NCBI GenBank assembly: GCA_024281825.1
Contig: JAMWZY010000004.1
Coordinates: 165,013 to 229,012, forward strand
Source: Nitrosomonas sp.
Lineage (GTDB): Bacteria; Pseudomonadota; Gammaproteobacteria; Burkholderiales; Nitrosomonadaceae
Direction of reading: 5' to 3'
Length of the DNA stretch: 64,000 nt
Below are positions 1-64,000 of this stretch, one piece after another. The notes under the pieces are model-generated. The model was not told where the DNA came from. It did not search any database and was given only the letters and a program-made list of their open reading frames with translations. The position numbers and the translations under genes were made by a program. The number at the start of each line of letters is the position of its first letter. The stretch's first letter is position 1.

Positions 1-759
1 GATCAGATAGATCAGAGGAACGATATAGAGGGAGATGTGATCTCCCAGGCTCAACGCCAGTCGATAGATTTTTCCCATTTCCGGGTTACTGAATAACATC
101 AGAAGTGCATCGCTGGATGCCAAAAAAGGTGCGCCAAACACCAGAGCGGCAATGGCAAAGCCTTTGGCAAATTCAAGTGCGTATTGCCGTAACGCTTTGT
201 TATGGTAAAGATAGATGAGAAAAAAAGGCAACGCTATGATCATACTTAATTTGCTGGAAATGGCCATTGCACATAGTATTCCGGCCCATCGCAATGCCGC
301 TTCGCGGATAAAAAACAGTGCAAGCGTCAGTAGCAAGGCAGGAATCAAGTCATTCAGCCCTAGGCCATAACTGGCCAGAATCACGATCGGGGATAACCAA
401 TAGGTGAGCAACAATAGATAGTGTCGTTTCGGCAATAGATGATGCAACGTGAGTAATAACCCAACATCTACAATCAGCAGCGTCAGGGCATATCCGATGA
501 CAAGTGGGAAGCCCAATAGTTTGGCTAGCAGTGTCATGGGCAGTAGCGCTAGCCACATGACGTAACCGTATGGAAATGCTGTCAAAATACCTTCGTTGAC
601 GTGCCAGGTCGACCAAGGGTCAAACGTTAATTGTTGCGTGCTGATGTCGAGAAAGGGCGCATACCATGCTGATACGGCGTATGGCGTGATGCTGGCAATC
701 AATAGGATGCGAACCATCAATCCGGCAATAAATAGAGGATGATGCAGCAATTTTTTCAT
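1..759 (-). CDS. Multi-pass membrane protein, putative lipid-linked-sugar glycosyltransferase (3' end outside window)
   Basis: About 253 residues are visible, reading from an ATG at 759 to the window edge with no stop. The protein is very hydrophobic, with an N-terminal signal-anchor-like segment and repeated membrane helices separated by short loops. This resembles the polytopic GT-C-type glycosyltransferases (GT39/GT87 style) that transfer sugars from polyprenyl-phosphate donors on the periplasmic side. Its ATG overlaps the TGA of the preceding gene by four bases (ATGA), so it is the last visible member of the translationally coupled glycan operon. The family is inferred from topology and context only; no catalytic motif was identified. 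Confidence 0.6.
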   Translation of the reverse strand, partial: MKKLLHHPLFIAGLMVRILLIASITPYAVSAWYAPFLDISTQQLTFDPWSTWHVNEGILTAFPYGYVMWLALLPMTLLAKLLGFPLVIGYALTLLIVDVGLLLTLHHLLPKRHYLLLLTYWLSPIVILASYGLGLNDLIPALLLTLALFFIREAALRWAGILCAMAISSKLSMIIALPFFLIYLYHNKALRQYALEFAKGFAIAALVFGAPFLASSDALLMLFSNPEMGKIYRLALSLGDHISLYIVPLIYLI

Positions 760-1361
760 ATTTTAGAAAACTGTTGTTCCCATAAATCGGTATGTTTAGT
801 ACACACAGCATCAGCGGGGATAGCCTGCTCATTGAGCAATCTTGCCAATGCGGGAATTTCACTGTGCGCATCGCGTCCTTGCAATTCCGGGGAAACCAGA
901 CATAGTTTGAAGCCAGCCGTCTGGAGCCGTTGTGCATCATGTGACGTCAATGGAAAACGGTTGAAGCAATCGATCCATGCCCAGTCAACTTTACCGGCCA
1001 ATGCTAAAGCGGTTTCGACCGATTCAAATTCAGATACTCTTACCGCACAGCGGTGTTCTCCGGTTTTCGACCATTTCACCAGAAATGGGAACGATTGATC
1101 GAGAAAAAAATAATCCGTAATGTTTTTTTTGCGCATCAGATCGATCAGCCGTGCTTCTAATCCTTCCTCTTTGACATTGAGAATCAAGGTTCCATGCTGA
1201 TAAGCGTTAATCCATTCGGTCAGTGATTCACCGCTGAGAAATGGATCGTGCTGCAGGATCAGCTGGTCACCTAGGCTGCGGATATCGATTTCGATGCCAT
1301 ATTGTGGATTCGTGGCACGCAGCTCGTCGATGGTATTACGACGGTGGGCAATGAGTTTCAT
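756..1361 (-). CDS. Glycerophosphodiester phosphodiesterase-like protein
   Basis: The start is the ATG at 1361, giving 201 residues. A start farther upstream would run about 85 nt into the preceding gene, whereas this one gives an ATGA overlap with its stop. The N-terminus has the GDPD hallmarks: H6-R7 in IAHRR, the E24-x-D26 metal pair in GIEIDIR, and H38-D39 in QHDPF. GDPD enzymes hydrolyse glycerophosphodiesters with a divalent metal in a TIM barrel. The protein is shorter than typical GlpQ and has no signal peptide, so it is probably cytosolic. Inside a glycan operon it may act on a phosphodiester-linked sugar intermediate rather than a phospholipid head group, but the substrate is unknown. 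Confidence 0.65.
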   Translation of the reverse strand: MKLIAHRRNTIDELRATNPQYGIEIDIRSLGDQLILQHDPFLSGESLTEWINAYQHGTLILNVKEEGLEARLIDLMRKKNITDYFFLDQSFPFLVKWSKTGEHRCAVRVSEFESVETALALAGKVDWAWIDCFNRFPLTSHDAQRLQTAGFKLCLVSPELQGRDAHSEIPALARLLNEQAIPADAVCTKHTDLWEQQFSKI

Positions 1362-2056
1362 GCCGAGATATTTTTTTTCAGTTGCAGACTGAAATCGATG
1401 GTGCGGCGAATAAATTTCCATTTGGCTGCCCAATTGACGTTCCAATGCGATACACCATGCGCCCGTTCACCGAACTTAACGGGGAAGCGATGCACGGCTA
1501 ATCCTTGCCGCTGTGCTTGATAGTAAGCATACAAATCCAACGAAAAATCATGCGGCGGCGAATGCCAAGTCAGAAAAAAATCACGCGAAAACAGGGTTGG
1601 TTGCGCATTGATGTCCCACATTGGCTTGGCCATCAAAATGGTTTCAAAAACACTCATGCCAACGGTAAATACCACATCCATGAAAGGGCGGCCGTAGCGT
1701 TGTCCTTTGACAAAGCTGTTGCTGCCGTAACGATCAAATAATTCCAGGCCATGCAGCGTATCTTGCGGATCGGTTTGCATATCGGCATGTGTCCAGCCCA
1801 GAATGTCTCCTTCGGCTGCTTTGAGGCCGGACAGGATGCCAAAGCCATATCCTTGGTTATTGTCTACGCGCACACTGCGGCAACCTGGATATTGGGGCAG
1901 TAAGTTTTGCAATACTGTTGGCGAATGGTCGGTTGAGCCATTATCAACCAGGATGACTTCAATATCGGGCTGAGCTCCTAAGGGTTTGCAACGCTCCAGC
2001 AATAAGGGAAGGTTGGCGGATTCGTTATAACAAGGAATAATCAGTGAAAATCTCAT
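1358..2056 (-). CDS. Family 2 glycosyltransferase
   Basis: This 232-residue protein opens with the classic GT2 start FSLIIPCYNESANL, followed by the nucleotide-binding VDNGSTD at about residues 37-43 and a metal-site region HADMQTDP near 90. These are GT-A fold signatures of enzymes that use nucleotide-diphospho sugars; the closest type is dolichyl/undecaprenyl-phosphate mannose or glucose synthase (DPM1/GtrB). It lacks the C-terminal membrane helices of full-length GtrB. The ATG at 2056 overlaps the TGA of the gtrA-like gene by four bases. Pairing with GtrA suggests it makes a polyprenyl-phosphate sugar for use outside the membrane by the downstream membrane transferase (inference). Confidence 0.85.
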   Translation of the reverse strand: MRFSLIIPCYNESANLPLLLERCKPLGAQPDIEVILVDNGSTDHSPTVLQNLLPQYPGCRSVRVDNNQGYGFGILSGLKAAEGDILGWTHADMQTDPQDTLHGLELFDRYGSNSFVKGQRYGRPFMDVVFTVGMSVFETILMAKPMWDINAQPTLFSRDFFLTWHSPPHDFSLDLYAYYQAQRQGLAVHRFPVKFGERAHGVSHWNVNWAAKWKFIRRTIDFSLQLKKNISA

Positions 2057-2496
2057 GGAAGCTCCGATGGTTTGGCAGAGTTGTTAGGATTGACGGAATT
2101 TGCCGATTTTGCCTGTGAGTGGAAAACAAAAAACTTCATGCCGAGAAAATTCAATGTAGCCGAAACACCTGTTGCCAACAAAAAAGCCCACTGTAGGCTG
2201 GAGGGAACATCGATTAACGCTTTCAGTGCTAATGCATTAACTGCAATATTAGCAATGAAGGTAGACAGATACAATGCGGCAAAACGCCCCACGCTACCGG
2301 CGGCAATCGATTGGTGGCCAAATGTCCAGAAGCGGTTAGCAAAATAGGCAAATACTGTTCCGGCCAAGAAACTAACACCTTTGGCAAGGTCGATACTGGC
2401 AACATCCAGCCATAGCAAGCCGCGATAAACGGCGAAGTCGACCAGTACGGTCAATGAACCTACAATTAAAAAAATACCGAGCTCACGTTTGATCAT
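2053..2496 (-). CDS. GtrA-like membrane protein
   Basis: A 147-residue protein with four predicted membrane helices, beginning ELGIFLIVGSLTVLVDFAVY and containing the FANRFWTFGH block between helices 2 and 3 that is typical of the GtrA/PF04138 family. GtrA proteins are thought to flip undecaprenyl-phosphate-linked sugars. The gene starts inside the end of the nucleotidyltransferase gene (14 nt overlap) and its stop overlaps the GT2 start. This gtrA-GT2 adjacency is the usual arrangement in O-antigen or teichoic acid glucosylation loci. Confidence 0.85.
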   Translation of the reverse strand: MIKRELGIFLIVGSLTVLVDFAVYRGLLWLDVASIDLAKGVSFLAGTVFAYFANRFWTFGHQSIAAGSVGRFAALYLSTFIANIAVNALALKALIDVPSSLQWAFLLATGVSATLNFLGMKFFVFHSQAKSANSVNPNNSAKPSELP

Positions 2497-4168
2497 GATT
2501 TTTTGCAGTCAAGAAATGGGGAACCAAGGCTTGGTAGCGTTGCTCAAGATGCTTAATTTGTGTTTCTGGGATTCGAGCATCCTGCTCCAGCCGGTAAGGG
2601 TGCCCGTTCCATTTGTGAAAGCACGACTGCCAGTATTCAAACGTGCGTAAATCATTCGGCGTGCCCCAGCACAGATAGTGATCGACTTCAAATAACTGGC
2701 AACGTAGTCCAAGTGCTATCGCATCGTTGATGCACGAATCGATATAGAATTCGCCGTTAATTCGTCCATCGCGCGCCATGAGTCTTTCTAAGGCGCGACG
2801 GTAATCCTGTTCGCGACGGAAAGTAAATGTTCCGAGTATGATGGGATCCGTTGCAGGATTCTGTAAGGGTGTTTTTACTGAGATAGCCCGGATCAAGCCA
2901 TTTGAATCCGTATCGATCCAGCCAAACATGTGTGGATTTCGGATTGCGTTGGGATAACCGCGCACGCCCCACACGATGACATCGATGTTCGTATCATCAA
3001 TGAGCTGTTGTAAAAGCTCAGGTCGATAGAGCGCGCCATTGTCGCAAGCGCCAATGGTGATAGGTTCGGGAATGTTTTCTAACGTATCTCGTAAAGCATC
3101 GATACCGATTAACGCAGTGATCGCCTGGCCCTCGGTTACGTGATCGATGGTTTTAATGATCGCACTCGGATAAGCATGGTTTAGTTCCGTGATGATCGCT
3201 TGATATTCAGGCATGTCAGTACGTAACACAAAAACCTGATGCTGTGCTGGTGGCAAGTCATGGACGGCTTGTGTCACCATGGCCTTTCCAGAAACGGGGA
3301 GCATCGGCTTGGTCGTGGTATAACCTTCGTTAGCAAAACGTTGTCCCAACCCTGCCATGGGTATGACCAGGGAACCACGTGGAGGAGGGAGGGAGGGCGG
3401 TGGATTGAGCAGGTTTCTAAATGCGTCTGACCACTGATTGTATTCCGCCACGTCTTCCGGTGTGCCCCATTGCATGAAATGCTGCAAGGGATACACGGCA
3501 ATCGGCAATTGCTGTACCAGCAAAGGTTTATAGGCCAAGCTGACATAATATTCACCGCCGACGTTCAGTTGTTGCGCCATGGTGTGATGAAAAGCTTCGC
3601 TCATCAAGTGCGCCGATGCGAAATAATATGTGCCGCTGGAAGCAAATTCCTCCATGCGGTTCGCAGTGTAAGGTTGTTTTTCCTGGATGTCCTGTACCCA
3701 ACCGTCTATTTCTCGCATGTACGCATAGTTGGTACTACCCAGCGAATGTGGATGAAATCCGCGATAGGCCGGAATCGCGCCTGTGCACTGATTTTTTGTA
3801 ACGAACCGTTTGAAATGTTGCCAATCCCAATAACACGTGAAATCGCAATAATTCACTACCACCGGTAACTGGGGATCGAGCAGGTGCTCCGCTTGGCGTA
3901 CTGCATTGATCGGCCCGAGCTTGTGCGGTGCAATGCCGATAATCCGTGCTGAAGGGCAATAATGTTGCAAGATGGCGTGCATGCGATAAGCTGGTTCATC
4001 GAGATGCTGCTGGTTGCAGACAAAAATAAAACCCGTTTCACCGGGAAATAGATCAATGACGTGCGCAATGATCGGTTTGCCTTCGATTTCAATCAACGGT
4101 TTAGGTACAGTGTATCCGGCGCGGCGAAACCGCTCGCCAAAACCGGACATGGGAATGATGATCTGCAA
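2483..4168 (-). CDS. Tandem (two-domain) sugar nucleotidyltransferase
   Basis: A 561-residue protein built of two homologous NTP-transferase domains. Domain 1 (about 1-255) has GFGERF at 9-14, K23, NYCDF near 106-110, GGEYY at 204-208 and WGTPED at 234-239. Domain 2 (about 266-535) has the matching GLGQRF at 273-278, K287, GACDNG near 373-378, NGEFY at 471-475 and WGTPND at 501-506. A proline-rich linker (256-265) joins them. These motifs belong to enzymes that make NDP-sugars from NTP and sugar-1-phosphate. The start codon is TTG at 4168; the weak ribosome site makes this less certain. It heads the glycan operon and probably supplies activated donors to the downstream glycosyltransferases. 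Which sugars are used cannot be read from sequence. Confidence 0.8.
   Translation of the reverse strand: MQIIIPMSGFGERFRRAGYTVPKPLIEIEGKPIIAHVIDLFPGETGFIFVCNQQHLDEPAYRMHAILQHYCPSARIIGIAPHKLGPINAVRQAEHLLDPQLPVVVNYCDFTCYWDWQHFKRFVTKNQCTGAIPAYRGFHPHSLGSTNYAYMREIDGWVQDIQEKQPYTANRMEEFASSGTYYFASAHLMSEAFHHTMAQQLNVGGEYYVSLAYKPLLVQQLPIAVYPLQHFMQWGTPEDVAEYNQWSDAFRNLLNPPPSLPPPRGSLVIPMAGLGQRFANEGYTTTKPMLPVSGKAMVTQAVHDLPPAQHQVFVLRTDMPEYQAIITELNHAYPSAIIKTIDHVTEGQAITALIGIDALRDTLENIPEPITIGACDNGALYRPELLQQLIDDTNIDVIVWGVRGYPNAIRNPHMFGWIDTDSNGLIRAISVKTPLQNPATDPIILGTFTFRREQDYRRALERLMARDGRINGEFYIDSCINDAIALGLRCQLFEVDHYLCWGTPNDLRTFEYWQSCFHKWNGHPYRLEQDARIPETQIKHLEQRYQALVPHFLTAKNHDQT
3381..3403 (+). repeat. G-rich tract within the tandem nucleotidyltransferase gene
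   Basis: The plus strand carries seven successive runs of two or three G separated by single A or C (and one T), a pattern able to form at least a two-layer G-quadruplex. It lies opposite the codons for the proline-rich linker between the two nucleotidyltransferase domains, so it may simply reflect CCN proline codons. On the transcribed minus strand the RNA is C-rich. Confidence 0.5.
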
Positions 4169-4249
4169 GGAATGGCTCGTTTAATGGGGTTTTTCTTGAA
4201 TGGAATGTTGATCGGACATGTTACAGGATTTACAGGCGGTTTTTAATGG

Positions 4250-4525
4250 CTACTGTGCTTTTATCAGTGTCCAAATTCCAATCATAATAAATCCAGTACC
4301 CGCGATATAGTGTAAGTACCGGGTATTGATCGTATCCGACAAAAAGCTACCTGCTAAAACACCGATCCCGGAAGCAGTAATTAAAGCTAAAGACGCACCG
4401 ATAAATACGGTCAGTTTGCTGACTTCCTTGTCGGCGGCGAATAGCATCGTGGCTAATTGCGTTTTATCACCCAGTTCCGCGAGAAATACAGTAGCGAAAA
4501 TCGTCAAAAAAATTTTGTAATCCAT
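4250..4525 (-). CDS. Half-size UPF0016/GDT1 (TMEM165) family cation transporter
   Basis: A 91-residue protein with three membrane helices and the family signature ELGDKTQL at residues 17-24, in which E and D are the proposed cation ligands. Full-length GDT1/MneA members carry two such repeats, whereas this has one, so it probably works as a homodimer. Related proteins move Mn2+ or Ca2+ out of the cytosol. ATG at 4525 is preceded by an AGGA. It lies 81 bp upstream of the glycan operon on the same strand. A Mn2+ role could help metal-dependent glycosyltransferases, but this is speculation. Confidence 0.8.
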   Translation of the reverse strand: MDYKIFLTIFATVFLAELGDKTQLATMLFAADKEVSKLTVFIGASLALITASGIGVLAGSFLSDTINTRYLHYIAGTGFIMIGIWTLIKAQ

Positions 4526-4847
4526 ATGTTGATATCCTATAACTGAAAAAGTGGGTGAAATAAACTATCCCTAACCATCCACGATGGGAATTTTTTAAGG
4601 TTGACTACCCTCTTACATTGAGGAACTTTGCATGCCGGATGATATTAAAAAGCGCATTCATTGCTCAATGCCTTTATAATACGCAGCTATATTCATCTAA
4701 CACTAACAGACATCAGATACCTGCTTTGCTCGGCAACTGTCCAATTTAATCTGGTACATCAACACTTAATACTTCTATCAATAATAATAAATAGTAGCCC
4801 CTTTTTTTGCTAACAATGATGAGGGGTATTACTGGAAAGCTTGCTTT
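4526..4847. other. Divergent intergenic region, no gene seen
   Basis: This AT-rich 322-bp gap separates the minus-strand UPF0016 gene from the plus-strand acyltransferase and should hold both promoters. I looked for a yybP-ykoY manganese riboswitch, often found before UPF0016-type genes, and could not recognise one. A short imperfect hairpin lies near 4651-4671. A usable ribosome site (GGAAAG) precedes the ATG at 4848. Confidence 0.4.
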
Positions 4848-6020
4848 ATGATCCCTATTTTAAATAAAAAAGAAATTCGCTCGCATACTTCTTTGCGTGG
4901 CTGGGCAGCCTTGATGGTTGTCTTCGTACATTTTCGATCCTTTTTTCATACGTCGATAGATCCCGATGAAATCACATTTTTCTTATACAAGGGCTATCTT
5001 TGGGTTGACTTCTTTTTTATTCTCAGTGGATTCGTGATGGCGTATGTGTACGATATCGAACATCCCAAGCGTTATAGCGCACGTGATGCTATACACTATT
5101 TGATTGCACGGATCGCTCGGATATATCCGCTGCATTTTATGACGCTGTTGGCAACATTGTTGTTTTTTATGTTGATGGCGCTAATCAATTGGGCCCTGGG
5201 AACTGAGGATTACCATGTGTTCGATGAATCCCTGCGCACAGCGGAATCCCTGGCAGCCAATCTACTTTTGATTCACGCCTGGGGAATGTTTGATTGGGTA
5301 ACCTGGAATCTGCCTTCATGGTCGTTGAGCGCTGAACTGTTTTGCTATCTACTCTTTGCTGCGCTGCTCACTATCAATGGTGCCAAACGTAAGTTGGTTT
5401 TAGTTGCGTTGTCATGTATGGCCGTGCTGTTTTATTGTTTATGTATGGCAGCTAGTAGCGATGTGGATGAGATTTTCCGGTTATCGACTGTGCGCGCTGC
5501 ATCGGCTTTCACGATCGGAATTTTGTTGTTCCTGGGACGTAGAGCGATTTCTGCTTTATCAGAAAAAAGCTTGACGGTGATTCAGATGGTCGCTTGTACT
5601 GCGCTACTGCTTGTGCTGCATTTTGGCTTGACCGATATTTTAGCGATCATCCTGATGGCCCTGATCGTTTGGGTGACCTGGGAAGATCGTGGTTACTTAT
5701 GCCGTTGCTTGGATACGCGTTATCTCCATACGATTGGCGTGTTGTCGTTTTCTATTTATATGTGGCATTACCTGATCAAGTTTATCGCAAAGCGGGATTG
5801 GGAGGGGCTGACAGGATTGCCAGTACAGAGTAGCGCGATGGGATCGGTCCTACTTATTGTGTGTATGGTCGGTTTGCTCATTCCGATTGCTATTTGGAGT
5901 TATCGGTACTTGGAAATGCCTACACGCAAATGGATTAGCTTACGCTTGAATGGCTTGCTGGAAGCCAAGTACTCGCCAAGCTGGCAATTGGTATGGGTGC
6001 CTAGTGAAAGAAAAAGGTAA
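4848..6020 (+). CDS. Acyltransferase-3 (OafA/YrhL-type) membrane protein
   Basis: A 390-residue polytopic protein with the acyltransferase-3 (PF01757) pattern: an N-terminal SLRGWAALMVVFVHF (R18 and H28 region), VDFFFILSGFVM near residues 55-66, the RIARIYPLHF motif near 92-101, and about ten membrane helices to the C-terminus. These inner-membrane enzymes acetylate or otherwise acylate sugars of O-antigen, capsule, or nodulation factors. The position beside a glycan operon supports surface-polysaccharide acylation, although the two are divergently transcribed. There is no C-terminal SGNH domain, so it would act alone or with an unlinked partner. Confidence 0.85.
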   Translation: MIPILNKKEIRSHTSLRGWAALMVVFVHFRSFFHTSIDPDEITFFLYKGYLWVDFFFILSGFVMAYVYDIEHPKRYSARDAIHYLIARIARIYPLHFMTLLATLLFFMLMALINWALGTEDYHVFDESLRTAESLAANLLLIHAWGMFDWVTWNLPSWSLSAELFCYLLFAALLTINGAKRKLVLVALSCMAVLFYCLCMAASSDVDEIFRLSTVRAASAFTIGILLFLGRRAISALSEKSLTVIQMVACTALLLVLHFGLTDILAIILMALIVWVTWEDRGYLCRCLDTRYLHTIGVLSFSIYMWHYLIKFIAKRDWEGLTGLPVQSSAMGSVLLIVCMVGLLIPIAIWSYRYLEMPTRKWISLRLNGLLEAKYSPSWQLVWVPSERKR

Positions 6021-6045
6021 GTATGCTCTGAGTAGCTGATCAAAT

Positions 6046-7167
6046 TTAATCTAAGTAGCCACTCAGATACCACTGATACAGCAGTGCTTCCGTTTCTTTA
6101 TCGACAGGCATTGCGGCGGGCAACGTATAGTCGTCGGCCAGCTTGGTCAGGGTTGTAAATGCGTGTTTGTTGGCAGGATACGCTTCTCCATTGATAAACA
6201 AGGTGTTGCCTGCAGTCAGCAGGCGGCTTTTCAAGTTAAGCTTGATGCCATTTTCCTGTAGATGTTTTTGAAACTGGCGCTGAGTCATTGGTTGTTCCGG
6301 TGGATCGAAGAATACGTGTGATTTCGGTTCGGATAGGTAGTGGCCGAGAAAATCTTCCACCTTCATTTCGTTCCAGTGAATTTTCTTAAGGATGTTGCGC
6401 GTTTGTTGTTGCATGCCGGAACCGATGCGGGAGGGGTGTTGTTGCAATTGCAAATCTGGGTCTGAGTACCAGCCTTCGATTTGTATCGAATCTTGCAAGT
6501 AGATGAGGAATTGTTCAATCAGTTCTTGGTGGCTTGGTGCACGAAAACCGATTGAATAAGTCATGCAATCGTCTTCTGCGATACCGTTATGGGCGTATTG
6601 TGGCGGCAGGTAAAGCATATCACCGGCATGCAGGAGCCATTCTTGTTCGATATGAAAGTGTTCCAAGATTCTTAATGGCGCATCGGCGATCAATGTCTGA
6701 TCCGGTTGTGCGGAGATCTGCCAACGCCGTGTGCCAAGCCCTTGCAGCAAAAAAACATCGTATGAATCGAAATGTGGGCCGACGCCCCCGCCTTCAGGTG
6801 CATAACTGACCATCAAGTCATCCAAACGCGCATGTGGAATAAAGCGGAATTGCGTTAAAAGATCGCGTGCTGCCGGTAAGAAGTGATTAATTTCTTGTAC
6901 TAGTAAAGTCCATTGCTTGCCAGATAATTTCCTGAAATCTTGATTGCGGAACGGGCCATGCCGTAACTGCCATTGCTGGTTTTCATGAATAACGAGCCGG
7001 GATTGGGCTTCATCATGGCAAGCGAGCTTTTTTAATGCGGCCGGTGAGAGTAAGCCATTAAAATCGGGTATTGCATTCCTTACCAGCAATGGTTTTTTTT
7101 GCCAGTATTCGCGTAAAAAGCATTCTGGTGTAAGGTTTCCCAAGGAAATTAAAGAGGGAGTGTTCAT
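6046..7167 (-). CDS. roxA: JmjC/cupin ribosomal oxygenase, L16 arginine hydroxylase type
   Basis: This 373-residue protein matches YcfD/RoxA-type Fe(II)/2-oxoglutarate dioxygenases, which hydroxylate an arginine of ribosomal protein L16. It starts with the usual LTPECFLREYWQKKPLLVRNA. The iron triad is visible as H132-x-D134 in GPHFDSYDVF and H193 in PPQYAHNG, inside the double-stranded beta helix. The C-terminal region (about 230-373) corresponds to the dimerisation and winged-helix part. The length agrees with E. coli RoxA. It lies 11 bp after msrB on the same strand, forming a likely two-gene unit. Confidence 0.85.
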   Translation of the reverse strand: MNTPSLISLGNLTPECFLREYWQKKPLLVRNAIPDFNGLLSPAALKKLACHDEAQSRLVIHENQQWQLRHGPFRNQDFRKLSGKQWTLLVQEINHFLPAARDLLTQFRFIPHARLDDLMVSYAPEGGGVGPHFDSYDVFLLQGLGTRRWQISAQPDQTLIADAPLRILEHFHIEQEWLLHAGDMLYLPPQYAHNGIAEDDCMTYSIGFRAPSHQELIEQFLIYLQDSIQIEGWYSDPDLQLQQHPSRIGSGMQQQTRNILKKIHWNEMKVEDFLGHYLSEPKSHVFFDPPEQPMTQRQFQKHLQENGIKLNLKSRLLTAGNTLFINGEAYPANKHAFTTLTKLADDYTLPAAMPVDKETEALLYQWYLSGYLD

Positions 7168-7178
7168 GTAGGTATTGA

Positions 7179-7778
7179 TTAGCTTCGAAGTAAGGGGAGC
7201 GGGTCGGTTTTAAGCACAAAATTTAAAGCTAATCCGTTATTGCACCAGCGTTGCTTGGTTGGAAGCGGCCCATCGTTAAAAACGTGACCCTGATGTCCGT
7301 GGCAACGGATGCAGTGATATTCAGTGCGTACAATGTCGAATTGATGATCCGGTTGAGTGCCAACATGGCGTGCAATGGGTTGTGTAAAACTCGGCCAACC
7401 ACTACCGCTTTCATATTTGTGCTGGCTTTGAAATAGCGGTAGATAGCATGCGGCGCAGATAAACGTGCCTTCGCGGTGCTCGTGATTGAGTTCGCTGCTA
7501 TTGGGTTCCTCGGTGTGGTGTTCGAATAACACGTGATAAGCTTCGGGTGAAAGTTGTGTGCGCCAAGCGATGTGAGGTTTATTGAGTGGTTCTAAATGTG
7601 AATGGGCAAATACCCGCGGCAAAGTTAATGCCGAAGCGATAGGCGCACAAAGAACAATGCCCAGTGCTTGAAGAATGTTACGCCGTTTTATGTTGTGAGT
7701 GCGGGTCATTGCTGAGTGGATCAATAAAGCAGTCAATTTTGTATGCCGTCGGGTCAATTGCGTTGCATGCCGATTCAC
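7179..7778 (-). CDS. msrB: Peptide methionine-(R)-S-oxide reductase with Tat-like signal
   Basis: The enzyme reduces methionine-R-sulfoxide in proteins. Two zinc-binding pairs are present, C108-x-x-C111 and C156-x-x-C159, as is the catalytic C179 in RWCNNGLALNF (the family usually has RYCxNS). Preceding the SelR domain is KRRNILQALG followed by a hydrophobic stretch and an AHS-like cleavage region, resembling a twin-arginine signal, so the product may be periplasmic. The start is uncertain: GTG at 7778 has an AGGA at good spacing, while ATG at 7709 gives a shorter n-region. I list the GTG. A roxA-like gene follows directly. Confidence 0.85.
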   Translation of the reverse strand: MNRHATQLTRRHTKLTALLIHSAMTRTHNIKRRNILQALGIVLCAPIASALTLPRVFAHSHLEPLNKPHIAWRTQLSPEAYHVLFEHHTEEPNSSELNHEHREGTFICAACYLPLFQSQHKYESGSGWPSFTQPIARHVGTQPDHQFDIVRTEYHCIRCHGHQGHVFNDGPLPTKQRWCNNGLALNFVLKTDPLPLLRS

Positions 7779-7826
7779 CTATAAATCCTGTATCATTTCA
7801 GGTTTTAAGATTATATCTCAGCCTAC

Positions 7827-8786
7827 ATGAAAATTACTTTCCTGGAGTTTGAACAGAATATCGCAGAATTTGAATCCAAAATTGAGGAATTGCGCTTTGC
7901 ACAAGATGATTCCGCGTTGGATATTTCGTCTGAAATCGAGCGGCTGCAAGCAAAAAGCCAATCATTGACGAAAAGCATGTATGCCAAGTTGACACCTTGG
8001 CAAATTTCGCAAGTGGCTCGGCATCCACAGCGCCCTTATACGCTGGATTATATCCATCATTTAATCACTGATTTTGAAGAGCTGCATGGTGATCGCAATT
8101 TTGGCGATGACCATGCGATTGTCGGCGGTTTAGGGCGCTTCAATGGGCAACCGGTGATGGTGATTGGCCATCAAAAGGGGCGAGATACCAAGGAGAAAAT
8201 CTACCGTAATTTTGGTATGCCCAAGCCGGAAGGTTATCGCAAAGCCCTGCGTTTGATGCGATTAGCGGAGAAATTTTCACTTCCCTTGATTACTTTTATC
8301 GATACGCCTGGGGCTTATCCGGGTATCGATGCTGAAGAAAGAGGGCAATCAGAAGCGATTGGCAGAAATCTTTATGTGCTCGCTGAACTACGAATACCAA
8401 TTATCTGTGTCATTATTGGTGAAGGGGGCTCCGGAGGCGCCTTGGCGGTTGCGGTAGGTGATGTGGTGCATATGTTGCAATATGCGACATATTCTGTGAT
8501 TTCACCTGAGGGTTGCGCATCAATCTTGTGGAAAAGTGCAGATAAGGCTCCTGAAGCAGCAGAAATTATGGGGATTACTGCCGATCGCCTCAAGGTTTTG
8601 AATTTAATCGATAGCATTATTCCTGAACCGATTGGCGGTGCCCATCGCGATTACACGGTCATCATGCATTCCGTGAGTACTGTATTGCAAGAATCATTGC
8701 ATAAACTACAAGATCTTTCTACCGATATGCTGCTGGAAAAACGCCATGAACGATTGATGGCTTATGGATCGTTTAAAGAAGTCTGA
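7827..8786 (+). CDS. accA: Acetyl-CoA carboxylase carboxyltransferase alpha subunit
   Basis: This 319-residue protein is a typical full-length AccA, the alpha half of the carboxyltransferase that makes malonyl-CoA with AccD. Its landmarks include the N-terminal coiled region, the block [27 protein letters not shown], the [15 protein letters not shown] loop and [10 protein letters not shown], which build the crotonase-fold active site. It initiates fatty acid synthesis in the cytosol. Its 3' end overlaps tilS by 23 nt, a common accA-tilS arrangement in proteobacteria. It is divergent from msrB, with a 48-bp gap from the GTG. Confidence 0.97.
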
Positions 8787-10158
8787 GCCAGATCATCCGC
8801 TGTTTGCCTTGTCTGTTCAGGTTGAGCAAGTATTGCACACACATGTAAAGCAGGGTGATCATTTATGTATTGCGTTGAGCGGCGGCGTTGATTCGGTCGT
8901 GTTGCTCGACGTATTGGCGATATTCTCGCAGCAAATGCAGTTTACCTTGTCCGCTGTGCACATCAATCATGGTATCAGTAGCAATGCAACAGTTTGGTCT
9001 CAATTTTGTTGTAAGCGTTCCTACGATTACGGTGTTTCCATTTGGGTAGCTTATTTGCATATCCGTAAAGCGCGTGGCGTAAGCTTGGAAGCATCTGCAC
9101 GCGAGCAGCGTTATCGTGTTTTTAGTGAGATTGCAGCAGACTATGTGGTGCTGGCACATCATTTGGATGATCAAGCCGAAACTTTATTATTGCAATTACT
9201 ACGTGGTGCGGGAATCAAGGGATTAAGCGGTATGCCAGCTATTCGGCAGCAACGGCAAGCACATCAAGCTAAGTTGTTAAGGCCATTATTGAACGTATCA
9301 CGGCGGCAAATAGAGCACTATGCACAATATAACAATTTAGCTTGGATTGTTGATGAAAGTAATGATGATACGGCTTATGATCGAAATTTCTTGCGTCACG
9401 AAATATTGCCAGTATTAAAAAAGCGCTATATCAATTATGCCAAAACCTTGACAAGGGCGAGCCGCCATCTTTCCGAAGCTTCCGCATTATTGGATGAATT
9501 GGCTACAATAGACAGTGAGCGGTGTACAGTTTCCGGGCGGCTTGATTTGGGTAGCTTGCGCCAACTAGGAATGCCGCGCGTGAAAAATCTCTTACGATAT
9601 ACATTAATGCGCCAAGGGATACAGTTACCCAGTACTGGGAAAATAGAAAATTTAACGCAGCAATTGTTGTTAATGCGTGACGGTGGACAGCTTAGAGTTG
9701 ATTTAGTTGATTATGAAATCCGCTGTTTTAAGGGGGCTGTGCATATTTTGCGCAAAATTGAGTCAGCGCCAACCCACGAACGATGCCTTGCTAGTTCTGA
9801 CAGTTTGGTTTGGAATGATGAGATTGGACAAGAAATGCAATATGCATATGGGAAGATTGGATTTTCCTGGTCTGAAAATCAAGGTATTTGCCGTGAAAAA
9901 ATAGCTAACCGATTGTTGGCGATCCGTTTGCGTGTGGGTGGGGAAAATTTTAAACCTGCGTGTAATCGTCCACGCCGCAGTCTGAAAAACTTATTACAAG
10001 AAGCTTCTATACCCCCATGGCAGCGGAAAATATTACCTTTATTATTTTGTGAAGATCGATTGATTTGGGTGCCTGGCATCGGTATTGATTGTGACTTTCA
10101 AGTAAAATCGGAGGGAACGGGGATTTTGCCAGTTTGGCATGCGATAAAAACTAATTAA
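8764..10158 (+). CDS. tilS: tRNA(Ile)-lysidine synthetase
   Basis: TilS modifies C34 of the CAU-anticodon tRNA-Ile to lysidine using ATP, so that it reads AUA codons. The PP-loop signature SGGVDS lies at residues 39-44, followed by the HINHG and [13 protein letters not shown] blocks of the N-terminal ATPase domain; the C-terminal part (about 370-464) matches the TilS C-terminal domains with the family motif [20 protein letters not shown]. The 464-residue length is normal. The start at 8764 lies inside accA, so translation is probably coupled. Confidence 0.95.
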
Positions 10159-10244
10159 ATCTAGAAAATATGCAAACTTCTAGGTAAAAAATAGTGCTGT
10201 TTAACGGAGCTTGAGCGACTAAAAGCATAAATAAAGGGACTTGA

Positions 10245-11303
10245 ATGATTCTGGTGACGGGTGGGGCAGGATTTATCGGTAGTAATTTTGTGTTAGATTG
10301 GTTGCGGCAGAGCGATGAGGGTGTTGTCAATATCGATAAATTGACGTATGCCGGTAATTTGCAAAATTTATCAAGCATTAAAAACGATGCCCGGCATATT
10401 TTTTTTCAGGGTGATATTGGTGATACCGAACTGATCACGCGACTTCTGAAACAGTATCAGCCGCGCGCTATCGTAAATCTGGCTGCGGAGAGTCATGTCG
10501 ACCGGTCGATTCATGGTCCGGAAGATTTTATTCAAACGAATATCTTGGGTACGTTCCATTTATTGGAAGCCGTTCGTGCTTACTGGGCAGAATTGGATCA
10601 TGCGGTTCAATCTGGTTTCCGTTTTTTGCATGTATCCACCGATGAAGTTTACGGATCACTAGCGCCGCATGCGCCAGCATTTACTGAAACACATAGCTAT
10701 CAACCTAACAGCCCCTATTCGGCGAGTAAGGCTTCGAGTGATCATTTGGTTCGTGCCTATTATCATACGTATGGGTTGCCCGTACTGACCACGAATTGTT
10801 CGAATAACTACGGGCCTTATCAGTTCCCTGAAAAATTAATTCCATTGATTATTTGTAATGCTTTGGCGGGAAAGAGTTTGCCTGTTTATGGCGATGGCTT
10901 GCAGATTCGGGATTGGCTTTTTGTGACGGATCATTGCACAGCAATTCGCCGGGTTTTGGAGATGGGGGTGCCTGGGGATACCTATAATATTGGCGGATGG
11001 AATGAAAAAGCCAATATTGAGATTGTCCAAACGATTTGCGATCTTTTGACAGAAACCTATCCTGATAGGCAGTTTCGGCAACTGATTACGTATGTTACCG
11101 ATCGTCCTGGGCACGACCGGCGCTATGCCATTGATGCTACAAAAATCAAGCGTGATTTGAATTGGCGGCCAGCAGAAACGTTTGCAACCGGTATCCGTAA
11201 AACCATCCATTGGTATCTGGATAACCAGCAATGGACGGCAGATGTTCAAACAGGCGCTTATCGCCAATGGATTGAAAAAAACTACCAGCAACGTATATCA
11301 TGA
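10245..11303 (+). CDS. rfbB: dTDP-glucose 4,6-dehydratase
   Basis: This extended short-chain dehydrogenase of 352 residues catalyses the second step of dTDP-L-rhamnose synthesis, converting dTDP-glucose to the 4-keto-6-deoxy sugar with bound NAD. Evidence includes the Rossmann motif [10 protein letters not shown] at 6-15, the STDEVYG catalytic block and the [11 protein letters not shown] segment with the YxxxK pair. A strong ribosome site (AAAGGGAC) precedes the ATG. Its stop overlaps the start of rfbD (ATGA). The usual partners rfbA and rfbC are not in the window. Confidence 0.95.
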
Positions 11304-12202
11304 AAATTTTATTATTCGGTAAGAATGGCCAGGTTGGTTGGGAATTGCAACGCAGCCTTGCACCATTGGGGGAAATAGTAGCACTGAGCTCATCCAGTCA
11401 AGAATTATGCGGGGATTTGATACGCTTTGATGATGTCCGTCAGACGATTCAAAGCGTTGCGCCGGATGTTATTGTCAATGCGGTTGCTTACACATCGGTC
11501 GATAAAGCCGAAAGCGACGCGGAACAAGCCAATATCCTTAATGCGCAAGCACCGGCACTGTTGGCTCAAGAGGCTAAGCAACGCGATATCTGCTTGATTC
11601 ATTATTCAACGGATTATGTATTTAATGGCGCAAACGATAAGCCCTATCATGAAACGGATCTACCCGATCCACTCAATGTGTATGGAAGTAGCAAACTGCA
11701 GGGGGAAAACAATATTATTGCATCCGGGTGTCAGTATTTGATTTTTCGTACCAGTTGGGTTTATGCGGCACATGGGAATAACTTTATTAAAACGATTCTG
11801 CGGTTATCGCAGCAGCGTGAGAAGCTGAGTATCGTGAATGATCAGATCGGTGCTCCAACGGGCGCTGAGCTGATTGCTGACGTGACTGCGCATACAGTGC
11901 GTACATTAAAGTCTCAATCTGCAGTGTCTGGGTTATATCACTTGACGGCAAAAGAGTACACGAGCTGGTATGAATTTGCTCAGTTTATTTTGAGGCATGT
12001 CGAGCGGGAACATACTTATTTTACTAAACCGCCCAGTCAGCTCATTGCAATTCCAAGTACCGACTATCCGGTACCGGCAAAGCGTCCATTAAATTCTCGG
12101 TTAGATACTTCAAAACTAGAACAAACATTTGGACTAAGTTTACCGAATTGGCGGAGCGGAGTGTTACGGGTATTGGATGAAATACTTACTTTGAAGATTT
12201 AA
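11300..12202 (+). CDS. rfbD: dTDP-4-dehydrorhamnose reductase
   Basis: This 300-residue reductase performs the last step to dTDP-L-rhamnose with NAD(P)H. It shows the N-terminal [13 protein letters not shown] nucleotide-binding loop, the family motif [12 protein letters not shown], the STDYVFNG block and YGSSKLQGE with the catalytic Y-x3-K. The length is standard. It is coupled to rfbB by a four-base ATGA overlap and is followed by a hairpin at 12213 that could end the transcript. Rhamnose could feed LPS or the exopolysaccharide made by the operon at 1-4168 (inference). Confidence 0.95.
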
Positions 12203-12212
12203 ATAACCAAAT

Positions 12213-12230
12213 CAGCATAACATGCTGTTT
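12213..12230 (+). terminator. Possible rho-independent terminator after rfbBD
   Basis: A six-base-pair stem (CAGCAT/ATGCTG) with an AAC loop is followed by TTT and an AT-rich run, 11 bp after the rfbD stop. The stem is short, so this is tentative. Confidence 0.4.
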
Positions 12231-12273
12231 GTTATATAATTATTATTCTCGGTGATCTCGCTAAATGAAAAAA

Positions 12274-12302
12274 TTGCAACGATTTATCAAATTCGTTATA
12301 TA
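12274..12302 (+). promoter_or_regulatory. Candidate sigma-70 promoter for the small lipoprotein gene
   Basis: TTGCAA at 12274-12279 and TATATA at 12297-12302 are separated by 17 bp, about 48 bp upstream of the ATG at 12350. The match to consensus is good at the -10 and fair at the -35. Confidence 0.4.
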
Positions 12303-12349
12303 CTGCAAGGCCTAACTTAAAGTTAAATATTTTTAAAAGGGATAAATAA

Positions 12350-12568
12350 ATGAAATATACACTTCTTTTAGCTGCATTACTCGCTTTTGGACTGTCAGCA
12401 TGTGGTAAACCTGATCAAGCTTTGCCTGAGCAAGAAAAAGCAAATTATGAAAAAATGATGAAGGGTGAATCGATCGAGTGCCCACATGGTCTTGATGGCA
12501 ATGGTAATTGTTTGAAAGAAGGCGCTGATCCACGTCCATATGGTGGTAAAGGCAAAGACGGCCATTAA
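12350..12568 (+). CDS. Small lipoprotein of unknown function
   Basis: A 72-residue protein with a clear lipoprotein signal: a K3 n-region, a hydrophobic run and lipobox LSAC with C18 as the lipidated residue, giving a mature peptide of 55 residues. The mature part is polar and ends in a Gly/Lys/His-rich tail; it contains two further cysteines (ECPHG and GNCLK) that could form a disulfide or bind metal. The family is not recognised. It has its own candidate promoter and a strong terminator, so it is a single-gene unit with probably substantial expression. Confidence 0.75.
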
Positions 12569-12588
12569 TTCATAAATTATGGCATCTT

Positions 12589-12616
12589 AAAAAAACCGCC
12601 AAACGGCGGTTTTTTT
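12589..12616 (+). terminator. Rho-independent terminator of the small lipoprotein gene
   Basis: A GC-rich stem CCGCC/GGCGG with an AAAC loop is flanked by seven A before and seven T after, so the stem can extend to about 12 bp and work in both orientations. It lies about 20 bp after the stop codon. Confidence 0.9.
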
Positions 12617-12694
12617 ATTTTAACCCTTCTGAAGCTAAACGAACTGGGTTTTGTGTTTTGTTGATTTTTTGAAAAGTACGGTAAAACTAAGCAA

Positions 12695-13171
12695 ATGATA
12701 TCGATTTGGTTTAAAGATTATACGGTTGAGTATCTCGAAGGGTTGCGTAACGCGAATATGGGGGAGCATATCGGTATCCATTTCACTGAAGTCGGCGCGG
12801 ACTTTTTAAAGGGAAGTATGCCGGTAGATAATCGTACTACACAGCCTTTTGGCATTTTACATGGCGGCGCCAGTTGTGTTTTGTCTGAAACTTTGGGCAG
12901 TGTAGCGGGGTGGATGACGATTGATCCGGACAAATACCGCGCGGTTGGCTTGGAACTTAACATTAATCATATTCGCGCAGTAACCCAAGGCAGTGTTATT
13001 GGCACATGCACGCCATTACACGTGGGTAGGCGCACGCAGGTATGGCAAACTGATATTACCGAAGAAGCCACCGGAAAGCGAGTTGCCATCTCAAGGTTAA
13101 CTTTGGCGATCATTGAACAGGGTACCTTGAGTGCGCAGAAGGGGCATGTGGTTGTCGAGAAGATACGCTAG
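12695..13171 (+). CDS. Hotdog-fold acyl-CoA thioesterase (PaaI/YdiI-like)
   Basis: A 158-residue single hotdog domain (PF03061). The motif QPFGILHGGASCVLSETLGS carries the HGG substrate loop and the glutamate that acts as general base in YdiI/MenI-type thioesterases; NINHIRAV and the C-terminal beta strands follow. Such enzymes hydrolyse aryl- or acyl-CoA, for example in proofreading or menaquinone synthesis. The sequence does not show the substrate. It starts at an ATG at 12695 after the strong terminator, so it probably has its own promoter. Confidence 0.8.
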   Translation: MISIWFKDYTVEYLEGLRNANMGEHIGIHFTEVGADFLKGSMPVDNRTTQPFGILHGGASCVLSETLGSVAGWMTIDPDKYRAVGLELNINHIRAVTQGSVIGTCTPLHVGRRTQVWQTDITEEATGKRVAISRLTLAIIEQGTLSAQKGHVVVEKIR

Positions 13172-13214
13172 GTTTTTTTTCTGAGTGCCTAATTGATAGA
13201 GTCGTTGATCGATT

Positions 13215-13661
13215 CTAGTTTTGCGTTTTATTGCTATCCTGTGACGATTGTTTTGTATCGGATAATTCAGTTTTTTCCGGTGCTCGCGCTGCTTGTTCAG
13301 AAACTTCTGCTGTGCGGGCCTCAGCCGATCCAGCAGCTTGTTGATCAATATTTGGTTGCGTTGCTTCAGTTAAATCCTCATCCTGTTTGTCTTTACTGCG
13401 CCACATAAAATAAATTGCGCCAACCGTTACTAATACAAGCGGTGTAACGACTGAAAAAAGTATTGCGGATTCGATAGTGATACCCGGAGGCGGTGCCTTG
13501 TTGACAATCATATAAGCATGCGTAAAAGCAAAGCCATAAACCGGAATCAATGCGGCAACAAAGCGATTGGTAATGAGCGGACGTACAGTCAACATGTTCA
13601 GAACATTTGAACCGTAATAACCAAGAAAATAAATAAAAACATAAAAAAATGCATTGCTCAT
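13215..13661 (-). CDS. Small membrane protein with charged, Ala/Glu/Gln-rich tail
   Basis: A 148-residue protein that I do not recognise. Residues 1-90 hold about three hydrophobic segments, the last ending at IYFMWRSKDK; residues 90-148 form a hydrophilic, probably disordered tail rich in A, E, Q, S and T. The ATG at 13661 has an AAGGAG site. It stands alone on the minus strand between two plus-strand genes. Ordinary codon use and the good ribosome site support a real gene. Role unknown. Confidence 0.65.
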   Translation of the reverse strand: MSNAFFYVFIYFLGYYGSNVLNMLTVRPLITNRFVAALIPVYGFAFTHAYMIVNKAPPPGITIESAILFSVVTPLVLVTVGAIYFMWRSKDKQDEDLTEATQPNIDQQAAGSAEARTAEVSEQAARAPEKTELSDTKQSSQDSNKTQN

Positions 13662-13802
13662 GCGTTCTCCTTAATTGACATGTCATAGAGAAATAAGAAA
13701 TATTTTTGATGGCTAGTATACCGATAAACTATGATATGCACACAATAGTATCATTAGTGCTCATTCTAAAAATAACATCATTCGATTATAAAATTTATCA
13801 AT

Positions 13803-14546
13803 ATGTCTCCAGTTCTTATAGCAATTGTTAGTGCGTTCCGTGATTTATTTAGACTCAGGGTTGCGTGGATTATTATTTGGCCATTAATGCTTTCAATGAC
13901 CTTTTGGTTTGGTATTGGGTATGTTTTTTGGGATGAATTATCAGTATTGATGTATCAGGCATTTGATGTGATTGGTATTGGAGAGCGATTGGCTAACATT
14001 CAAACGCCGTGGCTTCTTTCAAGCATCCAGTTTTTTTTGCATATCTTGATCATAGGTCCTTTGATTATTATGACCACCTTAATAATCACGTCTATTTTTG
14101 TAATGCCAGCATTGATAAAGCTGGTGGCTGATAGAAACTATCCAGAACTCATGCGGGAAAATGGCGGCGGTGTGACTGGCAGCGTAGTGAATGCATTGTT
14201 AGCCAGCGGTGTTTTTATTGTGATTTGGATTGTTACTTTGCCTCTGTGGGCGATAGGTATTGGGTTTGTCGTTCCTTTTGTTGCTGCGGCATTTATGAAC
14301 CAGCAATTATTTCGTTATGACGCACTATCGGAGCATGCGAATAAGCAAGAAATTAAAACGGTTGTAGCGCTCAATAAATATGCTCTCTGGATATTGGGTT
14401 TGTTGACTGGGTTGATGCAGTTTGTTCCTGTATTGAATTTTTTTGCCCCGATTTTTACAGCGCTGGCATTTATTCATTTCGGCCTTCATCAATTAAAGTT
14501 TTTGCGCTTAAAAGACCAAGCGGATACTGTCCAATTGCAGCAATAG
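13803..14546 (+). CDS. EI24/CysZ-like inner-membrane protein
   Basis: A 247-residue protein with about five to six hydrophobic segments and the N-terminal pattern of the EI24 (PF07264) family (AFRDLFRLRVAWIIIWPLMLS). CysZ in this family mediates sulfate uptake, but many members have no known role and this one is not near cysteine genes. It precedes a DUF3025-type gene by 26 bp and the two are probably cotranscribed. Confidence 0.7.
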   Translation: MSPVLIAIVSAFRDLFRLRVAWIIIWPLMLSMTFWFGIGYVFWDELSVLMYQAFDVIGIGERLANIQTPWLLSSIQFFLHILIIGPLIIMTTLIITSIFVMPALIKLVADRNYPELMRENGGGVTGSVVNALLASGVFIVIWIVTLPLWAIGIGFVVPFVAAAFMNQQLFRYDALSEHANKQEIKTVVALNKYALWILGLLTGLMQFVPVLNFFAPIFTALAFIHFGLHQLKFLRLKDQADTVQLQQ

Positions 14547-14572
14547 CTTCGGTTTTTTATTCGACTTGAGTC

Positions 14573-15391
14573 ATGTCACCACAAATTTGGAATGCCAATT
14601 TTTTAACGCTATCTCCTATGTTTGGGCCGTTGCTGCAGTTTAGGACATATATTGAGAATATGCAGAAATGGCCGACCTATGACGATTTTAATCATTTGAA
14701 TGTGCTCGAAGGCTATGAAATGCGCACACAATCCGGTAAAAGTGTCTGCTTTGTGCCCCCACACGCAAATAAAACAGGAATCGAAGAGCGTTATGAAACA
14801 AGAATTTATTTAACCGGAGAAATTTCTACGCGTCTCAGCAATTGGCATGATTTTTTTAATGCATTGGTTTGGCGGGTATTTCCACTTGCTAAATCCGTAT
14901 TGAATTATTTGCATTTTCATGCGCAGCAAATGGAATTTGCGCATAATCTTAAACAACGCAGCCCTCTAAGAGATGCTGCAACAATTTTTGATGAATCGGG
15001 TGTTATCGTCGTGAGTAGCAGTGTTAAGCTGATTAATATGCTGAAAGAATTTTGCTGGGAGGAATTGTTTTGGCATGAGCGTTCAGCTGTTTTGTCAAAG
15101 ATGCGTTTTTATGTATTTGGTCATGGATTATATGAAAAAGCATTGAATCCCTATATCGGAATGACTGGCAAAGGAATGTGCTTTCATGTGCCGGGTGATT
15201 TTTTTGAGCAAGCGGTGACGGAACAATTGGTTGCCGTCGATGTGATGCTGAAGTTACATTTATTAGAGTCTTTCTTTTCAAATGATGATCTAACGCCTGT
15301 TCCTTTGTTAGGGTATCCCGGTTGGGATAAAAACAACAACGATAAAGCTTATTACTGTAACAAAAAATACTTTCGTAACCGACCAGCTTGA
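14573..15391 (+). CDS. DUF3025-type conserved protein
   Basis: A 272-residue soluble protein that resembles the DUF3025 family of beta- and gammaproteobacteria: a central W-x-DFFNALVWRVFP block, then RDAATIFDESGVIVV and the LYEKALNPYIGMTGK segment. No catalytic site is known for the family and there is no signal peptide or membrane segment. It follows the EI24-like gene closely. The conserved pairing of these genes in related genomes is from memory rather than checked. Confidence 0.65.
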   Translation: MSPQIWNANFLTLSPMFGPLLQFRTYIENMQKWPTYDDFNHLNVLEGYEMRTQSGKSVCFVPPHANKTGIEERYETRIYLTGEISTRLSNWHDFFNALVWRVFPLAKSVLNYLHFHAQQMEFAHNLKQRSPLRDAATIFDESGVIVVSSSVKLINMLKEFCWEELFWHERSAVLSKMRFYVFGHGLYEKALNPYIGMTGKGMCFHVPGDFFEQAVTEQLVAVDVMLKLHLLESFFSNDDLTPVPLLGYPGWDKNNNDKAYYCNKKYFRNRPA

Positions 15392-15534
15392 GTCGCCCAA
15401 TGAATGCGTGGTAACAGGAATGGATTTATGTTGTTTAAACGCATGCGTGTGAAATCGTTTTGATGTTTTTCCGAATCGATAACAGATTTTTGTTAAAATG
15501 AGCGATTAATTAACGAATCTTATTGGAGTATTTG

Positions 15535-15960
15535 ATGGCAGTTGAAAGAACGTTGTCCATTATTAAACCGGATGCGGTTGCAAAAAATGTTATTGGGCAA
15601 ATTTATTCACGTTTTGAATCAAGTGGTTTAAAAATCATTGCAGCAAGGATGGTGCATCTGTCGCAATCCGATGCTGAACAATTTTATGCGGTGCATCGTG
15701 GCCGTCCTTTTTTTATGGATTTGGTTAAGTTCATGACGTCTGGGCCTGTAATGGTGCAAGTTTTGGAAGGTGAAAGCGCTATCAAGAAGAATCGCGATTT
15801 GATGGGGGCAACGGACCCTAAAAAGGCAGACAAAGGAACCATTCGTGCTGACTTTGCTGACAGTATCGATGCGAATGCTGTTCATGGTTCGGATGCTCCA
15901 GAAACTGCAGCGACTGAAATTGCTTGTTTCTTTCCTGCGCTGAATGTTTATTCACGCTAG
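15535..15960 (+). CDS. ndk: Nucleoside diphosphate kinase
   Basis: NDK transfers gamma-phosphate between nucleoside triphosphates and diphosphates through a phosphohistidine. The ATG at 15535, eight bases after GGAG, gives the standard 141-residue protein; an in-frame TTG at 15523 lies in the ribosome site and is discounted. The N-terminus [15 protein letters not shown] and the active-site block NAVHGSD with H117 are intact. It opens a long same-strand run of housekeeping genes ending with der, and rlmN follows after 12 bp. Confidence 0.97.
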
Positions 15961-15972
15961 ATTTTATTAAGA

Positions 15973-17091
15973 ATGGTGACTGCTAACCTGCTTAATTTTG
16001 ATGTAAAGGGGTTGACTGATTTTTGTATTGAAATCGGGGAAAAGCCTTTTCGTGCAAAGCAATTGTTGCGCTGGATTCATCAATCCAGTGCGATCGATTT
16101 TGTCAGCATGAGCGATTTGGCAAAAAGCTTACGCGATAAATTGACTGATTTAGCGGTTATTGAAGCGCCGCAAGTAATTTCTGACCATGTTGCGTCCGAT
16201 GGAACACGTAAATGGTTGTTGTCGGTTGGCGCTGAAAATGCCATTGAAACTGTTTTTATTCCTGAAGTGAGCCGCGGCACGTTGTGTGTTTCTAGCCAAG
16301 TTGGATGTGCATTGGCCTGTACTTTCTGCTCGACAGGTAAGCAAGGGTTTAATCGTAATTTGACTGTCGCTGAAATTATCGGGCAGTTATGGATTGCCAA
16401 TAAATTACTTCGAGAAGATTTACGGCAATTTTCAAACGATATTCCGGATTCGGAGCGCCTTGTCAGTAATGTCGTTATGATGGGAATGGGTGAGCCGCTA
16501 GCCAATTTCGAGAATGTGGTTATGGCACTGGATCTGATGTTGGATGATCATGCTTATGGCTTATCTCGGCGGCGTGTTACTGTGAGCACTTCAGGATTGG
16601 TTCCTGCTATGGATCGGCTACGTGAGCGTTGTCCAGTAGCGCTCGCAGTGTCTTTGCATGCGTCAAATGATGCGTTACGAGATCATTTGGTACCCATTAA
16701 TAAAAAATATCCGATTCAAGAATTGTTGGCGGCTTGCAGAAGATATCTTGCCGTAGCCCCTAGGGATTTTGTAACTTTTGAGTATGTGATGCTCGATGGT
16801 GTTAATGATACTGCTCTGCATGCGCGTGAATTGACTCAGTTGGTTCGGGATACGCCGTGTAAGTTTAACCTGATTCCTTTTAATTCGTTCCATGGCTCCG
16901 GGTATAAACGATCTACATCAGAGAATATTCGTGTTTTTCGTGATATTTTGATGCAAGCTGGCTATGTTGTTACGGTCAGAAAAACTCGCGGAGATGATAT
17001 CGCTGCTGCTTGCGGTCAACTGGCGGGGCAGGTAAAAGACAAAACACGCCGCACGACTATTAATATGCAAACTCAAAACTGCACCAAGTGA
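15973..17091 (+). CDS. rlmN: Dual-specificity 23S rRNA/tRNA C2-adenine methyltransferase
   Basis: RlmN is a radical-SAM enzyme that methylates A2503 of 23S rRNA and A37 of some tRNAs. In the 372-residue product the iron-sulfur cluster cysteines are C112, C116 and C119 (CALACTFC), the SAM-binding GMGEP follows near 175, and the methyl-carrier cysteine is C347 in IAAACGQL. The length and layout are normal. The stop overlaps the GTG start of pilW by three bases. Confidence 0.97.
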
Positions 17092-17876
17092 AAAAGATCA
17101 TTGCGCCAATATTAGCTTTGTTGATCCTTGTTCTGGGATTCGGTGGTTGTGTGCAGCAACCAAGGGTCGCTGAGCCTACTAAAGAAGAAAAAAGTGCACG
17201 TGCACTCCAAAGTGCTAAAGTGCATACCGAATTGGCTGGGGAGTACTATAACCGTGGGCAGATGGATGTCGCCCTGGAGGAGATTGATGAAGCATTAAAA
17301 GCCGAGCCCAATTATGCGCCTGCTTATAATGTACTAGGGCTAGTGAATATGAAGCTAAATGACGATGCGAAAGCGTTGCAGAATTTCACGCAAGCCCTGA
17401 AATTAACACCGGAAAATGCTGAAATACGCAATAATTATGGCTGGTTCTTATGTCAGCGTGTTTCTCAGCAAATGGATCAAGCAATCGAGCAATTTACACA
17501 AGCCATGCAGAATCCACTGTATACAACGCCAGAAATGGCATTAACTAATGCGGGGATCTGTGAAATCAAACGCCAGCGTTATGATGAAGCACAAGTGTAT
17601 TTACGCAAGGCACTATTAATACAACCTAGCTATTTCACAGCCTTGCTGGCTCTGGTCGATATGGATTTTCGGCGTGGCAGGCTGGTTGAAGCTAAATCAA
17701 AATTGGTTGAGTTGATGCAAAACAATTCACCAACCCCGGAAAGTCTTTTGCTAGCAATTCAAATTGAACAAGCCATCGGTGATCAAATGAGCGCGGATAG
17801 CTATATTTTTCAGTTGCAAAAGCGATTCCCCGATTCGAAAGAGGCGATATCAGTACGAGAAGGAAAAATCAATTAG
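17088..17876 (+). CDS. pilW: Type IV pilus assembly lipoprotein PilW/PilF (TPR)
   Basis: A 262-residue lipoprotein starting at a GTG that overlaps the rlmN TGA. The signal runs to the lipobox FGGC (C21). It is followed by about six tetratricopeptide motifs between residues 45 and 235, for example [34 protein letters not shown]. PilF/PilW is the outer-membrane pilotin that lets the PilQ secretin multimerise. The rlmN-pilW-rodZ-ispG order is a conserved proteobacterial arrangement, which strengthens the call over a generic TPR protein. Confidence 0.88.
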
Positions 17877-17953
17877 TTGAAGTTGGAATGGTTAGTTTTT
17901 TAGTTTTAAAGATAGATTGAATCTACTGCGACTTATAAAATGGGTGCATAACT

Positions 17954-18955
17954 ATGAACTTGGATAATGACAACAGTGTTGGTGCGGGTACGTTAGTAAA
18001 TAATGATGTTCATTCGGGTAATTTCGTACATAGCGTTGGTCATGTATTGCGCAATGCGAGAGTGGCTAGAGGATTGAGTACCGAAGATGTGTCTCGGCAA
18101 TTGCGAATCTCAGTGAAGCAGGTTGAAGCTATTGAGAAAGAAGACTTCGATAAATTGCCTGGGCGTACTTTTTTGCGTGGTTTTGTACGTAATTACGCCA
18201 ATTTTGTTCAGTTAGAATCTGCGCCGCTATTAGAGTCGCTACCAGGTTCCTCACCGATACTTGCGGCCCAGGAACGCACACCGTTTAAAGATAAGCAACT
18301 ATCTTTTTCTGCCAATCGAAGGGAAGGCTTGGGTGGTAGTCGTTTGATACCGATTGTAATGCTTTTGCTGGTGATTTTCGGAGCTTACTATATTCTAGAA
18401 AATAACACTTGGTTGCAAAGTTCCGTGGATGAAATAACTGAAAAAAGCACTAAATCAGAAAATGGAAAAGGATCAATGGAAATTCAACTGCCTATTTCGG
18501 GCTCGACAAAAAGCGAAGTCAATCTTCCGGTCAATAAGGTGCCTGAAAATTTGAACAATGAAGAAAGGAAAGATCTGTCCTCCAGTGGTGTAAGGCTTTT
18601 TGAAACATTGGATAAGAAAAACCTTCAAGTTGTGGAGACTACTTCACTCGCAGAGGACAAACTTGAAGCGCTTGAAGAAGGTAAATTTGCCAAAACAAAC
18701 TTGTTGAGCGAAGACACAGGAAGCTTATATTTTACATTTACTGCCGATTCATGGATTAAAGTTGTAGATGGAAAGGGTGTACCTCTTTTAGAGCAAATGC
18801 GTAAAAAAGGCAGTGAACAAGTATTAACCGGGAAGAAACCATTTAGTATCGTGATTGGCAATGCATCTGGGGTTAATCTCACCTATAATGATAAAGAAGT
18901 TAATATCGATTCCTATAAAAAACAAGATGGGACTGCACGGTTTAAGTTGCAGTAA
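17954..18955 (+). CDS. rodZ: Cytoskeleton/cell-shape protein RodZ
   Basis: RodZ links MreB filaments to the membrane. The 333-residue protein shows an Xre-type HTH domain at about 28-90 (GHVLRNARVARGLSTEDVSRQL and the LPGRTFLRGFVRNYA extension), a single membrane helix at about 131-149, a variable linker and a C-terminal DUF4115 beta domain (about 235-333) with the FTADSWIKVVDGKG motif. Start ATG at 17954. Context between pilW and ispG is typical. Confidence 0.92.
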   Translation: MNLDNDNSVGAGTLVNNDVHSGNFVHSVGHVLRNARVARGLSTEDVSRQLRISVKQVEAIEKEDFDKLPGRTFLRGFVRNYANFVQLESAPLLESLPGSSPILAAQERTPFKDKQLSFSANRREGLGGSRLIPIVMLLLVIFGAYYILENNTWLQSSVDEITEKSTKSENGKGSMEIQLPISGSTKSEVNLPVNKVPENLNNEERKDLSSSGVRLFETLDKKNLQVVETTSLAEDKLEALEEGKFAKTNLLSEDTGSLYFTFTADSWIKVVDGKGVPLLEQMRKKGSEQVLTGKKPFSIVIGNASGVNLTYNDKEVNIDSYKKQDGTARFKLQ

Positions 18956-19011
18956 TGGCTATGGAATTTTCCTAATTTGTAATTATTACGTAGTTTAGTC
19001 AATTATTTATT

Positions 19012-20250
19012 ATGTCTGAGAATGGTTTATCTCGTAAACGCAGAATGAGTATTGGGGTTTGCGTTGGCGATGTCCAAATCGGTGGTAATGCGCCGGTTGT
19101 AGTGCAATCAATGACCAATACTGATACTGCCAACGAGGCAGCTACCGTCGAGCAAGTGGCGCAGCTTGCGCGCGCAGGTTCAGAATTGGTACGTATTACT
19201 GTGAATTCAATGGAAGCGGCCGCTGCCGTACCGGGTATTCGTGCAAGTCTTGACGATATGGGGTGTCATGTACCGTTGATTGGTGATTTTCATTTCAATG
19301 GCCATAAATTATTAACCACTCATCCTGAATGTGCCAAAGCATTGGCTAAGTTTCGTATCAATCCAGGTAATGTGGGGCATGGAAGAAAACGTGATGAACA
19401 ATTTGCTACGCTGATTGAAACGGCATGTAAATACGATAAACCGATTCGAATTGGGGTCAATTGGGGTAGTCTTGATCCTGAGATGCTGGCAAGAATCATG
19501 GATCAAAATGCAGCTTCCGACAATCCTCAAGATGCAAAGTATGTCATGCGCGAAGCATTGATTACATCAGCACTAGAGAGTGCGGCTAAGGCTGAGGAAA
19601 TCGGATTGAGTCGTAACAAAATCGTTTTGTCTTGCAAAGTGAGCGGTGTGCAAGATTTGATCATGGTATACCGTGAGCTTGCAGCGCGTTGTGATTATGC
19701 ATTGCATTTAGGACTTACTGAGGCGGGCATGGGTTCTAAAGGCATTGTTGCATCGTCTGCAGCTTTAGCAGTTTTGTTGCAAGAAGGCGTTGGCGATACA
19801 ATTCGCATTTCGTTGACTCCTGAACCAGGTGGTTCTCGTTCGCGAGAAGTGATTGTTGCACAAGAAATTCTTCAGACAATGGGATTGCGTGCTTTTGTTC
19901 CTTTAGTGGCGGCGTGTCCCGGATGTGGTCGTACGACTAGTACGTATTTCCAAGAGCTTGCAGAAAGTATACAAGCTTATGTGCGTGATGAAATGTTGGT
20001 ATGGCGCGAACAATACGAAGGTGTCGAAAACATGACACTCGCAGTAATGGGGTGCGTGGTGAATGGGCCTGGCGAAAGCAAACATGCAAATATCGGCATC
20101 AGTTTGCCTGGTTCGGGTGAAAGTCCTGTTGCACCGGTATTTGTCGATGGTCAGAAAACGGTCACGTTAAAAGGTGATACCATTGCCAGCGATTTTCGGC
20201 AAATTGTTGCCAATTATGTCAGTGAAAAGTATCCAAGAAAACATATCTGA
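19012..20250 (+). CDS. ispG: 4-hydroxy-3-methylbut-2-enyl diphosphate synthase
   Basis: IspG (GcpE) reduces MEcPP to HMBPP in the MEP isoprenoid pathway. The 412-residue protein has the N-terminal TIM-barrel opening ([22 protein letters not shown]) and the [4Fe-4S] ligands in ACPGCGRT (two cysteines) and [10 protein letters not shown]. It carries the two-domain bacterial layout with the extended form usual for proteobacteria. The TGA overlaps the hisS ATG by one base (TGATG). Confidence 0.97.
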
Positions 20251-21509
20251 TGGTCAGTAGTATTAAGGCTATTCGCGGGATGAATGATATCCTGCCAAGT
20301 GAAACCTATCGCTGGATTCACTTTGAAAAAACCATACATCAATGGCTTGTATCGTATGGTTACCGGAATATACGTACCCCCATTCTTGAACAGACTGATT
20401 TGTTTGTGCGTTCGATCGGTGAGGTAACCGACATTGTCGAAAAAGAAATGTATACGTTTACGGACCAATTGAATAATGACAGTTTGACGTTGCGTCCCGA
20501 AGGCACTGCGTCTTGTGTACGTGCAGCCATCGAACACAACTTGCTATATGGCGGCCCGCAAAGACTCTATTATTTGGGTCCGATGTTTCGGCATGAAAGG
20601 CCACAAAAAGGACGATATCGGCAATTTCATCAGGTCGGTGTTGAAGCATTGGGGTATGGTGGCCCTGATATTGACGCTGAGTTGATGGTTATGTGTTCGC
20701 GCTTGTGGGAATTACTGGGAATTTCAGACTTGCGCCTTGAAATTGGTACTTTGGGGAATAGCGAAGCGCGCGCGGCTTATCGCATTCATTTGCTCGAGTA
20801 TTTAGAGCGCCATCGCAATCAACTGGATGAGGATTCATTAAGGCGACTACATACTAATCCTTTGCGCATTTTGGATAGTAAGAATCCGGCATTACAGGGG
20901 ATCATCGAGAATGCACCTAAATTAATAGAGTATTTAGATTCAGAATCAAAAAATCATTTCGATGAGCTGCAAGCCATTTTGCGGAACCAGGGAATTGCTT
21001 TTACGATTAATTTGCGCTTGGTAAGAGGGCTTGATTATTACAATCGCACAGTATTTGAGTGGGTTACCGATCAATTAGGTGCACAAGGTACGGTATGCGC
21101 AGGTGGGCGTTATGATGGCTTAGTTGAGCAGATTGGGGGTAAATCAGCGCCGGCATGTGGTTTTGCGATGGGAGTCGAGCGCTTGCTGGCTTTGATGAAT
21201 CAACATAACTCCGCAGAAATGCAATTTAATCCCGATTGCTACCTTGTTCATCAAGGAGAAACTACGCGTGATTATGCTTGGAAGTGCGCGGAATTTTTAC
21301 GGGATAAAGGCCTTGATGTTGTTTTGCACTGTGGTAGTGGAAGCTTCAAAGCACAAATGAAAAAAGCTGATACATCTGGTGCTTATTACGCTCTGATCAT
21401 TGGTGATGAGGAAGTAAAAGCAAATCAAATTACAGTGAAATCATTACGTCAAACATCTGAACAGGTCAGGTTAAACTTGGATGATGTGACGCGGTTCATT
21501 AAACAATAA
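20250..21509 (+). CDS. hisS: Histidyl-tRNA synthetase
   Basis: A class II aminoacyl-tRNA synthetase of 419 residues. It starts with the standard [10 protein letters not shown], has motif 1 around [12 protein letters not shown], motif 2 at [20 protein letters not shown], the histidine-specific [14 protein letters not shown] and [15 protein letters not shown] blocks, and motif 3 at [10 protein letters not shown]. The C-terminal anticodon-binding domain occupies about 330-419. Translation is likely coupled to ispG. Confidence 0.97.
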
Positions 21510-21534
21510 TTAATCATTTTTCTAGGAACATAGC

Positions 21535-22173
21535 ATGGCAGCTTATTCTCTTGAAGAGCAGGAAAAAATTGACGGACTGAAAGCTTGGTGGAATAGATTC
21601 GGCACGGTGCTGGTCGTTTTACTCACGGTTGCATTATTTACCATGGGCGGTATGAAGGCATGGGATTACTATCAACAAAAGCAGGCGCATCAGGCGGCTG
21701 ATCTATATGTTTTGTTGCAGCAAATTCAAGCTTCGGATGATGCAACGAAAATTAATGATGCGGCACAGTTAGTGATGACAGGTTATCCGTCAAGTGGTTA
21801 TGCACCGCGTGCTGCGTTCATTGCAGCGCAAGCTGACGAGAAAAATGGTAATGCCAAACGGGCCCTGCAGAGTTTGCAATGGGTTGTTGACCATGCAAAG
21901 GAAGCCCCTTTGCGTGATTTGGCTCGTTTGAGGATTGCTGGTATTCTGCTAGATGAAGAAAAATATGATGAAGCATTAAGAGCGATTAGCGTTCCTCATG
22001 GTGATAGTTTCTCGGGTTTATATCTGGATCGTAAAGGTGATATCTTGGTTGCAACCCATAAATTTTCCGAAGCAAGATTGAGTTATCAGGAAGCAATTGG
22101 GAAATTAAACAAAACTAATAACTACTACAACATCGTCCAAATGAAATTGGATGCATTGGGTGAAGCTGAATAA
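21535..22173 (+). CDS. yfgM: YfgM-like ancillary TPR membrane protein
   Basis: A 212-residue protein with a short cytosolic start (SLEEQEKIDGLKAWWNRFG), one membrane helix at about 22-40 and a periplasmic TPR domain. This matches YfgM, which associates with SecYEG and PpiD and helps pass exported proteins to chaperones. The hisS-yfgM-bamB-der order is conserved widely. A good AGGAAC site precedes the ATG at 21535. Confidence 0.85.
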   Translation: MAAYSLEEQEKIDGLKAWWNRFGTVLVVLLTVALFTMGGMKAWDYYQQKQAHQAADLYVLLQQIQASDDATKINDAAQLVMTGYPSSGYAPRAAFIAAQADEKNGNAKRALQSLQWVVDHAKEAPLRDLARLRIAGILLDEEKYDEALRAISVPHGDSFSGLYLDRKGDILVATHKFSEARLSYQEAIGKLNKTNNYYNIVQMKLDALGEAE

Positions 22174-22181
22174 GTACTTGA

Positions 22182-23414
22182 TTGAACGTGGTGCAGAAAA
22201 TAAATAGCGCCAAATCCTGGCCATTATCTCAATTCTTCATAGCACTGATTTTTCTAATTACTGGTTGTAGTAGCATGCCCAATCCATTGGATTCTCCTAT
22301 GGTGGAGTCAATGAGCACAGGCATATCTGACTTTTTTGTGAAAGACGAAGAAATTGTTTACGAAAAAGAAGAACTAGATGCACTCAAAACGGCTGAGGTG
22401 ATTCCTTTAAAATGGAAAGCTAAAGTTAAAGAAAGCAGTATCGGGTATTTCCAAACAGCTTATGATAGTGGTGCGTTATATGTCGCTGATGAAACGGGTG
22501 GAGTGACAAAATTTGATGCGGTAACTGGACAACAACTCTGGCAACTGAAAACAGACGGAAAATTTTCTGCTGGCGTAAGTGTTGATGAGCAATTGGTTTT
22601 AATTGGCACCTTCAAAGGTGAAGTGCTGGCCTATAATGATGCGGGCCAAATGGTTTGGCAGTCATTGGTCACGAGTGAGATTTTGAGTCCGCCGCAAGTA
22701 TATAATAATATCATTGCAGTGCGTACTTTGGATGGACGAATCTTTGGGTTGGACGCTGTCGATGGAACGCGTAAATGGGTCTATCAAGGCGCAACACCTT
22801 CGCTGACTGTGCGAAGTACAGCCGGGGTAACACTGGCGCATGGCGCCGCATTTGCCGGATTTCCGGGGGGGAAATTGGTCGCGTTGAGTTCATTTAACGG
22901 TAACGTAGGATGGGAGGTAGCAGTATCATTTCCTCGTGGTGTTACTGAACTGGAAAGGATTACGGATATTACGAGCGCACCCGTGGTGAGTAACCAATTT
23001 GTGTGCTCTGTTGCATATCAAGGCAGATTGGGCTGTTTTGTGTTAAATGATGGTACGCAGATATGGTCGCGTGAATCATCCAGTAGTGCTGGGTTGTCGA
23101 TGGACAAAGATTATGTATATGTTACTGAAGAAAAAGGGATTGTGGCTGCATATGATCTGATTAGTGGCGCAGGGATGTGGAAGCAATCAAAACTCGGAAG
23201 TAAAAGATTGACTCGGCCTATGATACAAGGACAATATGTGATTGTTGCTGATGATCAGGGTTTTGTAAATTTGTTACGTAATTATGATGGGACTTTAGTT
23301 GCACGTTCGGCAACTGATGGTAGTCGTATACAAGCACCGCCTACTCTGTTATATGATGGTTTCGCAGTGCAAACGGCTAAGGGTGGAGTGTTTGTATTTA
23401 GTACGAATTTTTAG
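22182..23414 (+). CDS. bamB: Outer membrane assembly lipoprotein BamB
   Basis: BamB is a beta-propeller lipoprotein of the BAM complex that inserts outer-membrane proteins. The reading frame gives 410 residues with lipobox LITGC (C29) and repeated PQQ-like blades of the form GVTKFDAVTGQQLWQLK and GRIFGLDAVDGTRKWVYQG. No ATG lies before the lipobox: the possible starts are TTG 22182, GTG 22188 or GTG 22191, and no clear ribosome site distinguishes them. Translation may be coupled to yfgM, whose stop is 8 bp upstream. Confidence 0.93.
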   Translation: MNVVQKINSAKSWPLSQFFIALIFLITGCSSMPNPLDSPMVESMSTGISDFFVKDEEIVYEKEELDALKTAEVIPLKWKAKVKESSIGYFQTAYDSGALYVADETGGVTKFDAVTGQQLWQLKTDGKFSAGVSVDEQLVLIGTFKGEVLAYNDAGQMVWQSLVTSEILSPPQVYNNIIAVRTLDGRIFGLDAVDGTRKWVYQGATPSLTVRSTAGVTLAHGAAFAGFPGGKLVALSSFNGNVGWEVAVSFPRGVTELERITDITSAPVVSNQFVCSVAYQGRLGCFVLNDGTQIWSRESSSSAGLSMDKDYVYVTEEKGIVAAYDLISGAGMWKQSKLGSKRLTRPMIQGQYVIVADDQGFVNLLRNYDGTLVARSATDGSRIQAPPTLLYDGFAVQTAKGGVFVFSTNF

Positions 23415-23540
23415 TGATTCTCGATATTCTTATTCTGTAGATATTTTTTAGCTCAATAGCGTTCTACTATTTTACCTTTTACTGGTTTCTCTGTTCTTGG
23501 ACACGCAATGTGCTTCATAGATGAGGAGTGACCTAATACT

Positions 23541-24938
23541 ATGAAACCCACCCTTGTTCTCGTTGGACGACCGAATGTTGGCAAATCAACTCTATTTAAC
23601 CGCTTGACACGGACGCGGGATGCTATTGTCGCAGATATTCCTGGATTGACTCGTGATCGCCACTATGGACAAGGAAGAGTCGGTGATAAACCTTATTTGG
23701 TCATGGATACAGGAGGATTCGAACCCGTTGTTAAAGAGGGCATTCTGCACGCCATGGCAAAGCAGACTTTGCAAGCAATTGATGAGGCAGACAAAGTTTT
23801 ATTTGTTGTCGATGGAAGACAAGGTGTTACTGCGCATGACAAAATCATTGCAGAACAATTGCGAAAGTCGGGGCAAAAAATTGTATTAGTGGTTAATAAA
23901 ACAGAGGGTATGGCGCTTTCGGTTGTAACTGCTGAGTTTTATGAATTGGGTTTAGGTGAGCCTTGTGCTGTATCCGCGATGCATGGCGATCATGTTAACG
24001 ATTTGGTCGAATGGGTATTGCATGATTTCTCAGATGCAACGGATGAGCTGCCGCAAGATAAGCACCCTAAAATTGCAATTGTAGGGCGACCTAACGTAGG
24101 AAAGTCTACTTTGGTCAATACGTTATTAGGTGAAGAACGAGTGATTGTTTTTGACCAACCAGGTACAACGCGCGATAGTATCTATATTGATTTCCAGCAT
24201 AAAGATAAGAACTATACTTTAATTGATACCGCCGGATTGCGACGCCGAGGTCAAGTTAATGAAACTATAGAAAAATTTTCGGTTATCAAAACATTGCAAG
24301 CGATAGAGGATGCCAATGTGGTTATATTGGTACTTGATGCGCATAGCGAGATCTCAGATCAAGATGCTCATATTGCTCAATTTATCCTAGAAGCAGGATG
24401 TGCATTGGTGATTGCGGTCAACAAATGGGATGATTTGGATGAATACCAAAGAGACAGAATCAAACGTGAGCTGAGTCGTAAGTTACAATTTCTAAGCTTC
24501 GCACAGTTACACTATATCTCTGCATTGCATGGTACAGGTACTAATAATTTGTTGCCTTCTATTGACCAAGCTTATGCCGCTGCAATGGCAAAGTTGCCTA
24601 CTCCGAAGCTGACTCGTACTCTGATTGCGGCGGTAGAGAAACACCCTCCTCCACGTGGAGGCATGTCAAGACCCAAAATGCGTTATGCTCACCAGGGCGG
24701 ATCCAATCCACCTTTGATCATTGTGCATGGCAGTATGCTGGGGCATGTACCAGAAAGCTATCGGCGTTATTTAGAAAATGTCTTTCGGGAGACTTTTAAA
24801 CTGATAGGCACTCCGTTGCGTGTTGATTTTAAGGTTGGACATAATCCTTATTCCGATAAAAAGCCAGAGCCACTGACAGAATCTGAATTGCGGACAGCAC
24901 ATAACAAAAGACGGCGAAATCGGAAGAAATACGGGTAA
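23541..24938 (+). CDS. der: Ribosome assembly GTPase Der (EngA)
   Basis: Der is the only bacterial GTPase with two consecutive G domains and is needed for 50S subunit maturation. Both P-loops read GRPNVGKST (near residues 8 and 182), each followed by its DTxG switch, NKxE/NKWD specificity motif; a KH-like domain fills about 355-445 and ends in a basic tail. Length 465 is normal. It closes the ndk-to-der run. Confidence 0.97.
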
Positions 24939-25003
24939 AGCCTAAGTCTACTGGAATGCCTTCATGAGCAAACGATTTGCTTGAATGGGGAGTCTTCTAT
25001 AAA

Positions 25004-25028
25004 ACCATTATTGATGGTACATTTTTTT
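25004..25028. terminator. Weak terminator between convergent der and mdh
   Basis: A five-base-pair stem ACCAT/ATGGT with a five-base loop is followed by AC and seven T, placed between the two convergent genes. The stem is short. It is oriented for der. Confidence 0.35.
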
Positions 25029-25045
25029 GTGCTGTTTCACGAATA

Positions 25046-26020
25046 CTATTGAATGACTGTTTGTTCACTGAGTAGTTCTTGATAGCTTTTTTGCATTTTT
25101 TGATAGTTGGATGGATTAATTTCCAATCCTTCTACAATTTTATATTGACCGTTGATGCAGGTTACTGGAAAGCTGTAGATCACACCGCTTGGTATGTCAT
25201 AACATCCTGTTGACACAACACCCATTGAAACCCAGTCATTTTCTTTAGTACCGAAAATCCAGTCTTGCATATGGTTGATAATAGCATTCGCAGCACTGGC
25301 AGCGCTTGATTTTCCTTGACGTGCTTCAATGATAGCGGCGCCACGATTTTGTACGGTTGGAATGAAACTGTTTTCTATCCAATTGGGGTCGTTAATTAAC
25401 GAAACAACCTTCTGATCTCTAATCGTAGCATGACTTAAATCTGGAAATTGTGTGTTGGAATGATTGCCCCACACTATCATTTTTTTTATTTCTGATACTG
25501 ATATATTAACTTTTTGTGCGACTTGAGATAACGCACGATTATGATCAAGCCGGAGCATTGCTGAGAAATTATGGGGGTCGAGATCAGGAGCATTATTTAG
25601 AGTAATCCATGCATTAGTGTTTGCAGGGTTTCCCACTACGAGAATCTTGATATTTTTCATTGCAACTGAATTGAGGACTTTTCCTTGTCGCACAAATATT
25701 GGACCATTCGCTGCAAGGAGATCCTTACGTTCCATATTTTCGCCGCGAGGACGTGCACCTACTAACAATGCAATATCCGCATCACCAAAAGCAATATCGA
25801 GATCATCAGTAGTGATAACTTGCTTTAATAACGGAAAGGCACAATCATTTAATTCCATGACGATGCCTTTAAAAAAATGCTGAGCTTCAGTAATATCATG
25901 CAGTTGCAGGATGATCGGCTGATCATGACCTAACATGTCACCTGCAGCGATGCGATAAAGTAAACTATAGCCAATCTGCCCTGTTGCGCCTGTTATGGCT
26001 ATACGAATAGGCGGTTTCAT
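25046..26020 (-). CDS. mdh: Malate dehydrogenase
   Basis: NAD-dependent malate dehydrogenase of the TCA cycle. The ATG at 26020 has a TTAGGA site five bases upstream and gives 324 residues beginning [19 protein letters not shown]; a longer frame starting at 26047 lacks such a site. The nucleotide-binding GATGQIG, substrate arginines in [22 protein letters not shown] and the catalytic histidine in VWGNHSNTQ are present. This is the cytosolic-type family 2 MDH. Confidence 0.95.
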
Positions 26021-26217
26021 TTTTCCTAATCCTTGAGAACCCACCAACCATTAATGAAATACTTGGTGGCATTATATGTATGGAGAATAGTAAAAATTAT
26101 ACTGGTATTCGTAATCGCACGGAAGAGCTAGTTTTTTTACCGCTATTCTGGATTTTAGAAAATTAGATCTAATTCATAACAATATTGTTTGATCGTTTTT
26201 TAATAATTTATTTTGAT

Positions 26218-27783
26218 TTAATGAATATGAATAATTTTAGCGATAGAAGGTACACCTGAAGAATTCCAAATAAACAGTTGATAAAAACCGGGAGGAGCGA
26301 TATTAGCTGTGGCTGGTGATTGTACTGTTACAATGTTATTAGGTTGTGAAAAAGGTAAGTCAAAGAAACGGACTTCCACATCAATATTATGTGTGACAGC
26401 GCCTAATCGAAGTAGCGTTACACGGTGAATGGTTTCATTCGCTTCAATAGAGAAGTCCTGCCCCCAAGTAATAGTATCTGATGGTGCATCAGTGATTGTG
26501 GGACGTGAGGCAAGATCTCCGCTGCCGTCAGTTTTGAACAAATAAGGGGGATAATAAATTTCACCATTCATTTGTTTAATTGGGCCAGGCGCTCCGCCTC
26601 CACCTGTCATAACTGTTGCATCGGGTAGCAAAATTGAAGCCGAATGGTAAAGTCTTACTGTGGAGGCGTTAGCAGTTGCTGTCCATGTATTCGTGATTGG
26701 ATTCCAAAGTTCCGAAGTCAATGTGGCACCTGTGAGATTATTGCCTGTAGAAGAACCACCATTTACCCAGACCTTGCCATCAGCAAGTACAGTCGTATTG
26801 CCATATAAACGCTCCATACTTGCGGTACCAGCGGAAGTGACGGTAGGATCACCGTTGCCATTGATATTTACGATAACTGCAAGTTTATTTCTGCGTAACG
26901 AAAGGATCTTTCCTGGGGAAAACATTACACTGGGCAATTCCCAACGGCCTGCCTTGGGTTTAGTCGTTTGATATTTCGTGATTGTACCCGTACCTGATAT
27001 ATCAAGTTTATATGCGGCATCATAGTGCCCAAGAATAAAAATCTTGCCTTGTGGATTTACCCAGGCGCGTGGATAGTACCAAGAAGCTGAACCAAGTGCG
27101 CCATAAGCATAGTCATTCGCAGCACTCGTAAGTGAGCGCCAGCTTCCATCAATGGCACGTACCTCGGGAATTGGAGAGTATGAGGCTTCAGTAGCGGGTA
27201 GGGTGGTGTTACCCGCAAAATATCTATCATTACGCCCACCCAATATTGTATGTTCACCATTTGGCAAAGCAACGGTCGTTGCATACCAGCGTTTATAGGC
27301 CATTTGATGAGATTGGCGTATGAGTGTTTCGGTTGCAGGATCGAAAATATTGATGTCGCTGTTAGCATAGTTTCGTTGTCCGTTGACCAGTGCATCACCA
27401 CCCACAATCAATGCCTGACCGGTAGCTGGTATAATGGATTGACCTGCGCAGAAAATATCGGTATCGGTGATGTTGGGTAACACTGCAAATGCGCTCGATC
27501 CAGTGCCCAAAGAAGGATCCCATACGACGTAATACATTTTCGCACCTTGTGCACCTGCAAGGTTTGTTCCATAAGCAAACACTCTTCCATCCGGCATTAG
27601 CATCATCGCAATTGGGATGATTGGCCAATGATGCAATGGCCCGAATATCCCTTGTAAATGGGCTGTTGAATTGGTTGCTAAAACTGGCATTGAAATGCTT
27701 AAAAAAGTTATAGCTACTAACAGTATTTTTCTGAGAGTGTTTTGTGTAATTCTTTGAATACCAGTAAATAGCTTCATCGTCAT
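26218..27783 (-). CDS. Exported galactose/glyoxal oxidase-like copper radical oxidase
   Basis: With ATG at 27783 the product has 521 residues. It has an N-terminal signal peptide ending near PVLA, then a seven-bladed kelch propeller and a C-terminal immunoglobulin-like DUF1929 domain. All five residues of the copper-radical site have counterparts: C112 (IFCAGQ) and Y167 (KRWYATT) for the thioether cross-link, Y379-H380 (VRLYHSAS) and H465 (AVTHNID). Known family members oxidise galactose, alcohols or aldehydes to aldehyde or acid plus H2O2. The substrate here is unknown. It stands alone on the minus strand. The TTG at 27798 is an alternative start. Confidence 0.8.
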   Translation of the reverse strand: MTMKLFTGIQRITQNTLRKILLVAITFLSISMPVLATNSTAHLQGIFGPLHHWPIIPIAMMLMPDGRVFAYGTNLAGAQGAKMYYVVWDPSLGTGSSAFAVLPNITDTDIFCAGQSIIPATGQALIVGGDALVNGQRNYANSDINIFDPATETLIRQSHQMAYKRWYATTVALPNGEHTILGGRNDRYFAGNTTLPATEASYSPIPEVRAIDGSWRSLTSAANDYAYGALGSASWYYPRAWVNPQGKIFILGHYDAAYKLDISGTGTITKYQTTKPKAGRWELPSVMFSPGKILSLRRNKLAVIVNINGNGDPTVTSAGTASMERLYGNTTVLADGKVWVNGGSSTGNNLTGATLTSELWNPITNTWTATANASTVRLYHSASILLPDATVMTGGGGAPGPIKQMNGEIYYPPYLFKTDGSGDLASRPTITDAPSDTITWGQDFSIEANETIHRVTLLRLGAVTHNIDVEVRFFDLPFSQPNNIVTVQSPATANIAPPGFYQLFIWNSSGVPSIAKIIHIH

Positions 27784-28122
27784 GATTGCAGGCCCCAAAC
27801 AAAGCCCTTGTAAGTTAAAAAGTTAAATCAGCGGAATGTTCTTTTAATGGATGATGAATCTAGTTAAAACTAGAAAATTAAATAACGACCATTCACTACG
27901 GATTGACTTTATCAATTCATTTGAATTTGGTTATGAGGCAGATGTACTATTTATCTAAGCAATATGTCCTTCCTATGAATAGATGGTGTTCTTTGCAAAA
28001 CTTCATTTTCAAGAAGGTATGTTTGATAGATGGTTAGATTTCTGGAAATAATCTATTTTGAATCGACCATGTGATCGTAAGTGGAAGAAAAGATGAAATG
28101 CGACAATTGCATAATCGCTATA
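27784..28122. other. Intergenic region upstream of the copper-radical oxidase gene
   Basis: A 339-bp AT-rich gap between the end of ppk1 and the start of the oxidase gene, both on the minus strand. It contains a perfect inverted repeat, CTAGTT-AA-AACTAG, at 27860-27873, about 77 bp before the oxidase start and possibly an operator. I see no gene, RNA or convincing terminator in it. Confidence 0.35.
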
Positions 28123-30192
28123 TTACTTGCAATAATGCTCCAATAATAATTGTTGCGCTGAGCGAGGTTTGTGTGTGCCGGGTTTTAATCGTTTGTAGGA
28201 GCCATCGTTTTGTAATGACCAAGCTTGCGTGTTATCGGAAAGATAATTTAGTAGACCCAATTCAATAACGGTGTCACTGGTTCGTTTTTCCTCGATCGGG
28301 AAGCATACTTCGACGCGATGATGTAAGTTGCGTGTCATCCAGTCAGCGCTTGAACAAAATAGTAATTCTTCCCCATTTTGATGGAAATAAAATACCCGCG
28401 TGTGTTCCAAGAAGCGTCCGACAATAGAGCGTACGTTAATATTTTCTGATACCCCTTTGATTCCTGGGCGAAGGCAACATACGCCTCGAACGATTAAATC
28501 AATTTTTACACCGGCTTGGGAAGCACGGTAAAGTGCTATGATAATTTCCGGATCGACCAGAGCATTCATTTTGGCAATAATCCATCCTTTTTTACCTTCA
28601 TTGACTAGGCTGATTTCTTTATCAATATAAGTCAGGATTCCTTTATGTAATGTGAAAGGTGATTGCAGCAGTTTTTTTAAGCGGCCAGCTCGACCCAGCC
28701 CAGTCAGTTGATGGAATAATTTATTGACGTCTTCGCCAATTGCCTTGTCGCTCGTAAGTAAGCCATAGTCGGTATACAATCGTGCGGTTCTAGCATGGTA
28801 ATTACCGGTGCCTAAATGGACGTAACGGCGAAGACTACGGCCTTCTCTTCGTACTACCAAAATCATTTTTGCATGCGTTTTGTAATTAACCACGCCATAC
28901 ACTACGTGTGCGCCAGCTTGTTGTAATTCGCTGGCTAATTCGATATTAGCTTCTTCATCGAATCGTGCGCGTAATTCAATAACAACGGTGACTTCTTTGC
29001 CCGTGCGTGCAGCAATTTTTAACGCTTCTACTACGACTGATTCGGCCCCCGTGCGATAGAGCGTTTGTTTGATCGATAATACATGAGGATCTGTCGCTGC
29101 TTGACGTAAAAAATCGATGACCGGTGCAAATGATTGGAAAGGATGATGTAATAATATGTCGCCATTGTGCAAGGTATCAAAAATACTGGTGTTTTTTACT
29201 AAGCGCCGAGGAATATCAGGGGTAAAGCCGGGGAATTTTAATTCTGGCCGGTCGACCAAATCACAAATTGCCAGTAGTCGACCCAGGTTAACGGGGCCAT
29301 TCACTTGATAGAGATCCTCTTGGCGCAACTCAAATTTCTGCAATAGGAAATGACTTAATTCATCAGGGCAGTTATCGGCCACTTCAAGCCGAACAGCATC
29401 ACTGAATCTTCGTGAAGGTAGCTCACCTTCCAAAGCACGCAATAGGTCATCCGTTTCTTCGTCGTCGATGAGCAAGTCGCTGTCACGTGTTACCTTGAAC
29501 TGATAGCAACCCATCACATTCATGCCTGGAAATAAATCACTGACGTGGGCATGGATAATAGAGGAAAGTAAAATGAAATCATGGTTGCCGCCACTGTACC
29601 GTGCAGGAATTTGGATAATACGAGGGAGGGAACGAGGTGCCTGTACGATAGCAAGGCCCGAGTCACGCCCAAATGCATCTTTGCCATCCAATGATATGAT
29701 GAAATACAGATTTTTATTAAGTACCCTGGGAAAAGGGTGGGCCGGATCCAATCCAATCGGACTTAACACTGGTAATACTTCATTTCTAAAATAGCGATGA
29801 ATCCATCGACTTGTTTGTGGTTTCCATTGTGTTCGACGTAGCAAGCGAATCTTATCTTTGGAGAGCGCTGGTATCATCATTTCATTCCAGACCTGATATT
29901 GTTCCTCGACAAATCGGTGTGCTGTTTCACTGATGCGCATCAGTACTTCGGCTGGAGATAGATTATCAGGGCCAGCTTGTGTTAAACCATATTTGGCTTG
30001 TTGTTTGAGTCCTGCTACACGGATTTCAAAAAACTCATCTAGGTTTGTGCTGGCAATGCATAAAAAGCGCAATCTTTCTAATAAAGGAAGATTTTCGTCT
30101 TTTGTTTGCTCGATCACACGCAGGTTGAATTCAAGTAAGCTTAGCTCACGGTTGATATAAAACGCTGGATTTTTAAGGTCAGTGATATCCAT
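28123..30192 (-). CDS. ppk1: Polyphosphate kinase 1
   Basis: Ppk1 makes inorganic polyphosphate from ATP at the inner membrane. The ATG at 30192 gives 689 residues starting MDITDLKN; a TTG directly before it extends the frame by one codon. The N-terminal FYINRELSLLEFN, middle domain and two phospholipase-D-like C-terminal domains are all present, with the autophosphorylated histidine region RRYVHLGTGNYHARTARLYTD and the LRPGIKGVSENI block. The length is normal. Confidence 0.95.
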   Translation of the reverse strand: MDITDLKNPAFYINRELSLLEFNLRVIEQTKDENLPLLERLRFLCIASTNLDEFFEIRVAGLKQQAKYGLTQAGPDNLSPAEVLMRISETAHRFVEEQYQVWNEMMIPALSKDKIRLLRRTQWKPQTSRWIHRYFRNEVLPVLSPIGLDPAHPFPRVLNKNLYFIISLDGKDAFGRDSGLAIVQAPRSLPRIIQIPARYSGGNHDFILLSSIIHAHVSDLFPGMNVMGCYQFKVTRDSDLLIDDEETDDLLRALEGELPSRRFSDAVRLEVADNCPDELSHFLLQKFELRQEDLYQVNGPVNLGRLLAICDLVDRPELKFPGFTPDIPRRLVKNTSIFDTLHNGDILLHHPFQSFAPVIDFLRQAATDPHVLSIKQTLYRTGAESVVVEALKIAARTGKEVTVVIELRARFDEEANIELASELQQAGAHVVYGVVNYKTHAKMILVVRREGRSLRRYVHLGTGNYHARTARLYTDYGLLTSDKAIGEDVNKLFHQLTGLGRAGRLKKLLQSPFTLHKGILTYIDKEISLVNEGKKGWIIAKMNALVDPEIIIALYRASQAGVKIDLIVRGVCCLRPGIKGVSENINVRSIVGRFLEHTRVFYFHQNGEELLFCSSADWMTRNLHHRVEVCFPIEEKRTSDTVIELGLLNYLSDNTQAWSLQNDGSYKRLKPGTHKPRSAQQLLLEHYCK

Positions 30193-30351
30193 CAAGATAA
30201 CTGGTTTTTAAAATAATGATTCATGCAGTCGCAATCTGTTTATGTTATCTGATTGCAGTGCCAGGAAAAATGTAGCAGCAATAACAAAGATTACCAATGT
30301 TAAAGAATTGTTGGTGATGAATCTGTGAATTTATGATGACAACACACAAAC

Positions 30352-31488
30352 TTACTGAGATTTTATGCTGGGTACGATTTTTAATAATTTTCCATTAATA
30401 TCATCGGTCAGTAAATATAATGTTCCATCGGGGCTTTGTTTTACATCGCGAAAGCGGGTCGTATTCATAAGCAGCTGTTCTTCATGTATGATTTTATTAC
30501 CGTCTGTGCTCAATCGTGCAATATGTTTTCCAGCCAGTGCACCAATAAACAGATTGCTACGCCATGCAGGGAATTGATTACCGGTATAAAACGCCATGCC
30601 GGAAGGTGCAATTGATGGTGTCCAATAACGAATAGGTTCTTCGAAGCCTTGTTCGGCATGCTCATCTTTAATAGGCGTGTCATCATAATGGGAACCATAA
30701 CATGCTAGTGGCCAACCATAATTTTTCCCAGGTTGTGGAATATTGATTTCATCGCCACCTTTAGGGCCATGTTCATGTATCCACAGCTCACCTGTTTTGG
30801 GATGGATGGCAGCGCCTTGGATACTTCGATGACCGTAAGACCATATTTCTGGTTTTGCTTGAGGGTTTTTAACAAGTGGATTGTCAGGAGGCACCGTTCC
30901 ATCAGGACGGATACGGATAATTTTACCGAAATAGTTGTCCAGTTGCTGAGCATCATGGGCGTGACTACCACGATCACCCAGTGTAATGAAAAGATTGCCA
31001 TCTCGTGCAAACACTAAGCGCGATCCAAAATGAATACCGTCTGCGGTTTTGGGCAGTTGTCGAAAAATCACCTGTAAATTTTTGAGCTGACCATGAATTA
31101 ATTCCGCTCGAGCAACCGCAGTGCTTGCTTTATGATCTTCGGGTTCGGCGTAAGAAAGATAAATCAGTCGATTTTTTGAGAATTCAGGATCGAGTGCAAC
31201 ATCAAGTAATCCTCCCTGTTGCTTGAAAAATACTTCGGGAACACCCTGAATTGGATCAGATATTTGACCATTGGCAGAAATAATGCGTAATTGACCAATA
31301 CGTTCGGTCACTAAGATATTGCCATCGGGTAAAAATGCCATCCCCCAAGGGAATTTTAAACCATTTGCAACCTGTTGCACGGTAAATTCCGGCTGTAATC
31401 GTTGCGCATGGGCAGTAGATAACAAATATCCGTGTTGATCAAAAAAATTGGTTGCAGCAACCAAGAATATCAAAGCGAAGCGGAACAT
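30352..31488 (-). CDS. Periplasmic PQQ-dependent sugar dehydrogenase (soluble GDH/Asd family)
   Basis: A six-bladed beta-propeller of the soluble glucose dehydrogenase family, which oxidises aldoses using PQQ. ATG at 31488 follows an AGGAAG site and gives 378 residues with a signal peptide ending near AHA; upstream starts are less likely. Motifs: GLKFPWGMAFLPDGNILVTER, the HFGSRLVFARDGNLFITLGDRG block with the catalytic-type histidine, GHRSIQGAAIHPKTGELWIHEHGP, and NYGWPLA. PQQ synthesis genes are not seen, so the cofactor could come from elsewhere in the genome or the medium. The physiological substrate is unknown. Confidence 0.85.
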   Translation of the reverse strand: MFRFALIFLVAATNFFDQHGYLLSTAHAQRLQPEFTVQQVANGLKFPWGMAFLPDGNILVTERIGQLRIISANGQISDPIQGVPEVFFKQQGGLLDVALDPEFSKNRLIYLSYAEPEDHKASTAVARAELIHGQLKNLQVIFRQLPKTADGIHFGSRLVFARDGNLFITLGDRGSHAHDAQQLDNYFGKIIRIRPDGTVPPDNPLVKNPQAKPEIWSYGHRSIQGAAIHPKTGELWIHEHGPKGGDEINIPQPGKNYGWPLACYGSHYDDTPIKDEHAEQGFEEPIRYWTPSIAPSGMAFYTGNQFPAWRSNLFIGALAGKHIARLSTDGNKIIHEEQLLMNTTRFRDVKQSPDGTLYLLTDDINGKLLKIVPSIKSQ

Positions 31489-31778
31489 TTTTCTTCCTGT
31501 AAGTGACGAAGTAAGGAGATATAAATGTAGCATCCTTATAATGGGATCTCAAATCAAACATGTGGCATTTTTTACCAAATTAGAAAAATATTTCCCCATC
31601 GTAACCATTACTGGATGGGGGCTGTAAACAGGGTGACAATTTGTCGCATTGTAGTTTTATTTTTTATGGGATAGAGTGTGATAACAGAACAGAAAATTAA
31701 CATTCATTGTTATATCTTTGTCACATACATTTGCTATTCTGAGATTATCCTTAAAAATTATGTGAGGAGTGAATTCAA

Positions 31779-32135
31779 ATGAAGCAATTACAATCGCAGG
31801 TTGATCTGAAAATAGATGCAGTAAACGTTTCATCAACCGAACAAAGAAATGGTCAATCCTTTTATGAGTCTGGTCAAATGCGGCGTGCAAAGATGCACGC
31901 AGCGCGTCTTGTTGAGTCTATTGATGGATATAATACATTGCCGCCTTCGTTACAACGCTTGATGGAAGCGTGTTTCGTTTTAGAAACAACAGACTCTAGA
32001 ATACTGGCAGCTTACTTAAAGCAGAAACCTGCAGTAATTCGCATGGACTTCCAAAAAATTTGCACAATCTTGGGGAAAAAATTTGCACTGCAAAAAATGC
32101 ATCAGCCTGCTCCCCCTAATCGTGAATTTGCTTAG
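31779..32135 (+). CDS. Small protein of unknown function with possible C-terminal HTH
   Basis: A 118-residue soluble protein not recognised by me. A GAGGAG site eight or so bases before the ATG supports translation. The N-terminal 40 residues are polar; residues about 50-105 are helical and the segment DSRILAAYLKQKPAVIRMDFQKICTILG resembles a LuxR/GerE-type helix-turn-helix, with a recognition helix around KPAVIRMDF. If that is right it is a small DNA-binding regulator without a receiver domain. It is monocistronic, with 269 bp before dapC. Confidence 0.55.
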   Translation: MKQLQSQVDLKIDAVNVSSTEQRNGQSFYESGQMRRAKMHAARLVESIDGYNTLPPSLQRLMEACFVLETTDSRILAAYLKQKPAVIRMDFQKICTILGKKFALQKMHQPAPPNREFA

Positions 32136-32404
32136 TAAGTATTGTGTCATTTTTGTTCAAGGTAATCGTAAAGTAACAGTTTTGCGTCATCCTTCACCAG
32201 TTATGCATTGACAATTTGGGCCAAAAATATCTGGGGGCTTGTCGATGTATCGTCTATACCATCCATTTTGTCTTTGGTTTTTTGTTGGTTATTCTTTCCT
32301 ACGCGATTTATAATTCTAATTCGATTTTTCAGAATTCATTAAAGCTTATTTCGTACTGATAACGGTAATTAAACTTAAGCAGTGATTACCATTTATTACT
32401 TGTC

Positions 32405-33601
32405 ATGAATCCAAAACTGAACCAACTGCAATCTTACCCATTTCAAAAGCTAAAACAACTGCTTGATGGTGTGACGCACAATAGAGGGCTATCTGCGATT
32501 AATTTACAGATTGGTGAGCCAAAGCATGCTACACCTGACTTCATTCGACAAGGGATGATCGATCATATGGATGGATTGTCTGCATACCCTATGACTTCGG
32601 GTTCTGTTTCACTTAGAAACACCTTGGCAAATTGGATTCAGAGGCGGTTTAATTTAACGGAAATCAATCCTGATACCGAAGTTATTCCAGTCAACGGTAG
32701 TCGTGAGGCATTATTTTCTTTTGCACAAGCGGTTGTAGATACCGATAAGGGTAGGGCGATAGTGATCTGCCCCAATCCGTTTTACCAAATTTATGAAGGC
32801 GCTGTATTGTTAGCTGGTGCTGAGCCTTATTTCATGAATGCATCTTCACAAAATCATTTTGCGTGTGATTTTTCCCAAGTAAGTAATGTAATCTGGTCCA
32901 ATACTCAGATCGTTTATGTTTGTTCGCCTAACAATCCTACTGGTCGTGTGATGACTTTGGAAGAATGGAAACAACTATTTGAATTATCGGATCGCTATGG
33001 TTTTGTAATCGCGTCGGATGAATGTTATTCGGAAATTTATTTCACCGAAATGGTTCCTCCTTTAGGTGCACTGGATGCGGCACAACGAATGGGGCAGTAT
33101 GGATTTCCACGCTTAATGGTATTCAATAGTCTATCAAAGCGCTCCAATGTGCCAGGGCTACGTTCGGGATTTGTGGCGGGTGACGCTCAAATATTAGAAA
33201 AATTTTTACTCTATCGGACTTATCATGGTTCTGCTATGAGTCCAGTAGTGCAAGCAGCAAGTGCAATTGCCTGGAATGATGAAGTGCATGTGATTGAAAA
33301 CCGACGCTTGTACACGCAAAAATTTTCTGATGCAGAGCGGATTTTGTCGGATGTAATCAATTTACAGATGCCGGATGCGGGTTTTTATTTTTGGCTAGAG
33401 ACACCAATCAGTGACACTGAATTCACCAAAAGGCTCTATCAAGACTATAATGTTACTGTGCTGCCGGGTAGCTACTTGGCTCGGGATGTGCATGGTGTCA
33501 ATCCTGGAGCAAACTATGTGCGCATTGCGTTAGTAACTACCCCTTTAGAGTGTGCTGAAGCCATGCAGAGAATTAAGAATTTTATGAGCGATTTAAATTA
33601 A
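32405..33601 (+). CDS. dapC: N-succinyldiaminopimelate aminotransferase
   Basis: A class I/II PLP aminotransferase of 398 residues that makes N-succinyl-LL-diaminopimelate from the keto precursor in lysine and peptidoglycan synthesis. The N-terminus ([18 protein letters not shown]) is that of betaproteobacterial Dap[22 protein letters not shown] and the PLP-lysine block [17 protein letters not shown] are intact. The direct neighbour dapD, whose product feeds this step, supports DapC over another aminotransferase. Confidence 0.93.
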
Positions 33602-33626
33602 GCGATATTCCAATATAAGGAACAAT

Positions 33627-34448
33627 ATGAGCGAATTGCAAAGCATTATTGAAGAAGCTTTTGAACGTCGAGCGGATATTACCCCTCGAAATGTTGAAGC
33701 CAGTTTAAAGGAATCCATTGCCCAAGTTTTGGCTATGTTAGATAGCGGTAAGTTGCGCGTAGCCGAGAAAATTAATGGTAGCTGGGTGACGCATCAATGG
33801 ATCAAGAAAGCAGTATTGTTGTCTTTCCGCATTGAGGACAACAGTTTCATCAAAGGTGGCTTTTCCAATTATTTTGATAAAGTTCCTTCAAAATTTGCTG
33901 ACTATAGCTCCAGGGATTTCCGGGATGGCGGATTTCGTGTAGTTCCCCCTGCAGCCGTGCGCAAAGGATCATTTATAGCGGGAAATGTAGTGCTGATGCC
34001 TTCGTATGTGAATATCGGAGCTTATGTTGACCAAGGTACGATGGTTGATACCTGGGCGACGGTAGGTTCTTGTGCACAGATTGGTAAGAACGTGCATTTA
34101 TCCGGCGGCGTCGGTATTGGTGGCGTGTTGGAACCTGTACAAGCCAATCCAACCATCATTGAAGACAATTGTTTTATCGGTGCGCGTTCAGAAATTGTGG
34201 AAGGGGTCATCGTCGAAGAAAACTCTGTAATTTCGATGGGAGTTTATATTGGCCAGAGTACTAAAATCTATCATCGCGATACGGGAGAGGTCAGTTACGG
34301 ACGTATTCCGGCGGGTTCGGTCGTGGTGTCTGGGAATTTGCCTTCGGAAAATGGGAAGTACAGTCTTTATTGTGCAGTCATTGTCAAGCAGGTCGATGCA
34401 AAAACACGTTCTAAAACAGGTATAAATGAATTATTACGTGGTATTTAG
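33627..34448 (+). CDS. dapD: Tetrahydrodipicolinate N-succinyltransferase
   Basis: DapD transfers succinyl from succinyl-CoA to tetrahydrodipicolinate. The 273-residue product has the N-terminal helical domain and a left-handed beta-helix of hexapeptide repeats from about residue 105 ([40 protein letters not shown]), then the C-terminal VVSGNLPS segment. Length and motifs are canonical. A good AAGGAA site lies before the ATG, 25 bp after dapC. Confidence 0.97.
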
Positions 34449-34465
34449 AGATATATACTATAAAT

Positions 34466-35731
34466 ATGACTGATCCTACTTCAATTCAATTGATTGCAGC
34501 AATACTATTTGCGTTAGCTATAACGCATACATTTTCAACCAAGTATTTTGAGCATCTTGCGCATATTCAGCCACGACATGCTGGGGTCTGGCATTTGTTG
34601 GGTGAAGTTGAAGTGGTTTTTGGTTTGTGGGCAATGATATTGATTTTGTTTATTTTTGTTCTTAGCGGGAAGTACGACGCGATCACTTATCTTGAGTCAC
34701 GTAATTTTACTGAGCCGATGTTTGTTTTTGTCATCATGGTGATTGCCGGAACACGCCCCATTCTGGATTTTGTTGCGACCGTGGTACAGCGTATAGCAAT
34801 GGTGGTACCGCTCAATCAACGTATGGTCATGTATTTCTTGCTATTAGCGTTTGTTCCTTTGCTAGGATCGTTTATTACTGAGCCTGCGGCAATGACATTG
34901 GCTGCATTGATGTTACGCGAAACATTATTTAGCCGAGATATATCGACACGTTTAAAATATGCAACGGTTGGCGTATTGTTTGTCAATATTTCTATAGGGG
35001 GTACTTTAACGCCCTTTGCAGCGCCACCCGTTCTGATGGTGGCGGCAAAATGGAATTGGGATATCGCGTTTATGTTAGTGAATTTTGGATGGAAAGCAGC
35101 AATCGCTGTCATGGTGAACGCGCTTGCGGTGACTTGGTTGTTTCGTCGAGAATTCAATCAGGCAGATCCATTAAAAGACATCGAATCTGTTGCCAGTAAA
35201 ATTCCTTTATCCGTTGTATTGATCCATTTGTTTTTTTTAGTGTTGGTGGTGGTGTTTGCGCATCATCCTGTGGTATTTATGGGATTGTTTCTGTTTTTTC
35301 TCGGCTATACAGCGGCTTATGAACGCCATCAAAGCCCATTGATTTTGCGCGAAGCTCTGTTGGTTGCTTTTTTCTTGGCAGGATTAGTGGTTCTGGGGGG
35401 GCAGCAGCAATGGTGGCTCCAGCCCTTATTGATGAATATGAGTGAAACAGCTGTTTTCTTTGGTGCTACTGCACTGACTGCAGTGACCGATAATGCCGCG
35501 CTGACGTATTTAGGCTCGTTGGTGGAAGGTTTGACAGAGGAATTTAAAATAGCCTTGGTGGCGGGTGCAGTGACAGGTGGGGGTTTAACAGTCATAGCAA
35601 ACGCACCTAATCCGGCAGGTTTTTCTATTCTTAAAAGCAAGTTTGACGAGCAATCTATTCATCCATTGGGATTATTAGTTGCAGCAATTCCTCCAACATT
35701 AGTTGCTATTGCAGCATTTAGAGTATTATGA
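34466..35731 (+). CDS. Putative Na+/H+ antiporter (PF07399-type)
   Basis: A 421-residue membrane protein with about eleven hydrophobic segments, resembling the putative Na+/H+ antiporter family within the ion-transporter superfamily. Notable blocks are FITEPAAMTLAALMLRE, which parallels the helix-breaking TxxxT segment of NhaD/CitM-type carriers, and the near C-terminal mirror TAVTDNAALTYLGS and TVIANAPNPAGFSIL. This internal two-fold pattern is expected of the superfamily. It follows dapD by 17 bp; no link to lysine synthesis is obvious. Confidence 0.8.
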   Translation: MTDPTSIQLIAAILFALAITHTFSTKYFEHLAHIQPRHAGVWHLLGEVEVVFGLWAMILILFIFVLSGKYDAITYLESRNFTEPMFVFVIMVIAGTRPILDFVATVVQRIAMVVPLNQRMVMYFLLLAFVPLLGSFITEPAAMTLAALMLRETLFSRDISTRLKYATVGVLFVNISIGGTLTPFAAPPVLMVAAKWNWDIAFMLVNFGWKAAIAVMVNALAVTWLFRREFNQADPLKDIESVASKIPLSVVLIHLFFLVLVVVFAHHPVVFMGLFLFFLGYTAAYERHQSPLILREALLVAFFLAGLVVLGGQQQWWLQPLLMNMSETAVFFGATALTAVTDNAALTYLGSLVEGLTEEFKIALVAGAVTGGGLTVIANAPNPAGFSILKSKFDEQSIHPLGLLVAAIPPTLVAIAAFRVL

Positions 35732-35848
35732 AATAGGCGTAACAAAAGCTTGATGCGATTATCTTTGAATGCTTTATTTTGTCGCCGACTCGAAAGTTGT
35801 GTTTTACCATGACAATATTGATTATTGGGTTAGTCGAGAAATCTGACT

Positions 35849-36598
35849 TTAGGCGCTTCTACATACCATGCAATATGGGTCTTTATGAAGTTTTACTGAG
35901 CGCCAGCTCATCGTTAAGCCATCCAACAATTGTAGGCGGCCTTGCAGGTTATCGCCGATATTGAGTAGGGTTTTTATTGTTTCGGCTGCTTGTATGCAGC
36001 CTATGATGCCAACTAAGGGCGAGAATACTCCCATCACTGCGCATGGCATATCGTTTGACTCTCCTTCGAAAGGATACAAACAGTGGTAACACGGACTGTT
36101 GGGGTATCGTGTATCAAAAACAGTAACTTGTCCATTAAATCGTGTTACTGCACCTGAAATTAAAGGTTTTTTATATTTTACACAAGCTTGATTAATTTGA
36201 TGGCGTGTTGAGAAGTTATCACTGGCGTCGATAACAATATCAACGTTCTGCAAGAGTGCTTGTAATGCAGCTGATTCGATTCGTTGGGGAACTACAGTAA
36301 TATCGATTTCAGGATTGATGTTTGTAAGAGTCCGCTTTGCTGAATCAACCTTTGCTAAACCGATTGATCTAGTATGATGAATGATTTGGCGTTGTAGATT
36401 GGTTAAATCGACTTGGTCACCATCACAAAGCGTTAAATATCCAATACCACTGGCTGCCAGATACATCGCAGCTGGGGAGCCTAATCCTCCTATTCCTACA
36501 ATTAATACATGTGATCGATTAAGCTTTTCTTGTCCTTCAATATCAATTTCCGGTAACAGAATATGCCGGCTGTACCTAATCAGCTGATGATCATTCAC
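35849..36598 (-). CDS. moeB: Molybdopterin-synthase adenylyltransferase MoeB / HesA-ThiF family
   Basis: An E1-like enzyme that adenylates the C-terminus of a sulfur-carrier protein such as MoaD or ThiS. GTG at 36598 gives 249 residues with the standard start NDHQLIRYSRHILLPEI; the longer frame from 36661 would run into ctpA. The ATP-binding GIGGLGSPA, the NLQRQI and DxSDNFxTR blocks and two zinc CxxC pairs (CYHC, CMVC at the extreme C-terminus) are intact. MoeB versus ThiF cannot be decided from sequence alone. It lies 7 bp after ctpA. Confidence 0.88.
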   Translation of the reverse strand: MNDHQLIRYSRHILLPEIDIEGQEKLNRSHVLIVGIGGLGSPAAMYLAASGIGYLTLCDGDQVDLTNLQRQIIHHTRSIGLAKVDSAKRTLTNINPEIDITVVPQRIESAALQALLQNVDIVIDASDNFSTRHQINQACVKYKKPLISGAVTRFNGQVTVFDTRYPNSPCYHCLYPFEGESNDMPCAVMGVFSPLVGIIGCIQAAETIKTLLNIGDNLQGRLQLLDGLTMSWRSVKLHKDPYCMVCRSA

Positions 36599-36605
36599 AG
36601 CATTA

Positions 36606-38066
36606 TTAACTATCAGTTTTATCGTTTTTCTTTTTGGGTACTGGGGTGGATTTTGTATCACCTTTAAAGTAATTTATGGCTTGAGTGAGCAATTGGTCTT
36701 CTTCAGAGCCGAATTCCAGAGGTTTTTTGTTTTTCTTGCTTTGGGCTTTTTCTTCTTTGGTTTCGTCTGAGGTTTCTTGAATAGCTTTTTCTATCTGTAT
36801 TGCTGGATCTAGATTCGTAGGCGCTTTATTTTTCTTATCATTTTTTCCATTCGACAAATGACGATTCAAATCGGACTCACGCAGCCTACTTCCCTCATCG
36901 CCGCTATTGGTTTCATCCAGAATATCAGGTGTAATTCCTTTAGCTTGTATCGATTGACCGTTTGGCGTGTAATAACGTGCAGTGGTCAATTTTATTGCAG
37001 TATTGTTACCCAGTGGTAATATGGTTTGGACTGAGCCTTTACCGAAGGTTTGTGAGCCCATTACTACCGAGCGTTTATGATCTTGCAAAGCACCTGCTAC
37101 GATTTCAGAAGCTGAAGCGGATCCACCATTAACCAGTGTGATCATCGGAACAGTTTTTGCCTCCTTCGGTAATCCTTTTAGGAAATCGTCATCGGAACCA
37201 CGCAAATAGTGTTCTGGGCTGGCGAGTAATTTCATTTTTGCATCGGCACTACGTCCTTCGGTATAAACAACTAATGCATTTTCAGGCAAGAACGCTGCAG
37301 AGACAGCTACTGCACCATTTAACAATCCTCCTGGGTCATTACGCAAATCTAGAATTAAGCCTTTTATTGCACCATTATTTTGAGAAAATAAGGTCTTAAT
37401 GGCTTGTGCTAAATTCTCGCCGGTTTGTTCTTGAAATTGCGTAATGCGGATATATGCATATCCAGGTTCAATTATTTTTGATTTAACACTTTGGATTTTA
37501 ATAATATCCCGAACCAAATTGAATATTAGAGGCTCCGATTCACCTTCACGAACAATAGTAATTTTAATAGAAGTTTTTGGTTTACCACGCATCATCTTAA
37601 TGGCGTCATTCAATGTCATGCCTTTGACGACTTTGTCATCCAGTTTTACAATCAGATCGCCGGTTTTAATACCCGCGCGAAAAGCGGGCGTATCTTCGAT
37701 AGGAGAAATAACCTTGACAATACCATCCTCCATAGTAACTTGTATTCCCAATCCACCAAATTCACCCTGAGTACCTATTTGTAACTCTTTATATTCATCT
37801 TTATCTAGATAGGACGAGTGTGGATCTAAACCAACGAGCATTCCATTAATCGCTTCAGTAATTAATTTTTTGTCTTCTACGGATTCTACATAATCACTTT
37901 TGATGCGCCCGAAAACCTGCGCAAAGGTTCGTAATTCTTCAATCGGAAGCGGATGAACTGCCTCTAAATGTTCTTTCTTTGCAATGGCAGAAAAATTCAA
38001 ACTGATCATGATTCCAGCGATAATGCCGACGATTAGTAATCCCGATTTTTTAACAATATGACTCAT
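36606..38066 (-). CDS. ctpA: C-terminal processing protease (S41)
   Basis: A periplasmic serine protease of 486 residues with an N-terminal signal anchor. A PDZ domain (about 90-175) contains the GGLGIQV ligand loop; the S41 catalytic domain follows with serine in GGSASASEIVAGAL and the general-base lysine in QTFGKGSVQ. The tail (about 390-486) is highly charged and lysine/glutamate-rich. ATG at 38066 is preceded by GGAGA. The order gpmA-envC-ctpA-moeB is a conserved betaproteobacterial operon. CtpA in other bacteria degrades or trims cell-wall hydrolases, which fits the EnvC-like neighbour. Confidence 0.93.
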   Translation of the reverse strand: MSHIVKKSGLLIVGIIAGIMISLNFSAIAKKEHLEAVHPLPIEELRTFAQVFGRIKSDYVESVEDKKLITEAINGMLVGLDPHSSYLDKDEYKELQIGTQGEFGGLGIQVTMEDGIVKVISPIEDTPAFRAGIKTGDLIVKLDDKVVKGMTLNDAIKMMRGKPKTSIKITIVREGESEPLIFNLVRDIIKIQSVKSKIIEPGYAYIRITQFQEQTGENLAQAIKTLFSQNNGAIKGLILDLRNDPGGLLNGAVAVSAAFLPENALVVYTEGRSADAKMKLLASPEHYLRGSDDDFLKGLPKEAKTVPMITLVNGGSASASEIVAGALQDHKRSVVMGSQTFGKGSVQTILPLGNNTAIKLTTARYYTPNGQSIQAKGITPDILDETNSGDEGSRLRESDLNRHLSNGKNDKKNKAPTNLDPAIQIEKAIQETSDETKEEKAQSKKNKKPLEFGSEEDQLLTQAINYFKGDTKSTPVPKKKNDKTDS

Positions 38067-38127
38067 GATGCTTTCTCCGCACTGATCGATTTGTGTGTGT
38101 ATTCTAAAATACTTCCTAAGATACTCA

Positions 38128-39375
38128 TTATTCTATTTTTATCCAGGTTAAGGGGTCAAGCGGCTTACCATTGTAGCGTAATTCAAAATATAACCCAGAA
38201 TCAAGATTGCCGCTGCTATTTCCAACAGTAGCAATGGTGTCACCTGCTCGAATAGCTGTGCCAACTTGTTTGAGAAGTGTCTCATTATTACCATAAAGAC
38301 TCATATAGCCTTTGCCGTGATCCACAATAAGTAAATTTCCAAAACCTTTCAGCCATTCGGCAAATACGACTTTACCATCGGTAATTGCTTTAATTTCATT
38401 GCCTGTCTGGGATTGAATGAAGAGTCCTTTCCAGATTACATGTTTTCCAGATCTTTGGTCACCAAAATGATTCATAAGTTTCCCATGAACCGGTAATTTG
38501 AATTTGCCTTTCTGCAATTGGAGTGATGCATTAGATGTCGTAGCTTGTGGAAGTTTGCTGCCATTAATAGGTGCTTTTTCTTGAGGGGTTTTTGCACGTT
38601 TTTCTTCTTGTGCTTGCTGCTGGCGAATGGCCTGGCTAATTTTGCTGATGAGTTGTGAAATACGTTTCTCATCATTACGCAATTTACTGATTTCTTGTTG
38701 TTGTTGCGTAATTTGCCCTGAAACCTGCGTAAGTATAGCTTGGTGCTTGTTTTTTTCTCGCGCCAGATTTTCTTGCTGAGAGATATATTGCGATTGTATG
38801 GAGCTCATTTCCTGCTGTTTTTTTTGTTGTGTTTCTGACAGGTTTGTTATCTTCTGTTGATGATTTAACAGGTTCTGAATACCATCCGAACTTGCCAGCA
38901 GCAGTTGCTTGAAGTAATACATATCTCTAAGAATTTGATTGGGGTCTTTCTGATTAAAAACGTATTGCAGATAATTGCGCTGTCCTTTTGCATAATGGTG
39001 GTAGAACAATTGTTCTAGCTGATTTTGTTCTTTTATAAGATCGTAACTAAGCCGGTGAAGTTGCGTTGTTAAATCTTGTAACTCTTGGTTTGCTATTTTT
39101 TTACTTTCCGTCAGTTTTTGGAGTTGATACATGATATCGCTAATGGCACGCTGAGCTTCTTGTATTTTAATCGCGGTATCTTGTTTGACTGTTTCTTTGT
39201 TAGCCAAATCCTTTTGTAAAGATTGAATACGTTCTTGCACTGATTTTAGTTTTTGTTGGTTATCAGAAAAAACTGGTGATGAGCAAAAAAATATCAGAAA
39301 ACAGATACAGTTACAGTGTCCTTTTATAAAGGAGCGAAGGTAGCATAATTGGGGTTGATAAAAAGAACTATTCAA
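38128..39375 (-). CDS. envC: EnvC-like murein hydrolase activator (degenerate M23)
   Basis: A 415-residue exported protein with a long N-terminal coiled coil (about 40-250, rich in Q, K and E), a low-complexity linker and a C-terminal LytM/M23 fold (about 305-415). The zinc ligands of active M23 enzymes appear lost: the C-terminal HxH position reads YFELR. This is as in EnvC, which activates amidases rather than cutting murein itself. No ATG lies upstream of the hydrophobic segment; TTG at 39375 is the best start but its ribosome site is weak, so the N-terminus is uncertain. Confidence 0.85.
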   Translation of the reverse strand: MNSSFYQPQLCYLRSFIKGHCNCICFLIFFCSSPVFSDNQQKLKSVQERIQSLQKDLANKETVKQDTAIKIQEAQRAISDIMYQLQKLTESKKIANQELQDLTTQLHRLSYDLIKEQNQLEQLFYHHYAKGQRNYLQYVFNQKDPNQILRDMYYFKQLLLASSDGIQNLLNHQQKITNLSETQQKKQQEMSSIQSQYISQQENLAREKNKHQAILTQVSGQITQQQQEISKLRNDEKRISQLISKISQAIRQQQAQEEKRAKTPQEKAPINGSKLPQATTSNASLQLQKGKFKLPVHGKLMNHFGDQRSGKHVIWKGLFIQSQTGNEIKAITDGKVVFAEWLKGFGNLLIVDHGKGYMSLYGNNETLLKQVGTAIRAGDTIATVGNSSGNLDSGLYFELRYNGKPLDPLTWIKIE

Positions 39376-39442
39376 GCTATCTAAAAATATCCTAACCTAT
39401 AGTTGTTTTCAGATTTGAGTTTGAGTAATGGTAATTAATGTT

Positions 39443-40192
39443 TTAAGTCTTTGTTTTTGCTTGATCAGCAACTGACTGAATCGCTTGTTGTATTTCAGAT
39501 AAATTCCCTAAATAATAATTCTGAATCGGTTTCAAATTATCATCAAGTTCGTAAACTAGCGGGATACCTGTCGGGATATTGAAATTCAGTATTTCTTCCT
39601 CAGAAAAATTATTCAAGTATTGTGCTAATGCTCGTAATGAATTACCGTGAGCTGCAATAATTATATTTTTGCCAGATTTTACTTGTGGCGCAATAATAGT
39701 ATCCCAATAAGGCAAAAATCTTTCTACCGTGTCCCTTAAGCATTCAGTAAGCGGTAATTGGTTGGCAGTTAGATCTTTATAGCGAGGATCAGAACCAGGG
39801 TAACGGCTATCGCCCGGTGTTAGGGCAGGCGGTTTTGCATCGTAGCTACGGCGCCATATCAAGACTTGTTCCTCACCATACTGTGCAGCGATTTCGGCCT
39901 TATTTAATCCCTGTAGTGCACCATAGTGTCTTTCATTTAGGCGCCAAGTATGCTCAATGGGAATCCACATTTGGTCCATTTCATCTAGGGCAATCCATAA
40001 GGTGCGAATAGCGCGTTTAAGCACAGAAGTGTAAGCGATGTCGAATGAGTACCCTAAATTTTTAAGGAGCTGTCCGGCATTCTTGGCTTCTTGTATCCCT
40101 TGTGGCGTTAAATCTACATCAGTCCAGCCAGTAAATCTGTTTTCTTTGTTCCAAATGCTCTCTCCGTGTCTCAGGAGAACAATTTTCTTCAT
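39443..40192 (-). CDS. gpmA: 2,3-bisphosphoglycerate-dependent phosphoglycerate mutase
   Basis: A 249-residue dPGM that interconverts 3- and 2-phosphoglycerate in glycolysis and gluconeogenesis. It has the phosphohistidine start [18 protein letters not shown], the [16 protein letters not shown] block and the second histidine in [10 protein letters not shown]. The length matches E. coli GpmA. It is the first gene of the minus-strand gpmA-envC-ctpA-moeB run, with a divergent promoter region toward the rhodanese gene. Confidence 0.97.
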
Positions 40193-40466
40193 GGTATTTA
40201 GAATGGAATAATCGTAACGCGGAATAGAATCGCCATATTCTAGTATATTCCGGAGCTATTTGCAGCATCTTTACACATATTTACTCTTAAATAACGAATC
40301 TTGTCTACAATTAAGCTATGTCGAGGCGCGGCTTAATCAAAGCGATATAGATTATTAATTCGCAGACATAATGTTAATATACGTGCCCATTAGAATATGG
40401 TAAATATTCAACATTTTTCGATTGAAGTAAATTTTTTAAAATTATTAAAGCTATAACATTATCAAC

Positions 40467-40901
40467 ATGGATCTATCATTATTTCAAAACCACTTTCTTT
40501 TAAGAATTGAAAATTTAATTTTTTTGATTACAGCAATTGTCAGTGGCTTAATGCTACTGTGGAGCTTGTTAGCACAGCGTGGAGTCAAGGAAATTGATAC
40601 TAGAGTTGCGGTACAGTTAATTAACTATGAAAATGCGGCGATTGTCGACGTGCGCGATGATAGTGAATATGCGAATGGGCATCTACCAAATTCCAAGCAT
40701 ATCCCTGCTGAAAAAATGGAAGAGCGCTGGAAGGAACTGGAAAAATACAAGGATAAACCCGTCATAATGATTTACCGTGGAGGAGTGCGATCCAGTAGCG
40801 CAAGTACTCTGTTAAAAAAGAATGGTTTTCTCCAAATTTTTAATTTAATGGGAGGGATTGATGCTTGGAAAAGAGCGAATCTTCCCATAGTAAAGCGATG
40901 A
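40467..40901 (+). CDS. Membrane-anchored rhodanese-like protein with Tyr at the catalytic Cys position
   Basis: A 144-residue protein with one N-terminal membrane helix (about 15-36) and a rhodanese domain (about 45-140): AAIVDVRDDSEYANGHLPNSKHIP is the conserved CH2A/CH2B part. The active-site loop reads IYRGGVRS where active enzymes have YCRxGxRS, so the sulfur-carrying cysteine is replaced by tyrosine (TAC; TGC would be cysteine). It resembles YibN, and the following genes grxC, secB and gpsA give the usual context. It may be a scaffold without sulfurtransferase activity, or the one-base change could be a sequence error. Confidence 0.85.
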   Translation: MDLSLFQNHFLLRIENLIFLITAIVSGLMLLWSLLAQRGVKEIDTRVAVQLINYENAAIVDVRDDSEYANGHLPNSKHIPAEKMEERWKELEKYKDKPVIMIYRGGVRSSSASTLLKKNGFLQIFNLMGGIDAWKRANLPIVKR

Positions 40902-40910
40902 AGGAAATTG

Positions 40911-41165
40911 ATGTCAAAAATTACTATGTATGTAACGGGATCTTGTCCTTATTGCAAGATGGCAGAAAATTTATTACGAACAAAAGGTGTACAGGATATC
41001 GAAAAAATCCGTGTGGATTTAAATTCTGAGCAGCGTCATGAAATGATGACTAAAACTGGTCGACGTACAGTTCCACAAATATATATCAATGAAAAACACA
41101 TCGGCGGTTATGATGATTTGTCATTGCTAGATCACAAAGGTGAGCTGTCAGCTTTACTCTTGTAA
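40911..41165 (+). CDS. grxC: Glutaredoxin 3
   Basis: An 84-residue thioredoxin-fold dithiol reductase that uses glutathione. The ATG at 40911 follows AAGGAA; an in-frame TTG at 40908 is discounted. The active site GSCPYCKMAE (CPYC), the cis-proline TVPQIYIN and the glutathione-binding GGYDDL are intact. It sits 9 bp after the rhodanese gene and upstream of secB, a conserved grouping. Confidence 0.96.
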   Translation: MSKITMYVTGSCPYCKMAENLLRTKGVQDIEKIRVDLNSEQRHEMMTKTGRRTVPQIYINEKHIGGYDDLSLLDHKGELSALLL

Positions 41166-41238
41166 TCTGGCGAAGTTTAAGCCCAAGGACTATATAAGAA
41201 AAACTAGTGTTTAATGCTAATTTTGGATAGAAAATGAT

Positions 41239-41697
41239 ATGAGTGAGCCAGCGCAACCACAACAACAACCGACATTTGTAATAGAGAAACTTTACGTTAA
41301 GGATTTATCGTTAGAGATTCCAAATGCACCTCAGGTTTTCTTGGAAAGGGAAGCTCCTGAAATTAATATGCAGCTTGGTGGTAAAAATCAAAATTTGGGT
41401 GATGATCTCTATGAGGTTTTATTGACGGTTACTGTAACAGCAAAAATTAAAGATAAGGTTTTGTTTTTAGTAGAAGCCCAACAAGCGGGTGTTTTTCGTA
41501 TAGACAATATCTCCGAAGATGAAATTGGTCCTATACTGGGCATTGGATGTCCAAATATTATTTTTCCGTATTTGCGCGAGGTGGTATCGGATATCGTTAT
41601 ACGTGCTGGTTTTCCACCAGTCATTCTTAATCCGGTTAATTTTGAAGCTATTTATCGTCAAAAGAAACCGGATTCTATCGTGAATGGGGCGAGCTAA
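41239..41697 (+). CDS. secB: Protein-export chaperone SecB
   Basis: SecB keeps preproteins unfolded and delivers them to SecA. The 152-residue protein matches the family throughout: FVIEKLYVKDLSLEIPNAPQVF near the start, the central KDKVLFLVEAQQAGVFRI and the ILGIGCPNIIFPYLREVVSDI block. The C-terminal tail is short but lacks nothing obvious of the core. It is part of the rhodanese-grxC-secB-SH3-gpsA operon. Confidence 0.96.
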   Translation: MSEPAQPQQQPTFVIEKLYVKDLSLEIPNAPQVFLEREAPEINMQLGGKNQNLGDDLYEVLLTVTVTAKIKDKVLFLVEAQQAGVFRIDNISEDEIGPILGIGCPNIIFPYLREVVSDIVIRAGFPPVILNPVNFEAIYRQKKPDSIVNGAS

Positions 41698-41727
41698 ATG
41701 TTTTAACGGATTGATATGGAGGAATAA

Positions 41728-42186
41728 ATGAAGAAGCTTTCGTATTCTTTACGTGCTGTTTTAATGATAGCGGGATTGTATTTTTCGAATTATGTTTTAG
41801 CTGAAATGTCATATTTCTCTGTTGCTGAGAATGGCACAATAATGTACGACGCACCTTCCCTAAAGGCCGGAAAACAATATGTGGTGGGTCTTTATTATCC
41901 CGTCGAAATAATTGTAGATGTGGAGAATTGGGTGAAAGTAAGAGATAGTAGCGGAGTGCTTGCCTGGATAGAAAAGAAAGCTTTGAGTGATAAACGTTAC
42001 GTTGTTGTTACCGCTTCAATTGCAAGTGTGCATCAAGCTCCAGATATTAACTCAGTGTTACTGTTTCAAGTTGAACAAAATGTTGTTATGGAATGGATGG
42101 ATGCTGATAATCCGGGCTGGGTCAGAGTCCGTCACCTAGATGGACAAATAGGGTACGTAAAGAGTATTCAGGTTTGGGGTTCATGA
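41728..42186 (+). CDS. Exported SH3-domain protein
   Basis: A 152-residue protein with a signal peptide (cleavage near VLA-EM) and two bacterial SH3-like repeats (about 30-85 and 92-150), with the pairs NWVKVRDSSGVLAWIE and GWVRVRHLDGQIGYVK marking each. Bacterial SH3 domains bind cell-wall peptides. A GGAGG site precedes the ATG. It overlaps gpsA by ATGA. Members of this family are regularly found between secB and gpsA in betaproteobacteria; function unknown. Confidence 0.8.
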   Translation: MKKLSYSLRAVLMIAGLYFSNYVLAEMSYFSVAENGTIMYDAPSLKAGKQYVVGLYYPVEIIVDVENWVKVRDSSGVLAWIEKKALSDKRYVVVTASIASVHQAPDINSVLLFQVEQNVVMEWMDADNPGWVRVRHLDGQIGYVKSIQVWGS

Positions 42187-43175
42187 GAATTGCGATATTA
42201 GGTGCGGGTGCATGGGGTTCTGCTTTAGCGATAAATTTGTCATCGTGTCATCAGGTGAATCTCTGGACTAGGGATAGTCATCATGCCATGGAAATGATAG
42301 CAACAGGTATTAATCAACGGTATTTGCCGCATTATGCATTACCTAAAACGATCAAAATCTCAGCTGTGCTTACGGACGCTCTAAAAGAAGTAGATTTTGC
42401 GCTAGTTGTGGTTCCCATTTCAGGTTTGCGTGAAACGTTAAGAAAAATTACAGCATCTCGAATTAAACTTCCATTGTTGTGGGGATGTAAAGGTTTTGAG
42501 TCTAGTACTGCTAAATTACCTCACCAGATTATCCAAGAAGAATACTCTGGATTCGTATCACAGTGTGGAGTTTTGTCCGGGCCCAGTTTTGCTGACGAAG
42601 TAGCTCGAAATTTACCGACCGCGTTAACATTGGCTTCAAAAGACCCAGAGTTCTCCAAACAGATGGCAGCTAGCCTACATAATCCGAAATTACGCATTTA
42701 TACTAGCCGAGATGTTATTGGCGTAGAAATTGGTGGCGCAATAAAAAACGTGATCAGTATTGCCGCGGGAATTTCTGATGGACTTGGGTTTGGAAATAAT
42801 GCTCGCGCTGCTTTAGTTACCAGAGGGTTGTCTGAAATAACTCGGTTAGGATTGAAATTAGGTGGTGACTTAAAGACTTTTATGGGATTGACTGGAATTG
42901 GTGATTTGATTTTAACCAGTACCGGTCAATTATCACGTAATCGTCGAGTTGGATTAATGCTTGCAGAAGGGAAATCAATCGATGAAATTCTTGCGCAATT
43001 AGGTCACGTTGCAGAAGGCGTATATACGACACAATCGGTTTTGCAATTGGGGAAACGGTTAAATATCGAAATGCCAATTACACAGGCTGTATATAGCATT
43101 CTTCATGAGCGAGTATCTCCTCGTTCGGCGGTGGAAGTGTTGTTAAATCGCGAACAAAAAACAGAAGTTTATTAA
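42183..43175 (+). CDS. gpsA: NAD(P)H-dependent glycerol-3-phosphate dehydrogenase
   Basis: GpsA makes sn-glycerol-3-phosphate for phospholipids. The ATG at 42183 overlaps the stop of the SH3 gene; an in-frame TTG at 42174 is not needed. In the 330-residue product the Rossmann motif LGAGAWGSALA, the GCKGFE block, GPSFADEVA, and the catalytic lysine in GGAIKNVISIAAG with the GLSEITRLG and FMGLTGIGDLILT segments are all present. Confidence 0.96.
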   Translation: MRIAILGAGAWGSALAINLSSCHQVNLWTRDSHHAMEMIATGINQRYLPHYALPKTIKISAVLTDALKEVDFALVVVPISGLRETLRKITASRIKLPLLWGCKGFESSTAKLPHQIIQEEYSGFVSQCGVLSGPSFADEVARNLPTALTLASKDPEFSKQMAASLHNPKLRIYTSRDVIGVEIGGAIKNVISIAAGISDGLGFGNNARAALVTRGLSEITRLGLKLGGDLKTFMGLTGIGDLILTSTGQLSRNRRVGLMLAEGKSIDEILAQLGHVAEGVYTTQSVLQLGKRLNIEMPITQAVYSILHERVSPRSAVEVLLNREQKTEVY

Positions 43176-43318
43176 CGATTGTAGACTTCTATAGTTTCTT
43201 TAAATTATTTTTATATCTTTTTGTTTATTAAGTAAAAGACTTCCTAATAAATAGGACTTATTTTGAGTTCAATTGAAAAAAGATTGATAAATCATGAAAC
43301 TGAAGTATCTTAATTGTC

Positions 43319-43347
43319 TTGACCAAGCTTTAATGGCTTGATATAAG
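43319..43347 (+). promoter_or_regulatory. Sigma-70-type promoter for hupB
   Basis: TTGACC at 43319-43324 and TATAAG at 43342-43347 with an ideal 17-bp spacer, about 57 bp before the hupB start codon. It probably also drives the two tRNA genes behind hupB. Confidence 0.6.
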
Positions 43348-43403
43348 TGCGCTTGCAGTATTTGCTTGTGATTTAATTACCATTAACTTTGAAGGGGAAT
43401 GTT

Positions 43404-43676
43404 ATGAACAAATCCGAACTCATTGAAGCAATCGCAAAATCCGCCAAACTCTCTAAAGCTGCTGCTGGAAATGCTTTAGATGGAACATTGTCTGCAATAA
43501 AAGGAGCACTTAAAAAAAATGAAAGTGTGACATTAGTCGGATTTGGTACCTTCAAAGTAGGCACACGAGCTGCGCGTACAGGCCGTAACCCACGTACGGG
43601 CGCCGCTATAAAAATCAAAGCAGCAAAAGTTCCAAAATTCAGTGCTGGTAAAGCGCTAAAAGATGCAGTAAACTAG
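43404..43676 (+). CDS. hupB: DNA-binding protein HU
   Basis: A 90-residue histone-like protein that bends DNA as a dimer. The ATG at 43404 follows GAAGGGGA and gives the usual start [13 protein letters not shown]; a frame opening at 43389 is discounted. The DNA-binding arm has the family signature [22 protein letters not shown] followed by the basic C-terminal strand and helix. The stop codon is only 12 nt before tRNA-Val. Confidence 0.96.
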
Positions 43677-43688
43677 CGCACTTTGCTG

Positions 43689-43764
43689 GGGTGCTTAGCT
43701 CAGCTGGTAGAGCGTCGCCCTTACAAGGCGAATGTCGGCGGTTCGATCCCGTCAGCACCCACCA
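43689..43764 (+). tRNA. tRNA-Val (anticodon TAC)
   Basis: A 76-nt cloverleaf with acceptor stem GGGTGCT/AGCACCC, an anticodon loop CTTACAA, the TTCGATC T-loop and an encoded CCA end. It lies 12 nt after hupB without a terminator between, so it is likely released from a hupB transcript by processing. Confidence 0.95.
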
Positions 43765-43803
43765 GTTAAATTGTTAGTAACAAGGTTTAATTTTAGTTTG
43801 TAG

Positions 43804-43880
43804 GGAGTGGTAGTTCAGTTGGTTAGAATACCGGCCTGTCACGCCGGGGGTCGCGGGTTCGAGTCCCGTCCACTCCGCCA
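43804..43880 (+). tRNA. tRNA-Asp (anticodon GTC)
   Basis: A 77-nt cloverleaf with acceptor stem GGAGTGG/CCACTCC, anticodon loop CTGTCAC, T-loop TTCGAGT and encoded CCA. It is 39 nt after tRNA-Val and upstream of ppiD. Confidence 0.95.
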
Positions 43881-43940
43881 CGAATTCACTCTTTGTGAAA
43901 ATATCGCATATCAATCTTAATATTCAGTTAGGTTCATTTC

Positions 43941-45827
43941 GTGTTTGATTTCGTCAATCGCAAGAAACGTATTGTTCAAATCATTATGGCGTTAGCAGTA
44001 TTGCCATTTTTGTTTTGGGGAGTAGAATCGTATCGTGATAAGGGTGACGATGGGTTCGTTGCTATTGTGGAAGGTGATAAAATCTCACGTCGCGAGTTTG
44101 AGCAAGCATTACGAGACCACCATGAACGCGTTCGCGGAATGTTAGGCGCTAATTTCGATAGTTCAATGTTGGATAACTTTGAAGTTAGAAATTCAGTGTT
44201 GGAGCGCCTCGTCCAACAACGTTTGATTCAATCGGAAGCTGAGAAAAATGGATTTGTCGTGCTGGATTCGCAGCTAATCAAAACTATCCAAGATATCCAA
44301 GCATTTCAAAAAGAGGGTAAATTTTCTAAACAACAATACGAAGATTTATTGCGTGCGCAAGGATTGACGCCAGCACTTTTTGAATTGCGTGTACGTAAGG
44401 AGTTAATGATACAGCAGTTAATGGATGGATATAGTGAGAATGCTTTTGCGCCAGGTATGGTTGCGAAAAAAGTATCTTATTTAAGTGAAGTGCAACGCGA
44501 AGTTAGTCAGTCGATTATTAAAGAAGAGCAATTTTTTTCTGAAATACAACCAGATGAGCTGGAGATAAAAGCTTATTACGATAAAAATCAAGAAATTTTC
44601 CATTTACCTGAACGAGTGCGCGTCGAATACGTGGTGCTGTCTTTAGAAGATGTTGCTAAAAAAGAGTTAATCAGCGATGAAGCCATTGAAGTCTATTATG
44701 CTGAGCATCTCAATGATTTTGTTCAACCAGAGGAACGTAAAGCGAGCCATGTTTTAGTAAGCGTAGCTGCAGATGCTTCGCCAGAAGATAAACAAACGGC
44801 TCGAGAAAAAGCGCAGAAGGTATTAGAACAGGTTAAGCAAAATCCAGAACAGTTTGCAGAAATTGCAAAAGAGCTTTCAGATGATCCTGGTTCAGCCAAT
44901 AATGGTGGCGATCTTGGATTTTTTGGCCGTGGTGTAATGGTTAAGTCTTTTGAAGAGCAGATTTTTTCGATGCAAATAAACGAAATCAGTGACATTGTGG
45001 AAACGGATTTTGGTTTTCATGTAATTCAGTTGACTGATATTAAGGGGGAAAAGAAACCTGAATTGCAGGAAGTGCGTGAACAAATTGAACAACAATTAAA
45101 AGTACAAGCAGCTGAGAAAATTTTTGGAGAGATCTCTGAAGATTTTAGTAACATGGTTTATGAACAGAGTGAGAATTTGCAGGCCATTGCGGATAAGTTT
45201 GGTTTAACTATTAATAAAAGTGATTGGATAACTAAGATTGGTACCGAACTGCCGGTACTGAGTAGTGAGCGATTGTTATCGGCAATTTTTTCAAGCGATG
45301 CGATTGCCAGCCAAAAACCTACTGAAGCGATAGAAGTTGAAGCTGATACATTTGCTTCAGCGCGAGTCATTGAATATCAACCAGAAACTATTCAGCCTCT
45401 TGCAGTAGTTGAGACTCAGATAGTTGAAGCATTGAAAAAACAAATGGCGAGAACTAAAGCCATTGAGATTGGATTAAAAAGATTAGCGCAGCTTCAACAA
45501 GCAGCATCGGGTAATATAGAAGAAGTTGCATGGGATGAGCCAAAATTGATATCTTACATGCAGTCGCAAGATATGAATTCTGAAGAACTGCGTGCTGTTT
45601 TTAAAGCAGATATTAAGGAACTGCCGGCATATATCGGCTTAGAAAGCCCTGATGGATTTACTTTACTGAGAATCAGTAGGATTATTGAGCCGAGTGCTAT
45701 GGAAAAGGAAAAGCTTGATATCTTTAAGAAGCAATTGCAGCAAATGATTACTCAAGAAGAAACAGTAGCCTATTTGTCAGGGCTTAGAAAGCAATATGAC
45801 GTAAAAATAAATCAAGATGGTTTTTAG
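43941..45827 (+). CDS. ppiD: Periplasmic folding chaperone / peptidyl-prolyl isomerase PpiD
   Basis: A 628-residue inner-membrane-anchored protein: one helix at about 12-28, a SurA-like N-terminal chaperone region and a parvulin domain at about 265-367 ([35 protein letters not shown]), then a long C-terminal region. PpiD works beside SecYEG with YfgM, which is also in this window. The start codon is GTG at 43941. Position after hupB is conserved in proteobacteria. Its stop overlaps the convergent fabI stop by four bases. Confidence 0.93.
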
Positions 45828-46618
45828 GTTTCAGAAGTTCTAATATTGAAAGCGACAGTATTGAAACCTGCATCAACATAAGTAATCTCGCCAGTAATTC
45901 CACTCGCCAAATCACTGCATAAAAAGGCAGCTGCGTTACCTACTTCTTCAGTAGTTACATTGCGGTGCAGCGGTGAAACTTTTTCGGTATATCCCAGTAA
46001 TTTTCCAAAATCTCCAATCCCGGCTGCGGCTAGAGTTTTGATCGGTCCAGCTGAAATCGCATTAACTCGAATACCTTTAGGTCCTAGGCTAGAAGCCATA
46101 AAGCGCACATTTGCCTCTAGACTGGCTTTAGCTAGCCCCATCACATTATAATTTGGCATGACTCGAACTGCACCTAAGTAGCTTAAAGTGAGGAGCGCAG
46201 CATTTCTGTTTTCCATCAATGGCAACGCTGCTTTGGCGAGAGCAGAGAAACTGTAAGAGCTAATATCATGTGCAATGCGAAATGCTTCTCTATCCACACT
46301 TTCTAGATAATCACCAGAAAGGGCGTGGCGGGGTGCAAATGCGATAGAATGCACGATACCATCCAATCCGTGCCAATGCTGCTTCAGAGCATCAAAACAA
46401 GCCGTAATTTCATCGTCACTAGCTACATCACAAGGAAATAATAAAGTGGAATCAAATTCTGCGGCTAGTTTTTCAACTCGGCTGCGTATATCTTCACCTT
46501 GATAAGTGAATGCTAAGGTTGCACCTTCTCGCTTCATCACTTTGGCGATACCGTAGGCAATAGAACGATTGCTGAGTAGGCCGGTTACGAGTATTTGTTT
46601 ATTGGAGAGAAATCCCAT
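45824..46618 (-). CDS. fabI: Enoyl-ACP reductase (NADH)
   Basis: FabI carries out the last reduction of each fatty-acid elongation round. The ATG at 46618 follows AAAGGA and gives 264 residues starting [12 protein letters not shown]; the frame extends to 46642 but has no better site there. The NADH-binding [14 protein letters not shown] and the catalytic Y-x6-Y-x-M...K arrangement in [22 protein letters not shown] are intact. It faces ppiD with overlapping stops and no room for a terminator. Confidence 0.95.
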
Positions 46619-46725
46619 CAAATTTCCTTTAATATTGATCAAGCGGTGTCATTATAGCTGATGATAATGAGGTTGCAATTCGCAAATAAGATGATATGAC
46701 TAAATTACTTGTTTAGAGAGTTATT

Positions 46726-48966
46726 TTGAACCTAAAAATCAATTATTCATTGCTAAAAAAAATAAACTTTATTGCAATGTCGATCTACTGTCTTTTCTTA
46801 CTGACTTCATGTGGATTGAGTGTTTGGAATAATCCTTATTCAGAGAAGGATGTACAAAAGAATGTTTTATACAGTGTATTTAGCGAGCGACCAAAGCATC
46901 TTGATCCAGTACAGTCGTATAGTTCAAGTGAGATTCAGTTTACTGCGCAGATTTATGAACCGCCACTACAGTATCATTATCTTAAACGTCCTTTCACATT
47001 AATTCCTGCCACTGCAACAGAACTCCCAACAATTCAGTATTTAGATGAAAATGAAAATTTAATATCGGGTGAGTCTGTTGACGAGGTAGCTTATAGCGTT
47101 TACCAAATTACTATTATTCCTGGTATTTTGTATCAACCGCATCCTGCATTTGCAAAAGATGAAAGCGATCAGTGGCTCTATCACCAACTCAGTGAGCAAG
47201 AGATAGCCAAAGCTTCCAAACCAGCTGATTTCCCTCGAACAGGTACGCGTGAGTTAGTGGCAGAAGATTATGTTTATCAAATTAAACGCTTGGCGCATCC
47301 GAGATTACATTCGCCGATTTTTGAGTTAATGGCAGACTATATTATCGGGCTTAGGGAATATGCTACGTTATTAAAGCAGGTAGATTCACAGACAATGCAC
47401 GGCCATTATTTGGATTTGAGGAAATATGCATTAAATGGGCTGGAGGTGGTTGATGATTATACCTATCGCATTAAAATTAAAGGGAAATATCCACAGTTTA
47501 TTTATTGGTTGGCAATGCCATTTTTTGCTCCAATTCCATGGGAAGTTGATTTGTTTTACTCACAACCAGGGTTGATAAAGAAAAATTTAACATTGGATTG
47601 GTTTCCGGTAGGTACAGGGCCTTATATGTTGACAGAGAATAATCCAAACTTGCGTATGGTGTTGGAGAAGAATCCAAATTTCCATGAAGAGCGCTATCCT
47701 GTTGATGGAATGCCCGGAGACGAAGAGAAAGGATTGTTGGTTGATGCAAATAAAAAGCTTCCGTTGATTGATAAAGTCATTTTTACGCGTGAGAAAGAAA
47801 ATATTCCACGATGGAACAAATTCTTGCAAGGATATTATGATGCGGCTGGAATTGGTTCAGATAGCTTTGATCAGGCGGTGCAATTGACAGGGCAGGGGGA
47901 AGCCATGGTCACACAAGAAATGGCTGAACAAGGTATTCGATTGGAAACGACAGTTGCTGTTTCAACCTACTACATGGGATTTAACATGTTGAATCCGATT
48001 GTCGGCGATGGTGGCGGTAGTGCCAAAGAACGTGAGGCGGCAAGAAAGTTGCGGCAAGCGATTTCCATTGCAGTAGACTATGAAGAGTTCATATCGATTT
48101 TTGCGAATGGCCGAGGTTTGGTGGCGCATGGACCGATTGCTCCGGGCATTATAGGGTATCGAGATGGTAAGGAAGGCATGAATCCAATTGTTTATGATTG
48201 GATCGATGGGCAAGCTAAGCGAAAAACGATCAAAGCAGCAAAAAGACTCTTGGAGGAAGCGGGATATCCTAATGGCATCAATCAAGAAACCGGATCACCG
48301 CTGGTACTTTATTACGACGTTACAGCGCGTAGTGCTGACGACAAATCTAAGCTGGATTGGATGCGTAAGCAATTTCAGAAGCTTAATATTCAGTTGGTAG
48401 TGCGTAGCACGGACTATAATCGATTTCAAGACAAGATTCGCAAAGGTAACGCACAAATCTTTGAATGGGGATGGAATGCGGATTATCCAGATGCTGAGAA
48501 TTTTTTGTTTTTGTTATATGGACCGCAACAAAAGGTCAGTAATAGTGGGGAAAATGCGGCAAATTATGATAATGCTGAATACAATCAATTGTTTGAGAGA
48601 ATGAAGAATATGGATAATAACCCAGAAAGACAACAGCTGATTGATCGTATGGTGCAAGTATTGCGTTATGATGCGCCCTGGTTATGGGGTTATCATCCTA
48701 AGGATTTTGGTTTGTATCATGCTTGGTATCAGAATGTGAAGCCGAACAGGATATCCAATAATACACTTAAGTATTTTAAAATTGATGGAGATAAGCGACA
48801 AAGCAAACAAAGAGAATGGAACACGCCTATAGTTGGACCTGCTCTAATATTTTTTGTATTGTTGGTAGCCGGAAGTATTCCGGCAATAGTTGCTTTTCGG
48901 CGTCGAGAGAAAAGTACCGCAATACTAGGCTGCATAGATATAAAGCGTATAAATAACGATGCTTGA
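46726..48966 (+). CDS. Peptide-type ABC transporter substrate-binding lipoprotein with C-terminal membrane anchor
   Basis: A 746-residue family-5 extracellular solute-binding protein (SBP_bac_5). An N-terminal signal ends in lipobox LLTSC (C29). The opening of the mature domain, VFSERPKHLDPVQSYSSSE, and the PVGTGPYML and RRKxRQAISIAVDYEE-like blocks are typical of oligopeptide or dipeptide binders. Unusually it ends with a hydrophobic helix (about 707-726) followed by basic residues, so it may be anchored at both ends. The start is TTG at 46726 after AGAGAG. It overlaps the permease gene by eight bases. Confidence 0.85.
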   Translation: MNLKINYSLLKKINFIAMSIYCLFLLTSCGLSVWNNPYSEKDVQKNVLYSVFSERPKHLDPVQSYSSSEIQFTAQIYEPPLQYHYLKRPFTLIPATATELPTIQYLDENENLISGESVDEVAYSVYQITIIPGILYQPHPAFAKDESDQWLYHQLSEQEIAKASKPADFPRTGTRELVAEDYVYQIKRLAHPRLHSPIFELMADYIIGLREYATLLKQVDSQTMHGHYLDLRKYALNGLEVVDDYTYRIKIKGKYPQFIYWLAMPFFAPIPWEVDLFYSQPGLIKKNLTLDWFPVGTGPYMLTENNPNLRMVLEKNPNFHEERYPVDGMPGDEEKGLLVDANKKLPLIDKVIFTREKENIPRWNKFLQGYYDAAGIGSDSFDQAVQLTGQGEAMVTQEMAEQGIRLETTVAVSTYYMGFNMLNPIVGDGGGSAKEREAARKLRQAISIAVDYEEFISIFANGRGLVAHGPIAPGIIGYRDGKEGMNPIVYDWIDGQAKRKTIKAAKRLLEEAGYPNGINQETGSPLVLYYDVTARSADDKSKLDWMRKQFQKLNIQLVVRSTDYNRFQDKIRKGNAQIFEWGWNADYPDAENFLFLLYGPQQKVSNSGENAANYDNAEYNQLFERMKNMDNNPERQQLIDRMVQVLRYDAPWLWGYHPKDFGLYHAWYQNVKPNRISNNTLKYFKIDGDKRQSKQREWNTPIVGPALIFFVLLVAGSIPAIVAFRRREKSTAILGCIDIKRINNDA

Positions 48967-49939
48967 CTATATCGCGCGACGTATTTTGTATGCTATTCCA
49001 ATTTTAATTGGTGTGAACCTGATTACTTTTGCGCTTTTTTTTGTTGTGAATACGCCTGATGATATGGCGCGTATGCAGCTGGGGATTAAGCACGTGACTC
49101 CAGAAGCAATAGAAAAGTGGAAGCTTGATAAGGGCTATGATAAGCCATTGTTTTTCAATACACAAAAAGAAAATTTAAGGAACAAATTGACCGAGACAAT
49201 TTTCTTTGAAAAATCGATTGCAATGTTTTTGTTTGAATTCGGTCGGTCAGATGATGGACGTGATATTGCCGAAGAAATGAAATCACGCATGTTACCCAGT
49301 CTGGCAATTGCAGTTCCAGTCTTTTTTCTAGGACTAATGAGCTATGTAAGTTTCGCATTGCTGATGGTTTTTTTTCGAGCCACTTATATTGATTTCTGGG
49401 GTATGGTTTTGTGTGTGGCATTGATGTCGATTTCAGGATTGTTTTATATCATTTCGGGACAGTTTTTGTTAGGAAAACTGTGGCGTTTGGTGCCTATTTC
49501 AGGATATGGAGATGGACTGGATGTTAGCAAATTTCTGGTATTGCCTGTGATTATTGGAATATTGAGCAGCGCAGGAGCAAATATTCGTTGGTATCGAACT
49601 ATTTTCTTGGAAGAAATGAATAAAGATTATGTACGTACAGCGCGAGCTAAAGGATTGGCGGAGTATTTGGTATTGTTCAAACATGTTTTAAAAAATGCGA
49701 TGATTCCAATTATGACTGGGGCAATTGCAGTTGTACCGCTACTATTTATGGGAAGCTTGTTAATTGAATCGTTTTTTGGTGTTCCTGGTCTCGGTAGTTA
49801 TACGATTGATGCGATCAATTCCCAGGATTTTGCTATTGTCCGGTCAATGGTTTTCTTGGGTTCCATGCTTTACATCATCGGACTTATTTTGACGGACATA
49901 TCTTATACCCTAGTTGATCCACGTATCCGCCTGATTTAA
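48959..49939 (+). CDS. ABC transporter permease (DppB/OppB type)
   Basis: A 326-residue inner-membrane permease. It starts with the DppB-type MLDYIARRILYAIPILIGVNLITF, has a large periplasmic loop with VTPEAIEKWKLDKGYDKP, and the EAA loop with the binding-protein-dependent signature KDYVRTARAKGLAEYLVLFKHVLKNAMIPI, then the LLIESFFGVPGLGSYTIDAI block. It would pair with a DppC-like subunit and ATPases, but neither follows; tRNA genes begin 132 bp downstream. Confidence 0.88.
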   Translation: MLDYIARRILYAIPILIGVNLITFALFFVVNTPDDMARMQLGIKHVTPEAIEKWKLDKGYDKPLFFNTQKENLRNKLTETIFFEKSIAMFLFEFGRSDDGRDIAEEMKSRMLPSLAIAVPVFFLGLMSYVSFALLMVFFRATYIDFWGMVLCVALMSISGLFYIISGQFLLGKLWRLVPISGYGDGLDVSKFLVLPVIIGILSSAGANIRWYRTIFLEEMNKDYVRTARAKGLAEYLVLFKHVLKNAMIPIMTGAIAVVPLLFMGSLLIESFFGVPGLGSYTIDAINSQDFAIVRSMVFLGSMLYIIGLILTDISYTLVDPRIRLI

Positions 49940-49951
49940 CTTATCAATGAG

Positions 49952-49981
49952 ATGAGTGTTATGGCCATTATTGGATTGTAG
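49952..49981 (+). other. Nine-codon open frame after the lone permease
   Basis: ATG at 49952 opens a nine-residue frame (MSVMAIIGL) ending in TAG. It lies where the second permease gene of such an operon would start. It could be a remnant of that gene or mean nothing; the sequence is too short to tell. Confidence 0.15.
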
Positions 49982-50028
49982 TTTGCGTATAATTTTCAAT
50001 CTATCCACGGTACTGTATTACTATCAGA

Positions 50029-50057
50029 TTGACTTATAGCAGTAAAATATTCATAAT
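50029..50057 (+). promoter_or_regulatory. Sigma-70-type promoter of the tRNA-Tyr/Gly/Thr-tuf operon
   Basis: TTGACT at 50029-50034 and CATAAT at 50052-50057 with a 17-bp spacer. The tRNA-Tyr gene begins 15 nt after the -10 box, the expected distance for a tRNA-first transcript. Confidence 0.6.
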
Positions 50058-50071
50058 TCGCGGTTTCGCTT

Positions 50072-50157
<86 letters not shown>

Positions 50158-50244
50158 GTCAATTGGTTAGTGGTAAAAATGTATGACCTAGCGAGGTTAT
50201 ATATTTTGCAAGTGATGGTACCGCATATTCTTTATAGTTATTGT

Positions 50245-50318
50245 GCGGGTGTAGCTCAATGGTAGAGCAGAAGCCTTCCAAGCTTACGACGAGGGTTCGA
50301 TTCCCTTCACCCGCTCCA
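50245..50318 (+). tRNA. tRNA-Gly (anticodon TCC)
   Basis: A 74-nt cloverleaf with acceptor GCGGGTG/CACCCGC, anticodon loop CTTCCAA, T-loop TTCGATT and encoded CCA. The top pair of the anticodon stem is a G-A apposition, tolerated in this tRNA type. Confidence 0.95.
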
Positions 50319-50374
50319 ATTTAAGTATCATTGCGAGACGGAATAAGGCATTAAATAGAGTTATGGTTATGCTT

Positions 50375-50449
<75 letters not shown>

Positions 50450-50504
50450 TAGGCTAAGATTATTGTGAATTAAAGGGTTTAGTACGTAAAAAAGGGAGCG
50501 AGTC

Positions 50505-51693
50505 ATGGCGAAGAGTAAATTTGAGCGGTCGAAGCCACACGTAAATGTAGGGACGATAGGTCATGTAGATCATGGTAAGACGACGCTGACGGCGGCGATT
50601 ACGACGATATTGACGAAGAAATTTGGTGGTGAAGCGAAGAGTTATGCGCAATTGATTCGGCGCCTGAAGAACGTGCACGGGTATAACGATTAATACGGCA
50701 CATGTGGAATATGAGACAGCGAAGCGTCATTATGCGCATGTGGATTGTCCGGGCCATGCGGATTATGTGAAGAACATGATTACTGGTGCTGCGCAGATGG
50801 ATGGAGCGATTTTAGTGGTATCGGCTGCAGATGGTCCGATGCCACAGACGCGTGAGCATATATTGTTGGCACGCCAAGTAGGCGTTCCGTATATCATCGT
50901 ATTCATGAATAAAGCGGACATGGTGGATGATGCTGAATTGATTGAATTGGTGGAAATGGAAATTCGTGAATTATTGTCGAAATATGAATTTCTGGAGATG
51001 AATATCCGATCATTGTAGGGTCAGCGCTAAAAGCGTTAGAGGGTGACTCGAGTGATATGGGTGAAGGCGCGATTGTAAAACTTGCTGAAGCCTTGGATCA
51101 TTACCATACCGCAACCGGAACGTGCAATTGATGGTGCATTTATTATGCCGGTGGAAGATGTTTTCTCGATATCTGGGCGTGGTACGGTGGTTACTGGCCG
51201 GGTAAAGAGGCATAATTAAAGTTGGGGAAGAGATTGAGATTGTAGGTATTAAGCCGACGCTAAAGACGGTGTGCACAGGTGTTGAGATGTTTTCGGAAAT
51301 TGTTGGATCAAGGCCAAGCTGGTGACAATGTAGGTATATTGTTACGGGCACGAAGCGAGAAGAAGTTGAGCGGGGTCAGGTATTGGCTAAGCCTGGAGTA
51401 TATCGCCGGATATGAAGCTTTACAGCAGAGATATATGTATTGAGTAAAGAAGAGGGTGTGGTAGGCGTACACCATTTTCCAGATTATCGTCCGCATTTTT
51501 ATTTTAGGACGACGGATGTGACAGGGTGCGATTGAGTTACCTGCTGGTACGGGAGATGGTGACGCCAGGGGATAATGTATTGGTAACGGTTAACTTGATT
51601 GCACCGATCGCGATGGAGGAAGGTTTGCGTTTTGCGATACGAGAAGGTGGAAGAACAGTTGGTGCCGGTGTCGTCGCAAAAATTATTGAGTAA
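50505..51693 (+). pseudogene. tuf: Elongation factor Tu gene interrupted by many small indels
   Basis: The frame opens correctly (ATG at 50505, AAGGGAG upstream) with the EF-Tu start and P-loop GHVDHGKT, continues in pieces with [16 protein letters not shown] and [13 protein letters not shown], and ends at the canonical [10 protein letters not shown] stop at 51693. Between are about 13 sites where one or two bases are missing or extra, so no full-length product could be made. Reversing them gives a net change of +2 and exactly 1191 nt, the length for a 396-residue EF-Tu. Codons are strongly biased to GCG, ACG and AAG. Proteobacteria usually carry a second tuf copy, so either a real decayed duplicate or consensus error in a collapsed repeat is possible; I favour error. 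Confidence 0.9.
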
Positions 51694-51760
51694 ATTATTG
51701 TTTTATTTTAATGAATTGAGTTTGTTTGAAAAAGACTTTTAGTAAAAATGTTAGTAATAA

Positions 51761-51836
51761 AGGCCAGTAGCTCAATTGGCAGAGCGTCGGTCTCCAAAAC
51801 CGAAGGTTGGGGGTTCGATGCCCTCCTGGCCTGCCA
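51761..51836 (+). tRNA. tRNA-Trp (anticodon CCA)
   Basis: A 76-nt cloverleaf with acceptor AGGCCAG/CTGGCCT, anticodon loop CTCCAAA, T-loop TTCGATG and encoded CCA. It lies between tuf and secE, its usual position. Confidence 0.95.
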
Positions 51837-52026
51837 CATTTTTATTCAAAAGGGATTGCAGGTACAAAAATACTGTAATTAAGATAATGAATTTAGAAAT
51901 ATAATTAGCTTCTAAATTTCTGTATAAAAAAACTTATCATTTTATTCTAAAAAATATTGTAAATATTTATAGTTATAGATAAGTTACTGGTATACCTAAA
52001 ACTAGGATGCAAAGGATCTTGTTAGT

Positions 52027-52371
52027 GTGAATAAATTGAAGCTTGCATTAGTATTTGTATTTTTTATCGCAGGGATTGTGGGATTCATCTATTTTAGTGA
52101 AAGCCCGATGGTATTGCGTATCCTTTCAATTCTGGTTGGATTCTTGTTGGCTGGGATTGCTGCTAAATTTACTACGCAAGGGCAAGAATTTTATGCTTTT
52201 TCTAAAGAATCTATAGAAGAAACTAGAAAAGTAGTTTGGCCTAATCGCAAAGAAACACTTCAAACATCAGGTGTGGTGTTTGCGTTTGTTATTGCAATGG
52301 CTTTGTTCTTATGGTTAATAGATGCTGCCTTGATGTCACTTGTGAAATTGTTATTGAATCAAGAAGTGTGA
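52027..52371 (+). CDS. secE: Preprotein translocase subunit SecE
   Basis: A 114-residue three-helix SecE of the E. coli type, part of the SecYEG channel. Two N-terminal helices (about 5-25 and 30-48) precede the conserved amphipathic segment FSKESIEETRKVVWPNRKET and the essential third helix. The start is GTG at 52027, with GGA about ten bases before. It is the first gene of secE-nusG-rplKAJL-rpoBC, 190 bp after tRNA-Trp; this gap is AT-rich and should hold a promoter that I cannot assign. Confidence 0.95.
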   Translation: MNKLKLALVFVFFIAGIVGFIYFSESPMVLRILSILVGFLLAGIAAKFTTQGQEFYAFSKESIEETRKVVWPNRKETLQTSGVVFAFVIAMALFLWLIDAALMSLVKLLLNQEV

Positions 52372-52394
52372 CAACTTCCATAAAGGGAAAGTGA

Positions 52395-52928
52395 ATGAGT
52401 AAGAAATGGTATGTGGTTCACGCTTATTCAGGGTATGAGAAAAGTGTTCAACGTGCACTAAAAGAACGTATTGAGCGCGCTGGCATGCAAGATAAATTTG
52501 GTCAAATCTTGATCCCAGTGGAAGAAGTTATTGAGATGAAAAGTGGCCAGAAAAGTATTAGTGAGCGGAAATTTTTCCCTGGTTATGTGCTGGTCGAAAT
52601 GGAAATGTCCGATGAGTCGTGGCATTTAGTAAAGAATACCGATAAGGTTACAGGGTTCGTGGGGGGGTCAGCGATGCGACCTACACCGATCAGTCAAAAG
52701 GAAGTCGATAACATTCTCCAACAAATTCAAGAGGGTATTGAGAAACCTAAACCCAAGATATTGTTTGAGATGGGAGAGGCAGTTCGTGTAAGAGAGGGCC
52801 CGTTTACGGATTTTCACGGTAATGTTGAAGATGTAAATTACGATAAAAGTAAGCTTAGAGTGTCGGTTTCTATATTTGGCAGACCTACGCCAGTAGAGTT
52901 GGATTTTAATCAGGTAGAAAAATCTTAA
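52395..52928 (+). CDS. nusG: Transcription termination/antitermination protein NusG
   Basis: A 177-residue NusG that binds RNA polymerase, linking it to Rho or to ribosomal S10. The NGN domain starts [20 protein letters not shown] and includes [13 protein letters not shown]; a linker leads to the KOW domain (about 125-177) with [25 protein letters not shown] site upstream, 23 bp after secE. Confidence 0.97.
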
Positions 52929-52979
52929 TTTATGAGGGAGAACAAGTAGGCTGTTCGCTTGTACCTCAAGGAGAAAACA

Positions 52980-53411
52980 GTGGCAAAAAAAATAATTGGT
53001 TATATTAAATTGCAAGTGCCAGCGGGCAAGGCGAATCCTAGTCCTCCTATTGGGCCTGCACTTGGTCAGCGTCAACTAAATATCATGGAGTTTTGTAAGG
53101 CTTTTAATGCGGCCACACAAAAAATCGAGCCTGGCTTACCAGTACCCGTGATTATTACCGCATATGCAGATAAAAGTTTTACATTCGTAATGAAAACTAC
53201 CCCTGCATCCGTTTTGATCAGAAAAGCTGCGGGTGTTGGCAAAGGTAGTGCTAGACCGCATTTGGATAAAGTCGGTAAATTAAGTAGAAATCAAGCGGAA
53301 GAGATTGCAAAAACGAAAATGCCAGATTTGACTGCAGCAGATTTAAATGCCGCAGTTAGAACTATTGCAGGCAGTGCAAGGAGTATGGGTATTGAGGTAG
53401 AGGGGGTATAA
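52980..53411 (+). CDS. rplK: 50S ribosomal protein L11
   Basis: L11 binds 23S rRNA at the GTPase-associated centre. GTG at 52980, placed after AAGGAG, gives 143 residues with the usual [29 protein letters not shown] start region; the longer frame from 52959 would absorb the ribosome site. The stop directly abuts the rplA ATG, so L11 and L1 translation are coupled as expected for L1 autoregulation. Confidence 0.97.
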
Positions 53412-54110
53412 ATGGCACATATATCAAAGCGCTATAAAACTATCATTGGAAAGATTGACCGCAGTAAGATTTATCCATTGAATAATGCATTAGAATTGGT
53501 TAAGGAGTATGCAACGGCAAAATTTAATGAATCTATTGACGTCGCGGTAAACCTTGGTATTGATGCAAAAAAATCGGATCAGGCCGTGCGTGGATCGGTT
53601 GTTTTGCCAGCAGGGACTGGGAAAACTGTTCGTGTGGCAGTATTTGCGCAAGGTGATAAAGCAAAAGAAGCACAGGATGCTGGTGCAGATATCGTTGGCT
53701 TCGATGATCTGGCAGCTGATATTAAATTGGGAAATATTAATTTTGATGTGGCAATTGCGAGTCCAGATGCGATGAGAGTAGTTGGTCAGTTAGGGCAAAT
53801 TCTTGGTCCACGCAGTTTGATGCCTAACCCAAAAGTTGGAACAGTCACAACAGATATAGCCGGTGCTGTTAAGAATGCAAAGGCTGGACAAGTTCAGTTT
53901 AGAGCAGATAAAACAGGAGTTATTCATTGTACAATCGGACGAGCATCCTTTGAGATTGATGCTTTGAAGCAAAATTTATTGGCTTTGATAGAAGCATTAA
54001 ATAAATCGAAACCTGCAGCATCTAAGGGGGTTTATTTAAAGAAGATATCCGTTTCCAGCACGATGGGGGTCGGTGTGCGAGTAGATCAATCCAGTGTTAT
54101 GCAGCAATAA
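53412..54110 (+). CDS. rplA: 50S ribosomal protein L1
   Basis: A 232-residue L1, the stalk protein by the E site and repressor of its own rplKA message. It shows the family blocks [25 protein letters not shown] and [20 protein letters not shown]. The ATG follows the rplK stop without a gap. Confidence 0.97.
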
Positions 54111-54417
54111 AGAACTTTGGGCCATTTGAATGCAAAACTGCTTATTAAGCAAATTCAAATGGATTGTCAAAGACCGTTGGGGCTTTACAATTATAAGTAT
54201 GAAATGTTTTTTGTAATGGCTTAAACCTAGGGGGAAATAAATAGCTGCATGGTTTTTATGGCGTGGCTATTATTAATAACTTACCCAGCGTAGATGGTGA
54301 ATCCAAACGGGAATGGTTTTCCTGGTTATATGGTCACCAGTTTATAGTGTTTGGGAGTAAATATGAAATGTGTGATTTATCTAATCAAACACTATTTTTA
54401 CTGATGGAGAATGTACC
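54111..54417 (+). promoter_or_regulatory. rplJL leader region (candidate L10 autoregulatory mRNA)
   Basis: This 307-bp gap contains no gene. At 54122-54162 a 10-bp inverted repeat (CCATTTGAAT/ATTCAAATGG) can form a hairpin after rplA. The remainder, up to the TTG start of rplJ, is the place where L10-L7/L12 bind their own leader in other bacteria, and it has several pairable segments. The structural L10-leader motif was not verified. Confidence 0.45.
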
Positions 54418-54939
54418 TTGAGTCTTAATCTTGATGATAAAAAAGCAATCGTAGCGGAAGTAAGCGCACAAGTAGCGAATGCTCAAGCTATTATTATTGC
54501 TGAATATCGAGGAATAGAAGTGGGTGAAATGACCCAGTTACGAGCAAAAACACGTGAATCGGGAATTTATTTTCGAGTCATTAAAAATTCGCTTGTAAGA
54601 CGTGCTGTAACTGATACGCCTTATGCAGAATTAGCTAAGCATATGATTGGTCCGCTTGTATATGGTATAAGCGCTGATCCTGTTGCAGCTGCGAAGGTAC
54701 TGCATGAATTTTCTAAAGGAAATGAGAAATTTGTTATTAAAGCAGGTGCAATGGGACAGCATATTATGTCTCGAGAAGAAATTTCTGCTTTGGCTGCATT
54801 GCCTAGCCGCGAAGAGTTACTGGCTAGATTACTTGGGACGATGCAAGCACCTATTAGTAAATTTGTTCAAACACTTAACGAAGTTCCAACGAAGTTTGTT
54901 CGTGGCTTAGCGATGGTGCGTGATAGTAAAAATTCATAA
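54418..54939 (+). CDS. rplJ: 50S ribosomal protein L10
   Basis: A 173-residue L10, the base of the ribosomal stalk that holds L7/L12 dimers. The sequence starts [18 protein letters not shown] and has the [21 protein letters not shown] and [13 protein letters not shown] blocks; the C-terminal helix binds L12. The start is TTG with a GGAG nine bases before; no nearby in-frame ATG fits. Confidence 0.96.
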
Positions 54940-54988
54940 TACTTCTATTACTCGTAACTAACATACATAATTTAACCAGGAGAAAATA

Positions 54989-55372
54989 ATGGCTGTAGAA
55001 AAGGCTGAAATATTAGATGCAATTGCAAATATGACTGTATTGGAGTTATCGCAGTTGATCAAAGAAATGGAAGAAAAATTTGGTGTATCTGCGGTTGCAA
55101 CAGCCGCTGTTGCTGTTGCCGCACCTGGTGGTGCAGGAGCAGCTCCCGCAGCAGCTGAACAGACAGAGTTTACTGTTATCTTGTCTACTGCGGGTGAAAG
55201 TAAAGTGAATGTTATTAAAGTTGTCAGAGCAATTACAGGTTTAGGATTAAAAGAGGCTAAAGATTTAGTCGATGGCGCACCGAAGCCTCTTAAAGAAGGC
55301 ATATCGAAAGAGGATGCCACGGCAATTCAAAAACAATTGGTTGAGGCTGGAGCAACTTGCGAAATTAAATAA
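54989..55372 (+). CDS. rplL: 50S ribosomal protein L7/L12
   Basis: A 127-residue stalk protein that recruits translation GTPases. The N-terminal dimer domain is followed by an alanine/glycine/proline-rich hinge (about 38-55) and the C-terminal domain with [39 protein letters not shown] precedes the ATG. It is followed by a hairpin before rpoB. Confidence 0.97.
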
Positions 55373-55391
55373 TCTGTCAACAAACAGAATC

Positions 55392-55425
55392 AAGGCTGGT
55401 AGATTCTAAATCTTGCCGGCCTTTT
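55392..55425 (+). terminator. Attenuator-like hairpin between rplL and rpoB
   Basis: A long imperfect stem (AAGGCTGGTAGATT pairing with AATCTTGCCGGCCTT, with G-U pairs and a small bulge) is followed by four T. A partial terminator between rplL and rpoB is known in E. coli, where it lowers polymerase expression relative to the ribosomal proteins. The short T-run suggests partial readthrough here too. Confidence 0.6.
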
Positions 55426-55535
55426 GGTATTTCATAAATAGGTCTTCATGAAAATATCAATTACTACAAGATAGTGATAATTATCATTAATTTAAGCTTT
55501 TTCAATTTCTTATCTTCTTCGTTCGGAGAAAATTC

Positions 55536-58500
55536 ATGAGCTATTCATTCACCGAGAAAAAGCGCATTCGTAAAAGTTTTGCTAAACGTGCAAGTGTACT
55601 ACCGATTCCATTTCTCCTTGCAACTCAACTGGAATCTTACGCTGCTTTCTTACAAGAAAAAATGCTACCGAATAAACGTAAGAACCAGGGACTTCAAGCT
55701 GCTTTTAATTCAATTTTTCCGATTGAGAGTCATACCAAAAATGCGCGACTGGATTTTATAAGTTATGAACTAGGATTGCCTGTATTTGATGTCAAGGAAT
55801 GCCAGCAGCGCGGCCTCACTTATGCGTCACCACTAAGGGCGCGCGTGAGATTGACAATTATGGATAAAGAGTCTTCGAAGCCAATTGTCAAAGAAGTCAA
55901 AGAGCAGGAAGTCTATATGGGGGAAATCCCTCTGATGACGGAAACAGGTTCGTTTGTGATTAATGGCACGGAGCGAGTGATTGTATCGCAGTTGCACCGC
56001 TCTCCCGGAGTATTTTTCGAGCATGATCGCGGTAAAACGCATTCATCAGGAAAATTGTTATTTTCGGCACGCATTATTCCCTACCGTGGTTCTTGGCTAG
56101 ATTTTGAATTTGACCCTAAAGATTGTCTCTACTTTAGGATAGATCGTCGCCGTAAAATGCCTGTCACTACGTTATTGAAAGCTATTGGTTGTGCGGTTGA
56201 ACAAATACTCGAAGAATTTTTCATATTCGATTGCTTCTATCTTTCTGATAAGGGTATTCAATTTGAATTGGTGCCAGAGCGATTAAGAGGTGAAGTGGCG
56301 AGCTTTGATATTGTTGCAAAAAATAAGAGTGTGATTGTTGAGAAGAACAAGCGCATTACAGCCAAGCATATTCGTGAAATGCAAGAAATGGGCATTAAAC
56401 AACTAGATGTGCCAGAAGATTTTTTGCTCGGCAGGGTTCTTGCGCAACACATAGTTGATAAGGAAACTGGTGAAATTGTAGCTTCAGCTAACGATGAAAT
56501 TACAGAAGAGTTATTAACTAAGCTACGAAAGGCTAATATCAAGAAAATTAATACACTATACATCAATGACTTGAACTACGGTGCATATATTTCTCAAACA
56601 CTCCGAATCGATGAAACTGCCGATGAAATGGCTGCACAGGTTGCAATTTATCGCATGATGCGTCCTGGAGAGCCACCTACGGAAGAAGCTGTTAAGGCGC
56701 TGTTTTATGGATTATTTTATTCCGAAGAGCGGTATGATTTATCCGTTGTGGGAAGAATGAAGTTCAATCGCAGAGTGGGACGCACCGAATTAGAGGGATC
56801 CTCCACGCTATCCAATGAAGATATCATTGCAGTCATTAAAATTTTAGTAGAATTGCGTAACGGTCGTGGTGAAATTGACGACATTGATCATCTAGGAAAT
56901 CGACGCGTTCGTTCAGTAGGTGAATTGGCAGAAAATCAGTTCAGATCTGGTTTAGTTCGTGTAGAACGCGCAGTAAAAGAACGCCTCAGTCAAGCAGAGT
57001 CGGATAATTTAATGCCGCATGACTTGATCAATGCAAAACCAGTTTCTGCGGCAGCACGCGAATTTTTTGGCTCGAGCCAATTGTCTCAATTTATGGATCA
57101 AACTAACCCTCTTTCTGAAATAACCCATAAACGACGTATTTCGGCTTTAGGGCCGGGAGGGTTAACGCGTGAAAGGGCTGGATTTGAAGTTCGAGATGTT
57201 CATCCGACGCATTATGGTCGAGTATGTCCTATTGAAACACCTGAAGGGCCAAACATTGGCCTTATTAATTCATTGGCGCTTTATGCGAGAACTAATGATT
57301 ATGGGTTTATAGAAACTCCTTACAGAAGGGTGGAAGGTGGCCAAGTAACGAAGCAGATTGACTATCTTTCTGCCATTGAAGAAGGTAATTTTGTTATTGC
57401 ACAAGCAAACGCGGAATTAGATGAAAAGAATCGATTCATCAGTGAAATTGTTTCTTGTCGAAATAAGAATGAATTTACCCTCTCTACTCCTGATCGCATT
57501 GAATATGTTGATGTTGCACCTGCACAGATCGTTTCGGTTGCGGCGTCGCTGATTCCTTTCCTGGAACACGATGATGCAAATCGTGCGCTCATGGGATCTA
57601 ACATGCAGCGCCAAGCTGTTCCTTGTTTACGTGCAGAAAAGCCTCTTGTAGGTACCGGAATTGAACGGGTGGTTGCAATTCACTCAGGTACGACGGTTCG
57701 TGCGCGACGTGGTGGGATTGTCGATTATGTTGATGCTGGACGGATTGTGATTCGAGTCAATGATGATGAAACCATTGTTGGTGAAGTGGGTGTGGATATT
57801 TATAATTTAACAAAATATACACGTTCCAATCAAAATACCAATATTAATCAGAGGCCTCTGGTTAAGATCGGTAACAAAATCGATAAAGATGATGTGATTG
57901 CGGATGGTGCTTCGACTGACTTGGGTGAGCTGGCACTGGGGCAAAATATGCTCGTAGCATTTATGCCATGGAATGGCTACAACTTTGAGGATTCTATCCT
58001 TATTTCTGAACGTATTGTTGCTGAAGATCGTTTTACTTCTATTCATATCGAGGAATTATCGGTTGTTAGTAGGGACACCAAGCTGGGTACCGAAGAAATT
58101 ACTGCGGACATTCCTAATCTCTCTGAGAATCAACTTGGTCGACTTGATGAATCAGGAATTGTCTATATTGGGGCAGAGGTTGAAGCCGGTGATGTATTGG
58201 TCGGTAAAGTGACACCTAAAGGTGAAACACAACTTACACCGGAAGAAAAACTATTACGCGCCATTTTTGGTGAAAAAGCGTCTGATGTAAAAGATACATC
58301 TTTGCGTGTTCCATCAGGCATTTCAGGGACTGTCATTGATGTGCAAGTATTCACACGGGAAGGAATACAGCGCGATAAGCGTGCGCAGCAAATTATTGAT
58401 GATGAGCTTGCAAAATATAAAAAAGATTTGGCAGATCAAATGCGGATTATGGAACAGGATGCATTTGAGCGTCTCGAGCGCTTATTAGTCGGTAAGGTCG

Positions 58501-59609
58501 CTACGGGCGGGCCACAAAAATTGGGTAAAGGTAAGGAGGTTACTTCTGAATATTTGCGAAGCTTTGATCCGCATTTTTGGTTTGATATTCGATTAGCAGA
58601 TGAGGAAGCCAGCATACAGCTCGAACAAGTACGTGAAAGTGTTGCACAAAAGCGTAAAACATTTGATGTGGCTTTTGAAGAAAAGAAAAAGAAATTGACT
58701 CAAGGAGATGAGTTAGCACCCGGCGTACAAAAAATGGTAAAAATTTATATTGCCGTTAAGCGTCGACTGCAACCGGGGGATAAAATGGCAGGTCGCCACG
58801 GTAATAAAGGTGTTGTGTCAAAAATCGTTCCTTTGGAGGATATGCCTTATATGGCTGATGGAACACCTGTTGATGTGGTATTGAATCCACTCGGTGTTCC
58901 CTCACGAATGAATGTAGGACAGATTCTTGAAGTGCATCTGGGCTGGGCAGCTAAAGGCCTTGGGAAAAGGATCGATGAAATGTTGAGAATGGAAGAGAAT
59001 ACCCGAGAAATCAGGGGATTCCTTGATAAAATTTATAACTCAGGTGGTAATAAGGAAAATATTTCTGCGTTAAATGATAACGAAATTTTGTCACTTGCTG
59101 AGAACTTAAAAGAGGGTGTTCCTTTTGCAACGCCGGTATTCGATGGCGCCACCGAGGGTGAAATTAAAGATATGTTGGAATTGGCGGGGTTGCCAAGGTC
59201 AGGCCAAATTACCTTATATGATGGCCGTACGGGCGAAGTGTTTGATCGATCCGTAACGGTAGGATATATGCACGTTCTGAAATTGCACCATTTGGTGGAT
59301 GACAAAATGCACGCTCGTTCAACGGGGCCTTACAGCTTGGTTACACAACAACCATTAGGTGGAAAGGCGCAATTTGGTGGGCAGCGTTTTGGTGAGATGG
59401 AGGTTTGGGCGTTAGAAGCTTATGGCGCTGCTTATACATTACAAGAAATGCTGACAGTGAAATCTGATGATGTAACTGGGCGAACCAAAGTATATGAAAG
59501 TATTGTTAAGGGGGATCATAAAATTGACGCAGGAATGCCAGAATCGTTTAATGTGTTAGTTAAAGAGATTCGGTCATTGGGAATGGATATTGATTTGGAA
59601 CAGCATTAA
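55536..59609 (+). CDS. rpoB: RNA polymerase beta subunit
   Basis: A 1357-residue beta subunit, a usual length for betaproteobacteria. The rifampicin-binding region [27 protein letters not shown] (about 510-540) is wild type in look; the Mg2+/NTP-contact lysines in [14 protein letters not shown] and the C-terminal clamp segment [25 protein letters not shown] are present. CGGAGAAAATTC precedes the ATG. It follows the attenuator-like hairpin. Frame is intact throughout. Confidence 0.98.
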
Positions 59610-59721
59610 TTGTTGACGATGACACAAATGCAGTTGTGCTAGTTGGAACTGTACTGCATTCTCTGATTACTATCTAAATTATAACAAGAATCAATATTGT
59701 CCCTGATTATGGGAGTGACAA

Positions 59722-62700
59722 ATGAAAGCACTGCTAGACTTATTTAAACAGGTTGTTCAAAAGGAAGAATTTGACGCCATTAAAATTGGATTGGCGTCTC
59801 CAGAGAAGATTCGCTCATGGTCATATGGTGAAGTTAAGAAACCAGAAACTATCAACTATCGTACATTTAAACCGGAAAGAGATGGTTTGTTTTGTGCCAA
59901 AATTTTTGGCCCAGTCAAGGATTACGAATGTTTATGTGGAAAATATAAGCGTCTCAAGCACCGAGGTGTTATATGTGAAAAATGCGGCGTTGAAGTAACT
60001 TTATCTAAAGTTCGTCGAGAACGTATGGGGCATATTGAACTAGCCACCCCAGTTTCACATATTTGGTTCTTAAAATCATTACCTTCTCGTCTGGGTATGG
60101 TATTGGATATGACTTTGCGTGATATCGAACGGGTATTATATTTTGAAGCATATGTTGTAACTGATCCCGGTTTCACACCGCTATCTCGATGTCAATTGCT
60201 TACTGAAGACGATTATCTTATTAAAACCGAAGAATACGGTGATGACTTTAGTGCCAGCATGGGGGCAGAAGGAATTCGTGATTTATTAAGTAATCTAGAC
60301 ATTACCGCTGAGATCGAAAGTCTGCGTAAAGAAATTGAAAGTACTGGTTCGGAAACAAAAATTAAGAAAATTTCCAAACGGCTTAAGCTGCTAGAGGCAT
60401 TTAATAAATCAGGCATTAAACCGCAATGGATGATCCTAACGGTACTCCCAGTATTGCCTCCAGATTTACGGCCTTTGGTGCCGCTGGATGGTGGTCGTTT
60501 TGCAACTTCTGACCTTAATGATTTGTATCGACGTGTTATTAATCGTAATAATCGCTTAAAACGCTTGCTTGAATTAAAAGCGCCAGAGATTATTGTACGT
60601 AATGAAAAACGTATGTTGCAAGAAGCCGTAGATTCGCTGCTTGATAATGGTCGTCGCGGTAAAGCGATGACGGGCGCCAATAAACGTGCACTCAAATCCC
60701 TTGCTGATATGATTAAAGGTAAAGGCGGTCGTTTTCGTCAAAATCTGCTGGGTAAACGTGTCGACTATTCAGGCCGTTCGGTTATCGTGGTAGGACCGCA
60801 ACTCAAACTGCATCAGTGTGGTTTACCTAAGAAAATGGCACTTGAATTATTCAAGCCATTTATCTTCAATAAACTAGAGCTTATGGGGATTGCTAGTACC
60901 ATAAAAGCCGCGAAACGTGAGGTTGAGAATGAAACTCCTGTCGTTTGGGATATCCTGGAGGATGTCATTCGTGAGCATCCGGTGATGCTCAATCGGGCAC
61001 CTACGTTGCATCGCTTGGGGATTCAGGCTTTTGAACCTGTTTTAATTGAAGGTAAAGCCATACAATTGCATCCATTGGTGTGTGCTGCATTTAATGCGGA
61101 CTTTGACGGTGATCAAATGGCCGTTCATGTGCCTCTTTCATTAGAAGCGCAAATGGAATGCCGTACCTTAATGATGTCAACCAATAATGTGTTATCTCCT
61201 GCTAATGGCGAACCGATCATTGTACCTTCGCAGGATATTGTTCTTGGGTTGTATTACACCACAAGAGAAAAAGTAGGGGCGCAAGGCGAGGGTATGTTAT
61301 TTCAGAATGTGGATGAAGTATCACGCGCCTATGAAAGTCGTCGCGTCGAATTAAATGCAAAAATAACTGTGCGCATTAAAGAATATGATAAAAATAGTGA
61401 GAATGAAATCATTGAAAAAAATAGCCGATATGAAACCACTGTAGGGCGTGCGTTATTGTTTGAAATTTTTCCACCGGGAATGCCTTTTTCTTTACTAAAT
61501 GCTACGCTTAAGAAAAAAGAAATTTCTAAACTGATCAATGCTAGCTTCAGGCGATGCGGGTTGCGAGAAGCCGTAATTTTTGCAGACAAGCTCATGTATG
61601 CTGGATTTACCTATGCAACTCGTGCCGGTATTTCAATTTGTGCGGATGATATGCTCGTGCCGGTAGAAAAAGGCGATATTATTGCTGCGGCAGAAAAAGA
61701 GGTGAAAGAAATTGAAGGACAATATGTTTCTGGGCTAGTGACACAAGGGGAACGATATAATAAGGTAGTGGATATTTGGGGGCGTGCGGGTGACCAAGTT
61801 GCAAAAGCAATGATGAATCAGCTGGGTGTGGAACCTGTGCTGGATCGAATAACCAATAAAATTCAATCCGACAGTAAAGGTGGACCAGTCACGCAAGAAT
61901 CATTTAATTCTATTTATATGATGGCTGACTCAGGTGCACGCGGTTCAGCAGCACAAATCCGACAGTTATCTGGTATGCGTGGATTAATGGCGAAGCCTGA
62001 TGGCTCGATTATCGAGACGCCCATTACGGCTAATTTTCGTGAAGGCCTGAACGTGTTGCAATACTTTATCTCAACTCATGGTGCACGTAAGGGACTGGCA
62101 GATACAGCTTTAAAAACAGCAAATTCAGGTTATTTAACACGTCGTTTGGTGGATGTCACGCAAGATTTAGTGGTTACTGAAGATGATTGTGATACAGGAA
62201 ATGGCGTTGTAATGAAAGCCTTAGTTGAGGGTGGGGAAATAATTGAACCGTTGCGTGAAAGGATTCTTGGTAGAGTTGTGGTGACAGACATTATTAATCT
62301 TGAAAATCAAAGTGTCATTTTCACTTCAGGTACTTTACTGGATGAAGACGCGGTAGATTTGATTGAATCGATGGGCATTGATGAAGTCAAAGTACGCACG
62401 CCACTAACGTGCGAGACACGCTATGGTCTATGTGCAAAATGTTATGGACGAGATTTAGGCCGTGGTAGCTTAGTCAATGTGGGTGAAGCTGTGGGTGTTA
62501 TCGCTGCGCAATCAATCGGTGAACCTGGTACACAGCTGACAATGCGTACGTTTCATATTGGTGGTGCTGCATCTCGAACTGCTGTTGTCAGTAAAGTTGA
62601 AAGTAAGTCAAGCGGTACCGTACATTATTCTTCTACCATGCGGTATGTGACAAATGCGCAAAATGAACTAATTGCAATTTCTCGAAGTGGCGAAATTATT

Positions 62701-63924
62701 ATTCAAGATGAAAGTGGGCGGGAGCGTGAAAGACATAAAGCTTCTTATGGCGCTACTTTGCTAGTGCGTAATGGAGAAACTGTTAAAGCAGGTCAAATTT
62801 TGACTTCGTGGGATCCCCATACACGTCCGATTATTACCGAATATGCGGGTAAAGTTCGTTTCGAGAATGTTGAGGAGGGCGTAACCGTTGCAAAACAAAT
62901 TGATGAAGTTACTGGATTGTCTACTTTGGTAGTGATAGATCCAAAACGTCGTGGTGTAGCACAATCCAAGGGATTGCGTCCGCTTGTTAAATTTTTAGAT
63001 GATGATGGCAATGAAATTAAGATAGTTGGTAGCAATCAATCTGTTGGTATTACATTCCAGATCGGCTGTATTATTACAGTACGTGATGGTCAGCAAGTAA
63101 GCGTAGGTGAAGTTTTGGCAAGAATTCCACAAGAAACGTCTAAAACGAGGGATATTACTGGTGGCTTGCCTCGAGTAGCAGAATTGTTCGAAGCAAGATC
63201 ACCCAAAGATGCCGGCTTGTTGGCTGAAGTGACAGGAATTGTTTCTTTCGGTAAGGATACAAAAGGTAAACAAAGGCTTGTTATTACAGATCTTGAGGGC
63301 GCTATGCATGAATATCTGATTCCCAAAGATAAGCACGTTATGGCCCATGATGGTCAAGTGGTTAATAAAGGCGAAGTGATTGTCGATGGGCCGGCTGATC
63401 CTCGTGATATCTTGCGTTTGCAAGGTGTTGAGGCTTTAGCGCGATATATTACCGATGAGGTCCAGGATGTTTATCGCTTACAGGGTGTTAGGATCAATGA
63501 TAAGCATATCGAAGTTATTGTGCGTCAGATGCTAAGAAGAGTTCAAATCACTAATGCTGGAGACTCAGCATTTATACCAGGTGAACAAGTTGAGCGCGCG
63601 GATTTACTGAATGAGAATGAACATTTAATCAGTAAAGGAAAAGTCCCTGCAACCTATGAATTTATGTTGTTAGGTATTACTAAAGCATCATTATCGACAG
63701 ATTCATTTATTTCTGCGGCATCATTCCAAGAAACGACGCGCGTATTGACGGAAGCAGCAATTATGGGTAAAAAAGACGAGTTACGTGGGCTCAAAGAGAA
63801 TGTTATTGTTGGAAGACTTGTTCCTGCCGGAACAGGGTTGTCATTCCACAATAAACGTAAGAGTCAAAACAAAACTCCAGAGTTGGGAATTGAATTAGAG
63901 GTATCGGTTGATAATGCTGTATAA
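59722..63924 (+). CDS. rpoC: RNA polymerase beta-prime subunit
   Basis: A 1400-residue beta-prime subunit. The N-terminal zinc ribbon has [20 protein letters not shown] (about 70-90). The catalytic Mg2+ loop [12 protein letters not shown] lies near residue 458-469, the second zinc site includes [15 protein letters not shown], and the trigger loop [15 protein letters not shown] follows. GGGAGTGACAA lies before the ATG, 112 bp after rpoB. The frame is intact, which contrasts with tuf 8 kb upstream. Confidence 0.98.
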
Positions 63925-63970
63925 GTATTACTGAAGGTATTGTTGAGTGAGGAAATTAAAGGGGGTTAAG

Positions 63971-64000
63971 ATGGCTATGAAGTTATGGCTGAGGGTACAG
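63971..64000 (+). CDS. Possible start of a further gene (cut by window end)
   Basis: An ATG at 63971 with a strong purine-rich ribosome site (AAAGGGGG) opens a frame that runs to the window edge for ten codons (MAMKLWLRVQ). It does not match the start of rpsL, the gene that often follows rpoC. Too little is visible to name it. Confidence 0.35.
   Translation, partial: MAMKLWLRVQ

Follow-up and report, generated by a model that had tools for sequence, protein, structure and literature searches.

An interrupted tuf gene in a conserved place

The gene for EF-Tu (tuf) at positions 50505 to 51693 on the forward strand of a Nitrosomonas sequence is interrupted by 13 indel events. Is this gene broken in the organism, or in the sequence record? 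We examined it within the window, the whole stretch of 64,000 nucleotides (C5:165013-229012) from a genome of 2.57 Mb in 19 contigs. Its unique flanks are tRNA-Thr (ggt, 50375 to 50449) and tRNA-Trp (cca, 51761 to 51836). Downstream of tRNA-Trp follow a secE-like ORF of 114 aa (52027 to 52371; of equal length in the related locus L034), an intact nusG (52395 to 52928), ribosomal protein genes and rpoB/rpoC; the tRNAs, the secE-like ORF and nusG are likewise on the forward strand. We named secE and nusG, and likewise the ribosomal protein genes and rpoB/rpoC, by the appearance of their sequences. The order tRNA-Thr, tuf, tRNA-Trp, secE, nusG is a conserved place for tuf, and a single match covers the tRNA-Thr end, tuf and the tRNA-Trp start in four genomes of the same genus (G020, G008, G006, and G014).

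All three forward frames of this tuf are broken, and none is open throughout. The only forward ORFs of at least 60 aa within it encode 62 and 104 aa, and both match the EF-Tu GTP-binding domain (Pfam GTP_EFTU) in consecutive parts. A functional EF-Tu gene would have the three EF-Tu domains in a single open frame of some 396 codons, which the window copy lacks.

Relatives were found using nusG as a query. Nitrosomonas records top the matches, with L034 at 99% amino-acid identity, and DNA identity between the window and L034 is 93% over the aligned 10.5 kb. The relatives named here are the best 80 of 554 loci encoding a NusG relative.

Comparison with an intact sister copy

A second tuf copy had been expected near fusA by a first-pass annotation that read the window tuf codon by codon against EF-Tu. 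It is present at C13:171495-172687, between genes that we take to be fusA and rpsJ. This copy is intact, has 396 codons with all three EF-Tu domains (PF00009, PF03144, and PF03143), and is 95% identical to the window copy over the gene. Alignment of the two revealed 13 indel events, ten of one base and three of two bases (16 bases in all). Nine bases were lost and seven gained, and the net of -2 agrees with a length of 1189 nt against 1191 nt in the sister. The first-pass annotation had proposed about 13 small indels with the same balance; every event it listed was recovered in the same direction, at most 3 bases away.

The differences are confined to bases 129-1086 of 1191, and 128 bases at the start and 105 at the end match the sister exactly. 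In the window, the clean 5' edge extends from 50503 to 50632 (two bases before the ATG plus the 128 bases), the interior, where every substitution (46) and indel event (13) lies, from 50633 to 51588, and the clean 3' edge from 51589 to 51693. Indels were previously thought to far outnumber substitutions; in fact, the substitutions are more numerous than the indel events. The opposite impression arose because silent changes are hidden from a protein reading: with each change classed alone within the sister's codon, 32 of the 46 substitutions belong to this group. The other 14 are non-silent.

A total of 34 of the 46 substitutions fall at third codon positions (p 2e-8 against one third), whereas a natural pseudogene would show no codon-position bias. 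A real tuf pseudogene, in which the organism relies on the fusA-linked tuf while the tRNA-linked copy has decayed, would be tolerable since the C13 tuf is intact. However, the third-position and silent bias indicates an underlying sequence under protein-level selection, and the gene is free of damage at either end. Damage of the same kind in amoA and amoB of one amoCAB copy, and the intact tuf of relatives, both described below, also speak against decay, and we regard a pseudogene as very unlikely. The earlier argument that natural decay would add substitutions fails as stated, because 46 are present; yet the silent bias favors the same conclusion.

The sequence contexts of the 13 indel events were tallied by hand. 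A plain length change of a run of at least two bases accounts for 7 of the 13, and such runs make up 44% of interior bases; for runs of at least three bases, the values are 4 of 13 and 13%. The earlier statement that many indels fall in homopolymers thus holds only in part.

Programmed recoding could in principle rebuild EF-Tu from the interrupted frame: the indels sum to just -2, and one forward frame reaches a proper EF-Tu C-terminus and stop. However, the 13 sites are scattered, and no common signal was seen in their contexts. Moreover, 10 of the 14 non-silent changes alter positions that do not vary among the 11 relatives compared, and the damage is common to amoA and amoB. The probability of recoding is therefore negligible.

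Integrity of other genes

For the control, proteins of at least 100 aa were predicted in L034 and L035 and matched against the window and the C13 stretch, which covered about 21 kb of the genome. None of 22 sense-strand comparisons was interrupted (12 with L034 and 10 with L035, over 16 different genes with 7,835 query residues). The uninterrupted genes are rpoB and nine others in the window, and six around the C13 tuf. The control flagged the window tuf as interrupted with both L034 and L035, and the C13 tuf was uninterrupted in two of two comparisons.

Among all 32 pairs, six were flagged: the window tuf twice and four reverse-strand ORFs, two overlying tuf and two overlying fusA and rpoB, both of which are intact. 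Four of the six comparisons of reverse-strand ORFs that simply overlie tuf, fusA, rpoB or rpoC were flagged; we give these no weight. The 22 comparisons leave aside the six flagged pairs, the two of the C13 tuf, and two unflagged reverse-strand ORFs (over tuf and rpoC). The view that the neighbors are intact was thus upheld for rpoB and the other genes compared, and rpoC, which was outside this comparison, is open over 1400 aa. As far as these 16 genes show, the damage is limited to the repeat, as would be expected of an artefact.

Damage in other repeats of the genome

An artefact of repeats would be expected to affect further near-identical repeats of this genome. The amoCAB operon is also duplicated, with one copy on C8 and one on C10. 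In the C10 copy, amoC, amoA, and amoB are all open. At least the first 1107 repeat bases of the C8 copy (all of amoC) and its last 67 are identical to C10, while its interior (roughly bases 1108 to 3301 in a repeat of 3.37 kb) contains 53 indel bases and 23 substitutions. These dense small indels break amoA and amoB of the C8 copy (C8:125516-126211 and nearby; approximately L118:8087-11437), and amoC is open. Two further amoC copies outside both operons (C13:19504-20235 and C16:51723-52454) are open, as are all four in the genome.

Were the damage genuine, one tuf and one amoAB copy would have decayed very recently, through many small indels, in a living Nitrosomonas lineage. A strain prone to indels would be one example, if only redundant gene copies tolerate their effects. 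We consider this highly improbable.

Repeats of another kind were partly affected. An element that we take to be IS1595-like has a shortened frame in 4 of 10 near-full copies and a full frame in the other six. Compared with the majority, one shortened copy has 33 substitutions and 21 indel bases. Over the whole alignment, with its edges counted, 40 of the 63 indel differences are private to a single copy. Since such elements decay naturally too, they support a repeat artefact more weakly than amoCAB does. The three longer DDE_Tnp_1 copies are open, with 0, 0 and 2 gap openings between them, and like the amoC copies show no damage of that kind. Short-read contigs typically begin at repeats, and C3, C5, C8, and C11 each begin with 75-77 bases of an IS1595-like element end. 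Head-to-tail tandem pairs of this element were observed at C8:6515-8478 and C6:25422-27378.

A search for more repeated gene clusters with PF13447 and PF13435, presumably the hao and cytochrome c554 families, gave no matches and carries no weight either way. The plasmid collection gave partial or short matches only (5 of 62 records, among the matches listed).

Comparison with tuf of relatives

Comparison with the tuf of close relatives, which had been suggested earlier, favored an intact gene. Among the best 80 of 554 loci, 44 begin inside tuf, 13 are without tuf, and 21 have an intact tuf. Of the remaining two, L053 has a run of N inside tuf and L098 has a tuf broken in several frames. Of the 22 named loci with a full-length gene free of N runs, 21 thus have an intact tuf. 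The many records that begin inside tuf mark it as a common break point among these relatives, which favors the artefact as well.

We compared the substitutions of the window tuf with L034. Of the 32 silent changes, 23 carry the L034 base, against 0 of the 14 non-silent ones (Fisher p ~7e-6). Together with the third-position bias, this indicates that the silent differences are mostly real divergence of two functional tuf genes (or of another strain), and that the non-silent changes, like the indels, are mostly error. On this evidence, a working tuf lies beneath the errors.

The two tuf copies of other genomes are usually closer. Eleven other genomes with two full-length copies were compared: in ten of them the pair differs at 0-12 sites, and in G043, to which L035 belongs, two intact tuf genes differ at 50. 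A twelfth pair, in G042 (the genome of L098), was left out since one copy is broken. A report on bacterial gene conversion (PMC5485169) names tufA/tufB. As in the tufA/tufB pairs kept alike in this way, two tuf genes are found here, one beside fusA and one before tRNA-Trp/secE, but the 32 silent interior differences exceed the total in those ten genomes.

One version of the artefact would account for this divergence by a gap filled with long reads of a co-occurring strain or species, the source of both silent differences and errors. The matches to the sister species L034 at 23 silent sites and the closer tuf pairs in ten genomes are in its favor. However, real divergence of the copies gives the same pattern, as the intact pair of G043 illustrates, and 68 sites still separate the window copy from L034. 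A foreign-strain read is thus possible but doubtful.

Consensus error in a repeat as the most likely origin of the interruptions

The damage lies inside the repeat interior, the sister is intact, amoCAB has the same pattern, and the other genes compared are intact. We conclude with high confidence that the frameshifts in the window tuf are errors of the sequence record and not of the organism, arising from consensus error confined to repeats; the damage is almost certainly an ordinary artefact. The first-pass annotation had likewise preferred consensus error in a duplicated gene to decay, and this preference gained support from the intact second tuf, the clean repeat edges, and the amoCAB damage.

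The organism would have two tuf genes, both probably working, the C13 copy beside fusA and the window copy in the tRNA-tuf-tRNA-Trp-secE cluster. Because the two copies are nearly identical, short reads would be hard to place inside the repeat, and the assembler would therefore leave a gap between the unique flanks. This gap may have been filled with long-read or otherwise poorly polished sequence, where both the gap-filling step and the technology are inferred, and polishing would have been unable to correct the filled repeat. The clean edges fit unique flanking contigs that reach slightly into the repeat, with the middle filled separately. Of the two routes named before, collapsed or unpolished reads, the second fits better: a copy simply overwritten by its sister would lack the silent differences, and the middle is most likely a fill of poorly polished sequence rather than a collapse onto the sister copy.

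Some observations count against an artefact. Several repeats are undamaged (6 of 10 IS1595-like copies, the three longer DDE_Tnp_1 copies, and all four amoC copies), just 7 of 13 indels are homopolymeric, and the silent differences alone outnumber all differences in 10 of 11 tuf pairs, G043 with its 50 being the other.

The abstract of PMC8812927 states that long-read assemblies usually retain errors, mostly in homopolymer length, and that short-read alignment is unreliable in repeats, so that errors often persist there after polishing. Such residual errors of long-read or hybrid assemblies resemble the present case in the small clustered indels in a near-identical repeat, the clean repeat ends, and the clean genes elsewhere. 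The window tuf differs in that substitutions are common too. Among the literature listed on Nitrosomonas hybrid assemblies and OPERA-MS gap filling (including PMC7648391), no link to this genome was seen, and the names of the nearest records led to no paper. Record titles of L034 and five others among the best 80 of 554 loci contain 'opera_contig'; we do not claim that the genome of the window is itself an OPERA-MS product.

Several duplicated genes in this record (tuf, amoA, amoB, and some IS copies) are accordingly not to be trusted. Counts of working amoCAB operons or tuf copies, or the use of amoA or tuf as a marker, could mislead, and the genome quality figures (99.89% complete, 0.33% contaminated) give no hint of the repeat damage.

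tuf as a break point in related records

Irregularities at tuf were also observed in records of relatives. In the Burkholderiales MAG ACE_PRO63, the tuf at L098:6334-7501 is broken in several frames, with a second, intact tuf some 17 kb away; this is probably another instance of the same artefact. In the chromosome record CP091134.1 (L053), a run of N at about 7086-7186 stands directly before the last ~144 bases of tuf, and the tuf repeat is unresolved in that record. The two intact tuf genes in the genome of L035 (L141 and L145), with 50 differences over 1191 sites where ten other genomes have 0-12, may reflect relaxed gene conversion between the copies in that lineage or a chimeric record.

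In L034 (Nitrosomonas sp. NEU_AOB_4), fusA-tuf is joined directly to tRNA-Trp-secE-nusG (6072-7633). This resembles a change of gene order. However, the sequences on the tRNA-Thr and rpsJ sides in the L034 genome each stop at contig ends inside tuf, so a misjoin at the tuf repeat is probable, and more likely than a rearrangement.
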